Assembly (NCBI RefSeq): GCF_016793485.1
Contig: NZ_JAEULZ010000020.1
Location: forward strand, 1 to 48,620
From: Mesorhizobium sp.
GTDB taxonomy: Bacteria; Pseudomonadota; Alphaproteobacteria; Rhizobiales; Rhizobiaceae
DNA: 48,620 nt
Direction of reading: 5' to 3'
The notes beneath the pieces were generated by a model that was not told where the DNA came from, did not search any database, and saw only the letters and a program-made list of their open reading frames with translations. Below, piece by piece: positions 1 to 48,620 of this stretch (position 1 is its first letter; the number at the start of each line of letters is the position of its first letter). The position numbers and the translations under genes are program-made.

Positions 1-579
1 GGTGCCGGATCGGTCAGCGCTGCGGTCGCGCTGGCTGGGTGATGAACCCCCAGGTCCGGGCCCCGGCGGAGACCAGCGGCAACGGCCGTGTCCTCCGTCG
101 GGGCAAGAACACCGGCGGGGCGCGGGAGACCGGCCACGTAAAATTCATATGAGAGGCAAGGCCTCGTGCCCCGCTTCCCGACTTCTCCCTCCGTGGCAGG
201 GAGCGTTCTTTGACAGAAGCCAGACTGCGAAAGCAGGGCGTGGCAACGGGAAAGTGCGCGGATATCCCTCCCCCTCGCGGGGAGGGTGGACGACCGCCGC
301 AGGTGGTCGGACGGGTGGGGTAGCCGGAGGCAGCGCTCGACGTTCTTCCTGATGTCCCGCCCTACGAGAGGCAACCCCACCCGGCCGGACTACATCCGGC
401 CGACCTCCCCGCAAGGGGGAGGTTAAGTGCCGCCAAGACCCCCTCTCCGTCCGCTTCGCGACCACCTCCGCAGCTTCGTAGCAGCCAGGAACCTGCGCGC
501 CCCCCACCCTCGCACAAGCTTGGCCACCTACCCTCACCGGGCCTGTGCCTGACGCGGGCCATTTGCGGTTGGACGGGAC
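1..579. other. Gene-free stretch upstream of flhA
   Basis: I find no gene I can support here. The + frame beginning at base 3 is open to a stop at 150-152 without a visible start; it could be the 3' end of a gene that begins outside the window, but its translation is not recognisable. The rest is rich in G/C palindromes (separate entry) and gives long but unconvincing reading frames on both strands. The flhA promoter must lie here or further upstream, but no clear -35/-10 pair stands out. Confidence 0.6.
266..423. repeat. Mosaic of G/C-rich palindromes (RIME/REP-like intergenic element)
   Basis: Three nested inverted repeats are visible. CCCTCCCC (266-273) pairs with GGGGAGGG (279-286). CGGGTGGGGT (312-321) pairs with ACCCCACCCG (374-383) across a 52-base loop. 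ACCTCCCC (403-410) pairs with GGGGAGGT (416-423). Between the last two, CGGCCGG and CCGGCCG form a further stem. Such palindrome mosaics are known in rhizobial intergenic DNA (RIME and REP-like families); membership of a named family is inference from layout only. Confidence 0.6.
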
Positions 580-2667
580 ATGGCGATAACGGAATCGATC
601 GGAACGGCACCCACTTCCCGCAACGGCCGCGACGTATTCTTCGCGCTCGGCATCATCATCATCCTGGCCGTGCTTTTCCTGCCGATCCCGGCCTTCATGA
701 TCGATATAGGGCTGGCCTTCTCTATCGCGCTTTCGGTGCTCATCTTGATGGTCGCGCTTTGGATCCAGCGTCCGCTCGACTTCTCGTCCTTTCCGACGAT
801 CCTGCTCATCGCCACCATGCTGCGGCTGTCGCTTAACATCGCGACGACACGAATGATCCTGTCGCATGGCAACGAGGGTACGGACGCCGCCGGTTACGTG
901 ATCTCAGGCTTCTCCAACCTCGTCATGTCCGGCGATTTCGTCATCGGCCTGATTGTGTTCCTGATCCTGATCATCGTGAACTTCATCGTCATCACCAAGG
1001 GCGCGACGCGTATCGCCGAGGTGGGCGCACGTTTCACCCTTGACGCCATCCCCGGCAAGCAGATGTCGATCGACGCCGACCTTTCGGCCGGCGTGATTGA
1101 CGACAAGACCGCCCAGCTTCGCCGCCGCGAATTGGAAGAGGAAAGCTCCTTCTTCGGCTCCATGGACGGTGCATCGAAATTCGTGCGCGGCGACGCCATC
1201 GCCGGCCTTATCATCACCTTCATCAACATCGTCGGCGGCATAGCGATCGGCTATTTCCGTCATGGCATGGACCTCGCAAACGCCGCTGATGTCTTCGTCA
1301 AGCTGTCCGTCGGCGACGGCCTCGTCACGCAGATTCCCGCGCTCATTGTCTCGCTTGCAGCCGGCCTGCTCGTCTCCAAGGGCGGCACACGCGGCTCGGC
1401 CGACGAAGCAGTGTTCGGCCAACTCGGGGCTTACCCGCGAGCGCTTTACGTGGCCGCAATTCTGCTGCTGGTTCTGTCACTCATGCCCGGCCTGCCGATG
1501 TTTCCGTTCGTGACGCTGGCGGGAGCCATGGCAGCCCTCGCCTATGTCATACCGTTGCAGGCGAACCGTCGCGCTGCTGCGTCGGAAGCCGTCAAGAAGC
1601 AGGAAGCTGCCAGCAAGGCCGACGAAGAAAAGAACTCGGTCAAGGCGTCGCTGGCCACCGCCGAGATCGAACTCCTGATCGGCAAGCAACTCTCGACCAA
1701 GCTGATGGTCGCGCACCAGGAACTCGCATTCCGCATGTCGAAGATGCGTAAGAAGTTCGCCCAGCAATACGGGTTCGTCGTCCCGGAGGTGAAGCTGACC
1801 GACGATTTCGGCATTCCAGCAAAAAGCTACCAGATCAAGGTGCACGGCACCGTTGTTGCCGAACACGCGATGCGCGTCGGCGAAGTCACGGTCTTGCTTG
1901 GCAATCGCGATGCCCCCGAAATACCCGGGGAGGAAGTGCGCGAGCCTGCCTTCGGCATGCGCGCATGGTCGGTCCCGGAAATGTTCTCGGAGGATTTGAA
2001 GCGCGAGCAATATACCTTCGCCGACAATATGTCGGTGCTGCTTACCCACCTGTCAGAGGTCATCCGCAACAACCTGCCGCAGCTTCTGTCCTACAAGGAC
2101 ATGAAGGCGCTGCTCGATCGCCAGGACCCGGAATACAAGAAACTCGCCGACGAGATCTGCACCACGCACATCACCTATCCTGGCCTGCAGGCCGTGCTGA
2201 AGCTGTTGCTCGCCGAACGCGTCTCCATCCGCAACTTGCATCTGATCATTGAGGCCATCGCCGAGATCGCCCCTCATATTCGCCGCACCGAGCAGATCGT
2301 CGAGCATGTGCGCATCCGCATGGCGCAGCAGATCTGCGGCGACCTGTCGGAAGCCGGCACGCTGAAGGTTCTGCGCCTCGGCAATCGATGGGACATGGCT
2401 TTCCATCAGGCGCTCAAGCGCGATCCCAAGGGCGAGGTGCGCGAGTTCGACATCGATCCACGTCAGCTCGAGGAATTCGGTCAGGAGGCATCGAAGGCCA
2501 TCCGCGGTCATCTCGATTCGGGCGAGCGCTTCGTTCTCGTCACCGCACCCGACGCGCGCCCCTATGTGCGCATGATCATCGAGCGACTGTTCCCCACGCT
2601 TCCCGTTCTTTCGCATGTCGAGATCGCAAAGGGGGTGGAACTGCGCATTCTGGGCACCATCTCGTGA
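580..2667 (+). CDS. flhA: Flagellar biosynthesis protein FlhA
   Basis: FlhA is the large inner-membrane component of the flagellar type III export gate; its cytoplasmic domain docks chaperone-substrate complexes. The 695-residue product has the usual two-part build: about eight hydrophobic segments in residues 20-340, including the family signature around [13 protein letters not shown] (residues ~63-75), then a soluble C-terminal domain from about 350. Length matches the family. The ATG at 580 follows GGACGGG at a usable distance. The stop overlaps the fliR start (GTGA), so the two are translationally coupled. It opens a flagellar operon running to about 5261. Family assignment is secure. Confidence 0.97.
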
Positions 2668-3416
2668 CCTTCACGCTGGAAGGCGCGATCATCGCCGCGT
2701 TCCTCGCCTTCTGCCGCATCGGCGCCTGCTTCCTTGTCATGCCGGGCTTCTCCAGCGCCCGTGTCCCCATGCAGGTCCGCCTCTTCGTCGCGATTGCCGT
2801 AACCGGCGGGCTTCTCATGCTCCTGTGGGACCAGATCTATCCCTATGCTGATCGCAGGCCAGCGGTTCTCGTACCAAGGATTGCCTCCGAACTTCTCATC
2901 GGCGTCCTGATCGGCCTGCTGGCGCGGCTCTACATCCTGTCGCTCCAGTTCATTGGCACGGCGATCGCCATGCTGGTCGGCTATGGCGGCATGGCAGGCC
3001 CAGGCATCGAGAATAGCGAGCCGGAATCCGCGCTCGGCTCAATCATCTCGTTTTCGGCGTTGATGCTGCTTTTCGTGCTGGGCTTCCACTACGAGATCAT
3101 CAAGGCGCTGGTGATGTCCTATAAGGTCGCGCCGCTGGACGTGCTTTTCAATCCACAGGCGGCCCTCGTCGATGTCACAGACACGATCTCGGAATCCTTC
3201 CTCCTGGTGCTGAGGCTCGGCAGTCCGTTCATCGCCTACGCGCTTCTGGTCAATCTCTCCATCGGCTTCGTCAACAAGCTCGTGCCGCAGATACCTGTCT
3301 ACTTCATTTCGCTCCCCTTCGTCATCGGCGCCGGCCTCATCATCTTCTACTTCGCCATCCCGATCATGCTCAGCCTGTTCGCCGACGGCTTCATCGACAT
3401 CACCATCGGGAGATAA
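2664..3416 (+). CDS. fliR: Flagellar biosynthetic protein FliR
   Basis: FliR is a membrane component of the flagellar export gate, working with FliP, FliQ, FlhB and FlhA. I place the start at the GTG that overlaps the flhA stop (GTGA at 2664-2667), giving 250 residues, the usual FliR length; the frame remains open further upstream inside flhA but that extension would be non-homologous. The protein is hydrophobic throughout, with about six membrane segments, and shows the FliR-type N-terminus ([16 protein letters not shown]). Coupling to flhA and the downstream flagellar genes support the assignment. Confidence 0.95.
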
Positions 3417-3418
3417 TC

Positions 3419-3814
3419 ATGCCCGCGCGCATGCAACGATTGAGGAAACTCCTGGCGCTTCAGGAACAGCTGAAGGCCATGCACGAGTTGCGCCATGCCG
3501 GCTTCGTCTCGCAATCGATCGCCGCGAAAAAGGAAGCCGAGGAACTGGTCGAGCGCTTCAACGCCGAGGACTCTCTGTCCGGCCTTTTCCCCGACGTCTA
3601 TCACCGCGGCATCGGCTCCGCGCTCTCGCGCGAGGACGCCAGCCGAAAAGCTGCAACCAACGAAGCCGGCAAGGTCGCCACCGCAACCGTGCGCGCCAAC
3701 ATGGTCGAGCGGAACTATCGCGAGGCGCGTTCGGCCTATGAGCGCGAGCGCGGCGACCGCGAGCGGCTGGAGATCATTGGCCAGCGGCCGAAAAAGCCGA
3801 CGGACAGCAGGTAA
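3419..3814 (+). CDS. FliJ-like flagellar coiled-coil protein
   Basis: A 131-residue, highly charged, probably alpha-helical protein with no membrane segment. It begins MQRLRKLLALQEQLKAMHE after a short lead, and is rich in Arg, Glu and Ala with long heptad-like stretches. Size, helical character, N-terminal pattern and position between fliR and a rod-binding gene suggest a FliJ-type export chaperone or ATPase stalk protein. FliJ proteins diverge strongly, so this is inference from context and composition rather than from a diagnostic motif. The ATG lies two bases after the fliR stop. Confidence 0.55.
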   Translation: MPARMQRLRKLLALQEQLKAMHELRHAGFVSQSIAAKKEAEELVERFNAEDSLSGLFPDVYHRGIGSALSREDASRKAATNEAGKVATATVRANMVERNYREARSAYERERGDRERLEIIGQRPKKPTDSR

Positions 3815-3871
3815 GGCTGCCACAAGCTTGTTTCGGCATAAGCGAGATACGAGGAAACAAGGGACGGCAAG

Positions 3872-4309
3872 GTGCACATCGCTTCGCCAGGCCAGATAGG
3901 ACCGAACCCGCCACGCGTGCCGGCTGTGTCCGAAATCGCGGCCGCGCGCACCGACCTGTTGCGCAACACAAGTGATGTCTCGGCAGCACGGTTTACCGTC
4001 GACACAACCCCATCGCCCTCTCCCGAAGAAACCGCGGGAGCGACCTCGCCGGAAAGCTTCAAGCGTTTCGAGGCCATGGTCCTGCAGACCTTTATCCAGA
4101 ACATGCTGCCGAAGGATGGAGCAGCCGTCTATGGCAAGGGCATGGCGGGCGACATGTGGAAGTCCTTGCTTGCCGAGAAGATCGCCGACACCATGTCCGA
4201 GCGTGGCGGCATCGGCATCGCCGACCGCATGCTCGGCCAACGTTACGCGAGTCCGCCGGAAGCCGTGCCGGCTGAAACCCTTGACCGATCCACAACGAAG
4301 CGCGGATAG
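3872..4309 (+). CDS. FlgJ-like rod-binding protein, single domain
   Basis: A 145-residue protein whose second half matches the rod-binding (FlgJ N-terminal) domain: FEAMVLQTFIQNMLPK at about residues 68-83, then a conserved segment with GMAGDMWKSLLAEKIA. It lacks the C-terminal muramidase half seen in enterobacterial FlgJ, as is usual in rhizobia, so it should help cap or assemble the rod while another enzyme opens the peptidoglycan. The start is a GTG at 3872 preceded by a weak GGGACGGCAAG. The first 60 residues are low-complexity and Ala/Pro-rich. Downstream it is five bases from the FlgN-like gene. Confidence 0.8.
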   Translation: MHIASPGQIGPNPPRVPAVSEIAAARTDLLRNTSDVSAARFTVDTTPSPSPEETAGATSPESFKRFEAMVLQTFIQNMLPKDGAAVYGKGMAGDMWKSLLAEKIADTMSERGGIGIADRMLGQRYASPPEAVPAETLDRSTTKRG

Positions 4310-4314
4310 CAAAC

Positions 4315-4725
4315 ATGTCGTTTTACGGTGAATCGAGCCAGAGTTTGGCAATCCGCCCTACCCCGGAGCCCTCGGTGCCGGCAATCAACCTCGGCGCTCT
4401 CATCGGGCGAATCGAGGAAGCGATCGGCGAAGAGACCGTCGCTATCCGCACGGATGTCCATTTCGACATCAAGGCGTCGAACGCACGCAAGAGCCGCTAT
4501 CTGTATGAGCTTACACGCGCCCTGAAAGGAGCGCGCGAGGGCGCCGTGCCGGTCGAGCATCGCGACGGCCTGATCCGCCTGCGCGAAAGGCTTGCTGACA
4601 ACGAGGCGGCGATCCGCGCGCACCTCTCGGCTGTCAACGAGGTGGCGAACCTGATGCAGAATGTCATCCAGCGCGCCGAGAACGACGGCACCTATTCGGC
4701 AGGCGAATTCGGATACGGCCGGTGA
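4315..4725 (+). CDS. FlgN-like flagellar export chaperone candidate
   Basis: A 136-residue soluble, mostly helical protein. After a variable N-terminus, a helical body runs from about INLGALIGRIEEAIGEET to VANLMQNVIQRAE. The pattern of a helical pair followed by a conserved NVIQRAE-like segment, the size, and its place straight after the rod-binding gene agree with the FlgN-type chaperones that deliver hook-filament junction proteins in alphaproteobacteria. The N-terminal part carries no hydrophobic segment. Its TGA overlaps the GTG of the next gene. Function is inferred from context. Confidence 0.6.
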   Translation: MSFYGESSQSLAIRPTPEPSVPAINLGALIGRIEEAIGEETVAIRTDVHFDIKASNARKSRYLYELTRALKGAREGAVPVEHRDGLIRLRERLADNEAAIRAHLSAVNEVANLMQNVIQRAENDGTYSAGEFGYGR

Positions 4726-5261
4726 TCAAATTCATCGTTGCCGCGCTCTGGCTCTGCGCCGTGGCGATCGGCGCCGTGTTCTATTCGTTCCAGACAGCCT
4801 CGGCCAAGCTGGGCGCCCCACCGCCTCCGCCCTTTCTGGGCGGACTGGAGTCCATCAAGACAGAAATCGTCTCTGTTCCTGTGATCAGGGATGGGCAGGT
4901 GGCAGGATATTTCCTGACCCGCCTGGTCTACACGATCGAACCGAAGAAACTGGCCGCTTTGTCGGTACCTGCCGAAGCCCTGATCATCGATCAGGTCTAT
5001 TCCTACATCTATGCCAACCCCGACCTCGACTTTGCCGGCCCTGAAACGCTGGACCTCGATACATTTAGGGCGGGGATACGGACGAAAATCAATGAAAAGG
5101 TCGGCGAGGATCTCGTCCAGGAAGTCCTGATCGAACAGGTCGATTTCCTTTCCAAGGAGGAGATCAGAGACAATACAATCCGCCGTCGGCTGCAGGCCGG
5201 AACGACGGCCAGCGAGATGTCAAAAAATTTCAAGGATCCACCCGAAGGCGGTAAAGATTGA
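4722..5261 (+). CDS. Membrane-anchored unknown at the end of the flagellar operon
   Basis: A 179-residue protein with one N-terminal membrane segment (residues ~3-22), a short Pro-rich stretch (GAPPPPPF), and a periplasmic domain with mixed strands and helices. I do not recognise a named family. The topology (anchor plus about 150-residue periplasmic domain) and a late segment about making a regulated strand (EVLIEQVDFLSKEEI) recall FliL, but I cannot claim homology. Start: a GTG overlapping the previous stop (GTGA), which indicates translational coupling and hence a flagellar role by context. Confidence 0.6.
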   Translation: MIKFIVAALWLCAVAIGAVFYSFQTASAKLGAPPPPPFLGGLESIKTEIVSVPVIRDGQVAGYFLTRLVYTIEPKKLAALSVPAEALIIDQVYSYIYANPDLDFAGPETLDLDTFRAGIRTKINEKVGEDLVQEVLIEQVDFLSKEEIRDNTIRRRLQAGTTASEMSKNFKDPPEGGKD

Positions 5262-5377
5262 AGGACGTCCCTTGACCTGACGTGATGGCCCACCGGGCTT
5301 GAGGTCCAGGACTTTCCAGCTATCTTGCTGCACGAGTTGCGGGCTCGCCCGTGAAGACAGATGAACGGGAGAATTCC

Positions 5378-5662
5378 ATGGGCGTCCAGCAGATCGCCGA
5401 CCAGATCAAATCGAAAGTGGAGAGCGCCGGCTTCGACCGCTCGGTGAAATTCGATACCGGTGCCGACGGCGTGATCGTGATCGACGGCGCAACGATCTCG
5501 ACGACGGACCAGGATACCGACTGCACGATCAGGCTTTCGTTGTCCGACCTCGAGGACCTGATCGCCGGCGATCTTAGCCCGACTGCAGCCTTCATGACCG
5601 GCAAGATCAAGATCGAGGGCGATATGTCTGTCGCCATGGCGCTCAGCCAGTTGATTGGCTGA
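5378..5662 (+). CDS. SCP2-like sterol/lipid-binding domain protein
   Basis: A 94-residue single-domain protein resembling bacterial SCP2 (sterol carrier protein 2-like) domains, small cytoplasmic proteins with a hydrophobic lipid-binding tunnel. Features include a mid-region with CTIRLSLSDLEDLIAGDLSP and the C-terminal GKIKIEGDMSVAMALSQL, the typical SCP2 ending. I choose the ATG at 5378, with GGGAGA just upstream, over an in-frame GTG at 5351, because the longer form adds nine non-homologous residues. It sits alone between the flagellar operon and a convergent GNAT gene. Ligand unknown. Confidence 0.85.
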   Translation: MGVQQIADQIKSKVESAGFDRSVKFDTGADGVIVIDGATISTTDQDTDCTIRLSLSDLEDLIAGDLSPTAAFMTGKIKIEGDMSVAMALSQLIG

Positions 5663-5679
5663 GCACTGGCGCGCGTTCC

Positions 5680-6243
5680 TCAGGCTGCCTGCGCCAGACG
5701 CATGGCCTTTTCCTTGCGGCCAGTAGCCTTGAGGACTCCGCTCGCGCCGGCGAGCGCGCCTTCCGTGAGTTCCAGTCCCAGGAAACGGTGGCGTTCGTAG
5801 GGACCAGGCATGGCGAGCGTGCCCGTCTTCTCCGCCGAGAATCCGAAGCGGGCATAGTACGCCGCGTCGCCAACCAGCAGGATCGCGCCGTGGCCAAGGC
5901 GCTTCGCCTCGGCGATCGCATGCGCCATAAGCGCCTTGCCGATGCCGGAACTCTTCAGCGATGGGTCGACGGCAAGCGGCCCGAGCAGCAGCGCGGAACG
6001 GCCATCACCCGTCGCGACATCCCACAACCTTACCGTCCCGACCAACGCACCGGTCTCGTCGCGTGCGACAAAAGCCAGGCCCTCGGACGGGCGGCGGCCA
6101 CGGCGAAGCTTCTGCGACGACTTCTTTTTCCAGTTTGAGCCCATGGCGCGGCCGAGCAACGCCTCGCGCTCGGCGGACTGGTCACCGGCCTCCGCGACGA
6201 TAGCGAACTCAACAGTTTTGATAATGACTTCAGCAGTTTGCAT
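5680..6243 (-). CDS. GNAT family N-acetyltransferase (YhbS-like)
   Basis: A 187-residue acetyl-CoA-dependent acyltransferase. The core shows VGTVRLWDV (strand beta-4), LLLGPLAVDPSLKSSGIGKA (beta-4/alpha-3 with the acetyl-CoA pyrophosphate-binding SGIGKA), and ILLVGDAAYYARFGF, a pattern typical of YhbS-like predicted acetyltransferases. Residues ~30-55 form a Lys/Arg-rich insertion. The ATG at 6243 follows GGAAGGG. It converges on the SCP2 gene with 17 bases between stops. Substrate cannot be told from sequence. Confidence 0.85.
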   Translation of the reverse strand: MQTAEVIIKTVEFAIVAEAGDQSAEREALLGRAMGSNWKKKSSQKLRRGRRPSEGLAFVARDETGALVGTVRLWDVATGDGRSALLLGPLAVDPSLKSSGIGKALMAHAIAEAKRLGHGAILLVGDAAYYARFGFSAEKTGTLAMPGPYERHRFLGLELTEGALAGASGVLKATGRKEKAMRLAQAA

Positions 6244-6285
6244 TGTACCTACCCTTCCGAGCAGAAGACTGTTTCCACAAGGATT

Positions 6286-6310
6286 GGAAGCCGACGGAAT
6301 GCCGGCTTCC
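6286..6310 (-). terminator. Hairpin downstream of ornithine decarboxylase, weak terminator candidate
   Basis: GGAAGCCG (6286-6293) pairs with CGGCTTCC (6303-6310), an eight-base stem 57 bases beyond the ornithine decarboxylase stop. There is no clear T run in the transcribed direction, so a factor-independent terminator is only possible, not shown. Confidence 0.35.
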
Positions 6311-6366
6311 GCGTCATCCGAGAGTGTTCCCCTCAGATGACGTAGGCTGAGCGGACAATAGTCCGA

Positions 6367-7500
6367 TCAAATCACATAAGAACGCAGCGGCTCGAAGCCG
6401 TTGAAGGCGACAGCCGAGTAGGTCGTCGTGTAGGCGCCCGTTCCCTCGATCAAAACCTCGTCGCCGATGGTCAGTGAAAGAGGCAGCGGGTACGGGGTCT
6501 TTTCGTACATCACGTCAGCCGAGTCGCAAGTCGGGCCAGCGAGCACGCAGGGAGCGACCTCGCCGCCATCGCGCGGCGTAACGATCGGGTAGCGGATCGC
6601 CTCGTCCATCGTCTCGGCGAGACCGCCGAACTTGCCGATGTCGAGATAGACCCAGCGCACGTTGTCGTTGTCGGCCTTCTTGGAGATCAGCACGACTTCT
6701 GACTTGATGACGCCTGCGTTGCCGACCATGCCGCGGCCCGGCTCGATGATGGTCTCCGGGATCTGGTTGCCGAAGTGCTTGCGCAGCGCGCCGAAGATCG
6801 CCTGGCCGTAGGCCTGCGCCACCGGCACGTCCTTCAGGTAACGCGTCGGGAAGCCACCGCCCATGTTGACCATCTTCAGTACGATGCCCTCGTCGGCGAG
6901 CGTCGTGAACACCTTCTTGGCGTCGCTGAGCGCACGGTCCCAGGCGGTCAGGTCGCACTGCTGCGAACCGACATGGAACGACACGCCGTAGGCGTCGAGG
7001 CCGAGCGACTTCGCGTGACGCAGCACGTCGACCGCCATCGCCGGCACGCAGCCGAACTTGCGCGACAGCGGCCACTCAGCGCCCTCGCCGTCGGTCAGCA
7101 CACGGCAGAATACGCGAGCGCCCGGAGCGGCGCGCGCCACCTTCTCGACCTCTTCCACGCAGTCCACCGCGAAAAGGCGGATGCCGAGCGAGAAGGCGCG
7201 AGCGACATCACGCTCCTTCTTGATGGTGTTGCCGAAGGAGATACGGTCTGCGGGAGCCCCCGCGTCCAGCGCCATCTCGACCTCGGCAACGCTCGCGGTG
7301 TCGAAGGATGAGCCCATCGAAGCGAGGAGGCGCAGGATCTCCGGCGCCGGGTTCGCTTTCACCGCGTAGTAGATCTTGGAATCGGGCAGCGCCCTCTCGA
7401 ACGCGCGGAAATTGTCGCGCACGACGTCGAGGTCGAGGATCATGCAGGGACCATCGGGACGTCGGGTGGCGAGAAAGTCGAGGATGCGCTGCGTGGCCAT
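6367..7500 (-). CDS. Ornithine decarboxylase, PLP-dependent, alanine racemase-fold type
   Basis: This enzyme decarboxylates ornithine (in some relatives also lysine) to putrescine. The 377-residue product is of the fold-type III eukaryotic-like class: YYAVKANP at residues 44-51 carries the PLP lysine K48, followed by SFDTASVAEVE, a Gly-rich phosphate-binding region (MVNMGGGFP), EPGRGMVGNAG, and the late CDSADV containing the active-site Cys supplied across the dimer. I prefer the ATG at 7498-7500, preceded by GGAGAG, over an in-frame ATG at 7510-7512, since homologues start at this point. It lies behind a ~430-base structured leader. Putrescine can feed the homospermidine synthase encoded at 36487-37932. 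Confidence 0.93.
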   Translation of the reverse strand: MATQRILDFLATRRPDGPCMILDLDVVRDNFRAFERALPDSKIYYAVKANPAPEILRLLASMGSSFDTASVAEVEMALDAGAPADRISFGNTIKKERDVARAFSLGIRLFAVDCVEEVEKVARAAPGARVFCRVLTDGEGAEWPLSRKFGCVPAMAVDVLRHAKSLGLDAYGVSFHVGSQQCDLTAWDRALSDAKKVFTTLADEGIVLKMVNMGGGFPTRYLKDVPVAQAYGQAIFGALRKHFGNQIPETIIEPGRGMVGNAGVIKSEVVLISKKADNDNVRWVYLDIGKFGGLAETMDEAIRYPIVTPRDGGEVAPCVLAGPTCDSADVMYEKTPYPLPLSLTIGDEVLIEGTGAYTTTYSAVAFNGFEPLRSYVI

Positions 7501-7930
7501 TGGTCTCTCCATGCATGCCTCTCGGCATGCGCAAGCTTGCGTTCGCGCGCCACTCGGGCGACGCGTCGACGCGGGTCAAACAAAGGCGGGACGTCAAATC
7601 ATGGAACCAGCCGGTGGAGACCCCGGAACCATGAAACACCGTCTCGCGGCGATGGAACCTGACCAGCCCGGTCAAATTCCGCTTTGTCTGCCTTGGCTTG
7701 GATTGGGAGACCCGTTCCGCACTGCCGGCAATGAGGGTGTGCCTCTTCAGTAACCCCGGTTTATGGACAACCGGCAGACACCAGAAAGGCCCGCACCGTC
7801 GTTGCTTCAAGACGTCCTCGGATATGTGGTTGGCCACTCATCCGACCGGGCTCGTTACTTCCCGGTTACCTGCCCTCGCCTCGCCATTCCGAGGTTTGGG
7901 GGACGCCCACAGGCACGTGCGACTTTGGGC
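7501..7930 (-). ncRNA. speF-type leader RNA of ornithine decarboxylase
   Basis: A long 5' leader precedes the ornithine decarboxylase gene, as known for alphaproteobacterial speF leaders. On the minus strand, CCGGTT (7774-7769) can pair with AACCGG (7761-7756), while the overlapping CTGCCGG (7777-7771) can instead pair with CCGGCAG (7728-7722). GCATGCC/GGCATGC with a GAGA tetraloop (7530-7513) sits directly before the start codons. Identification as the speF family rests on gene context, length and remembered element character; a covariance search was not possible. No convincing short leader peptide was assigned. Confidence 0.7.
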
Positions 7931-7936
7931 AAGCGC

Positions 7937-7965
7937 GATATAGAGATTCGCCCTGTTACAATCAA
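7937..7965 (-). promoter_or_regulatory. Candidate promoter of the ornithine decarboxylase leader
   Basis: On the minus strand TTGATT (7965-7960) and TATATC (7942-7937) are separated by exactly 17 bases, a good sigma-70-type pair. It would start transcription near 7930 and produce a leader of about 430 bases, in keeping with a speF-type leader. Confidence 0.55.
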
Positions 7966-8072
7966 TGGAAAAAATGCACCCGATAGCGGAATTTGATTGC
8001 AGACTGCGGCGGTCTAGAGGCTACCTGCGTGCTATGATCGAACGATCAAAACAACGCGACGGCCGCGCGAGC
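7966..8072. other. Short gene-free stretch between YeeE pair and leader promoter
   Basis: With the leader and promoter, this completes the ~570-base interval without a protein gene. It contains no recognisable terminator for the YeeE/YedE pair and no RNA gene that I can see. Small open frames on the plus strand have no ribosome-binding site or family resemblance. Confidence 0.5.
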
Positions 8073-8546
8073 CTACGCTGTCCTGGCAATAAGGCGATCA
8101 TGCAGCATCATTCCCGCCGCCATGGCCGCTACAAACAGGAAGACAGGCCCCAGCCCCATCGAAAGCGATGAGACCGCCGGGCCTGGACAAAAACCTGCAA
8201 GCCCCCAGCCGGCACCGAAGATCGCTGATCCTGCAAGCAAGCGTGCCTCGATACGATCAGTCGCCGGGACATGAAAGGTCCGGTCAAGCAACGGCTGGCT
8301 CAGGCGGCGTTGCAACAACATGCCGGGCATGGTTACGGCAACCGCTCCACCGAGGACGAACATCAGGCTCGGATCCCAATGTCCGCTGGCGATGTCGAGG
8401 AAGCCGATCACACGTGCCGGATCGACCATACCCGATAGGCATAGTCCGAAGCCGAAGATCGCACCGGCGACAAGCGCCACCAGTGCGCGCGGCAGCGCGT
8501 GACTGGTTGAAGGGGCGCCATGGTGTCCGGCGACTTGGTCGGTCAT
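8073..8546 (-). CDS. YeeE/YedE-type sulfur transport half-protein (second half)
   Basis: A 157-residue membrane protein with four to five hydrophobic segments, matching the second half of the YeeE/YedE (sulfur compound transport) family. Key signatures are FGFGLCLSGMVDPARVIGF near residue 30 and FGAGWGLAGFCPGPAV near residue 115, both with the conserved Cys in a Gly-rich helix break. I start at the ATG at 8546, which overlaps the stop of the upstream half (TGATG); the open frame extends further but without homology. In YeeE relatives these Cys take part in thiosulfate or related sulfur passage. Substrate here is inferred from the family. Confidence 0.88.
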   Translation of the reverse strand: MTDQVAGHHGAPSTSHALPRALVALVAGAIFGFGLCLSGMVDPARVIGFLDIASGHWDPSLMFVLGGAVAVTMPGMLLQRRLSQPLLDRTFHVPATDRIEARLLAGSAIFGAGWGLAGFCPGPAVSSLSMGLGPVFLFVAAMAAGMMLHDRLIARTA

Positions 8547-8950
8547 CACAGAATTCCGATCAAGGTTGCTGTAGCGACACCCGCGCCCAGGAACGTGAAG
8601 GTTGCGGCGATGGAGCGTTTCGACAATCGCGCCAGCCCAAGTATGCCGTGGCCCGAGGTGCAGCCAGACCCCATGCGCGTGCCTATGCCGACGAACAGCC
8701 CGGCGGCCAGGATTGCAGGCCATGAGGCCGCGATCGTGACGGACGGAAAACTGCCATAAGCGGCTGCGTACAGGACCGGGCCAAGTAGCAACCCAATGAT
8801 GAAAGCTGCGTTGGCCGCCAGTTGGTGGCCCGCCAGCAAGCGACCGACAATCCCGCTAATGCCGGCGATGCGGCCATTGACGAGCAACAGCAACAAAGCC
8901 GAGACACCAAGCAGCATACCGCCGATGAGAGAAGGCCAGTAAGGGGTCAT
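8546..8950 (-). CDS. YeeE/YedE-type sulfur transport half-protein (first half)
   Basis: A 134-residue membrane protein with four hydrophobic segments, the partner half of the downstream gene. It contains the family motif GIGTRMGSGCTSGHG near residue 95, with the conserved Cys, and an N-terminal helix pair. Such split pairs are found in proteobacterial sulfide or thiosulfate loci, often beside BigR-type ArsR regulators and persulfide dioxygenase genes; neither is next to it here. The two cistrons overlap by one base. The 213 bases between its ATG and the divergent amidase hold both promoters, but no clear operator stands out. Confidence 0.88.
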   Translation of the reverse strand: MTPYWPSLIGGMLLGVSALLLLLVNGRIAGISGIVGRLLAGHQLAANAAFIIGLLLGPVLYAAAYGSFPSVTIAASWPAILAAGLFVGIGTRMGSGCTSGHGILGLARLSKRSIAATFTFLGAGVATATLIGIL

Positions 8951-9163
8951 GTTTGATCCTCGCAGAAGATGGAATGGCGAGCCGCTATGAGCGGCGCGGT
9001 TCTCTTTTCAGTCAAGCAACAGAATATCTCTTTATGGTCGTGAGGCGCACGCAACGCATCGATTTGCTGTGGGCTCGATGTCACGCCGCTCCAACGCCTG
9101 TCGGACTTGAAAACACGTCAGATGTCGAACAATGTCCTGCCGATCGTATCGGGAAATTGAACG

Positions 9164-10372
9164 ATGAGTCTGCAAACGCGCGACGCGCTGAACGCCTTCC
9201 TCGACCATCCGGAGGTGGCGGTCGAAAATGCGAAGAATGGGACGCTGGCAGGGCTGACTCTCGGCGTGAAGGACATCTTCGACGTCAAGGGCTACGTGTC
9301 CGGGTGGGGGAATCCTGACCGCTACGCAGAAGCGCAGCCGGCCACGACCACCGCCTCTGCCGTTCAGCGTTTGCTCGATGCGGGCGCCCGTTTCATCGGC
9401 AAGACGCAAACGGAAGAACTCGCCTTCTCGATGATCGGGCAGAACGTGCACCTTCCGCACCCGGTCAATCCTGCCGCGCCTGACCGCATCACCGGCGGTT
9501 CGTCATCGGGGTCGGCCGCTGCCGTGGCAGGCGGACTGGTCGATATCGGTACAGGCTCCGATACCGGCGGGTCGGTGCGAGCGCCTGCCAGCTTTTGCGG
9601 ACTGATCGGACTGCGCACCACCCACGGCTTGATCCCGCTGGACCATACGATGCCTTTGGCTTCGTCGTTCGACACGTTCGGCTGGTTCGCGAAGGACATG
9701 GACACGTACGAAAAGGTCGGGCGGGTCGTTATAGGTAAAACCGCCGCCTCCGCTCTGGACAATGCCGACAGGAAACCGCGTCTCATTTCCCTGCCAGCGC
9801 TTGATGAACTCCTGTCGGGGCCACCCGAGGCTACAGCCTATGGACGTATGCGACGTCAGGTCGAAAGCGTTCTCGGTCCGATACGCGCAGCCAAGCAGCC
9901 GCCTTTCGGCATCGACGAACTCTACTGGGCGACGCGCAGGCTCCAGGCACATGAGGCATGGGCAGCGCATGGCGAATGGATATCAGTTGCCGGCAGGCGG
10001 ATCGGCAGTGCGATCTACGAACGCTTCGCTTTCGGAAAGACAGTAACCCCCGAACAGGTAGCGACCGACACGCGCTTCAGGACGATGTTCGGTGCAGCCC
10101 TCGGCGAACTGCTTGGCGACGACGGTGTGCTGGTGTTGCCGACCGTGCCCTGCGCCGCCCCGCGAAGTGCAAGCCCCCCCGAAGAGATGGGCGCTTTCCG
10201 GGAGCGTGCGATCAGGCTTCTCTGTTGGTCCGGGCTCTCCGGATTCCCGCAGATCAGCCTGCCGCTGGGTTCTGTTGACGGCGCACCGTTCGGCGTCTCT
10301 TTGCTGGGACCGGAAGGAAGCGATCTTGCGTTGATCAGGCTGGGGCGGCGGATTCTGGAAAAGAGGGCCTGA
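9164..10372 (+). CDS. Amidase signature family hydrolase
   Basis: A 402-residue amidase-signature enzyme that hydrolyses carboxamides using a Ser-cisSer-Lys triad. The lysine is K36 (in GVKDIFDV), the cis-serine S113 (in GGSSSGSAAA) and the nucleophile S137 (in GSDTGGSVR), with the usual 24-residue spacing between the two serines. At ~400 residues it is shorter than most members (450-500), like plant indole-3-acetamide hydrolase AMI1. The missing length lies in the C-terminal half. A LysR gene follows three bases later on the same strand, so both probably share a transcript. Substrate unknown. Confidence 0.92.
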   Translation: MSLQTRDALNAFLDHPEVAVENAKNGTLAGLTLGVKDIFDVKGYVSGWGNPDRYAEAQPATTTASAVQRLLDAGARFIGKTQTEELAFSMIGQNVHLPHPVNPAAPDRITGGSSSGSAAAVAGGLVDIGTGSDTGGSVRAPASFCGLIGLRTTHGLIPLDHTMPLASSFDTFGWFAKDMDTYEKVGRVVIGKTAASALDNADRKPRLISLPALDELLSGPPEATAYGRMRRQVESVLGPIRAAKQPPFGIDELYWATRRLQAHEAWAAHGEWISVAGRRIGSAIYERFAFGKTVTPEQVATDTRFRTMFGAALGELLGDDGVLVLPTVPCAAPRSASPPEEMGAFRERAIRLLCWSGLSGFPQISLPLGSVDGAPFGVSLLGPEGSDLALIRLGRRILEKRA

Positions 10373-10375
10373 GCC

Positions 10376-11278
10376 ATGGACACGTTGACACGCATGCGCG
10401 CCTTTATCGATGTGGTGGAAGCCGAAGGCTTTTCGGCTGCAGCGCGCAAGATCGGTCGCTCGAAGGCCCTGCTGTCGAAATATGTGCGCGAGTTGGAGGA
10501 CGAACTCGGCGCGTTGCTGCTCAATCGCACGACACGGCAATTCTCCCTGACCGAAGCCGGACACACCTATTACAAGCGCGCATCCGAGATCGTGCGCGAG
10601 GTCGACAGTCTTGCCGACGCCGTCCGGGAATCATCAGGCGATGTGCGCGGCAGGATCAAGCTTTCGGCGCCCAGAACCTTCGCGGATGCACCGATCGGGC
10701 AATCGCTTATCGACTTCGCGGTCGCCCATCCAGAGATTGTGCTCGAGGTCAATCTCGACGACCGGTTTGTCGATCTGGTGGAGGAAGGTTTCGACCTCGC
10801 CGTACGCATCACCCGATTGGAAAATTCTTCTCTGATCGCAAGACGGCTGCTGCCCTTTACCACCCGCATCTGCGCTTCCCCCGAAGCGATCGAGAAATAC
10901 GGGGCGCCTGAGCGACCGCAGGATCTTTCCAGCAGGCCATGCGTAATAGACACCAACGGTCGCTGGCTCTCAAACTGGCCGTTCGTCGGCGAAAACGGCC
11001 AGATGTTTACGGTTTCCGTGACCGGCAGGATTGAGGTCAACAGCCCTATGGCGACGCGTGCCGCGGCGATCTCGGGTCTCGGCTGGGCGGTCTTGCCCGA
11101 CTTTATCGCGGAACCGGATATCCAGAGCGGCCGGCTCGTGCCGGTGCTGGATGAATGGATCCCCAAGGGCGGCGGCATTTTCGCCGTCTACCCCCACCGG
11201 CGCTATCTGCCGGCAAAGGTAAGGGTGCTGGTCGATTTCCTTGTCCAATGGTTCAAGAAGGCCGACGGCGACCGGTGA
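10376..11278 (+). CDS. LysR-family transcriptional regulator (CrgA-like)
   Basis: A 300-residue LysR-type regulator: an N-terminal winged helix-turn-helix (residues ~18-37, GFSAAARKIGRSKALLSKYV), a linker helix, then a periplasmic-binding-like effector domain from about residue 90 with RIKLSAPRTFADAPIGQ. The sequence resembles the CrgA/AaeR group common in proteobacteria. The gene begins three bases after the amidase stop, giving an amidase-regulator order on one strand, unlike the more usual divergent arrangement. It may control the amidase operon or a remote target; effector not deducible. Confidence 0.93.
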   Translation: MDTLTRMRAFIDVVEAEGFSAAARKIGRSKALLSKYVRELEDELGALLLNRTTRQFSLTEAGHTYYKRASEIVREVDSLADAVRESSGDVRGRIKLSAPRTFADAPIGQSLIDFAVAHPEIVLEVNLDDRFVDLVEEGFDLAVRITRLENSSLIARRLLPFTTRICASPEAIEKYGAPERPQDLSSRPCVIDTNGRWLSNWPFVGENGQMFTVSVTGRIEVNSPMATRAAAISGLGWAVLPDFIAEPDIQSGRLVPVLDEWIPKGGGIFAVYPHRRYLPAKVRVLVDFLVQWFKKADGDR

Positions 11279-11321
11279 CAAGACCGGACAAATTGTGGCG
11301 GCGTCGCACTTTCGCCCGGAT

Positions 11322-11348
11322 TGTGCTAACATTACAATGCAGAGCACA
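11322..11348 (+). promoter_or_regulatory. Inverted repeat upstream of the DUF1007/NicO module, operator candidate
   Basis: TGTGCT (11322-11327) and AGCACA (11343-11348) are perfect inverted arms with a 15-base centre containing AACATTACAATG, ending 20 bases before the DUF1007 start. Position and symmetry fit a metal-responsive repressor site (Zur, NikR or Nur-like), but it does not match any consensus I can state with certainty. Confidence 0.4.
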
Positions 11349-11368
11349 GACAGGGGCCACTGCCAGGA

Positions 11369-12016
11369 ATGCGGACATCCACCACGGCCTTGGGATTGGC
11401 CACACTGCTATCCTCGGTCGGCCCGGCGCATGTCCATCCGCATGTCTTCGCTGAGGCAAGACTCGACGTCATCGTCAATCCTGACGGCACGGTGAGGTCG
11501 CTGCGGCACCTCTGGCGCTTCGACGACCTTTTTTCGTCCACCGTTCTGGTTGAATTCGACGGCAACGGCGACCTCAAGCTGGATGACACAGAACTGCAGG
11601 AGGTGTCCCAGACGGTCTACGACTCGCTGGCAGACTTTAACTATTTCCAGATGGTCACCGTAAACGGCAAGGACGTGACGATGAAACCGCCGCCGCTGCT
11701 GATGGCAAACATAGAAAACGATCAGCTCATCATCATGTTCGAATCCGAGCCGAAGGAACCGCTGCTGCTGAAGGGCAAGGTGGATTTCGGCGTCTACGAC
11801 CCGACATTCTACACCGCCATCGAATATACCGACGACCAGAACATGGCCGTGAACGGCATGCCATCCGGCTGCACGCGCTCTGTCATCCGTCCTGATCCGG
11901 ACGAAGCGATCGCCCAGAACCAGGCCTCGCTGACCGAGGATTTCTTCACCGATCCCACCGGCACCGATCTCAGCAAGATCTTCGCGACGAGGTTGGAATT
12001 GACCTGCACGTCGTAA
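11369..12016 (+). CDS. DUF1007 family periplasmic protein
   Basis: A 215-residue secreted protein. A short hydrophobic N-terminus (residues ~5-22) acts as signal peptide, followed immediately by the HPHVF motif that opens mature DUF1007 proteins and offers histidines for metal binding. The body shows the family's WRFDD and later DPTFYTAIEY-type segments. In many alphaproteobacteria DUF1007 is paired with a NicO-family permease and is thought to hand metal (zinc, nickel or cobalt) to it. The start is the only in-frame ATG after an upstream stop at 11327, though its AGGA sits too close to be a good ribosome-binding site. The partner permease starts 17 bases downstream. Confidence 0.87.
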   Translation: MRTSTTALGLATLLSSVGPAHVHPHVFAEARLDVIVNPDGTVRSLRHLWRFDDLFSSTVLVEFDGNGDLKLDDTELQEVSQTVYDSLADFNYFQMVTVNGKDVTMKPPPLLMANIENDQLIIMFESEPKEPLLLKGKVDFGVYDPTFYTAIEYTDDQNMAVNGMPSGCTRSVIRPDPDEAIAQNQASLTEDFFTDPTGTDLSKIFATRLELTCTS

Positions 12017-12033
12017 GGCCGGGCGAAGCGGAC

Positions 12034-13155
12034 ATGAAAAAGACCACGATTCGGATCGTCTTCGGCGCAATCGTGCTTGCCTATGTGGCGACACATTTCG
12101 TCGGCCACGCGCATGCGCAAAGCTCGCTCGGCATCGGGACGGCCGAAACCGCCGTGCCGTCTACCGGACTTTTTTCCGGTCTGCTGAACTGGATCAACGT
12201 ACAGCAGCAGCAATTCTACCGCGCGCTGACCGGCGCGCTGAAATCGATGCGCGAAAACAACAGCAGCCTCTTGGTGCTGGTTGGGCTCTCTTTTGCTTAT
12301 GGCGTTTTTCACGCTGCCGGCCCCGGACACGGGAAGGCCGTGATCTCCTCCTATATGCTGGCCAACGAGGTCGCGCTCAGGCGCGGCATCATGCTTTCGT
12401 TCGTTTCCGCTTTCCTGCAGGCGGCAGTGGCAATCCTGCTCATCTCACTCGTGTTCCTCTTTTTGCGCGGGACCTCCGTGAAAATGACGGACGCCACGTG
12501 GTTCCTGGAGATCGCGAGCTATCTGCTGATCACGTTGTTCGGCGCGTGGCTGCTCTGGCAGAAGTCTGCGCCAAGAGTGCGCGGCCTGTTCCGGGCGACG
12601 CCGGCCCACAGCCTATCGGCGGCGTCTACTGTAAAAGGCGGTTCCACCAGCGCATTCCGCTGCGATGACGCGGACGCTCCAGCTTATGACAGGCTCTTGC
12701 CAGGCGAGATTTGCGCGAGTTGCGGACACAGTCACGCGCTCAACCCTGCAATGCTCTCAGGCGACAATTTCAGTTGGAAGACAGCTTGGTCGGCGGTTGC
12801 GGCCGTTGGCATGCGCCCCTGCTCGGGCGCGCTGATCGTCCTGACCTTCGCGTTTCTCAACGGGCTCTGGCTAGGCGGCATTCTGTCCGTGCTCGCGATG
12901 GCGCTCGGCACGGCGATAACCGTGTCGATCCTTGCGACCATGGCCGTGACCGCCAAGAACTGGGCAGTGGCCTTCGCCGGCGACGGCCGCATGGGCAACC
13001 GTGTCCACGCCACGATCGAGATCGCCGGCGCGGCGATGGTCTTTCTCCTCGGCGCGCTGATGTTGAGCGCTACCTTGCTGCCCAGCTCCGAGGCTTACCC
13101 TGCAGGTCGGAGCAGTTCAGGACTGGTCGCGCCGGTTCTGGCTTCTGCCTCGTAG
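12034..13155 (+). CDS. NicO-family nickel/cobalt (or zinc) transporter
   Basis: A 373-residue membrane protein of the NicO/RcnA-like family. The signature GVFHAAGPGHGKAVI lies near residues 90-104, and a second conserved helix has GMRPCSGALIVL near residue 265. Between the halves is a hydrophilic, metal-binding-looking loop with ICASCGHSHALNP, carrying two Cys and two His. Six or seven hydrophobic segments are visible plus an N-terminal signal-like helix. RcnA relatives export nickel or cobalt, but DUF1007-linked members may take up or release zinc. The metal is not decided by sequence. Its 3' end overlaps a convergent small gene by 39 bases. Confidence 0.87.
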   Translation: MKKTTIRIVFGAIVLAYVATHFVGHAHAQSSLGIGTAETAVPSTGLFSGLLNWINVQQQQFYRALTGALKSMRENNSSLLVLVGLSFAYGVFHAAGPGHGKAVISSYMLANEVALRRGIMLSFVSAFLQAAVAILLISLVFLFLRGTSVKMTDATWFLEIASYLLITLFGAWLLWQKSAPRVRGLFRATPAHSLSAASTVKGGSTSAFRCDDADAPAYDRLLPGEICASCGHSHALNPAMLSGDNFSWKTAWSAVAAVGMRPCSGALIVLTFAFLNGLWLGGILSVLAMALGTAITVSILATMAVTAKNWAVAFAGDGRMGNRVHATIEIAGAAMVFLLGALMLSATLLPSSEAYPAGRSSSGLVAPVLASAS

Positions 13156-13326
13156 CCAAAAGACCCCGAAGAAGGCCAACACGAAGGCTATTGCTATAAG
13201 GGCGGCGGCGAACGTCGAGAGATTGCCGACCGCCAGCATGACGGTCGGCATATAAAATGCACCCAGCCCGAATACGGCAAGCAGGATAGCGGCGGCTATG
13301 GCGGAGTTGCGGTTCTCGGGACTCAT
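13117..13326 (-). CDS. Small two-helix membrane protein of unknown function
   Basis: A 69-residue protein with two strong hydrophobic segments (residues ~8-30 and 38-60), a positively charged C-terminus (RGRSQNRRDQS) and no recognised family. ATG at 13326. Its last 39 bases overlap the 3' end of the NicO gene on the opposite strand. Membrane-like composition in a frame opposite no other gene for most of its length argues that it is real. No function is proposed. Confidence 0.6.
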   Translation of the reverse strand: MSPENRNSAIAAAILLAVFGLGAFYMPTVMLAVGNLSTFAAALIAIAFVLAFFGVFWLRGRSQNRRDQS

Positions 13327-13348
13327 GACGTCACTCTATATCAATGCC

Positions 13349-14107
13349 TCAAAGGGCGAAGCCGCCATCGACGTTCATCACGGTACCCGTGGTGAAGGCA
13401 GCCTCATCGGAAGCGAGGTAGACGACGATCGGCGCGATCTCGGAAGCATCCGCGACACGTCCCATGGGCTGTCGCTGGACAAACATCTCAAGCGCCTTGT
13501 CCTTGCTGCCCCACTCCTTGCCGAGTGTCTCGACACGATCCTCCCATGACGGCGACCGGAAGGTTCCAGGCGCCACCGCGTTGCAACGCACGCCATCCCG
13601 GATGTAGTCCGCGGCGACGGCCTTTGTCAGGCCGATGACCGCTGCCTTGCTGGCGCCGTATGCATAGCGGTTCGGAATACCGCGCACGGATGAGGCACCC
13701 GAGGCAATGTTGACGATCGAACTGGTCTTGCCACTTTCCTTCGCACGCTTCAGCATACCCGGCAGGAAAGCCTTGATGGTTCGATGCATGGACTTGACGT
13801 TGAGGTCAAACGAAAAGTCCCAATCCTTGTCTTCGGTGGTCAAGACGGTGCCATGATGCACATAGCCGGCGACGTTCACGAGGATGTCCACCGATCCGAC
13901 TTTTGCTGCATATGCCTCGACAGCCTTCGTCGACAGAACGTCGAGCTTTGCCTTCTTGGCCTTGGCCAGCCCTTCCAGCTTCTCGCGCGACACGTCCGAG
14001 GCATAGACTGTGGCCCCCTCTGCTACAAGCGCTTCCGCGATCGCACGTCCAATACCCTGCCCTGCTGCCGTAACCACGGCGATCTTTCCCTTGAGCCTGC
14101 CAGCCAT
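13349..14107 (-). CDS. SDR-family dehydrogenase, BDH2/L-fuconate-pathway type
   Basis: A 252-residue classical short-chain dehydrogenase. The NAD-binding motif is TAAGQGIG (residues 13-20), catalytic Tyr150 and Lys154 lie in YGASK, and NVAGYVHHGTVL is diagnostic of the group containing human BDH2/DHRS6 and bacterial 2-keto-3-deoxy-L-fuconate dehydrogenases. The mid-nucleotide-domain aspartate (ASDVS) indicates NAD rather than NADP. The ATG at 14107, following CGGGAGGAA, is clearly the start; an in-frame extension upstream has no homology. There is no fucose gene cluster beside it, so the substrate could be a hydroxybutyrate or a sugar acid. Confidence 0.9.
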   Translation of the reverse strand: MAGRLKGKIAVVTAAGQGIGRAIAEALVAEGATVYASDVSREKLEGLAKAKKAKLDVLSTKAVEAYAAKVGSVDILVNVAGYVHHGTVLTTEDKDWDFSFDLNVKSMHRTIKAFLPGMLKRAKESGKTSSIVNIASGASSVRGIPNRYAYGASKAAVIGLTKAVAADYIRDGVRCNAVAPGTFRSPSWEDRVETLGKEWGSKDKALEMFVQRQPMGRVADASEIAPIVVYLASDEAAFTTGTVMNVDGGFAL

Positions 14108-14349
14108 ATTTCCTCCCGATAGTCTGTTAGTGGATATGTTGCGTCCTGCGGTCCGTGCGCGCCACGAATCTCGATTCGACGGCGCACGGTCTATGCCATG
14201 TTTTGCTGCAAGGCGCGACGTGTTGACGACGAGCATCGAGGTTCAGCGCGCGCTTCTTGTCGATGCCGGGATGCACATGGCCGAGGCCATGGTCTGTCCC
14301 GGATTGACCGGCCATTATGATCGTGTTCGTGCGCCAGACGTTGCCTCAC

Positions 14350-15030
14350 TCACGACTTTGCCCGAAACTCCTCGAGCCGCCGCCTCTGGTTTCCTCCACT
14401 ATCGAAATTCGACGGGTGAAGCCAGTTCTCGTAAGCCTCGCGCAGTTTCGGCCACTCCTTGTCGATGATGGAATACCAGGCCGTGTCGCGGCTTTCGCCC
14501 TTGATCACCATGTGCTGCCGAAACAGGCCTTCGAAGGTGAAGCCGAAGCGCTCGGCCGCCCGTTTCGAGGGTTCGTTGCGGTTGTTGCACTTCCACTCCC
14601 AGCGGCGATAGCCAAGCTCATCGAAAACGTGGCGCATGAACAGGTAGTGCGCCTCGGTCGCCGCGGGCTTTCGCTGCATCAGCGGCCCCCAGTGGATGTG
14701 GCCGATCTCGATCGCGCCGTTTGCCGGATCGATACGCAGGAAGGTCTGCCGCCCGGCCACCTTGCCGGAAGCCTTGTCGATGGCGACGAAGTAGAGCGGG
14801 TCCTCGCTGGCCTCCGCCTTGTCCAGCCATGGCTGGAATGCCTCGCGGCTTTCCGGCGTCGTCTCGCCGAGCCAGCGGAAGCGCTCGTCGGCATTTGCGA
14901 CCGTTGCCGCCTCGTAGAGACCGTCGCCGTGCCTGGCCGCCGACAACGGCTCCAGCCGGACATAGCGTCCATCGAGAACCTTTCGTTCGGGACGCGGGCG
15001 CGGCGTCCAGTTCTTCAGCTCTTCGCTCAC
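14350..15030 (-). CDS. GNAT family N-acetyltransferase (RimJ/RimL-like)
   Basis: A 226-residue protein of the RimJ/RimL-type acetyltransferase group. Evidence: RYVRLEPLSAARHGDGLYEA at the N-terminus, EIGHIHWGPLMQRKPAATEA in the acetyl-CoA region, and CNNRNEPSKRAAERFGFTFE, the family's typical C-terminal strand-helix. Start is a GTG at 15030; no better ATG lies downstream before conserved sequence. It is divergent from the aminotransferase with 81 bases between. Ribosomal-protein or antibiotic acetylation are both known in the family; no choice can be made here. Confidence 0.85.
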   Translation of the reverse strand: MSEELKNWTPRPRPERKVLDGRYVRLEPLSAARHGDGLYEAATVANADERFRWLGETTPESREAFQPWLDKAEASEDPLYFVAIDKASGKVAGRQTFLRIDPANGAIEIGHIHWGPLMQRKPAATEAHYLFMRHVFDELGYRRWEWKCNNRNEPSKRAAERFGFTFEGLFRQHMVIKGESRDTAWYSIIDKEWPKLREAYENWLHPSNFDSGGNQRRRLEEFRAKS

Positions 15031-15111
15031 GACAGCTTCACTCCGATTGACTTTGCCTCGTCAGGCTCACAGAAACACGCAGGCTGTTTTAGCGCCAGAT
15101 AGGGAGGAAAA

Positions 15112-16308
15112 ATGCTCCACACAGTCGCCGCCTTCGACCGGCTTGGAGAAGAAAACGCCTTTGCCGTGCTTGCCCGCGCCACCGCGCTGGCCGCGCAAGG
15201 GAAGGACATCATCAACCTCGGCATAGGCCAGCCCGACTTCAAGACGCCTTCCCACATCGTCGAGGCCGCTATCAAGGCGCTTAAGGACGGCCACCACGGA
15301 TATACGCCGGCGACCGGACTGCTGGCGACGCGCGAGGCGGTCGTCCGCCGCACACTCGCCATGACCGGTGTCGAGGTTTCGCCGGAAAACGTCATGATCC
15401 TGCCCGGCGGCAAGCCAACGATGTACGCGGCCATCATCATGTTCGGCGAGCCGGGCGCTGAGATCATGTATCCCGATCCCGGCTTCCCGATCTATCGCTC
15501 GATGATCGAGTTTACCGGTGCGACGCCCGTTCCGATTCCCATCCGCGAGAAGAACGGGTTTGCCTTTTCGGCGGAAGAGACGCTTGCGCTGATCACGTCG
15601 AAGACGCGGCTGGTCATCCTCAATTCGCCGGCCAATCCGACAGGCGGGGTGACGCCAAAAGCCGAAATCGACCGACTGGTGAAAGGGCTGGAAAAGCATC
15701 CCGACGTCGCCATCATGTCGGACGAGATCTACGACGTCATGACCTATGACGGCGAGAAGCACACCTCGCTGCTGAAATATCCGGAAATTCGCGACCGCCT
15801 CATCGTGCTGAATGGCTGGTCGAAGACATGGGCGATGACGGGCTGGCGCATGGGCTGGTCGATCTGGCCGAACGGCGAGAAGGGCGGCAACCTCTACGAC
15901 AAGGTGCGCAAGCTGGCGGTCAACTGCTGGTCCTGCGTCAACGCCCCAAGCCAGTTCGCCGGCATCGCCGCAATCGACGGTCCGCAGGACGAGGTCGAGA
16001 AGATGATGAAGGCCTTCGACAACCGTCGGAGGATCGTCGTCGAGGGCCTGAACGACCTGCCCGGCGTGTCATGCATCACGCCGAAGGGTGCTTTCTATGC
16101 CTTCCCGAATGTCTCGAAAACCGGTTGGAAGGCGAAGAAGCTGGCCTCTGAATTGCTGGATGGCGCTGGGGTCGCGCTGATCGGCGGCCCGGACTTCGGC
16201 ATCCTCGGCGAAGGCTATATCCGCCTGAGCTATGCGAACTCGGAGGAAAACATCCTGCGGGCGCTTGAACGGATGAAGCTGTTCCTCGAAAGCAACCGCC
16301 AAGGTTGA
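15112..16308 (+). CDS. Class I PLP-dependent aminotransferase
   Basis: A 398-residue aminotransferase of fold type I, aspartate/aromatic subgroup. Features: NLGIGQPDFKTP near residue 36, HHGYTPATGLLATREAV, NSPANPTGGV (PLP pyridine-binding region), SDEIYDVMTYDG, and NGWSKTWAMTGWRMGW, where the K is the PLP lysine. The C-terminal substrate Arg lies in EGYIRLSYAN. It has an excellent ribosome-binding site (GGAGGAAAA) before the ATG. It stands alone, divergent from a GNAT gene, so substrate is not indicated; related rhizobial enzymes act on aspartate, alanine or aromatic acids. Confidence 0.92.
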   Translation: MLHTVAAFDRLGEENAFAVLARATALAAQGKDIINLGIGQPDFKTPSHIVEAAIKALKDGHHGYTPATGLLATREAVVRRTLAMTGVEVSPENVMILPGGKPTMYAAIIMFGEPGAEIMYPDPGFPIYRSMIEFTGATPVPIPIREKNGFAFSAEETLALITSKTRLVILNSPANPTGGVTPKAEIDRLVKGLEKHPDVAIMSDEIYDVMTYDGEKHTSLLKYPEIRDRLIVLNGWSKTWAMTGWRMGWSIWPNGEKGGNLYDKVRKLAVNCWSCVNAPSQFAGIAAIDGPQDEVEKMMKAFDNRRRIVVEGLNDLPGVSCITPKGAFYAFPNVSKTGWKAKKLASELLDGAGVALIGGPDFGILGEGYIRLSYANSEENILRALERMKLFLESNRQG

Positions 16309-16337
16309 ATTCCACCGACTTCCGGGCCGTTTGAACG

Positions 16338-16919
16338 CTAACGTGGGCTTGCCAGCGTATCGTGGATTATTCCGCGCAAAAGCAGTCCTATGAACACGGT
16401 CAGGCCGGCGGCGCTCAGCACGTTGATGGAGAACAGGGTCGCATACTCCGCATCGGTATAGCTGGACAGCGGCGCGCCGTAGCGTCCGTGCAGCAGGAAG
16501 TAGGACAGGAACGCGGTGCCGATCAGAACAAAGCCGACCAGCCGCTCGGAAGGCCTGAACAGGGCGGCGGCGATAAGAGCGCACGGTATGAGGAACAGCT
16601 CCACGCCCGAGGCTGGCCCCAAAGCCTTGGCGGCAACGATCCCGTTTCCTATGCCCACCAACGGCAGCATGACCCGGCCGGCGAAAGGATGGCGGCGCGA
16701 GACGGCCGGGACCGCGGCGAAAAACGGCGTCGAGAAGAAGGTCAGCAGCGAAGGGATGAAGCGGTCGCCGACCACCGCATAGAGATAGAGCGGGTAGAAC
16801 GGCTGGTTTGAAGCGACGACGAGCGCAATCCAGTTCGACGCCCTCGCAAGAGGGTCCTCATGGTCAGCATAGCGCTCGATCCAGCGCCATGCAGCCACGA
16901 TTGGAGAGTGCAAACCCAT
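16338..16919 (-). CDS. Multi-spanning membrane protein of unknown function
   Basis: About 193 residues with four to six hydrophobic segments from residue 42 onward and a cytosolic-looking N-terminus (MGLHSPIVAAWRWIERY). I do not recognise the family. The ATG at 16919 is preferred because the protein sequence looks conserved-like from there; an upstream TTG at 16955 would add 12 residues, and neither has a strong ribosome-binding site. The 3' end lies 29 bases from the convergent aminotransferase, whose reading frame points toward it. No function is proposed. Confidence 0.7.
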   Translation of the reverse strand: MGLHSPIVAAWRWIERYADHEDPLARASNWIALVVASNQPFYPLYLYAVVGDRFIPSLLTFFSTPFFAAVPAVSRRHPFAGRVMLPLVGIGNGIVAAKALGPASGVELFLIPCALIAAALFRPSERLVGFVLIGTAFLSYFLLHGRYGAPLSSYTDAEYATLFSINVLSAAGLTVFIGLLLRGIIHDTLASPR

Positions 16920-17032
16920 GACTGCGGTTACGTTCGGGACCCGGCACCGGATCAATCCAATTGCTTGGCAAAGCCATCGTGGAACCTAGATATGGCATAC
17001 CGAGCCACCAAGCATTCCATGAGGGACAGCAC

Positions 17033-17863
17033 ATGCCTGAATCCATTTCTCTGAACGACGGCTTTTCGATCCCCCAGCTTGGGCTCGGCGTCTGGCAAGT
17101 GGATCCATCGATCACCGCAAAGGTGGTCGGCTGGGGTATCGAGGGCGGCTACCGCTTGATCGACACCGCCGAAGGCTACGGAAACGAGGAAGGCGTCGGA
17201 GAAGCCATCCGTTCCGCCAGCGTCCCCAGATCGGAACTCTTCGTCACGTCCAAGCTCCGCAACCGGGCGCACGAGCGTGACGCCGCTCTACGAGAATTCG
17301 ATGCCACTATGCGCAAGCTCGGGGTCGAGCAGCTAGACCTGTTCCTGATCCATTGGCCGGTGCCGAAGCAGGACAAATATGTGGAAGCGTGGAAAACCCT
17401 GATCGAACTGCGGGACGCCGGGCGCGTCCGCTCGATCGGCGTCTCGAACTTCAACCGGGATCATCTGGAACGCATCATCGGCGAAACGGGCGTTACGCCG
17501 GCGGTGAACCAGATCGAACTCCATCCCCGTCTCCAGCAACGGGCGGCTCGCGCCTTCCATGCCGAGCACAGGATTCAGATCGAGAGCTGGAGCCCGCTCG
17601 GCAGCGGTCGCCTGCTGGACAACCCGACGATCGACGGGATTGCCAGGAAGCACGGCAAGACGATCGCCCAGACGATCATCCGGTGGCATCTTCAGGAAGG
17701 GCTGGTCGTCATCCCGAAATCGGTGAACCGGGATCGCATCGTCGCCAATTTCGATGTTTTCGATTTCGAGCTTGATGCCGACGACATGCAGGCCATAGCT
17801 TCGCTGGATGCAGCTGGCGGCCGGACGGGCGCGGATCCGGCCACGGCATCATTCATGTTCTGA
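17033..17863 (+). CDS. Aldo/keto reductase (AKR5-like)
   Basis: A 276-residue NADPH-dependent aldo/keto reductase. The catalytic tetrad is all present: D44 and Y49 in DTAEGYGNEEG, K74 in VTSKL, H107 in LIHWP. The C-terminal cofactor region shows VVIPKSVNRDRIVANFDVFDF. Length and motifs match the 2,5-diketo-D-gluconate reductase group. I place the start at the ATG at 17033 with GAGGGA upstream, since the long in-frame extension is non-homologous. It converges with an SDR gene over a small hairpin. Physiological carbonyl substrate unknown. Confidence 0.93.
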   Translation: MPESISLNDGFSIPQLGLGVWQVDPSITAKVVGWGIEGGYRLIDTAEGYGNEEGVGEAIRSASVPRSELFVTSKLRNRAHERDAALREFDATMRKLGVEQLDLFLIHWPVPKQDKYVEAWKTLIELRDAGRVRSIGVSNFNRDHLERIIGETGVTPAVNQIELHPRLQQRAARAFHAEHRIQIESWSPLGSGRLLDNPTIDGIARKHGKTIAQTIIRWHLQEGLVVIPKSVNRDRIVANFDVFDFELDADDMQAIASLDAAGGRTGADPATASFMF

Positions 17864-17866
17864 CGT

Positions 17867-17883
17867 CCAGCCTTATAAGCTGG
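17867..17883. terminator. Small hairpin between convergent genes
   Basis: CCAGC (17867-17871) pairs with GCTGG (17879-17883) around an A/T-rich loop, with flanking ACG/CGT extending the stem after a bulge. It lies exactly between the aldo/keto reductase and SDR stops, so could serve both directions. No T run, so weak. Confidence 0.35.
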
Positions 17884-17885
17884 CG

Positions 17886-18665
17886 TTATCCCCTGCCGAC
17901 GAACGGCATCTTCGTCGCCATGACGGTGAGGAAAAGCACATTGGCGTCCGGCGGCAGGCTCGCCATGTAGACGACTGCGTCAGCGACGCGCTGAGCGTCC
18001 ATGACGGGCTCGGTCGCCATCGTGCCATTGGCCTGCGGCATGCCTGTCGTCATCGACGCGGCCATATTGGTCAGCGCATTGCCGATGTCGATCTGGCCGC
18101 AGGCGATGTCGAAGGGACGGCCGTCCAGCGCAAGGGTCTTGGTCAGGCCGGTGATCGCGTGCTTGGTCGCCGTGTAGGGCACGGAGCCCGGACGTGGCGC
18201 ATGCGCGGAAATCGACCCGTTGTTGATGATGCGCCCACCCATCGGGTTCTGCCTGCGCATCATGGCGAAGGCGCCGCGCGCGACGAGGAACGAACCGGTG
18301 AGGTTGACCGCCACCACATCGTTCCAGACCTCCACCGGCACCTCGTCGATGGTCGATGTCTTGAAACCGGTCCCCGCGTTGTTGAAGACGAGATCGACGC
18401 GGCCGAAGGCCTTCTCGACCTCGGCGTAAAGTGCATCGACGTCGGCCGGCTTTGTCACGTCGCAGGCGACAGCCAGCGCCTTCGCTCCGGTTGCTGCGGT
18501 TTTGACCGCCTCGGCTGCGGCTTCATCGAGGAGACTCTTGCGGCGGCCGACGAACACCGTGTTCCAGCCCTCGGCAAGCAGCGTCGCGGCGGTCACCCTG
18601 CCGATGCCTGAGCCGGCTCCGGTCACGATCGCGGTCTTTCCATTTGCGGATTTTGCTTCGGGCAT
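17886..18665 (-). CDS. SDR-family oxidoreductase
   Basis: A 259-residue classical short-chain dehydrogenase with TGAGSGIG at residues 15-22 for the nucleotide, NNAG at ~95-98, the catalytic Ser near 151, and Tyr164/Lys168 in YTATK. The segment GRRKSL after beta-2 favours NADP. The ATG at 18665, directly behind GAGGAGGAA, is the start; an in-frame extension of 28 residues upstream runs through a terminator hairpin and is not real. Substrate unknown. Convergent with the aldo/keto reductase. Confidence 0.9.
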   Translation of the reverse strand: MPEAKSANGKTAIVTGAGSGIGRVTAATLLAEGWNTVFVGRRKSLLDEAAAEAVKTAATGAKALAVACDVTKPADVDALYAEVEKAFGRVDLVFNNAGTGFKTSTIDEVPVEVWNDVVAVNLTGSFLVARGAFAMMRRQNPMGGRIINNGSISAHAPRPGSVPYTATKHAITGLTKTLALDGRPFDIACGQIDIGNALTNMAASMTTGMPQANGTMATEPVMDAQRVADAVVYMASLPPDANVLFLTVMATKMPFVGRG

Positions 18666-18747
18666 CGATTCCTCCTCGCAGTGCGCGAAACGCAATCGCA
18701 GATAGGATGGAAAGAGGCAAGCTCCCATGAGGCCGAAGGGTATCGAC

Positions 18748-18774
18748 AAAAAGGGCGGTCATTGGCGACCGCCC
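18748..18774 (-). terminator. Rho-independent terminator of the TerB-like gene
   Basis: Read on the minus strand, GGGCGGTC (18774-18767) pairs with GACCGCCC (18760-18753) around a six-base loop, and the stem is followed by a TTTTT run (18752-18748). It lies 96 bases beyond the TerB/DUF533-like stop and ahead of the SDR start, isolating the two genes. Confidence 0.85.
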
Positions 18775-18843
18775 CAATTCGCGGATCGGGCTTGGGAGGA
18801 GGAGAACGCCGATCCGACTAGAGTGAATCCTGCGCCTGATTGG

Positions 18844-18858
18844 TTAACGAAAGGTTAA
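18844..18858. promoter_or_regulatory. TTAA-N7-TTAA, possible CtrA site
   Basis: TTAA (18844-18847) and TTAA (18855-18858) are separated by seven bases within a repeated GGTTAACG, matching the classical CtrA full-site spacing. It lies 12 bases downstream of the TerB-like stop, which is an unusual place; chance occurrence is possible. Confidence 0.3.
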
Positions 18859-18869
18859 CGCGTAGCCGC

Positions 18870-19640
18870 TTACCAGCGCGTGGGGCTCGGACCCGGCACC
18901 GGCGGCACCGAGGTTCGTGCCGAAGCATCGACCGTCACCGGCTCTTTGGCGGCCGAAACAGTCGCCTCGACGTGGTCTACCAGCGCATCGGGAAGCTGCA
19001 GTCTGCCCGCAAGGAGGTCGAGATAACCACGTTCGGCCCGCGTGTTCGGCTCGATGGTTAGGCGCGACGCCGTGTAGAGTTCGACGCGCTGCGCCTCGGT
19101 TTGCGCCAGGGATACGAGTTCGTCGAGATCGAGCGGCTTTTCCAGTTCCTCGCGCAAAAACGCTTCGGCTTCCGTACCAAGGCCCGCAAGCGCCAGCCTG
19201 TCGCTGATCTTTTTCTTTTCCTCGTCATCGATATGGCCATCGGCCTTGGCGGCTGCGATCATCGCGCGCACCAGCGCCAGCGAGAATTCAACCTCCCCCT
19301 GGGGGGCTTGGGCAGGGTTGAAGGCGTCGCCTGCAGGAGGCGGCAGAAGGACTTGCTCACCTTGCGTGGGCGCAGTTCCCGGCTTCTGGCCGGCCTGATA
19401 GCTCTGGTAAGCCTTGTAGGCGAGCCCGGCGACGGCGGCGAGACCGCCAAGCTTGACGGCAGAACCCGTGACCTTGCGTCCCGCCCCGGTCCCGAGCAGC
19501 ACTGCGACGAGCGCGCCGGCTGCCAGCGGATTATCCTTTGCGAGCTGCGTTGCTTGTCCGGCCTTGTCCCGAACGGTGGATTCCGTTCCCGGGATTTTCG
19601 AGCCTAGCAGGTCGTCGAGAAGTTTCTTGGGATCGAACAT
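18870..19640 (-). CDS. TerB-like/DUF533 membrane protein
   Basis: A 256-residue protein of the DUF533 (YebE) type. The first half has a Gly/Ala-rich hydrophobic stretch (residues ~45-80, DNPLAAGALVAVLLGTGAG and on to LAYKAYQSYQAG); a Pro/Gln-rich linker follows; the second half is a TerB-like helical domain with ALVRAMIAAAKADGHIDDEE, an acidic motif that in TerB binds calcium. The ATG at 19640 has GGAGCG upstream. A terminator follows at 18748-18774. Role unknown; the family sits in the inner membrane and is often linked to stress. Confidence 0.83.
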   Translation of the reverse strand: MFDPKKLLDDLLGSKIPGTESTVRDKAGQATQLAKDNPLAAGALVAVLLGTGAGRKVTGSAVKLGGLAAVAGLAYKAYQSYQAGQKPGTAPTQGEQVLLPPPAGDAFNPAQAPQGEVEFSLALVRAMIAAAKADGHIDDEEKKKISDRLALAGLGTEAEAFLREELEKPLDLDELVSLAQTEAQRVELYTASRLTIEPNTRAERGYLDLLAGRLQLPDALVDHVEATVSAAKEPVTVDASARTSVPPVPGPSPTRW

Positions 19641-19732
19641 CAAGCGCTCCTTTTTACGCGTCACTGTGAAGTAGTCGCCAGCCGCGACTTTACAATGACA
19701 TCGTCCATCGATTTTCGTGTCCTAGCTGGACC

Positions 19733-20656
19733 TCAATTCCCAATGTGCGGCCGCCCTCCACGCTCCGCGGCAAGGTGCACCTGCCGGTGGCGCTCGGCAT
19801 AGCGGGCACGATCCTCAGTGCTGCGTTCATCATGACAGCCGTCGCAGGATACGCCTTCCTCGAACTTCGGAGAAAGCCTGTCGCCTGCCGTCAGCGGACG
19901 ACGGCAGGCACGACACAACACCGCATCGCCAACCTCCAGGCCGTGCGTAACCGACACCCGTTCGTCGAAGACGAAGCATTCGCCCCGCCATAGACTTTCC
20001 GAGGCCGGTACCTCTTCGAGATATTTCAGGATGCCACCCTTGAGGTGAAAAACGTCGTCTATTCCCAGCGAGCGCACATAGGCGGTGGCCTTTTCGCAGC
20101 GAATGCCGCCGGTGCAGAACATGGCGATCTTTTTGCCCTCCAGGTCGACTCGATGGCGTTCGACCCAGCTCGGGAAGTCGCGGAAGCTGTGCGTTTGAGG
20201 GTCCAGCGCCCCCGCGAAGGTCCCAAGACGAACCTCATAGTCGTTGCGCGTGTCGATCACGACCGTGTCCGGGTCAGAGATCAGCACGTTCCAGTCGCTC
20301 GGACTGACATAGGCGCCAGCATCCGCGAGCGGATCGACATCCGGGACGCCCATGGTGACGATCTCTTTCTTCAGACGCACTTTCATGCGGTGAAAAGGCA
20401 TCTCTTCGGCCGACGAGTACTTGATGTCGAGACCCCTAAGTTCAGGGATATCCTCCAGATGCGCAATGAGCTCAGCGATCCCCTGCTCTCTGCCGGCCAC
20501 TGTGCCGTTGATGCCTTCCCGCGCGAGCAGCAAGGTGCCCTTTATGCCGCGCCCGCAGCAGAAGGCGGCGAGCTGCGCGCGTAGCTCCTCGTAGCCATCG
20601 AGCCGCGCGAAGCGATAGAGCGCCGCCACGCGAAATGCAGGTGTGGATGATTTCAT
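19733..20656 (-). CDS. trhO: tRNA uridine-5-hydroxylase TrhO (rhodanese family, YceA)
   Basis: TrhO hydroxylates uridine-34 of certain tRNAs to 5-hydroxyuridine with molecular oxygen, the first step to the cmo5U/mo5U wobble modifications. The 307-residue product has an N-terminal ferredoxin-like domain (EGINGTVAG near residue 48), then a rhodanese domain ([16 protein letters not shown]) with active loop CTGGIRCEK containing C181 and C187, and a C-terminal tail with Cys pairs (CRACRRP, CDGC) resembling a zinc knuckle. All key features of the family are present. It is divergent from the muramidase gene. Confidence 0.93.
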
Positions 20657-20831
20657 GGCAGCAGCGGGTATCGATTTGGCGTCGCAATTTCAAGATTGAC
20701 CAGAAAAACCATTGTCTACCTGGACTTACGGAATTCGTTCTGCGTCCATCCAAACCGCTATCCTACAATCTTCTCGCCGATTTCTCCACATCGTGCCCGT
20801 CGGTTCGATACTGTCCGAAAAGGAGAAGTCG

Positions 20832-21728
20832 ATGTTCACACAGGCAACCATCGATGAAATCAGGCAGGTCGCACTCCAGTTCGACATCGAGGCAGCCGCG
20901 CTGCTCGCCGTGGCTGAAGTAGAGAGCGGCGGCGCTGTTTTCGCGCTGATCGATGGTCGGGAAGAGCCGCTGATCCGTTTCGAAGGTCACTATTTCGACC
21001 GACGGCTTTCAGGTCACGCACTTGTGGTCGCTCGTACCGCCGGCCTTGCATCGCCGCACGCGGGCGCTATCGCCAACCCTACCTCGCAAGCTGCGCGCTG
21101 GCGCATGCTGGAACGCGCAACGGCGATCAACCGCCAGGCTGCCCATGAATCGGTGTCATGGGGCCTTGGACAGGTTATGGGCGCGCATTGGGCATGGCTG
21201 GGCTTCGACACAGTGGAGGCACTGGTCACAGAGGCCCGGGCGGGTGCGGCGGGACAGGCGCGCTTAATGGCGAGATTCATCGACAAGGCGGGCTTGCGGC
21301 CGTCTCTGCTGGCGCACGATTGGGAAGCGTTCGCGCGCGGCTATAACGGGCCAAACTACAGGAAAAGCGCGTATCACACGAAGCTTGCGACAGCTTATCG
21401 CAGGTTTGCCGCCGGCTCCATCATCTCTGATAAACCAGCCGCAGCGACGCCGCTACTGCAATACGGTTCGGCCGGGGGCGCTGTTCGGGACCTGCAGATA
21501 TCCTTGTCCGCACTGGGCTATCCTGTCGCGAGCGATGGCAAATTCGGCAAGCGTACCCAACAGGCGGTTATGGCTTTCCAGCGCGACCGCGGCTTGGCCG
21601 TCGACGGCATCGCAGGGCCGGCGACCAAAAAAGCGATTCATGAAGCCATGCCGTTCGGCGTTTCGTGGTGGCGAAGTATCCGCGGTTGGATCGACAAGCT
21701 GTTTGCCGCGAGCCGTCCGATCCAATGA
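20832..21728 (+). CDS. N-acetylmuramidase-like endolysin with peptidoglycan-binding domain
   Basis: A 298-residue protein in two parts. Residues ~5-185 match the N-acetylmuramidase (DUF3380) domain of phage endolysins: LLAVAEVESGG carries the likely catalytic Glu, followed by LIRFEGHYFDRR and SWGLGQVMGAHW. Residues ~205-275 form a PG_binding_1 domain (LLQYGSAGGAVRDLQISLSA and IAGPATKKA). There is no signal peptide. It starts at the ATG at 20832 behind AAGGAGAAG. No holin, spanin or other phage gene is nearby, so it is either a lone prophage relic or a recruited host enzyme. The C-terminus ends in a short basic amphipathic stretch. Confidence 0.87.
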   Translation: MFTQATIDEIRQVALQFDIEAAALLAVAEVESGGAVFALIDGREEPLIRFEGHYFDRRLSGHALVVARTAGLASPHAGAIANPTSQAARWRMLERATAINRQAAHESVSWGLGQVMGAHWAWLGFDTVEALVTEARAGAAGQARLMARFIDKAGLRPSLLAHDWEAFARGYNGPNYRKSAYHTKLATAYRRFAAGSIISDKPAAATPLLQYGSAGGAVRDLQISLSALGYPVASDGKFGKRTQQAVMAFQRDRGLAVDGIAGPATKKAIHEAMPFGVSWWRSIRGWIDKLFAASRPIQ

Positions 21729-21806
21729 GCGCGTTGCGGACCGTTTCATGGACTCGACCCCATGGTTCTGCTAACCGATTGAAATCCCCAAGACGGAGAA
21801 CAGCGC

Positions 21807-22448
21807 GTGGCAGGCAAAACCCAAAAGCTTCTTTCACTCCTGGATGGGCAGCCTGTCATTCCGGTCATCAAGATCAAGGACGTGGAAAAGGCAGTGCCGC
21901 TGGCTCGGGCTCTGGCGGCAGGTGGCCTGAGGATGATCGAGATCACCCTGCGCACGCCGGATGCGCTCGAGGCCATCCGGCGAATTGCAGGCGAGGTGGA
22001 ACATGCCGTTGTCGGCGCAGGCACGGTGCTGAATCCCAAGCAGTTCGACGAAGCGGCTGCCGCAGGCTCCAAGTTCATCGTCAGCCCCGGCCTGACAGAC
22101 AGCCTCGTATCCGCGGCGGCCAACAGCGAAGTGCCATTGCTGCCCGGAGCCATAACGCCGAGCGAAATCATGACCGCTCTGGAAGCAGGCATCGACGTCC
22201 TGAAGTTTTTCCCGGCGGAACAGGCCGGCGGCACGACCTTCCTGCGTTCGCTGGCCTCACCTCTCGCGTCCGTGCGCTTCTGTCCCACGGGCGGGATCTC
22301 GGCCCTGAACGCAGAGGAATATCTTGCAGTCCCGAACGTGGTTTGCGTCGGCGGCTCATGGGTCGCTCCGGACGACGCGATCCGGGACCGCAAATGGGAC
22401 GTGATCGAATCGCTCGCCCGTGAAGCGCGCGCACTCAAGCCTGTCTGA
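21807..22448 (+). CDS. eda: KDPG aldolase (2-dehydro-3-deoxyphosphogluconate aldolase)
   Basis: This enzyme cleaves 2-keto-3-deoxy-6-phosphogluconate to pyruvate and glyceraldehyde-3-phosphate, the last Entner-Doudoroff reaction; many members also accept 4-hydroxy-2-ketoglutarate. The 213-residue protein shows E45 (MIEITLRTP), GAGTVLNPKQ, the Schiff-base lysine K133 (VLKFFPAE) and FCPTGGIS for phosphate. Start is a GTG at 21807 with ACGGAG upstream. No edd or zwf is adjacent. A strong bidirectional terminator follows. Confidence 0.92.
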   Translation: MAGKTQKLLSLLDGQPVIPVIKIKDVEKAVPLARALAAGGLRMIEITLRTPDALEAIRRIAGEVEHAVVGAGTVLNPKQFDEAAAAGSKFIVSPGLTDSLVSAAANSEVPLLPGAITPSEIMTALEAGIDVLKFFPAEQAGGTTFLRSLASPLASVRFCPTGGISALNAEEYLAVPNVVCVGGSWVAPDDAIRDRKWDVIESLAREARALKPV

Positions 22449-22468
22449 CAAGGCTGCTGTCGCAATAA

Positions 22469-22493
22469 AAAAGGCCGGCGTAGCCGGCCTTTT
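22469..22493. terminator. Bidirectional rho-independent terminator
   Basis: AAAAGGCCGGC (22469-22479), loop GTA, GCCGGCCTTTT (22483-22493): an 11-base perfect stem with A/T flanks giving a T run on both strands. It lies between the convergent KDPG aldolase and DUF882 genes. Confidence 0.92.
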
Positions 22494-22510
22494 CGGTTGT
22501 GATCTTGCGA

Positions 22511-24214
22511 TCAGTTTGTCTCAAACCGAGCGACCGGCATAAAACTGACGGCCTTGCCACTGAAGCGGCTTGCATCGGCAACCACCGTGTCGCGCTGGAA
22601 ACCGTTGGCGAAAACCTGGCTGGGCGCTGTTCGCACCATGAGATGCGCGACGGCCGGAGCGCCGGCGTCGTACGCAAGCGTCGTCTGCCCGCCGAGGGCC
22701 CACCGAGCCGCCTCCGGCTGCGCGGCCACGACCTGCGGCTTAGGCGCCGGTTTAGTCGAATCGACGCGGGCTCGATCACCCTTTGACGTTGTCTTTGTGT
22801 TGGCAGGACTCTGTGTCTGCGACAGAGAGGCGACGGATTTGGGCTTTGCCGTGGAAGGTTGCGCCACCGCCGCAAGACGCTGGCCCTTTCCGCTCGACGT
22901 GGCAACGTTCTCTGCGTCCGAAGCGATAAGTGCGGCAACGTTAAAGGCGTCCGAGGCCGGCCGCTGTTGCGGCGTGGGAGGCGCGAGTGCGAGCAAGGTC
23001 GAACCAGCCTCGTCACCCGTCTGATCCGGCCTCCAGCTTGGCAGAGGAACGCCGGAATCAAGCTCTTCAAACTGTCCGTCGTCCGAAGGCATTGCCGAAG
23101 CGACACCAAAAGGAATGTTATCGGGCTGCAGGGGATCGGTCGTTCCTGTGATCGCGCCACCATCCGCCGACGCGACTGCCATCTGACCGACATCAACCTG
23201 CGGCCGAGGCGCGAAGAGCGGCACGGGAATTTCGCGCGCCGGGAGAGCAGCGATGATCGTCTGCGGCGTTTCATTCACCTCTTCGTCGGCCGTAGAGAAG
23301 GGCACGGAAGCGGGATTGGCTTCCTCGGGCGGGACAATACTGATTTCCGCAGACGGCTTCGGAGCCTGCGCGGGAGCCGAAGCGACAACCGTGCCGGAGC
23401 CTTCGCTGTTATCCTCTTCCTCGTCGGCCCCTCCGCCAAAAAGAGCCGCGAGAAGGCCACCCGAGCGGCCCTTCTTTTCCTGCGGAGCGGCAGCGAGCGC
23501 CAGCGCGGTCGTTCCAGACTTCTTGCGCGACTCATAGGAGGCAAGCGCCTGCTCGAAGCCGGGCAACGGCTTGCCGTCGGAAGGCACATGCAGTGTCTTG
23601 CCGTTCGGGAACACCGCAACAAGCTCGCTGCGGCTCATGCGCGGCCAATGCCGCACGTTGCCGACGTCCATATGTACGAAAGGCGAGCCCGAAGTGGGGT
23701 AGTAGCCGACGCCGCCAGCCTGTGCCCGCAGCCCGGCATCACGCAGCTTTTTCAGCGGCACGCCTGGAATGTAGAAATCCATCGCCTTGCCAAGCATGTG
23801 CTGGCTCTTGTTCGCAACGCCTTTCGAGCGCTTACGCAGCATCGAATTGGTCGCCGGGGACCGATAGGCAGACACGACATTGATATATTCCTTGGCGCCG
23901 ACAGCCCGATACGCTTCCCAGACCGCGTCTAGCAGGCGTGGGTCCATTTTTGTCGGCTCGTTGCGCCGCCAGTCGCGCAAGAAATTATTGATCTGCCGTA
24001 GACCGGCCTGATCGTAGCGCCCGTTGCGCTTGAACGTGATCTCGGCACGTTCCTTCGTGTGTACGAAATAGAGCTTGAGCGTGCGCGTCTCGGCTTGTGC
24101 CGCCTGGGCGCCAAAGGACATCACGCCGAACACCAGCATGAACCCGGTAAGCCATTTTGGCCAGATCGCGGTTTTCACGGTCGGCCGCGCATTGGGTCGG
24201 TCTGCTTTGGTCAA
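22511..24214 (-). CDS. DUF882/YcbK-like M15A peptidoglycan peptidase, long C-terminus
   Basis: A secreted protein of up to 567 residues. A signal peptide (hydrophobic ~24-38, then AQAAQAETR) is followed by the DUF882 domain, a zinc peptidase of the M15A type: H139 and D146 in HMLGKAMDF and H181 in HMDVG make the metal site, with SAYRSPATN before it. The remaining ~350 residues are low-complexity, Ala/Pro/Ser-rich and without a domain I know, ending in a short conserved-looking segment. The start is a TTG at 24214; an in-frame GTG at 24178 is an alternative that keeps the signal peptide. E. coli YcbK (MepK) cleaves 3-3 crosslinks; a similar envelope role is inferred. Confidence 0.85.
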   Translation of the reverse strand: MTKADRPNARPTVKTAIWPKWLTGFMLVFGVMSFGAQAAQAETRTLKLYFVHTKERAEITFKRNGRYDQAGLRQINNFLRDWRRNEPTKMDPRLLDAVWEAYRAVGAKEYINVVSAYRSPATNSMLRKRSKGVANKSQHMLGKAMDFYIPGVPLKKLRDAGLRAQAGGVGYYPTSGSPFVHMDVGNVRHWPRMSRSELVAVFPNGKTLHVPSDGKPLPGFEQALASYESRKKSGTTALALAAAPQEKKGRSGGLLAALFGGGADEEEDNSEGSGTVVASAPAQAPKPSAEISIVPPEEANPASVPFSTADEEVNETPQTIIAALPAREIPVPLFAPRPQVDVGQMAVASADGGAITGTTDPLQPDNIPFGVASAMPSDDGQFEELDSGVPLPSWRPDQTGDEAGSTLLALAPPTPQQRPASDAFNVAALIASDAENVATSSGKGQRLAAVAQPSTAKPKSVASLSQTQSPANTKTTSKGDRARVDSTKPAPKPQVVAAQPEAARWALGGQTTLAYDAGAPAVAHLMVRTAPSQVFANGFQRDTVVADASRFSGKAVSFMPVARFETN

Positions 24215-24447
24215 ATCAAAAGGCCCTGCAGGCTGCCGTTTGTCCCCGAAGACGACGAACGGATGTGTTGGTATGACATCCGAATATCGATCCTAATGGT
24301 TAATCCCTGCTTATTGAAGTCGAAATGCGGTAACACCGTGGCAACAATCTGGTGCAAACCGGCCAGGCAATATCGTGGTAAATCGACGGTTTAAGTCAAA
24401 TCCTGCCGGAAACAAGTCGCAAGAGTGCCAGGGCCTTACGCAACCGC

Positions 24448-25941
24448 TCAGGAAGCGAGCCTGTCGAGCCTGCCATCTTCAGGGTCGATACCATATTCCT
24501 TGAGTTTCCTGTAGAGCGTGGAGCGCCCTATCCCCAGCCGTCGGGCTACTTCGCTCATCTGGCCATGGTAGTGTTCTATGGCGAGCTTGATCATCTCCAA
24601 CTCGACATCGGCAAGCGTCCTGACGTTGCCGCGCTCGTCGAGCGCTCGCAGTATGCCGAAAGACTGCGGAATTGCGCCCGACGGTATTTGGTCGGCCAGG
24701 TTTTCCTGTGCGGCGGTCGGCCACTGCCCCGGCCGGTCGAGGTCGACCGATCCTTCAACCTGAGCTCGTATCTGGGGGAATTCCTCTTCAGTGAGGATAC
24801 CCCCTTCACAAAGGACGGAAGCCCGGAAAACCGCATTTTCGAGCTGCCTGATGTTGCCCGGCCAGTCATAGGACCTAAGCATGGCCAACGCGCCTTCGGA
24901 GATGGCGTTGACGGGTGCAGATGCCCTCTTGCCCGCCGGCACACGCGCCATGAAGTGCCGCACCAGATAGGGGATGTCGTCCCTCCGGTCCCTGAGCGGC
25001 GGGACGATGATCGGATAGACGTTCAGCCGATAAAACAGGTCTTCCCGGAAGGCGCCGTCCTTCACCTGTTGCAAGAGGTCGCGGTGTGTCGCGGAGATCA
25101 GCCTGATATCGACTTTTATGGTTGACTTGCCGCCGACGGGATCGACCTCGCCGTCTTGCACGGCGCGTAGAAGCTTGACCTGCACGTCGAGCGGAAGGTC
25201 ACCAATCTCGTCCAGGAACAGCGTTCCGGTATGGGCTTCGACGAATTTGCCAGCATGCTTTTCAGTCGCGCCGGTGAACGCGCCTTTTTCGTGACCGAAA
25301 AGGATGCTCTCGACCAGATTTTCGGGGATCGCGCCACAATTCACCGTTACGAACGGTTTCGAGCGTCGTTCGCCCGAACCCTGTATCGCCCGGGCAACCA
25401 GTTCCTTGCCGACGCCTGATTCGCCCTCAATCAGGATCGGAATGTCGGACGCGGAAGCTTTTTGGGCCAGCCGCAGGACCTTTTCCATCGTCGGGCTTTT
25501 GGTCACGATGTCCTTGAAGGTTATGACGCTGCCACGCCTGACGGAGCGGCGGGCGTCGGCCTCCATTGCCTCGACCTTGAGCGCATTGGCGATGGCTGTG
25601 CGCAGGCGTTCGGGTGAAGCTGGCTTGACGACAAAGTCGAAGGCTCCGTTGCGCATCGCCGACACGACGGTCTCGATACCGCCCTGAGCGGTCTGGACAA
25701 CCACGGGAATGTCTATTTCGCGCTCGCGCATGGTCTTCAACACGCCGATGCCGTCGATGCCAGGCATCGCGAGATCAAGCACGATTGCGGAAATCGTGCC
25801 TGCGACGGAACTTTCCAGTTTCGCCAGCGCTTCTTCTCCTCCCTCGACCGGCATCACCTCGTAGCCGAACTTCTCAAGCGACGCCTGGAGCAATCGGCGC
25901 TGCACCGGGTCGTCATCGACTATGAGTATGGAACCTGCCAT
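24448..25941 (-). CDS. Sigma-54-dependent response regulator (NtrC family), orphan
   Basis: A 497-residue three-domain regulator. Receiver: D9/D10, phospho-acceptor D56 (VLDLAMPG) and K106. AAA+ domain: Walker A GESGVGKE (173-180), GAFTGA (220-225), which contacts sigma-54, and Walker B LFLDEIGD (241-248). C-terminus: a Fis-type helix-turn-helix (SEVARRLGIGRSTLYRKLKE). All residues for phosphorylation, ATP hydrolysis and sigma-54 contact are present. No histidine kinase gene lies next to it, so its partner is elsewhere. Divergent from pepF with 146 bases between. Target genes unknown. Confidence 0.95.
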   Translation of the reverse strand: MAGSILIVDDDPVQRRLLQASLEKFGYEVMPVEGGEEALAKLESSVAGTISAIVLDLAMPGIDGIGVLKTMREREIDIPVVVQTAQGGIETVVSAMRNGAFDFVVKPASPERLRTAIANALKVEAMEADARRSVRRGSVITFKDIVTKSPTMEKVLRLAQKASASDIPILIEGESGVGKELVARAIQGSGERRSKPFVTVNCGAIPENLVESILFGHEKGAFTGATEKHAGKFVEAHTGTLFLDEIGDLPLDVQVKLLRAVQDGEVDPVGGKSTIKVDIRLISATHRDLLQQVKDGAFREDLFYRLNVYPIIVPPLRDRRDDIPYLVRHFMARVPAGKRASAPVNAISEGALAMLRSYDWPGNIRQLENAVFRASVLCEGGILTEEEFPQIRAQVEGSVDLDRPGQWPTAAQENLADQIPSGAIPQSFGILRALDERGNVRTLADVELEMIKLAIEHYHGQMSEVARRLGIGRSTLYRKLKEYGIDPEDGRLDRLAS

Positions 25942-26033
25942 GAGGAATCGCTATCTGGGGGTATCTTGCTTCGGAACCTGTCGCTGTCGAATGGATCAAC
26001 TTGGCACAGGCTTCTAAACAACGCTTCAAAAAA

Positions 26034-26066
26034 GCCGGTGAACGAAGTCTTTAGACTTTTCACGGC
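26034..26066. promoter_or_regulatory. Inverted repeat in the ntrC-like/pepF divergent region
   Basis: A two-tier palindrome: GCC-GTGAA outside with TTCAC-GGC, and AAGTCT/AGACTT inside around TT, ending 21 bases before the pepF ATG. It could be an operator or a 5' untranslated hairpin. No known consensus is recognised. Confidence 0.4.
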
Positions 26067-26087
26067 TTCGAACTTGGAAGGCTGACC

Positions 26088-27929
26088 ATGCGACTGTTTT
26101 CGGCGGAACGGAAAGGCACTGCGGCGGCCAAGGCGAAAAATCTCGGCGACCTGCCGGAATGGAACCTGGCCGACCTATATTCCGGCATAGACGCCCCCGA
26201 ACTCGCAGCCGACATGGAGCGGGCAAGGACTGAATCAGAGGCGTTCGAGAGTCGCTGGAAGGGAAAGCTTGCCGACGAAGCGGGAAAGGGAGCGGCCGGA
26301 GAACTCGGCGTCGCGTTGCGCGACTACGAGAGCCTTGAGGAACTGATCGGCCGCATCGCGTCCTATGCCGGGCTGGTCTACGCAGGAGACACGTCCGACC
26401 CGCAGCGGGCCAAGCTTTACGGTGATGTGCAGGAAAAGATGACGGATGCCTCAGCGCATCTGCTGTTCTTCGCGCTGGAGCTCAACCTTATTGACGACGC
26501 CTTGATCGAGCAGGCGCTCGCAGACGATACGTTGTTCGGCCACTACCGGCCCTGGATCATCGACCTGCGCAAGGACAAGCCGTACCAGCTCGAGGATCGC
26601 ATAGAGCAGCTTTTCCACGAGAAATCGGTGACAGGGCGGGGTGCCTGGAACCGTCTCTTCGACGAAACGATGACGGAACTGCGCTTCGACGTCGGCGGCG
26701 AGGAGATGCTCCTGGAGCCGACGCTGAACCGTCTTCAGGACGCCGACGGCAAGGTCAGGCAGGAGGCTGCCGAGGCTCTCGCGGTAACCTTTCGCAAGAA
26801 TCTCAGAACCTTCACGCTGATCACCAACACGCTCGCGAAGGACAAGGAGATTTCAGACCGCTGGCGCGGCTTTCAGGACATCGCGGATTCGCGCCATCTC
26901 GCAAATCGAGTGGAGAAAAGCGTGGTGGACGCGCTGGCCGCGGCTGTGCGTGATGCCTACCCGCGCCTGTCACATCGCTACTACAGCATGAAGGCGCGTT
27001 GGCTTGGCATGGACGCGATGAACCACTGGGATCGCAACGCGCCTCTGCCTGAAACGCCGCAGGCAACGATCGGCTGGGAAGAGGCGAAGAACACGGTTCT
27101 GTCGGCCTACCAGGACTTCTCTCCGGACATGGCGGAGATTGCGCGCACCTTCTTCGACCGCAACTGGATCGATGCGCCGGTTCGCCCCGGCAAGGCGCCG
27201 GGCGCCTTCGCGCATCCGACAGTGCCATCCGCTCACCCCTATGTTCTGCTCAACTACATGGGCAAGCCGCGCGACGTGATGACGCTGGCCCACGAACTCG
27301 GCCACGGCGTGCATCAGGTTCTTGCCGGCGGGCAAGGTGCGCTGATGGCCTCCACCCCGCTGACGCTCGCCGAAACCGCTTCCGTCTTTGGCGAGATGCT
27401 GACCTTTCGGTCACTGCTCGATCGCACCAAGGACAAGCGCGAGCGCAAGGCGATGCTGGCACAGAAGGTCGAGGACATGATCAACACGGTCGTGCGGCAG
27501 ATCGCCTTCTACGAATTCGAGCGCAAGCTGCACACGGAACGTCGAAATGGCGAACTGACCTCCGACAAGATCGGCGAATTCTGGCTGGAAGTGCAGAAGG
27601 AAAGCCTCGGCCCGGCGATCAAGCTGCGGGACGGCTATGAGACCTTCTGGGCCTACATCCCGCACTTCATCCATTCACCGTTCTACGTCTATGCCTACGC
27701 CTTCGGCGACTGCCTGGTGAATTCGCTCTACGCCGTCTACCAGAACGCCGAACGCGGTTTTCAGGAGAAATATTTCGAGATGCTGCGCGCCGGCGGCACG
27801 AAGCATCATTCGGAGCTTTTGAAGCCCTTCGGGCTTGACGCCTCCGATCCGAAATTCTGGCAGGGCGGCCTCGGCGTCATCAGCGGACTGATCGACGAAC
27901 TGGAAGCGCTGGACAAGGCGACGGCTTAA
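26088..27929 (+). CDS. pepF: Oligoendopeptidase F, M3B family
   Basis: A 613-residue cytoplasmic zinc peptidase that degrades oligopeptides. The zinc motif HELGH is at residues 402-406 (in LAHELGHGVH), with the downstream glutamate ligand in ETASVFGEM. The N-terminal helical domain begins LGDLPEWNLADLY, the classic PepF/M3B signature, and the length is typical. The ATG at 26088 has GGAAGG upstream. Its stop overlaps the stop of the convergent nfeD gene by three bases (TTAA). Confidence 0.95.
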   Translation: MRLFSAERKGTAAAKAKNLGDLPEWNLADLYSGIDAPELAADMERARTESEAFESRWKGKLADEAGKGAAGELGVALRDYESLEELIGRIASYAGLVYAGDTSDPQRAKLYGDVQEKMTDASAHLLFFALELNLIDDALIEQALADDTLFGHYRPWIIDLRKDKPYQLEDRIEQLFHEKSVTGRGAWNRLFDETMTELRFDVGGEEMLLEPTLNRLQDADGKVRQEAAEALAVTFRKNLRTFTLITNTLAKDKEISDRWRGFQDIADSRHLANRVEKSVVDALAAAVRDAYPRLSHRYYSMKARWLGMDAMNHWDRNAPLPETPQATIGWEEAKNTVLSAYQDFSPDMAEIARTFFDRNWIDAPVRPGKAPGAFAHPTVPSAHPYVLLNYMGKPRDVMTLAHELGHGVHQVLAGGQGALMASTPLTLAETASVFGEMLTFRSLLDRTKDKRERKAMLAQKVEDMINTVVRQIAFYEFERKLHTERRNGELTSDKIGEFWLEVQKESLGPAIKLRDGYETFWAYIPHFIHSPFYVYAYAFGDCLVNSLYAVYQNAERGFQEKYFEMLRAGGTKHHSELLKPFGLDASDPKFWQGGLGVISGLIDELEALDKATA

Positions 27930-28390
27930 ACCGCCTCCACCACCAGTTCGAGGTCGAGATCAGCGGCCGCCTTCACGCGCACCGTAGTGCCGGCCGGAAG
28001 ATCGGGGCCGGCGACGCGCCACATCGTGTCGCCGATCTTCACGCGGCCACGGCCGTTGACGATCGGCTCGGTGAGCGTCGCGAGCCGTCCGACAAGCTGA
28101 TCGCCACGGCGGTTCAACAGCGGCTGGTCGGATGTCTCACCCCGACTTTTCACGATCTTCTTGCCCGCGAGAGCACTCGCCAGCGAAAGCGCCAGAAAAA
28201 TCACGACCTGCAACTGCCAGACCCAGAAGCCAGCATCCCAGAACATGAGCGACAGCGCGCCGACGATCAGCGCGGCAAGCCCGACCCAGAGCAGGAAAAC
28301 GCCGGGCATGAATACCTCGAGGATGAGCAGCACGAAACCGAGCGCCATCCAGTTCCACGGACCGAGTTCGGAGAAGAAACGCACGATCAT
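27926..28390 (-). CDS. NfeD-family membrane protein
   Basis: A 154-residue short-form NfeD protein: two or three membrane segments (residues ~12-75), then a C-terminal OB-fold (NfeD domain) with GRLATLTEPIVNGRGRVKIG and DLPAGTTVRV. Short NfeD proteins are partners of SPFH/stomatin proteins in prokaryotes, and the SPFH gene lies 10 bases upstream, so the two form one operon. I start at the ATG at 28390 because the upstream in-frame extension overlaps the SPFH stop and is non-homologous. Role: probable membrane-quality or microdomain function with the SPFH protein. Confidence 0.92.
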   Translation of the reverse strand: MIVRFFSELGPWNWMALGFVLLILEVFMPGVFLLWVGLAALIVGALSLMFWDAGFWVWQLQVVIFLALSLASALAGKKIVKSRGETSDQPLLNRRGDQLVGRLATLTEPIVNGRGRVKIGDTMWRVAGPDLPAGTTVRVKAAADLDLELVVEAV

Positions 28391-28400
28391 CGAGGTTCGC

Positions 28401-29351
28401 CTACGAGTTGTCGTCGGACCGCACGGAAGGCGGACGCTGCGACTGCCGGGATAGGGCTCCTGAAGGGCCGTTGCCAAAGACTTCCTTGGCGATGGCGCCA
28501 ATGCCACCGAGCGACCCGACCAGCGCCGATGCCTCAAGCGGCATCATGATGATCTTGCTGTTATTGGCAGACGCGATCTTCGCCAGCGCGTCCGTGTATT
28601 TCTGCGCCACGAAATAATTGACCGCCTGGACATCGCCCTTGGCGATGGCCTCTGACACGACCTGCGTCGCCCTTGCTTCAGCTTCTGCCGCACGCTCGCG
28701 GGCTTCCGCGTCACGGAAGGCGGCTTCCTTGCGGCCCTCGGCTTCCAGAACCTGTGCGGCCTTGAGGCCTTCCGCGGCGAGAATCTGCGCGCGCTTGTCG
28801 CGCTCGGCCATCATCTGGCGGGCCATCGACTCGACGAGATTCGCGGGTGGGTTGATGTCCTTGATTTCGACGCGGGTCATCTTGATGCCCCAGGGATGCG
28901 CAGCCTCGTCGACGATCCTTAGCAAGCGCTCGTTGATTGCGTCGCGATTGGAGAGCAGCTCGTCGAGGTCCATCGATCCCATCACGGAACGGATGTTGGT
29001 CATGGTAAGGTTGAGGATGGCGTTCTGCAGGCCGGAGACCTGATAAGCTGCCTGAGGAGCATTCAGCACCTGATAGAAGGAGACGCCGTCAACCGAAACG
29101 ATGGCGTTGTCCTTGGTGATGACTTCCTGTGTCGGAACTTCGAGCACCTGCTCCATCATGTTCATCTTCGCGCCGATGCGGTCGATGAACGGGATGATGA
29201 TGTTGAGGCCGGGCGTCAGTGTCTTCGTGTAACGACCGAAGCGTTCGACTGTGTAGTTATAGCCCTGCGGAATGGTCTTGATGCCGGCGAAAAGGATGAC
29301 CAGCACAAAAACGACAAGCACCGGTATGACGATATCGAAGCCTGAGAACAT
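28401..29351 (-). CDS. qmcA: SPFH/stomatin-like membrane protein (QmcA type)
   Basis: A 316-residue SPFH (band 7) protein. One N-terminal membrane segment (residues ~6-24), then the SPFH domain with [19 protein letters not shown] and [17 protein letters not shown], then a long Ala/Glu/Arg-rich coiled coil (residues ~185-245, [20 protein letters not shown]). The C-terminus is variable. Such proteins assemble ring- or cage-shaped multimers on the membrane; E. coli QmcA and FtsH-linked HflK/C are relatives. The ATG has GGGGAGAA upstream and nfeD follows, the typical order. Confidence 0.94.
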
Positions 29352-29465
29352 CTGTTCTCCCCCCAGTTGGAGCGACGGTTGCCGCCTGTCGAATCACGTA
29401 GGAATCCAAGCATGCCAATACAATCATACTGTGGCGGATTGGTTAGCGCTTTGCCTTAACGGGTT

Positions 29466-30677
29466 CTAACGCTTGAATGCATAGAGATCGGTGTCGGCAT
29501 CATCGCGGCCGGCAAGCGCGGAAGCGACAATCTCGGAGGCGATCTGCGAATAGGTGATGCCGTTGCCGCCATATCCCATGACGGCATGGATGCGCGGACG
29601 GCTGGGGATCCTGCCAATGTAGGGCAAGCCTGTTGCAGTTGTGCCGAACGAACCCGCCCAAGCGAATTCGGGCGTTGTGTCGAGCTTGGGAAAAAGTCGA
29701 CCCAGTTTTTCAGACAGTTTTGCAGCTTTTTCCTTGAGCAGCGCATCGCGTTGTTCCTCGTCGGAAAAGTCCTCGTCCTCGCCGCCGCATATGACGCGGC
29801 CGTCGCACGTGGCACGCATATAGAGATAGGGATCGGAAGCCTCCCAGATAAAGGCCTCTTCAGGCCAGATCGCCTTCGGTTGTGGTCGCGTTGCAATCGC
29901 CCATGTCGAGATGATCCGATGTTTCGCTGCCGGCACGAGGTCCGGAAGTTCATAGCCTGTCGCGAGCACCGCATGCGCCGCGCTGATCGTCGGGCCATTC
30001 CTGGTCGCGATGCTCACCTCGTTACGACTGCTCGCTATCTTGGTGGCCTCGACCGGCGTGAACAGCCGTGCGCCCCGTTCGACTGCTTTCAGCAGCAGCC
30101 CAGCCGTGAGCTTCCGAGGGTCGAGCGTCAGGTTGCCATGGCTGAGGATCGCGCCGCCGCGCTCGATGCCGAAGCGATCGGCAAGTGGCCGAGGCGTAAG
30201 ATGAAAGGCTGCAATCCCCGCTTGCCTGCGCAAGCCGGCTTCCTCCGCCAGATCGCCGGGTCCAAGAACGTTTCCCGCGAGATAGAGCGAGGCGCGCCTG
30301 TCAATGCCGCAGGCGATGCCTAGCTCTTCTATCCGCGTGAATAGGCTTTCGATGGCAAGGCGCGATCGCCGCCACCCGCGTTCGGCCTTCGCGCGGTCGA
30401 TCATCTGTGAAAGTTTTGTAAGCGGCTGATCGATTTCGAACTGCACAAGCGCGGTTGTCGCCGAGGTTGAGCCCTTCATCGGACCGCGCCGGTCAATGCA
30501 GACCACACTCATACCCTCTGCCGTCAGCGCCTCGGCAATCATCGCGCCGCTAATGCCCATGCCGACGATGGCGACGTCGGCCTTCACGTCGCGCGTCAGC
30601 TTCTCAATCGGGATAGACTGTACCCGATAGGCGAACCAGACGGGGCGTCCAGTCCTGAGATCGAGCTTGCGGCGCAT
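29466..30677 (-). CDS. FAD-dependent oxidoreductase (DAO family)
   Basis: A 403-residue flavoprotein of the D-amino-acid-oxidase type. FAD binding: VAIVGMGISGAMIAEAL with GxGxxG at residues ~37-42 and VVCIDRR ending beta-2. Later motifs: STSATTALVQFEID (a family pattern), VLATGYELPD, and YGGNGITYSQIASEI near the C-terminus. Relatives, including PuuB-like enzymes, oxidise secondary or tertiary amines. No Rieske or other partner domain is present. It is single, with 222 bases to the divergent alcohol dehydrogenase. Substrate unknown. Confidence 0.88.
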   Translation of the reverse strand: MRRKLDLRTGRPVWFAYRVQSIPIEKLTRDVKADVAIVGMGISGAMIAEALTAEGMSVVCIDRRGPMKGSTSATTALVQFEIDQPLTKLSQMIDRAKAERGWRRSRLAIESLFTRIEELGIACGIDRRASLYLAGNVLGPGDLAEEAGLRRQAGIAAFHLTPRPLADRFGIERGGAILSHGNLTLDPRKLTAGLLLKAVERGARLFTPVEATKIASSRNEVSIATRNGPTISAAHAVLATGYELPDLVPAAKHRIISTWAIATRPQPKAIWPEEAFIWEASDPYLYMRATCDGRVICGGEDEDFSDEEQRDALLKEKAAKLSEKLGRLFPKLDTTPEFAWAGSFGTTATGLPYIGRIPSRPRIHAVMGYGGNGITYSQIASEIVASALAGRDDADTDLYAFKR

Positions 30678-30899
30678 GAAAGACGTCTCCCGAAAAAGCG
30701 AGCTTTCAACGGAACTGTGCCGACGAGGTTCCGCGCGTCATGGTGCAATGCGGGAAGTCTTTAGGCCAACAGCGCTTTTTCACGCGTCAGGGTCATCATT
30801 GCTTCTTGTATCGGATGATAAAAATCCCATTTCACCAAAGGGGCGGCAGCACCGACCCCTCCCGCATTCCATTCCTCCCAATCTGCAAGGACATCGAAA

Positions 30900-31943
30900 A
30901 TGGCACTGGCAAAAGGCTATGCTGCAACCGATGCATCGAAACCGCTCGTTCCGTTCACGTTCGAAAGGCGCGAGCCGGGCGACGACGATATCGTCATCGA
31001 CATCAAATATGCAGGCATCTGTCATTCCGACATTCATCAGGCCCGCAACGAGTGGGGCAACTCCACATTCCCCATGGTGCCCGGTCACGAAATCGCCGGC
31101 ATCGTCACCGCCGTCGGCAAGAACGTAACCAGCTTCAAGGTGGGCGACCGCGCCGGCGTGGGCTGCTTCGTCAATTCATGCACGGCCTGCAAGACGCGCG
31201 ATGTAGACCTCGAGCAGTATCTGCCGGGGCTTGTCGGCACTTACAACAGCTTCGAGGCCGACGGCGTGACGCCGACCTATGGTGGCTATTCGGACCACAT
31301 CGTCGTGAAGGAAGGCTATGTCATGTCGATCCCGGAAAACCTGCCGCTCGATGCGGCGGCTCCGCTGATGTGCGCTGGCATCACGCTCTATTCGCCGCTG
31401 CGTCACTGGAAGGCCGGCCCGGGCAAGAAGGTGGCCATCGTCGGCATGGGCGGTCTCGGCCACATGGGAGTGAAGCTCGCGCATGCGATGGGTGCGCACG
31501 TGACCGTGCTCAGCCAGTCGCTCTCCAAGAAGGAGGATGGGCTGAAGTTCGGCGCCGACGAGTACTACGCAACCAGCGACGCCGAGACATTCAAGACGCT
31601 CGCCGGCAGCTTCGACCTGATCATCTGCACGGTCAGTGCCGGCATCGACTGGAACGCCTATCTCAGCCTGTTGAAGGTGGAAGGCAGCATGGTTCTGGTC
31701 GGCGCGCCCGAAAATCCGGTGCCGGTCCATGCATTCGCCTTGATTGGCGGGCGCAAGAGCCTGTCCGGCTCGGCCATCGGCTCGATCAAGGAAACGCAGG
31801 AAATGCTCGATTTCTGCGCCGAGCACGACATTGTCGCCGACATCGAGGTGATTGACATCAAGGATGTCAACGAAGCCTATGAACGCGTACTGAAGAGCGA
31901 CGTGCGCTACCGCTTCGTCATCGATATCGCGACGCTGAATTGA
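30900..31943 (+). CDS. Zinc-type alcohol dehydrogenase (cinnamyl/AdhA-like)
   Basis: A 347-residue medium-chain dehydrogenase of the CAD/YahK group. Catalytic zinc ligands: C in ICHSDIH and H/E in GHEIAG; NADP site [17 protein letters not shown]. The structural-zinc lobe is unusual: where the family has Cys-x2-Cys-x2-Cys-x7-Cys, this protein reads [18 protein letters not shown], with Arg and Leu in place of the third and fourth Cys. It may therefore lack the structural zinc, which some rhizobial relatives may share. ATG at 30900. Reaction: interconversion of alcohols and aldehydes; physiological substrate unknown. Confidence 0.92.
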
Positions 31944-31952
31944 TCAAAGCAA

Positions 31953-31980
31953 GGCGGCGGAGACGAAGGACTTCGCCGCC
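31953..31980. terminator. G/C hairpin between convergent genes
   Basis: GGCGGCG (31953-31959) and CGCCGCC (31974-31980) form a seven-base stem between the alcohol dehydrogenase and ferrochelatase stops. No T run follows in either direction, so it is only a possible terminator. Confidence 0.4.
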
Positions 31981-31989
31981 TATCCCCGC

Positions 31990-33033
31990 CTATGCCCAGC
32001 CCTGCAATTCGCGACGCACCAGCGTCTCGATGACATCCATGCCTTCGGCGCTGTCGTTCAGGCACGGTATATGCGCGAAGCGCTCGCCACCCGCGTGCAG
32101 GAATTCGTCGCGCACCTCGCGACCGATCTCGTCCAGCGTCTCGATGCAATCGACGGAGAAGCCGGGATTGACGATCGCGATCGACTTGACGCCCTCACGC
32201 GCCAGCCGTTCGACCGTCTTGTCGGTGTAGGGCTGCAGCCACTCCTGCGCACCGAAGCGCGACTGGAAGGTCGAGATCAGCTTGCGCTCGTCCCATCCCA
32301 GTCTTTCGCGAAGCAGCCGCGTCGTCTTCAGGCAGTGGCAGTGGTAGGGATCGCCCTTCTCGAAATAGACCTTTGGAATGCCATGGTAGGAGGCGATGAC
32401 GACTTCGGGCTGGAAATCAAGCGTCGCAAGGCTGGCTTCTATGGAGCGCGCCAGCGCATCGATATAGACGGGCTCGTCGTAATAAGGCGGGACCGACCGC
32501 ACCGCCGGGGCATCCCGCATCTTCATCAGCGCACGAAAAAGCTGGTCGTTGGCGGTCGCCGTCGTGGTGGCAGAATATTGCGGGTAGAGCGGGAAGGTCA
32601 GAATGCGGTCGCAGCCCTGATCGTAGAGGCTTTGCACCGCGCTACGGGTCGATGGATTGCCGTAGCGCATACCCCATTCCACGCGGACATCAGGAAGGTT
32701 CGTGAGTGCCGTCGCAAGCTTCTCGGCCTGGCTGCGTGTGTAGGTGCGCAGGGGCGACTCGTCCTTTTCCGTGTTCCATATCCTGCGATAGTTCGCGCCG
32801 GATTTGCTCGGCCGTGTTGTCAGCACAAGGCCATAAAGGATCGGGTACCAGATCGCCTTGTTCAGCTCGATGACGCGCGGGTCAGAGAGGAATTCACGCA
32901 GGTAGCGCCACATCGACTTGTAGTCGGTGCCGTCGGGCGTGCCGAGATTGACCAGAAGGACGCCGATACGGCTCGGCTTGACCGGCGGATGGCCAGCCGG
33001 GAGGTTTGATGCCTTCTGGGTATCTATCGTCAT
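31990..33033 (-). CDS. hemH: Ferrochelatase
   Basis: Inserts ferrous iron into protoporphyrin IX, the last step to protoheme. The 347-residue protein has the family's N-terminus (GVLLVNLGTPDG near residue 22), RVEWGMRYGNPS, the catalytic His in IASYHGIPKVYFEKGDPY, and the C-terminal conserved glutamate in FSVDCIETLDEI. I start at the ATG at 33033 with GAGAGAGAA upstream; a longer in-frame start at 33123 adds a basic, non-homologous leader. It stands alone, 177 bases downstream of the LysM nucleotidase. Cys-rich segment CHCLK is present, but I cannot say that an Fe-S cluster is bound. Confidence 0.96.
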   Translation of the reverse strand: MTIDTQKASNLPAGHPPVKPSRIGVLLVNLGTPDGTDYKSMWRYLREFLSDPRVIELNKAIWYPILYGLVLTTRPSKSGANYRRIWNTEKDESPLRTYTRSQAEKLATALTNLPDVRVEWGMRYGNPSTRSAVQSLYDQGCDRILTFPLYPQYSATTTATANDQLFRALMKMRDAPAVRSVPPYYDEPVYIDALARSIEASLATLDFQPEVVIASYHGIPKVYFEKGDPYHCHCLKTTRLLRERLGWDERKLISTFQSRFGAQEWLQPYTDKTVERLAREGVKSIAIVNPGFSVDCIETLDEIGREVRDEFLHAGGERFAHIPCLNDSAEGMDVIETLVRRELQGWA

Positions 33034-33209
33034 TCGGTTCTCTCTCGCCGGCGCGAAAGTAGTGAAGCGGCGAGCGGTTTCAATGCAGCGTCTGGCCGCA
33101 CCCTGTCGATGCGGCGTGATCACCGAACGGCTTTACAGAGAAAGGTCTCGATAGGCAAAGGTTCGCCCGGTGAACCGGACGGACCTCATCAAATCGCGAA
33201 CCCGTGAAC

Positions 33210-35117
33210 TCAGCTGGCCGGTGGGATTGTCAACGTGGAGCCGATTGCAAGGTGGCGGGGTTTTACGGCGGGGTTGGCACCGGAGATAAGTCGCCATTTG
33301 GCACCGTCTCCATAGACCTTCTCGGCGATATCCCAAAGCGTGTCACCGGCCACGATGGTGTGCTTTCCTTCGGATGACCCGGCAGGCTCGGCCGGCGCTG
33401 CGGCGTCGATCGAAGGCGGCGTTGCGGCAATGTCAGCCGATCCAGGCGCGGCGGGCACCGCGGGTTCCGACGGCGCTGGCGCTGCCGGGGCAGGTTCGCC
33501 AGGCACTGCGGCGGCAAGCGCAACGATGCGGCCGTCGAGTTTTGGCGTGAAGGGCCGGTTCGCCGAGAGATAGTCCGCAACAACCTGCTCCAGCCCCGGG
33601 CCGTAGTCATAGGCGTTCTGACCCTTCTCGGCGAAAACCGCATAGCCGTCACCGCCCTTGCGCATGAAATTGTTTGTGGCGGCCAGATAGATCTTTTCCG
33701 GGTCGAGCGACGTCCACGCGCCGTTTTCCATGACCTCGACCGACTTGATCCGGCTGCCGGCCGGCGCGGCGGCGTCGAACGAATACTTCAGCCCCGCAAC
33801 CTGGGTAAAACGTCCGGCGCCCTCCTCGATCTGGCTCGCCCCATTCTCAAGCGCGGCAAGCACATCCTTGCCGGCAAGCTGGAATGTGGAAAGCGTGTTC
33901 TGGAAAGGCAGCACCGTCAGAACCTCCCCCATCGTGACGACGCCCTGGTCGATGGATGCGCGCAGGCCGCCGCCATTCTGGAAGGCGATCGTCACGCCCT
34001 GCCCCTTCACACGATCGAGCATGGCGTCCGCAACGAGGTTGCCCATCTCGCATTCGCGGGCGCGGCAATTGTCGCGGCTGCCGTCGATCGGCGCTGTGGT
34101 CTCCGAGACTTCCTTGGCCTTCAGTTCCTCGATCGGCCCGGCAAGCTCCTTGACCCTGGCAAGCACCGTTGCGTCCGGCACGATCGAATTATCCAGCAGG
34201 ATCGGATCGCCCTTTGCCTCCTTGATGACCCCGTTGTCGTCGAAGGTCACGGTGAACTCGCCAAGATACTTGGAATAAGACGCTGCCTGTGTAACCGGAA
34301 CCTTATAGCCTTCCGGATTGTCGATCATCGTCGGGTAAGGACCTTCGGCCTTGTCGTCGGTATTCGACAGCAGCGAATGCGAGTGACCGCCGACCACAAC
34401 GTCGACGCCGGGAATTTTCGCTATCAGTTCCTTGTCTCTGACATAGCCAACATGCGTCAGCGCAATGATCTTGTTCACGCCTTCGGCCTTCAGCCGTTCA
34501 ACCTCGGCGGTGATCGTGGCGATGTCGTCGGCGATCGCGATGTCCGGGCCGGGTGAGGCGATGACAGGCGTATCGTTCGTGACCGCGCCGACGATGCCGA
34601 TCTTCTGGCCGCCGACATCGAGGACGACCGACGGCCTGATGCGGTCGCCCACCTTGGATTGCGCGTTTGGCTGGACGTTTGCCGAAAGCACAGGAAAGGT
34701 GATCTGCTCGAGGAAAGGAACAAGCGCTTCCTCGCCATCGTCGAATTCGTGATTGCCGACGGTCATGGCGTCGAACTTCATCAGGTTCAGGAATTCGGCT
34801 TCGGCCTTGCCCTTATAAGTGGTGTAGAAAAGCGATCCCTGGAAATTGTCGCCGCCATTGAGAAGCAACATGTTCTGGCCTTCCAGCGCCTTGCGCCGTT
34901 CGGCGACTGCCGTCACCAGCCGAGCCGAGCCGCCGAAGCATTCGCCCTTGCCTTCTTCCTCTTCGGAACAAGTCGATTCGTATTTGTTGTTCGACTCGAT
35001 GCGGCTGTGCCAGTCGTTGATGTGCAAGATGGTCAACGTGTAGTCAGCAAACGAAGCGCCGGCGGAAAGGCCAAGCGCCGAAGCCGACAGCGCGGCTATG
35101 GCGGCTAGTTTTCTCAT
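33210..35117 (-). CDS. Secreted 5'-nucleotidase/metallophosphatase with C-terminal LysM domain
   Basis: A 635-residue exported protein. Signal peptide (residues 1-24, ALGLSAGASFADY). Calcineurin-like metallophosphatase domain: metal ligands in ILHINDWH, LNGGDNFQG, GNHEFDDGEE, and VVVGGHSHSLL. 5'-nucleotidase C-terminal domain: AFQNGGGLRASIDQG and ATNNFMRKGGDGY, which bind the nucleoside. An Ala/Pro linker (~540-583) leads to a LysM domain (residues ~585-635, HTIVAGDTLWDIAEKVYGDG), a peptidoglycan anchor. The LysM tail is not part of the standard UshA architecture and would keep the enzyme on the wall. The ATG has GGGAGATG upstream. Role: nucleotide salvage in the periplasm. Confidence 0.92.
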   Translation of the reverse strand: MRKLAAIAALSASALGLSAGASFADYTLTILHINDWHSRIESNNKYESTCSEEEEGKGECFGGSARLVTAVAERRKALEGQNMLLLNGGDNFQGSLFYTTYKGKAEAEFLNLMKFDAMTVGNHEFDDGEEALVPFLEQITFPVLSANVQPNAQSKVGDRIRPSVVLDVGGQKIGIVGAVTNDTPVIASPGPDIAIADDIATITAEVERLKAEGVNKIIALTHVGYVRDKELIAKIPGVDVVVGGHSHSLLSNTDDKAEGPYPTMIDNPEGYKVPVTQAASYSKYLGEFTVTFDDNGVIKEAKGDPILLDNSIVPDATVLARVKELAGPIEELKAKEVSETTAPIDGSRDNCRARECEMGNLVADAMLDRVKGQGVTIAFQNGGGLRASIDQGVVTMGEVLTVLPFQNTLSTFQLAGKDVLAALENGASQIEEGAGRFTQVAGLKYSFDAAAPAGSRIKSVEVMENGAWTSLDPEKIYLAATNNFMRKGGDGYAVFAEKGQNAYDYGPGLEQVVADYLSANRPFTPKLDGRIVALAAAVPGEPAPAAPAPSEPAVPAAPGSADIAATPPSIDAAAPAEPAGSSEGKHTIVAGDTLWDIAEKVYGDGAKWRLISGANPAVKPRHLAIGSTLTIPPAS

Positions 35118-35277
35118 CTCACATCTCCCGGTTTCTTCGAGGCTTCGGCATCTGCCAGCGTTCCCGGCAAGGAAGTCTATTCGCGGACGCCTGACGGAAT
35201 TGTTTCAACCTCATGAAACCGCGATGTTCACATCCCGGTTTTCACCACGCAAGGAAAAACGACGCGGACCAAGCCGG

Positions 35278-35955
35278 CTACCGAAGCAGCCGAACCCACC
35301 GAGCAAGGTTCACGAGCGAGATCAACGCCCCGGCCAGATAGGTGAAGGCCGCGGCACGCAGCACGCTGCGCACCGCCGGCATATCGGCTGGACCGAGGTA
35401 GCCGCCGGACTCCAGGATCGGCAATGCCTTTTTGAAGCTGGCATCCGTCTCGACAGGCAAGGTGACGAGATCAACGACAACTCGCACCGCAAGGAAAGCG
35501 ATGCCGAGGCCCACGAGCGCCAAAAACGCCACCGGCGTACGCGCCAGGCCGGCGAGGATAGGGGCCGCTATGAAGAACACTCCGGCGAATTTGTCGGTCG
35601 CCATCGCGAACTTCGCGAGCCGCTGGCGAACAGCCAACATGCGCTCGCCGCGCGCGTCCTGGATCGCGTGAGCCACTTCATGCGCAGCGATTGCGACGGC
35701 CGACAATGAGCGGCCGTTGTAGTGCTTTTCGAGGAGTCGGACGACCTTGGCGCCCGGATCGTAGTGATCGCCCTTGTCGGTGATCTCGACCTTCACGTCA
35801 TCCAGGTCGAAGCGGTTCAGCAGATGCCGGGCGAGCTCTCCACCGGTACCGTCGAGGTCCGGTCGTTCGGCCTGATGGCGGCCGATCGTGTGCCGTACCC
35901 ACAACTGGGGCAGCACCACGGCGACCAGCAAAAGGACCGCGAAGACGGCAAGCAT
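35278..35955 (-). CDS. Membrane-bound zinc metallopeptidase (YugP-like)
   Basis: A 225-residue membrane protein of the neutral zinc metallopeptidase family (YugP type). The zinc site is HEVAHA in AIAAHEVAHAIQDARG (residues ~89-104). One membrane segment precedes it (residues 2-20) and others follow (~125-160 and the C-terminus). The region EKHYNGRSLSAVAIAAHE is typical of the family. Its substrates are unknown. The start is the ATG at 35955, which begins directly with the first membrane helix; no strong ribosome-binding site is seen. It is 23 bases from the Omp10 stop on the same strand. Confidence 0.88.
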   Translation of the reverse strand: MLAVFAVLLLVAVVLPQLWVRHTIGRHQAERPDLDGTGGELARHLLNRFDLDDVKVEITDKGDHYDPGAKVVRLLEKHYNGRSLSAVAIAAHEVAHAIQDARGERMLAVRQRLAKFAMATDKFAGVFFIAAPILAGLARTPVAFLALVGLGIAFLAVRVVVDLVTLPVETDASFKKALPILESGGYLGPADMPAVRSVLRAAAFTYLAGALISLVNLARWVRLLR

Positions 35956-35978
35956 CTATGCCGTCGATCCCGAAGCGA

Positions 35979-36362
35979 TCAGGCGCGCCGCGTCAGCACG
36001 AATTGCTGGCCTGCCGAACTCGTGCAGTTGAGCTGGTTGCTGGACACCAGCAGGCAGTTGAAGCTGATCGGCGACTGGCGGATCAGCGACGTGCCCGTGA
36101 TCTGAACGGAAGTCGGATTGTTCAGGATGTAACTGCCTTCCGCAAGTCTCTGGCCAGTATCGGTCGCGACCGTGCTGAACACGCCGCCCGAGATCGTGGA
36201 AAGGCCTGTGCCCTGCGCATCGATCCAGGTGCCTTCGACGCCGGTTGGCGCCGGACGGGACGGAGAATTACCGCCCCCACCACCTCCGCCGAGACAGCCG
36301 GCGAGAATCAAAGACAGTCCGGCAACGGCGCCTGCCGACAACAGCTTACGTGCAATCGTCAT
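35979..36362 (-). CDS. omp10: Outer-membrane lipoprotein Omp10 homologue
   Basis: A 127-residue lipoprotein. Signal peptide with lipobox LAGC (Cys ~23), followed by a run of seven glycines. The body aligns by eye with Brucella Omp10: VEGTWIDAQG, SGGVFSTVATDTGQRLAEG, NCLLVSSNQLNCTSSAG and a terminal LTRR. Two Cys in the C-terminal half may form a disulfide. ATG at 36362 with GGAGGG upstream; a longer start adds seven residues. Brucella Omp10 is a small surface lipoprotein and protective antigen; the function here is inferred as structural in the outer membrane. Confidence 0.9.
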   Translation of the reverse strand: MTIARKLLSAGAVAGLSLILAGCLGGGGGGGNSPSRPAPTGVEGTWIDAQGTGLSTISGGVFSTVATDTGQRLAEGSYILNNPTSVQITGTSLIRQSPISFNCLLVSSNQLNCTSSAGQQFVLTRRA

Positions 36363-36433
36363 GTATGGTCCCTCCGGGAACAAATCTCTGTTTCCGACCC
36401 GTACCTCTCAATTGCGTGATTTTGAAACGAAAT

Positions 36434-36462
36434 CAAGGCGCGGCTTCGACAGCCGCGCCTTG
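36434..36462 (-). terminator. Terminator hairpin of homospermidine synthase
   Basis: A 12-base perfect stem, CAAGGCGCGGCT (36434-36445) with AGCCGCGCCTTG (36451-36462), loop five bases. On the minus strand it is followed by ATTTCGTTT, a weak T run. It separates hss from omp10. Confidence 0.75.
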
Positions 36463-36486
36463 TCGCACAGGTCTATGTGACAACGT

Positions 36487-37932
36487 TCAATGGACGAGAA
36501 CGTTGCGGAACTGCCATGGATCTTCCTCGTCGATGTCTTCCGGGAAAAGGCCCGGCCGGCCTTCGAGCGGCGTCCAGGTCGTGTAATGGCCTTCGACCGG
36601 ACCAAGATAGGGAAGCTGCACTTCGAGGCAGCGGCGGAAATCCATCTCGTCGGCTTCCACGATGCCGGCCTTGGGGTTTTCCAGCGCCCAGACCATGCCG
36701 GCGAGGACGGCGGATGTCACCTGCATGCCAGTCGCGTTCTGATAAGGCGCCAGCTTGCGCGCCTCTTCCAGCGACAGCCGCGAGCCATACCAGTAGGCGT
36801 TCTTGTCGTGGCCGTAGAGCAGCACGCCGAGTTCGTCGACGCCGTCGACCAGTTCGTTTTCCGTCAGCACGTGATGCACGGGCTGCGCCTTGCCGCCCGC
36901 GCCGAACATCTCATGCAGCGAAAGCACCGCGTCGTTGGCAGGATGATAGGCGTAGTGGCAGGTCGGCCGGTACTTCACCTTGCCCTCCTTGCCGCGCACG
37001 GTGAAGAAGTCCGAGATGGAGATCGCCTCGTTGTGCGTGACGAGGAACCCGTATTGCGCGCCTGGTGTCGGGCACCATGTACGGACACGGGTGTTAGCGC
37101 CCGGCTGTTCAAGATAGATAGCCGCCTTGCAGCCTTCCTTGTGCTTCTTGCCGTTTTTCGGCATCCACTTCTCGTGCGTTCCCCAGCCGAGTTCGGCCGG
37201 CTGCAGGCCTTCCGAAATGAAGCCCTCGACCGACCATGTATTCCAGAAAACGTTGAGCGGCTTCGGCTTCTTGGTGCGCTGCGTGTCGCGCTCGGCGATG
37301 TGAATACCCTTCACGCCAGCCTTCTTCATCAGCTTGGCCCAGCCTTCGCGATCGTCCTGCGCGGGCTCCTTGAAGTCGTACCCAAGGTCGGTCGACAGAT
37401 TGACCAGCGCCTGTTTTACGAGCCAGGACACCATGCCGGGATTTGCGCCGCAGGTCGAGACGGCCGTCGGGCCACCGGGCTTGCGACGCTTCTCGGCGAG
37501 CAATGTCTCGCGCAGCGCGTAGTTCGTGCGGTCGGAATTATCCATCTTGTCGTCGAAATAGAAGCCGAGCCACGGCTCGACGACCGTATCGACGTAGAGC
37601 GAACCAAGCTGGCGGCAGAGCCGCATCAAATCGACCGAGCCGGTATCGACCGACAGGTTCACGCAGAAGGCCTGCCCGCCGCCATTTGTTAGCAGTGGCT
37701 TCAGCAGCTTCTTGTAGTTCTTCTTGGTCACAGCATCCTGGATGAAGCCGATGCCGCGCTCGTCAAGCAGGCTCTTGTCCGCGTCGCTGGGATCGATCAC
37801 CACCATGCGCGACTTGTCGAATTTGAAATGGCGCTCGATCAGCGGCAGCGTTCCGCGACCGATCGACCCAAAGCCGATCATTACGATGGGGCCGGTGATA
37901 TCACCGTAGACGGGCCAATTTTGCTCTGCCAT
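36487..37932 (-). CDS. hss: Homospermidine synthase
   Basis: Transfers an aminobutyl group between putrescine molecules (NAD-dependent), giving sym-homospermidine, the main long polyamine of many rhizobia. The 481-residue protein shows a Rossmann start (PIVMIGFGSIGRGTLPLI near residue 17), STCGANPGMVSW, a saccharopine-dehydrogenase-like fold, and GVLLYGHDKNAYWYGS. I start at the ATG at 37932 behind GGAGTGCC; the in-frame extension is non-homologous. Length matches known enzymes. The ornithine decarboxylase that supplies putrescine lies 29 kb away in the window. Confidence 0.95.
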   Translation of the reverse strand: MAEQNWPVYGDITGPIVMIGFGSIGRGTLPLIERHFKFDKSRMVVIDPSDADKSLLDERGIGFIQDAVTKKNYKKLLKPLLTNGGGQAFCVNLSVDTGSVDLMRLCRQLGSLYVDTVVEPWLGFYFDDKMDNSDRTNYALRETLLAEKRRKPGGPTAVSTCGANPGMVSWLVKQALVNLSTDLGYDFKEPAQDDREGWAKLMKKAGVKGIHIAERDTQRTKKPKPLNVFWNTWSVEGFISEGLQPAELGWGTHEKWMPKNGKKHKEGCKAAIYLEQPGANTRVRTWCPTPGAQYGFLVTHNEAISISDFFTVRGKEGKVKYRPTCHYAYHPANDAVLSLHEMFGAGGKAQPVHHVLTENELVDGVDELGVLLYGHDKNAYWYGSRLSLEEARKLAPYQNATGMQVTSAVLAGMVWALENPKAGIVEADEMDFRRCLEVQLPYLGPVEGHYTTWTPLEGRPGLFPEDIDEEDPWQFRNVLVH

Positions 37933-38043
37933 TTTGGGCGGCACTCCTTTGCTGTTGATCCTGCACAAGGCTCAAAGCACAAGCACCTGTCATAATAAAG
38001 GGGCAGGAAGGCCAATCTCTTGGCTTCGGTAAACAGGCTGCGG

Positions 38044-39102
38044 TCATTTCCTTGCCGGAAAAGCGCTTGGCGGCTTGCCTGTCGAGCCCCGTACCACCAG
38101 TTCGACCGGCATCACGACCTGCCTTGGCGATCCATTTTCCAGCACCATTTCTGCCGCCAGCCGCGCCTTGCCGACGATATCGTGTGCAACCGTCGTCAGT
38201 GACGGCATCGTGCGCGCCGCTTCCGCCGTTCCGTCGAAGCCGACCACCGAGACTTGTCCGGGCACATCGATGCCGCGTCGCCGCGCCTCATCGAGCACCG
38301 TAATCGCCTGCCAGTCCGACATCGTCATGATTGCGGTCGCCTGCGGGCAATGATCGAAGACAGCAGATCCCGCATGGGGGTCGCCTGGCGTTGTTTCGAT
38401 GACCGGCACGTCCGCGATCGACAAGGAGGCTTCCGCCAGAGCCGCCTCGAAACCTTGCAGGCGCTGGTGGTCCAGCGCGAAACCCGCCATCAGCGCACGA
38501 TCGGTATGGCCAGGCCTATGCACGATCGCCGGCCCGACAGTGCGCCTGATCGACAGGATGGCGAAGCGCTTGTGGCCCAACCTCGCCAGATGGCGCACGG
38601 CAGCGATCGCACCGCTGCGCGCGTCGATCCTGATGGAGTTCACGTCTGCCCCAGCGTCGCTTTCAAGGATCGCGAAGGGCAGTCGTCGCCGCTTCACGGA
38701 GGCAACAACATCTATGTCGACGACATTGCCAAGGATGAAACCATCCACCAATGCCTCGCGAATGCTTGCCATCCGGGTTTCGTCGGTCCCGTTGACGAGG
38801 CTGAGCGTTGCTCCGGCAGCGTCGCACGCGCTCGCGGCACCCATAAGCAATTCGCGCCCATAAGGGCTGCGCACCATTTCAGCGATCGCATAGGCGCCCG
38901 GCGGCATGAAGCCGATCGCGTTGAACCGGCCTTCCTTGAGCAGGCGTCCCTTCGGGTCGGGGCCACCGTAGCCGAGCGCACGCGCCGCAGCCTCGACGCG
39001 CTCGCGCAGTTCCGGCCGCACCAGTTCGGGCCGGTTGAAGACATTGGAGACGGTGCCGCGTGAAACGCCTGCGGCCAGGCCTACGTCATCAAGGGTTGGC
39101 AT
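38044..39102 (-). CDS. LacI-family transcriptional repressor
   Basis: A 352-residue LacI-type regulator: N-terminal helix-turn-helix TLDDVGLAAGVSRGTVSNVF (residues 3-22), a hinge with an unusual linker (YGGPDPKGRLLKEGRF in place of the common ARSLRTG pattern), and a periplasmic-binding-like effector domain from about residue 63. It is divergent from the MoaF-like gene, with two identical palindromic operators between them, the proximal one 36 bases before its own ATG, so it probably represses both itself and the divergent pair. The effector is presumably a small sugar-like molecule by family, but there is no transporter or catabolic gene nearby. Confidence 0.93.
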   Translation of the reverse strand: MPTLDDVGLAAGVSRGTVSNVFNRPELVRPELRERVEAAARALGYGGPDPKGRLLKEGRFNAIGFMPPGAYAIAEMVRSPYGRELLMGAASACDAAGATLSLVNGTDETRMASIREALVDGFILGNVVDIDVVASVKRRRLPFAILESDAGADVNSIRIDARSGAIAAVRHLARLGHKRFAILSIRRTVGPAIVHRPGHTDRALMAGFALDHQRLQGFEAALAEASLSIADVPVIETTPGDPHAGSAVFDHCPQATAIMTMSDWQAITVLDEARRRGIDVPGQVSVVGFDGTAEAARTMPSLTTVAHDIVGKARLAAEMVLENGSPRQVVMPVELVVRGSTGKPPSAFPARK

Positions 39103-39137
39103 TCGTCACCTGTCATCCGGATGTCTTAGGCGAAATT

Positions 39138-39151
39138 TTGGAGCGCTCCAA
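39138..39151. promoter_or_regulatory. LacI operator O1 (perfect palindrome)
   Basis: TTGGAGCGCTCCAA, a perfect 14-base palindrome with the central CG of LacI-family sites. It lies between the lacI start (36 bases) and the -35 of the divergent promoter, 53 bases centre-to-centre from O2, about five helical turns. Confidence 0.88.
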
Positions 39152-39159
39152 GATTTTTA

Positions 39160-39188
39160 TTGACTTCGGCCTGAAAACGCTCAATTCT
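39160..39188 (+). promoter_or_regulatory. Promoter of the MoaF-like gene pair
   Basis: TTGACT (39160-39165) and AATTCT (39183-39188) are 17 bases apart. The predicted start point near 39195 falls inside operator O2, while O1 lies just upstream of the -35, a layout expected for repression. Confidence 0.6.
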
Positions 39189-39189
39189 G

Positions 39190-39205
39190 TTTGGAGCGCT
39201 CCAAA
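39190..39205. promoter_or_regulatory. LacI operator O2 (perfect palindrome)
   Basis: TTTGGAGCGCTCCAAA, a perfect 16-base palindrome with the same core as O1, covering the predicted transcription start of the MoaF-like gene. Confidence 0.88.
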
Positions 39206-39296
39206 TTGATATATGGTTCGGGCGCTCCCGAAATTCGCATGCATTGATTCTTGCTTGATTGAGGATGCGTGGCTTGGCCGCGCACAAGGAGGATTT

Positions 39297-39623
39297 ATGG
39301 AAGCGACCAACACCTCGCCGGCCAGGCTTGTCGGCAAGACCTTCGATTGCGACTTTGGTTCGTTCGTGCCGCGACTGACATTCCGGACTGCTAACGAAAT
39401 CCGCGTTCAAGCCAAGCTCGGCGACATCAACATCGATCAGACCGTGCAGGCGGATGTTTCGGGTGTGCGGCCTGACGTCTTCATCGTGAGCTGGGTGGAA
39501 GACAACGGCAATTTCGTCGTCCAGTTGCAGGACCACGCAAACGGCGTGGTTCACAATCACGCTCGGCTTGCCGACGGCCAAGTCTTCCGCGCCGAGGGCC
39601 GGCTACAAGCAGTCGACGCCTGA
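39297..39623 (+). CDS. MoaF-like small beta-rich protein
   Basis: A 108-residue soluble protein, probably a small beta barrel (lipocalin/MoaF-like): GKTFDCDFGSFVPRLTF, alternating strands, then VFIVSWVEDNGNFVVQLQD, the family's characteristic SWxE...D pattern, and VVHNHARL. The start is the ATG at 39297 with an ideal AAGGAGG; an upstream in-frame ATG at 39213 lies before it and has no such site. It is the first gene of a two-gene unit under LacI control. MoaF function is not established even in other bacteria, so only a ligand-binding role can be suggested. Confidence 0.75.
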   Translation: MEATNTSPARLVGKTFDCDFGSFVPRLTFRTANEIRVQAKLGDINIDQTVQADVSGVRPDVFIVSWVEDNGNFVVQLQDHANGVVHNHARLADGQVFRAEGRLQAVDA

Positions 39624-39669
39624 ACCATCCGCACCGAACGACTTCCTTCGACCACCCAGGGAGGACCTG

Positions 39670-40107
39670 ATGGAAATCGCTTACGAGAGCCATCTGCTTG
39701 CACGCATTCTCCTGACCGTCGCAACGCTCGGCTACGGTCTTGTCACCATGAAAGCGGACTTCAACGCGACCCATGCCACCAACCCGCTATGGACACCGCA
39801 CGCGCGGTTCCATGTCGTCTGGCAGGTTCTGAGCTATTCCGGTGTCGGCCTGATCGCGTTGGGGTTGATCTGGATCGGCGGGCCGATGCAGACAGAGCGA
39901 CTTTACCTTGCCGGGCTGCTGGGCGTCGCGATGTACGGCGCATTCTTTGCCGCGCTGTTTTCGCGACCGATCTATGGCGGGCTGCTTTATGACGACAACG
40001 GCTACCCGCCCTTCAAGGCGCCGGTCGGCCCCGGCAAATGGGACGTCAACGTCACCGCTTTCACGCTGATGACGACCGTCCTGATGCTTGGACTGATCGC
40101 CATCTAG
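39670..40107 (+). CDS. Four-helix membrane protein of unknown function
   Basis: A 145-residue membrane protein with four hydrophobic segments (residues ~7-25, 44-65, 75-97, 122-142). The loop with THATNPLWTPHARFHVVWQ holds three His in a cytosolic or periplasmic turn, which might bind a metal or ligand. I do not recognise the family. Start is the ATG at 39670 with GGAGGACC; the longer in-frame alternative overlaps the preceding gene. It follows the MoaF-like gene by 46 bases and should be co-transcribed. Its 3' end overlaps the convergent SRPBCC gene by four bases. Confidence 0.75.
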   Translation: MEIAYESHLLARILLTVATLGYGLVTMKADFNATHATNPLWTPHARFHVVWQVLSYSGVGLIALGLIWIGGPMQTERLYLAGLLGVAMYGAFFAALFSRPIYGGLLYDDNGYPPFKAPVGPGKWDVNVTAFTLMTTVLMLGLIAI

Positions 40108-40583
40108 CCCTTGCGCTCGACCAGCATCGCGAGCTGGTCGGCAACGGTGCCCCAGCCGTCGAAGAAACCCAGTTCGGCATGCCTGTTCCGTTCGGCTGGG
40201 CTGTTGTGCATGGCATAACCGACATAGTTGGTTCCTTCGGGGTGCTCCTCAAACGAGAAGATACCCGTCATGAAAGGCCGCGCGGACGGACGCCAGCCTG
40301 CAGTCAGCGCATCAGTGAAGACGATCCGCCTCAGCGGCTCGACGGCGAGCACGCAAACATTCATGTGCACCGAGAAATTGCCGTCACCGTTCTCGTCAAA
40401 CTCGGTCACGAAAGCGCCGCCGGGCTTCAACTCAAGAGCCACGACCCGCGCCTTCGACGGTGCCGGCACCCACCATTGTTCAAGTTTCCTTGGGTCGGTC
40501 CAGGCATCCCAGACCTTCGCCACGGGTGCCCTGATGATGCGGGAAATCTTCAGATCGAGATCGGGATTTTCTGAAAAGGTCAT
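40104..40583 (-). CDS. SRPBCC/AHSA1-like domain protein
   Basis: A 159-residue protein of the AHSA1-like SRPBCC (START) superfamily: an N-terminal ISRIIRAPVAKVWDAWTDP, then WWVPAPSKARVVALELKPGG, and a C-terminal helix with GTVADQLAMLVERKG lining the hydrophobic cavity. The ATG at 40583 overlaps the stop of the ArsR-type gene (ATGA), so the two are co-translated. ArsR/SRPBCC pairs are common in actinobacteria and proteobacteria, but their ligand is unknown. Confidence 0.9.
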   Translation of the reverse strand: MTFSENPDLDLKISRIIRAPVAKVWDAWTDPRKLEQWWVPAPSKARVVALELKPGGAFVTEFDENGDGNFSVHMNVCVLAVEPLRRIVFTDALTAGWRPSARPFMTGIFSFEEHPEGTNYVGYAMHNSPAERNRHAELGFFDGWGTVADQLAMLVERKG

Positions 40584-40921
40584 TTTGCTTCTGCTCTCTG
40601 CTCTGCCATGACGAATGCTTCGAGGCGATCTGTGCGGCCCTCCCAGAGGGCGCGTTGCTCGGCCAGCCAACTGTCCATGACAGCGAAGCCCCCGCGTTCC
40701 AGCGCGCAACTTCGAACGCGTCCGCTCTTTTCGGTGCGGATCAGCCCGGTCTCCTCAAGCAAACGGATATGCTTCATGAAGGACGGCAAAGCCATGTCGA
40801 ACGGCCTTGCAAGTTCTGTCACGCTGGTTGGGCCGCGACCGAGATGGGCAATGACGGCGCGTCGCGTCGGGTCCGACAAGGCTTGAAAGACGCCGTTGAG
40901 TTGCAAAGAATAGTTTTCCAT
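40580..40921 (-). CDS. ArsR-family winged-helix repressor
   Basis: A 113-residue regulator: helix-turn-helix with LSDPTRRAVIAHLGRGP, SVTELARPFDMALPSFMKHI and the wing TEKSGRVRSCAL. There are no obvious paired Cys or His of metal-sensing ArsR proteins, so it is of the non-metal subgroup found with AHSA1-like partners. The ATG at 40921 is preferred to an upstream one at 40936 because the longer start begins within the predicted promoter. No ribosome-binding site is present ahead of it, and the promoter predicts a leaderless message. Confidence 0.9.
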   Translation of the reverse strand: MENYSLQLNGVFQALSDPTRRAVIAHLGRGPTSVTELARPFDMALPSFMKHIRLLEETGLIRTEKSGRVRSCALERGGFAVMDSWLAEQRALWEGRTDRLEAFVMAEQRAEAK

Positions 40922-40925
40922 AAGG

Positions 40926-40955
40926 CTAAGTATCACTCTTAAACACTTAGCTCAA
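40926..40955 (-). promoter_or_regulatory. arsR-type promoter overlapped by an inverted repeat
   Basis: On the minus strand TTGAGC (40955-40950) and TACTTA (40932-40927) are 17 bases apart. CTAAGT (40926-40931) and ACTTAG (40945-40950) form an inverted repeat with 13 bases between, covering -10 to -30. Start near 40920 coincides with the ATG at 40921. Confidence 0.6.
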
Positions 40956-40993
40956 GGGATAAGTTTTCTTCCCTTCAAAATCGCAACATCGTG

Positions 40994-41020
40994 AACCGTA
41001 CCGTACCGTACGGTACGGTT
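40994..41020 (+). repeat. Perfect 12-bp palindrome built of ACCGT pentamers, followed by a T run
   Basis: AACCGTACCGTA (40994-41005), loop CCG, TACGGTACGGTT (41009-41020), then T to 41025. It has the form of a rho-independent terminator on the plus strand, but no plus-strand gene ends near it; it lies just upstream of the ilvD -35. Confidence 0.85.
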
Positions 41021-41023
41021 TTT

Positions 41024-41052
41024 TTGTTGCCGCATAGATGCTTTCGTATTAA
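41024..41052 (+). promoter_or_regulatory. Candidate ilvD promoter
   Basis: TTGTTG (41024-41029) and TATTAA (41047-41052) are separated by 17 bases, placing the start near 41059 and a 53-base leader before the ilvD ATG. Confidence 0.55.
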
Positions 41053-41111
41053 CAACGCTTCAACAGCCAAAGGCATAGACCGCCGAGAAGCCAGTACCCG
41101 AGGAAACGACA

Positions 41112-42947
41112 ATGCCCGCCTATCGTTCACGCACAACCACCCACGGCCGCAACATGGCCGGCGCGCGCGGCCTCTGGCGCGCCACCGGCATGAAGGATGG
41201 CGACTTCGGCAAGCCGATCATCGCGGTGGTCAACTCGTTCACGCAGTTCGTGCCCGGACACGTCCACCTGAAAGACCTCGGCCAGCTCGTCGCGCGCGAG
41301 ATCGAGGCGGCCGGCGGCGTCGCCAAGGAGTTCAACACGATCGCCGTCGACGACGGCATCGCGATGGGCCATGACGGCATGCTCTATTCGCTGCCGTCGC
41401 GCGAGGTCATCGCCGACGCGGTCGAATACATGGTCAACGGCCACTGCGCCGACGCCATGGTCTGCATCTCCAACTGCGACAAGATCACGCCCGGCATGCT
41501 GAATGCCGCGATGCGCCTGAACATCCCGGCGGTCTTCGTCTCCGGTGGGCCGATGGAGGCCGGCAAGGCAATGGTGCGCGGCAAGCTGCAGGCTCTCGAC
41601 CTCGTGGACGCGATGGTTGTCGCCGCCGACGACAAGTACACCGATGAGGAAGTGCAGACGATCGAGGAAGCGGCGTGCCCGACCTGCGGCTCGTGCTCGG
41701 GCATGTTTACCGCCAACTCGATGAACTGCCTGACCGAGGCGCTCGGCCTGTCGCTGCCCGGCAACGGCTCGACGCTCGCGACACATTCGGACCGCAAGCG
41801 GCTGTTCGTGGAAGCCGGCCACCTGATCGTCGATCTCGCCCGCCGCTACTACGAGCAGGACGACGAGACTGCCCTGCCCCGCAACATCGCCACGAAGAAG
41901 GCGTTCGAGAACGCCATGGCGCTCGACATCGCCATGGGCGGGTCCACCAACACGGTCCTCCACATCCTTGCCGCAGCCTATGAGGGTGGCGTCGAGTTCA
42001 CGCTGGACGACATCAACGCGCTGTCGCTGCGCGTGCCCGTGCTCTGCAAGGTTGCGCCGGCCAAGAACGACGTGCACATGGAAGACGTCCATCGCGCTGG
42101 CGGCATCCCCGCAATCCTCGGCCAGCTCGATCGCGCCGGTCTGATCAACCGCGAGGAACCAACCGTCCATGCGGTCACCATGGGCGACGCGCTGGACCAG
42201 TGGGACATCTCGCGCACCAACAGCGACAACGTCCGCGAGTTCTTCAAGGCAGCGCCTGGCGGCGTCCGCACCACGCAAGCGTTCTCACAGTCCAGGCGCT
42301 GGGAGGAACTCGACCTCGACCGCAAGGGCGGCGTCATCCGTTCGGCAGAAAACCCCTTCTCCAAGGACGGCGGCCTCGCTGTTCTCAAGGGCAACATCGC
42401 GCTCGACGGCTGCGTCGTGAAGACGGCGGGCGTGGACGAATCCATCCTGAAGTTCACTGGCCCGGCGGTGGTCTATGAAAGCCAGGACGCAGCGGTGAAG
42501 GGCATTCTGTCCAACGAGGTCAAGGCCGGCGACGTGGTCGTCATCCGCTACGAAGGCCCGAAGGGTGGTCCCGGCATGCAGGAGATGCTGTACCCGACCA
42601 GCTACCTGAAATCGAAGGGGCTCGGAAAAGCTTGTGCGCTTCTGACCGACGGACGCTTCTCCGGCGGCACGTCCGGCCTCTCGATCGGACACGCCTCTCC
42701 GGAGGCCGCACTTGGCGGCGCGATCGGTCTTGTCCGTCAGGGCGACATGATCGAGATCGATATCCCCAACCGCACGATAAATCTTCTGGTCGACAAGGAC
42801 ACGCTGGACGCCCGGCGCGCCGAACAGGACCTCAAAGGCTGGAAGCCGGCTGAAAAGCGCAGGCGCAACGTCACCACCGCGCTGCGCGCCTATGCCGCTT
42901 TCGCGACAAGCGCCGACAAGGGTGCCGTCCGCGTCGTGCCGGAATAG
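41112..42947 (+). CDS. ilvD: Dihydroxy-acid dehydratase
   Basis: Dehydrates 2,3-dihydroxy-isovalerate and -methylvalerate to the keto acids of valine and isoleucine synthesis. The 611-residue protein has the iron-sulfur cysteines: [11 protein letters not shown] (~residue 119), [19 protein letters not shown] (~residue 190) and the Mg site residues around it. The C-terminal [14 protein letters not shown] motif is present. Length is that of the standard E. coli-type enzyme. ATG at 41112. Expression in this arrangement may be controlled through the nearby promoter and palindrome. It converges with the next gene with seven bases between. Confidence 0.97.
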
Positions 42948-42954
42948 GAGACGT

Positions 42955-43866
42955 TCAGGCCATCCCTTTCAGGACCGCGACCAGCAGGTCGCGGTCGGCC
43001 GTCAGGCCCTTGTAGTCGAGTTGCTCTGCTTCCAACTCCATCAACTGGTCTGCAAAGGACGTGGCAAGCGCAGCGCGGTCGGGGTGGTTTTTCAAAGTTG
43101 ACAGAGGGTCCAGATAAATCCGGATCGTGAACAGGATGTCGCCCGACACAGGCAGCTTCCTGAGGGTCTGCCGTTCTATGCGGATGAATGCACGGGCTGC
43201 TGATTCAACGTCGGGAAACCGGTTTGGCGGCGCAGCCTTCCGAATGTTGCGTTCGTCGTTGGACATCGGCCTGTAAAGCGCATCGCCAAGCTGTATCGAC
43301 CAATTAACCCTGACCACCGGTTGGACGACCTGCAGCTTGTCGAACATGCGGTCGATCAATTCGGCATTCCGCGTACCAGGACCGAAACCGGGCACCGGTC
43401 CGTGGATGGACGACATTGGCTTTCCGAATTTCTCGGTCAACGCCCAAGAGGAAGGGAAGCAGAGCGCGCCAGCGACGAGCCGCCAGCCATCATCGCCCCT
43501 GCGCATCAGGATAAGGTCCTCCTGCACAAGAAGCGAAGCCTTGCGCAGCGGCGACAGATCAGTCGCCTCCCGCTCCGGAATGCCGGTGATCACGACGTCC
43601 TCGCCACACCGTCTGTACCGGTCGGGAAAGCGAACAGGCAGATGATCGAGCAGCAGTCCGAGTACCTCGGCCTGCGCTTCTTCCGTACCCTCTTCGGCGA
43701 CAAAGACGCGGTCAGCATGTTCAGCGTAAAGACGCCTCTTCTCCGCGAGCTGAGAATCGAACGTATCGTCGACTTCGGTCCATTCCTTCAGGTCCAGCGG
43801 CTTGAGCCCGATGGCGAATGGCTTGGAAGAGCCGTCGTAAGGTGTATGGATGGGAAGCTGCGTCAA
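42955..43866 (-). CDS. Heme-dependent oxidative N-demethylase-like protein (DUF3445)
   Basis: A 303-residue protein of the DUF3445/HODM family, whose studied members are heme enzymes that remove a methyl group from dimethylamine-type substrates with oxygen. Signatures: RFPDRYRRCGEDVVITG, LVQEDLILMRR, LCFPSSWALTEKFGKP and RVNWSIQLGD, then FTIRIYLDPLS near the end. The heme contact His cannot be fixed by eye. The start is a TTG at 43866 behind an ideal GGAGGG; no ATG is usable. No tetrahydrofolate or other demethylation gene is nearby, so the substrate remains open. Convergent with ilvD. Confidence 0.85.
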   Translation of the reverse strand: MTQLPIHTPYDGSSKPFAIGLKPLDLKEWTEVDDTFDSQLAEKRRLYAEHADRVFVAEEGTEEAQAEVLGLLLDHLPVRFPDRYRRCGEDVVITGIPEREATDLSPLRKASLLVQEDLILMRRGDDGWRLVAGALCFPSSWALTEKFGKPMSSIHGPVPGFGPGTRNAELIDRMFDKLQVVQPVVRVNWSIQLGDALYRPMSNDERNIRKAAPPNRFPDVESAARAFIRIERQTLRKLPVSGDILFTIRIYLDPLSTLKNHPDRAALATSFADQLMELEAEQLDYKGLTADRDLLVAVLKGMA

Positions 43867-43929
43867 GGAACCCTCCGGATTTGTCCGGGATATCCTGCAT
43901 ACGACAAACCCGCAACCGAGGCACTGAGG

Positions 43930-44586
43930 CTAGACCAGTTTGGCCCGGATCAGTCCTCGCAGCGAATTACCGACGAAAATCGCCTGCGCTGAGCGCAGGT
44001 CGGCCTCGGTAAGCGCAGCCTCGCGCGCGGCCCCCGCGTCGAGCATCGAGCCCCGGAGTACGCCTGCGAGCAGGCCAGAGGTCAGAGGCGGCGTGACGAG
44101 TACAGGATCGCCAACATTGATGAAGAGGTTGGTGATCGTGCCCTCGCTTATCTCGCCGCGCTCGTTGAGAAGCAGAACCTCGTCAGCCTGCTCGCGTGGA
44201 AATTCGGCGCGCGCAGCGTCGTAGATATGCCTGCGTGTCGTCTTGTGGCGAAGCAGAAGATCAGTGGAATCGAGCCGCGCCTGTGCAATTCGCAAGGCCC
44301 ACACGGCGTCCTTCACCAAAGGCTCGAACGGCGTTGTCGTCGCTTCCGCAGCCCCGTCGCGCGACAACGCAAGCCGGACGCGGAGTGTCGCGTCGCCCCG
44401 GCATTTGCCGAGCGCAGCACCGATCGAATCAGGATCAGCCGCAAAGCCCAGGGCAGCGGCCGATGAATAGAGGCGCTGCAAGTGGCGGTCTAAGCGCACG
44501 AAGCCGTCGCCGGGCTGCCAACGCAGCGTCTCGATCAGGTCGAAGTCGGCGGTCGTCCCGTCGCGTATCGAGCCTTCAGCAGGCAT
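43930..44586 (-). CDS. pabC: Class IV aminotransferase/4-amino-4-deoxychorismate lyase-like
   Basis: A 218-residue fold-type IV PLP enzyme; by context the lyase that releases pyruvate from aminodeoxychorismate, giving p-aminobenzoate for folate. PLP lysine in LLRHKTTRRHIYDAAR (~residue 125), NERGEISEGTITNLF as the family signature, and TPPLTSGLLAGVLRG. It begins at the ATG at 44586 (with GAGGAGG ahead), 51 bases inside the preceding pabB frame, so the two cistrons overlap by 52 bases. Branched-chain or D-alanine transaminases have the same fold, but coupling to pabB decides for pabC. Confidence 0.88.
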   Translation of the reverse strand: MPAEGSIRDGTTADFDLIETLRWQPGDGFVRLDRHLQRLYSSAAALGFAADPDSIGAALGKCRGDATLRVRLALSRDGAAEATTTPFEPLVKDAVWALRIAQARLDSTDLLLRHKTTRRHIYDAARAEFPREQADEVLLLNERGEISEGTITNLFINVGDPVLVTPPLTSGLLAGVLRGSMLDAGAAREAALTEADLRSAQAIFVGNSLRGLIRAKLV

Positions 44587-45713
44587 TCGGCGTATTCCTC
44601 CTCGGCAGTAGAATCGAACACCACGCCGCCGCCCACATTGTAGACCGCCTCGCCATCGGGAAAGAGCGTGATCGTGCGGATGGCGACGTTGAAGCGCATT
44701 CTGCCGGATGGAGCGATCCAGCCGATCGCGCCGCAATAGGCATTTCGCGGCGCGCTTTCGAGATCGCGCAGGATTTCCATTGCGCGGATTTTTGGCGCTC
44801 CGGTGATCGAGCCGCATGGGAACAGCGCCGAGAAGATGTCGCGAATTGTGAGGTCAGGCAGCAGCTTCGCACGGACCCTGCTCACCATCTGGTGAACCGT
44901 GGCAAAGCTCTCGATACGGAAAAGCTCGGGTACGTCTAGCGTGCCAACTTCCGAGATCAGCGAGATGTCGTTACGCAGCAGGTCGACGATCATGCGATTC
45001 TCCGCCTGGTTCTTAGGGTCGTTGGCGAGAAAACGCTTTTGCTCTTCGTCTTCTTCCGGCGTCGCGCCTCGGGGAGCGGTTCCCTTCATCGGGTGTGTTT
45101 CGATCCAGCCGTCCCCGTCGATCTCGAAGAAGAGTTCCGGCGACCGCGAGAGGATAACCGGCCCGCCAAGATCGGCGAGCGCGCCGTATTTCACGGCCTG
45201 TCGCGCGGCCAGCGCATCGAAGGCCGATAGCGGATCGCCCGACCACTTGGCCTCAACCGGAAAGGTCAGGTTCGCCTGGTAGCAGTCCCCTTGCCTCAGA
45301 TGCCGGTGCACCTGATCAAAGCGGGTCTTGTAGTCTTCATATGACCATGTCGCACGCACACCGAAGATTGGCCCGTTGGTCGTCGGCCGCTGCCGCTCAA
45401 GCCTCTTGTCGGATGGACCGTCGAACACACCCATGATCATCAGCGGGGTAGTCCGGCGCTCGGGGAGGATGATTCTGAGCTTTGGTTCCAGGAGATAGCC
45501 TGCTTCGTAGGAGAAGTAGCCGGCCAGCCACTTTCCTTCATCGTGCGCCCGCTGCACGATTTCCAATGCCGGAAAGAAATCATCAGCCTGTTCGGCGACG
45601 ACAATTTTTTCCGCCCGGTCGAAAAGCGTTTCCTCGCCGGAGAAATCATCACGAAAGAGAATGAAGGGCGACCGGGCCGCCCCGTGCGTGTCAGGGCTGT
45701 CGGGCGGCGCCAT
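44535..45713 (-). CDS. pabB: Aminodeoxychorismate synthase component I
   Basis: Converts chorismate plus ammonia (from a glutaminase partner) to 4-amino-4-deoxychorismate, on the way to folate. A 392-residue protein of the short PabB type: GDCYQANLTFPVEA in the chorismate-binding core, HPMKGTAPRG, FPCGSITGAPKIRAMEIL (the family's strongest motif) and NVGGGVVFDSTAEEEYAEC near the end. ATG at 45713. Its C-terminal 17 codons are shared in a different frame with the start of pabC. A pabA gene is not in this window. It follows kdsD with six bases between. Confidence 0.95.
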   Translation of the reverse strand: MAPPDSPDTHGAARSPFILFRDDFSGEETLFDRAEKIVVAEQADDFFPALEIVQRAHDEGKWLAGYFSYEAGYLLEPKLRIILPERRTTPLMIMGVFDGPSDKRLERQRPTTNGPIFGVRATWSYEDYKTRFDQVHRHLRQGDCYQANLTFPVEAKWSGDPLSAFDALAARQAVKYGALADLGGPVILSRSPELFFEIDGDGWIETHPMKGTAPRGATPEEDEEQKRFLANDPKNQAENRMIVDLLRNDISLISEVGTLDVPELFRIESFATVHQMVSRVRAKLLPDLTIRDIFSALFPCGSITGAPKIRAMEILRDLESAPRNAYCGAIGWIAPSGRMRFNVAIRTITLFPDGEAVYNVGGGVVFDSTAEEEYAECLLKARYATGRPPTST

Positions 45714-45719
45714 TTGGGT

Positions 45720-46718
45720 TCAGGCCACCCCAACCTTGAGAAGGTCGTGGAAGTGGACGATCCCTACCGGCCGGTCGGCCTCGACCACCACCAAGGCGCT
45801 GATCCGCTTCTCATCGAGGATCGCGATCGCTTCGCCGGTCAGCGTATCCGGATCGATCGTCTTCGGCGTTCGTGTCATGATGTCGTCGACGACTAGCGCG
45901 CCGAGATTCCTGTCCAGATTACGGGCGAGGTCACCGTCGGTGACGATGCCGGCAAGTTTGCCATCCTCGTTGACTATGCAGACACAGCCAAAACGCTTGT
46001 TCGATAAGGTAACGATGGCGTCCCTGAGCGAACTGCCGGCAGCTGCCAGCGGGAGCCGGTCGCCCTTGTGCATGATGTCGCGCACTTTCATCAGCTTGGC
46101 GCCAAGCTGGCCACCAGGATGAAAGGTGCGAAACTGGTCCGGCGTAAACTCACGCGCTTCCAGAAGTGCTATCGCCAGCGCATCGCCGATGACCAGTTGC
46201 AGCAACGTCGAGGTGGTGGGCGCGAGCCCGTGCGGGCAAGCCTCGGGCACACGCGGCAGCGCCAGCACCACGTCGGCCTCGCGCGCCAGCGCCGAATTCT
46301 CGCGCGCCGTGATGGCGATCAGCGGGATTGAGAAGCGGCGAGAATAGGCGACGATGCTGTTGAGTTCGGCGCTTTCGCCAGACCAGGACATCGCAACGAT
46401 CACGTCGTCCCTGGCGATCATGCCAAGGTCGCCGTGGTTTGCTTCGGCCGGATGCACAAAAAACGCCGGCGTGCCCGTCGAGGCGAGCGTCGCCGCAATC
46501 TTGTTGCCGATATGCCCGCTCTTGCCGACGCCGGTCACGATGACGCGGCCTCGGATGGCGGAAAGCACGTCTATCGCCTGCGCGAAAGCGACGGAAAGAC
46601 CATTGTCGAGTGCAGCCGCAAGCGCAGCTAGGCCAGACTGCTCGGTCGTGACCGTGCGCAGGGCGGAGGCTATGGACGCGGCCGCGTCGGGCTTTCTTTT
46701 CAAGGGCAGGCCATGCAT
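45720..46718 (-). CDS. kdsD: Arabinose-5-phosphate isomerase, KpsF/GutQ family
   Basis: Interconverts D-ribulose-5-phosphate and D-arabinose-5-phosphate, the first step to KDO of lipopolysaccharide. The 332-residue protein has a SIS domain (GRVIVTGVGKSGHIGNKIAATL; ~residues 56-78, catalytic His in HPAEANHGDLG) and two CBS domains (~residues 205-330). The ATG at 46718 is preferred to a TTG at 46724, which adds two residues. It precedes pabB and pabC on the same strand with six bases between, an odd partner set, perhaps one transcript by chance of position. Confidence 0.95.
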   Translation of the reverse strand: MHGLPLKRKPDAAASIASALRTVTTEQSGLAALAAALDNGLSVAFAQAIDVLSAIRGRVIVTGVGKSGHIGNKIAATLASTGTPAFFVHPAEANHGDLGMIARDDVIVAMSWSGESAELNSIVAYSRRFSIPLIAITARENSALAREADVVLALPRVPEACPHGLAPTTSTLLQLVIGDALAIALLEAREFTPDQFRTFHPGGQLGAKLMKVRDIMHKGDRLPLAAAGSSLRDAIVTLSNKRFGCVCIVNEDGKLAGIVTDGDLARNLDRNLGALVVDDIMTRTPKTIDPDTLTGEAIAILDEKRISALVVVEADRPVGIVHFHDLLKVGVA

Positions 46719-46793
46719 GGCCAAGCGATTAGCGCTTTGGCGGCTTCCTGTCCACTTTCCCGCCGCGACGGAACGGCCGCTTTCAACTGTCCA

Positions 46794-46801
46794 TTAACCA
46801 T
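46794..46801 (+). promoter_or_regulatory. CtrA-like half site
   Basis: TTAACCAT, the octamer used by CtrA in Caulobacter, lies 58 bases ahead of the beta-barrel gene ATG. A second TTAA is not at the standard spacing, so it is a weak candidate. Confidence 0.3.
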
Positions 46802-46858
46802 AGGCCTTTACGGTTCGGTAAGCATGGCGCCTCGCGCCTTTCAATCGTCTGGGTCGAG

Positions 46859-48445
46859 ATGCAGCGGGTGCGAACCAACAAGAAGATACGTCCCGAGTCG
46901 GGTTCGCTAAGGGCGCTTCTGCTTGCCGGCGCGGCTGTGGGACTTGTCCTGACAAGCCAGGCAGGTGCCCAGCAGGCCGGAGGCTTGCGCGGTGGATTGT
47001 CCTCGGACAGTGCTGATTCGACACTTTTGTCCGACAACGGACTGCCGTCCCCGACCTATGTGCCCGCTAGTCCAGGCGCTGTGCCGGACGAAACGTCCGC
47101 GCCATCGCCAAACGGTTTCGAGGAAGAACCGGCCGCAACAGGGTCCGCCACTTCGACGACCTCCGCAAGACGCCAGGCCACAGCGGAAACGGACGACACC
47201 ACCACAGGCACTACTCCCGTCCCAACCGTCGATTCCGAGGAAAACCTGCCGCTTGATCCGGGAGCCGAACGCGCTCAGCCCATAGAGGGACTGAACCGGC
47301 CGCAAGAGGACAATCCCTTCGAAGCTGTCGGCGTCAGGTGGGGCACCTTCATCCTTAGGCCGACTCTGGAGACCGGCATCACCGCGACATCCAACGCCGA
47401 TTCCTCGGTCAACGGCTCTTCTGCGGTCCTCTCGGAAACGACATTACGTCTCAATGCTGCCTCTGATTGGTCCAGCCACCGCGCTTCGGTCAATGCCTTC
47501 GGCACATTCACCAACACCCTGTCGGGCCAGGAGGTCGATCGTTTCGCGGGTGGCGTGGACGCTGAACTGGAACTCGAACTCGGCACGGAATACCGGGCCA
47601 TCGGCACCTTCACCTATTCTGCCGAGCCGGAATCGGCCGCATCGCCAGTCGTTGTGCCCGACACCGTCGAGGAACCGATAAATCAGACCGTGGGCGGCAC
47701 GCTCGGCCTCGAAAGAGATGTCGGCAAGGCGACCTTCGGCCTAACCGGCGGCATTCTGAACAACACCTATGGAGACGCAGACCTTGAGGGCGGCGGCGTG
47801 CTGTCCCAGAAGGATCGCGATTCAACGCTCTATACGCTGTCGCTGCGAGGCGGCTACGAGATGTCGCCGACGCTGACGCCGTTCGTGGAAACCGAAATCG
47901 GACGCAACCAGTACGACCAGAAAGTCGACAGTGCCGGCTACGAACGCTCGGCCGACCTCTATGCCTTCCGCGCCGGCCTGGAATTCGACATGAGCGAGAA
48001 GCTATCCGGCGAAGTCGCGGCAGGCTGGGTCAGCGAGGATTTCGATGACGCCCGACTCGACACGCTGTCGACGCCAACCTTCGAAGCCAATGTCCTCTGG
48101 TCACCGCTGCGTGGCACCAACGTACGGCTTTCAGGGTCGACGGAACTGGAAGGAACGACCACGCCTGGGGAAAGCGGGTCGGTTCTGTATTCGACGAGCA
48201 TGGCAATCGAGCGCCAGATGCGCGTCAACCTGACCGGCGACGCCACCCTAGGCTATGGCTACCGCAACTACGCGGAGTCGGATGGCTACGATGTCATCTG
48301 GAACGCCTCGGCCAGCCTGACATGGTGGCTGAATCGTTATGCCGGCCTGGTCGGGCGAGTAAGCTACGAAGACGTGTCGAGCAACCTGCCGGATCGCGAC
48401 AGCGACACCAGCAGCATTTTCCTCGGATTGAAACTGCAGCGCTGA
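46859..48445 (+). CDS. Outer membrane beta-barrel protein (BBP2-like)
   Basis: A 528-residue exported protein. Signal peptide (hydrophobic residues ~19-33, ALLLAGAAVGLVLTS), then a Thr/Ser/Pro-rich linker to about residue 145, then a barrel of alternating strands with regular aromatic and acidic positions, starting VRWGTFILRPTLETGI and ending FLGLKLQR with the penultimate Gln and terminal Arg of a barrel strand. This matches the BBP2 (beta-barrel porin 2) family linked to exopolysaccharide loci. The 3' end lies two bases from the galU/exoN stop. An exopolysaccharide role is inferred from the neighbour and the family. The ATG at 46859 has only a weak ribosome-binding site. Confidence 0.85.
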   Translation: MQRVRTNKKIRPESGSLRALLLAGAAVGLVLTSQAGAQQAGGLRGGLSSDSADSTLLSDNGLPSPTYVPASPGAVPDETSAPSPNGFEEEPAATGSATSTTSARRQATAETDDTTTGTTPVPTVDSEENLPLDPGAERAQPIEGLNRPQEDNPFEAVGVRWGTFILRPTLETGITATSNADSSVNGSSAVLSETTLRLNAASDWSSHRASVNAFGTFTNTLSGQEVDRFAGGVDAELELELGTEYRAIGTFTYSAEPESAASPVVVPDTVEEPINQTVGGTLGLERDVGKATFGLTGGILNNTYGDADLEGGGVLSQKDRDSTLYTLSLRGGYEMSPTLTPFVETEIGRNQYDQKVDSAGYERSADLYAFRAGLEFDMSEKLSGEVAAGWVSEDFDDARLDTLSTPTFEANVLWSPLRGTNVRLSGSTELEGTTTPGESGSVLYSTSMAIERQMRVNLTGDATLGYGYRNYAESDGYDVIWNASASLTWWLNRYAGLVGRVSYEDVSSNLPDRDSDTSSIFLGLKLQR

Positions 48446-48447
48446 GG

Positions 48448-48620
48448 CTATCCGGCGCTGCGGGCCTTGCCGGTCGACTTCTCCCCCAGCAGTTCGCCGA
48501 TGGCGCAGGCCATCTTTGCGGAGAGGTCGTGTCGGGCGAGCGCGAAGGCGACGTTGGCCTCGACAAAGCCCTCCGGCGAGCCGCAGTCGAAGGTGCGGCC
48601 TTGGTAGTGGTAGCCGAAGA
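48448..48620 (-). CDS. UTP-glucose-1-phosphate uridylyltransferase, 3' end
   Basis: Partial gene, running off the window; only the last 57 residues are present. The visible segment has [20 protein letters not shown], the characteristic C-terminal substrate-binding stretch of GalU/ExoN, followed by a short variable tail ending at a TAG at 48448-48450. The enzyme makes UDP-glucose for surface polysaccharides. Whether it is galU or a paralogue such as exoN cannot be told from the fragment. Confidence 0.85.

Follow-up and report, generated by a model that had tools for sequence, protein, structure and literature searches.

The question raised by this locus is what a LacI-type regulator may control when its operators precede no recognisable sugar gene. 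In the 48,620 nucleotides of Mesorhizobium DNA analysed here (the window), the regulator gene (38044..39102, minus strand) codes for a protein of 352 aa possessing a LacI-family DNA-binding domain (PF00356, 45.4 bits, cut-off 27) and a periplasmic-binding-like domain (Peripla_BP_3, PF13377, 96.3 bits, cut-off 26.5). In keeping with this family, palindromic sites with a central CG lie beside its gene and are conserved in relatives. The regulator is divergent from the genes that it was proposed to control, these being on the plus strand, as a sequence-only reading of the window had described. Only two genes lie downstream of the promoter, namely that of a MoaF_like beta-barrel protein of 108 aa (39297..39623, plus strand; assigned by PF22036 and an AlphaFold2 model), with AGGAGG at 39287-39292, and that of a four-helix membrane protein of 145 aa (39670..40107, plus strand), preceded by GGAGG at 39660-39664 and distantly related to DUF6640 (sub-threshold PF20345 match, AlphaFold2 model). 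As the end of the unit at 40107 overlaps by 4 bases with a convergent AHSA1-type gene (40104-40583, minus strand), the operon is taken to be two genes long. Neither target is a recognised sugar gene and none was recognised among the close neighbours, in agreement with the earlier reading; the sugar genes that would mark a carbohydrate-utilisation LacI regulon are thus not found under these operators.

Two features beyond the unit may be mentioned. A perfect 20-base inverted repeat, its two 10-base arms composed of ACCGT units and with a T run behind it (41000-41026), resembles a terminator and lies between arsR-type and ilvD genes. A gene resembling the alpha subunit of haem-dependent oxidative N-demethylase (42955-43866) lies near the unit here, and 11 of the 13 three-gene loci described below (L026-L034, L036, L037) have one nearby as well.

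The 14-mer TTGGAGCGCTCCAA is present twice, exactly in both cases, at 39138-39151 (operator O1) and 39191-39204 (operator O2), with 53 bp from start to start, and both copies are exact in the 15 loci of the window clade and in L152. They surround a promoter with the -35 element TTGACT (39160..39165, plus strand) and the -10 element AATTCT (39183..39188, plus strand) separated by a 17-base spacer. The 3′ end of O1 is 8 nt from the -35 element, while O2 begins 2 nt past the -10 element and spans the predicted start, so that the layout first proposed for the two operators stands. TTGAC is retained in 15 of 15 aligned loci, and the hexamer equivalent to the -10 element is weak (GATCGT) in most of the Mesorhizobium loci. 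On its other side, O1 is 35 nt from the start of lacI (39102, minus strand), and a TA(G/A) is found 11 to 9 bases before it in the 15 aligned loci; in the window this corresponds to CTA on the minus strand (39127..39129), tentatively part of the lacI -10 element. Overlapping face-to-face promoters were also considered, with TTGAGC-17-AATAAA on the lacI strand, but rejected, a comparable TTGA-type pair being present only in the window and L030 among the 15 loci.

The exact 14-mer occurs at no third place in the 5.21 Mb genome of the strain. Allowing one mismatch, only O1 and O2 are found, the reversed control likewise giving two matches, and with up to two mismatches there are 21 matches versus 21 for the reversed control. 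A wider regulon in this genome was for that reason dropped and a single target region is claimed. It is the exact pair of operators that is above chance, not single near-matches: a pattern search for such a pair in 394 genomes of the family matched five, at one place each, with none in the reversed control. From their spacers, the five were identified as the window, G597, G062, G134 and G089, and the pair is present in two of the four genomes of the genus.

That the two-gene unit is under a LacI switch can be put forward with high confidence. The lacI product is predicted to be a local repressor with one target region, its dimers on O1, just upstream of the -35 element, and O2, over the start, closing the promoter of the two target genes. 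The dimer on O2 would block the polymerase, while O1, since it both adjoins the -35 element and faces lacI, could strengthen repression and give autoregulation, autorepression of lacI being probable.

The unit is patchy in its distribution, as few genomes carry it: the membrane protein is found in five and the MoaF-like protein in nine of 199 genomes of the bacterial family (own genome included), several of these matches being distant, and the MoaF-like profile matches 10 of 397 genomes of the order at E 1e-8. A membrane-protein scan of the contigs of named genomes gave 59 loci. In 13 of these (L025-L037), from Mesorhizobium strains and Rhizobiaceae and Hyphomicrobiales MAGs, lacI, the moaF-like gene and the membrane-protein gene occur together, arranged as in the window; three (L025, L026, L030) are apparently the records G597, G134 and G062 and were counted once. 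At L028, two frames match the moaF-like protein, and the gene is possibly broken or misread. All 13 have, as the neighbour on the lacI side, a gene with Pfam saccharopine dehydrogenase domains, which we take to be homospermidine-synthase-like. A fourteenth locus, in Aestuariivirga (L038), has the lacI (49%) and membrane-protein (69%) genes without a moaF-like gene, and no match to the window-type LacI or MoaF was reported for the remaining 45 loci. The adjacency of the three genes and their operators, on which the initial proposal depended, is therefore kept in relatives. The controlled pair itself is conserved as neighbours in the 13 loci, but it is not obligate, each gene being found without the other beside a related lacI.

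The exact TTGGAGCGCTCCAA pair is present, 53-56 bp apart, in all 16 examined loci with a close lacI beside a moaF-like gene (the window, L025-L037, G089 and Rhizobium leguminosarum). Viewed from the regulator, it is present in 15 of 16 lacI upstream regions (the window, L025-L037, G089 and L038), the exception being L038, which has two TTGAAGCGCTTCAA sites with a spacing of 55. Among the 15, the spacing is 53 in two loci, 54 in three, 55 in two and 56 in eight; the sixteenth exact pair, on plasmid p1 of R. leguminosarum GLR17, has a spacing of 55. In the alignment of 15 loci, of which 10 are Mesorhizobium so that conservation is inflated, columns above 1 bit number 10 of the 15 before O1 and 11 of the first 20 after it, compared with three of the 24 before O2 and one of the 15 after it. 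The O1 side is therefore conserved beyond the site itself.

In all 16 loci the spacing comes near to five turns of the helix, which is in line with a single protein assembly that bridges O1 and O2 and bends the promoter between them into a loop, as known from the lac operon. Such a loop would be very short, however, and the distance between the sites varies by 3 bp, roughly a third of a helical turn. Furthermore, the window regulator lacks the C-terminal tail by which E. coli LacI forms a tetramer, so that two dimers are likelier than a loop, and looping is considered improbable.

The inducer of the repressor can be approached through its pocket. R197 and D274, the residues that make the two main sugar contacts in E. 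coli LacI, are kept as R214 and D290 in 15 of 15 clade rows, and a small inducer, which would release the repressor, is on these grounds probably hydroxylated. Sister clades differ at several pocket positions, so their inducers probably differ as well. The R and D contacts would also suit an ordinary sugar- or cyclitol-responsive LacI switch, the targets of which handle a sugar-like compound while the catabolic genes are elsewhere in the genome, and in a comparative analysis by Ravcheev et al. (2014; PMC4052901) carbohydrate metabolism is regulated by 176 of the 182 LacI groups for which a pathway was assigned. Against such a switch are the want of recognised sugar genes in the unit or close by, the clade's partner genes, which code for small proteins and not sugar enzymes, the lack of any exact operator elsewhere in the genome, and the replacement of N246, D149 and Q248 of E. 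coli LacI by S262, E147 and W264 in 15 of 15 clade rows; it is rated as rather unlikely. The same study (PMC4052901) describes local LacI regulons that the window resembles in its divergent regulator, even palindrome with a central CG, few targets and probable autoregulation, which is reported for 72% of LacI-TFs. The window differs from these in the spacing of its sites, 53-56 bp against peaks at 13, 22 and 32 bp, and in having orphan, non-sugar-like proteins as targets.

Both targets had been called uncharacterised. For the barrel this needs amending, as its score of 69 bits (cut-off 27) makes it a member of the named Pfam family MoaF_like (PF22036), here under LacI control. The AlphaFold2 model of the barrel (13 rows) has a mean pLDDT of 91.7. 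A fold search with it gave 5hal (E 1.8e-6, TM 0.83) as the sole match at E <= 0.001; the MoaF structure 4q51 has a TM of 0.82, and many phenolic acid decarboxylases, for example 2p8g, are matched with TM of about 0.60-0.80 at E of about 1e-3 to 3e-2. The barrel thus shares the fold of phenolic acid decarboxylases and MoaF (TM by query length about 0.60-0.82), as well as an invariant glutamate in the motif SW(V/T)E, of which W and E are invariant in 13 rows, but is only about 10-25% identical to them in the fold alignments. Glu64 of the decarboxylase lies in an SWTE-like stretch and may be the counterpart of the motif glutamate. Glu64 is given as the acid/base of phenolic acid decarboxylase in a passage of PMC10116590. 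Membership of the barrel in the decarboxylase family is ruled out, since PF05870 is not among its Pfam matches; PF05870 has no match in the strain's own genome either, with the B. subtilis and L. lactis control genomes positive. When solved structures were searched by sequence, the barrel protein by itself had no match and the barrel profile had a chance-level agglutinin match alone (E 0.63). Literature searches found no paper on MoaF-like and none joining the decarboxylase with MoaF, and searches for LacI with MoaF, MoaF with lipocalin and the operator core string gave nothing related, as judged from the listing. By eye, distant MoaF_like genes (L093-L103) are often near genes resembling isochorismatase-type hydrolases or glyoxalase-fold proteins.

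The membrane protein, by contrast with the barrel, resembles its family only by a weak profile match, PF20345 (DUF6640) scoring 22.7 bits over residues 17-97, below the curated cut-off of 27, and it is not assigned to the family; no paper was found in a literature search for DUF6640. Its AlphaFold2 model (36 rows, mean pLDDT 90.3) has helices at residues 2-30, 43-68, 74-102 and 126-144. The invariant residues D30, N32, T34, H35, T37, N38, P39, W41, H44, R46 and H48, together with G104, D108, N110, G111, D125 and N127, mostly lie within or beside the loops that connect helices 1 and 2 and helices 3 and 4, and hence on one membrane face. A sequence search of solved structures gave one chance-level match (E 0.4), and a fold search with the model found no solved fold at E <= 0.001; the best fold match, a pectin methylesterase inhibitor (TM about 0.5), was taken as a generic four-helix bundle. 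A relative with 48% identity lies unannotated on a plasmid record labelled Klebsiella pneumoniae (LR890720.1, 24245-24613), an unexpected host.

Relatives of the membrane protein suggest where the unit may belong. Among the 46 other membrane-protein loci (L038-L083), tblastn detected an FAD aromatic ring hydroxylase in 30, many of which are related MAGs (Parvibaculum, Rhodobiaceae), an FAH-type hydrolase in 27, an extradiol-like protein in four and hpaH plus hpaI in two. The 23 loci used for comparison, of which 11 surround distant MoaF_like genes and 12 sister lacI genes, had none of these; they were chosen for convenience and not at random and include the L038 locus again as L140. An operon of ring hydroxylase, SDR, DUF6640-like membrane protein and FAH-type hydrolase genes with a divergent TetR gene was seen to recur, being complete in this order in L054, L063, L064 and L070 and partial elsewhere. 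Membrane-protein relatives adjoin hpaH and an hpaI-like gene in L046, L052, L153 and L154. In Oryzicola (L046) these next genes score 356.9 bits for hpaH (cut-off 351.5) and 364.3 for the hpaI-like aldolase (cut-off 368.8), and L052, a Competibacteraceae MAG, has the same gene order. ABC transporter genes lie near several of the relatives, and the sensing or transport role first suggested for the unit may still apply; on Agrobacterium and Thioclava plasmids the hpaH/hpaI-type neighbours are beside branched-chain-type ABC transporter genes, and another Thioclava plasmid locus (L156) is without such hpaH/hpaI-type neighbours. In R. leguminosarum, a hydroxycinnamate operon starts about 1.9 kb beyond the switch unit, with a MarR gene between, and codes for a CoA ligase, a p-hydroxycinnamoyl-CoA hydratase/lyase (467.7 bits, cut-off 276), an alcohol dehydrogenase and an annotated coniferyl aldehyde dehydrogenase.

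While the targets had been said to belong to no nameable pathway, the barrel fold and the gene surroundings of the relatives point, tentatively, to the metabolism of aromatic or phenolic acids. The induced proteins would form an accessory unit for the metabolism of phenolic or other aromatic acids, in which the barrel may bind or convert the compound and the membrane protein may offer a conserved polar site on one membrane face. Several observations count against an aromatic role. No ring hydroxylase, FAH hydrolase, extradiol-like protein, hpaH or hpaI was detected by tblastn in the 13 three-gene loci or the window; the hydroxycinnamate operon of R. leguminosarum has its own nearby MarR gene and no operator, no further copy being found in 16 kb that include it; and the barrel is not a PF05870 decarboxylase. 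An aromatic or phenolic role of the targets is accordingly held at a little under even chances, and the whole explanation, in which a locally acting LacI protein represses an accessory unit that serves phenolic or aromatic metabolism, at even chances; it is the best one available. Alternatively, the role of the targets could be protection from quinones or other reactive compounds instead of feeding a catabolic pathway, as distant MoaF_like genes (28-38% identical; L094, L098, L099) are near glyoxalase-fold- or hydrolase-like proteins. The relation of these three is distant, however, their neighbours were judged by eye and the membrane-protein relatives point instead to catabolic operons, which leaves protection only a slim chance. 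The locus is a genuine, closely conserved LacI switch over orphan genes, familiar in its mode of regulation and unusual in its targets, with a concrete lead to function; the pathway is tentative. For two protein families of no known function it offers a regulon that is clearly delimited and open to testing. Relatives of the membrane protein are met repeatedly among aromatic-degradation genes of alpha- and gammaproteobacteria, as well as on plasmids of Agrobacterium and Thioclava, so a role established here would help to annotate many genomes.

LacI matches at E 1e-50 or better are present in 53 of the 397 genomes of the order (own included), and 12 places from 10 of the 53 were surveyed, most of the distant sites being found by eye. 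In a tree, the 15 window-clade rows are grouped with support 100/100, while the fork to L140/L038 and L141/L142 is open. Going by the aligned sequences, the sites and the recognition helix of the more distant LacI proteins change together. The segment SRGTVS of the 15 window-clade rows occurs with TTGGAGC, SLGTAS with TTGAAGC (L140, the L038 locus), and SRSTAS with TTGGATC (L141, with degenerate copies in L142). SQGTAS is mostly found with TTGAATC-type half sites (L150, with variants in L147, L149 and L151, one half site of L151 being TTGGATC) and SHGTAS with mixed TTGGATC/TTGAATC halves (L145, L146). At the fourth base of the site, as read from these pairings, R goes with G, L or Q mostly with A, and H is mixed; the first recognition-helix position of LacI reads such a base. 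TTGAATCGGTTCAA was seen by eye in L143, and no site was noted by eye in L144 and L148, where gene starts may be miscalled. These proteins form a small natural series of LacI regulators in which DNA sites and target genes have changed together.

The second target beside the window-clade lacI is the membrane protein in 14 loci (the window, L025-L037) and a protein of about 130 aa, tentatively labelled cupin-like from its sequence, in two Rhizobiaceae, G089 and R. leguminosarum. Members of this family (73-83% identical) are also encoded at L141, by the divergent gene, which follows two sites of the type found there, and at L142, by the third gene of the divergent row. A Pfam scan of three of the proteins gave no match at E 1, and an NCBIfam scan of three likewise gave none; the members are at L020:721-1125, L141:8014-8400, L142:4904-5293, L152:8409-8795 and L157:7001-7384, and the fourth homologue, on a Microvirga plasmid, has no window-type lacI or operator within 14 kb. 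In Aestuariivirga, the membrane-protein gene is followed by genes for a small exported-looking protein (43% to its L142 counterpart) and a SnoaL-type protein. As the partners differ between loci, the regulator and promoter layout persist while the small target genes change. A broader reading would be that this LacI clade has left sugar control and runs a modular orphan small-protein regulon for phenylpropanoid or aromatic acid metabolism, its MoaF_like, DUF6640-like and cupin-like targets being exchanged while operators and recognition helices co-change, and that bacterial ring-cleavage pathways have, in the DUF6640-like family, an integral-membrane component that has gone unrecognised; taken jointly, these proposals are somewhat doubtful. 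In one sister LacI clade (L145, L146, L147, L149, L150, L151), three operator-like sites of the TTGAATC/TTGGATC type are present upstream of lacI and precede small genes of unknown role, L145 being from the window's own genus.
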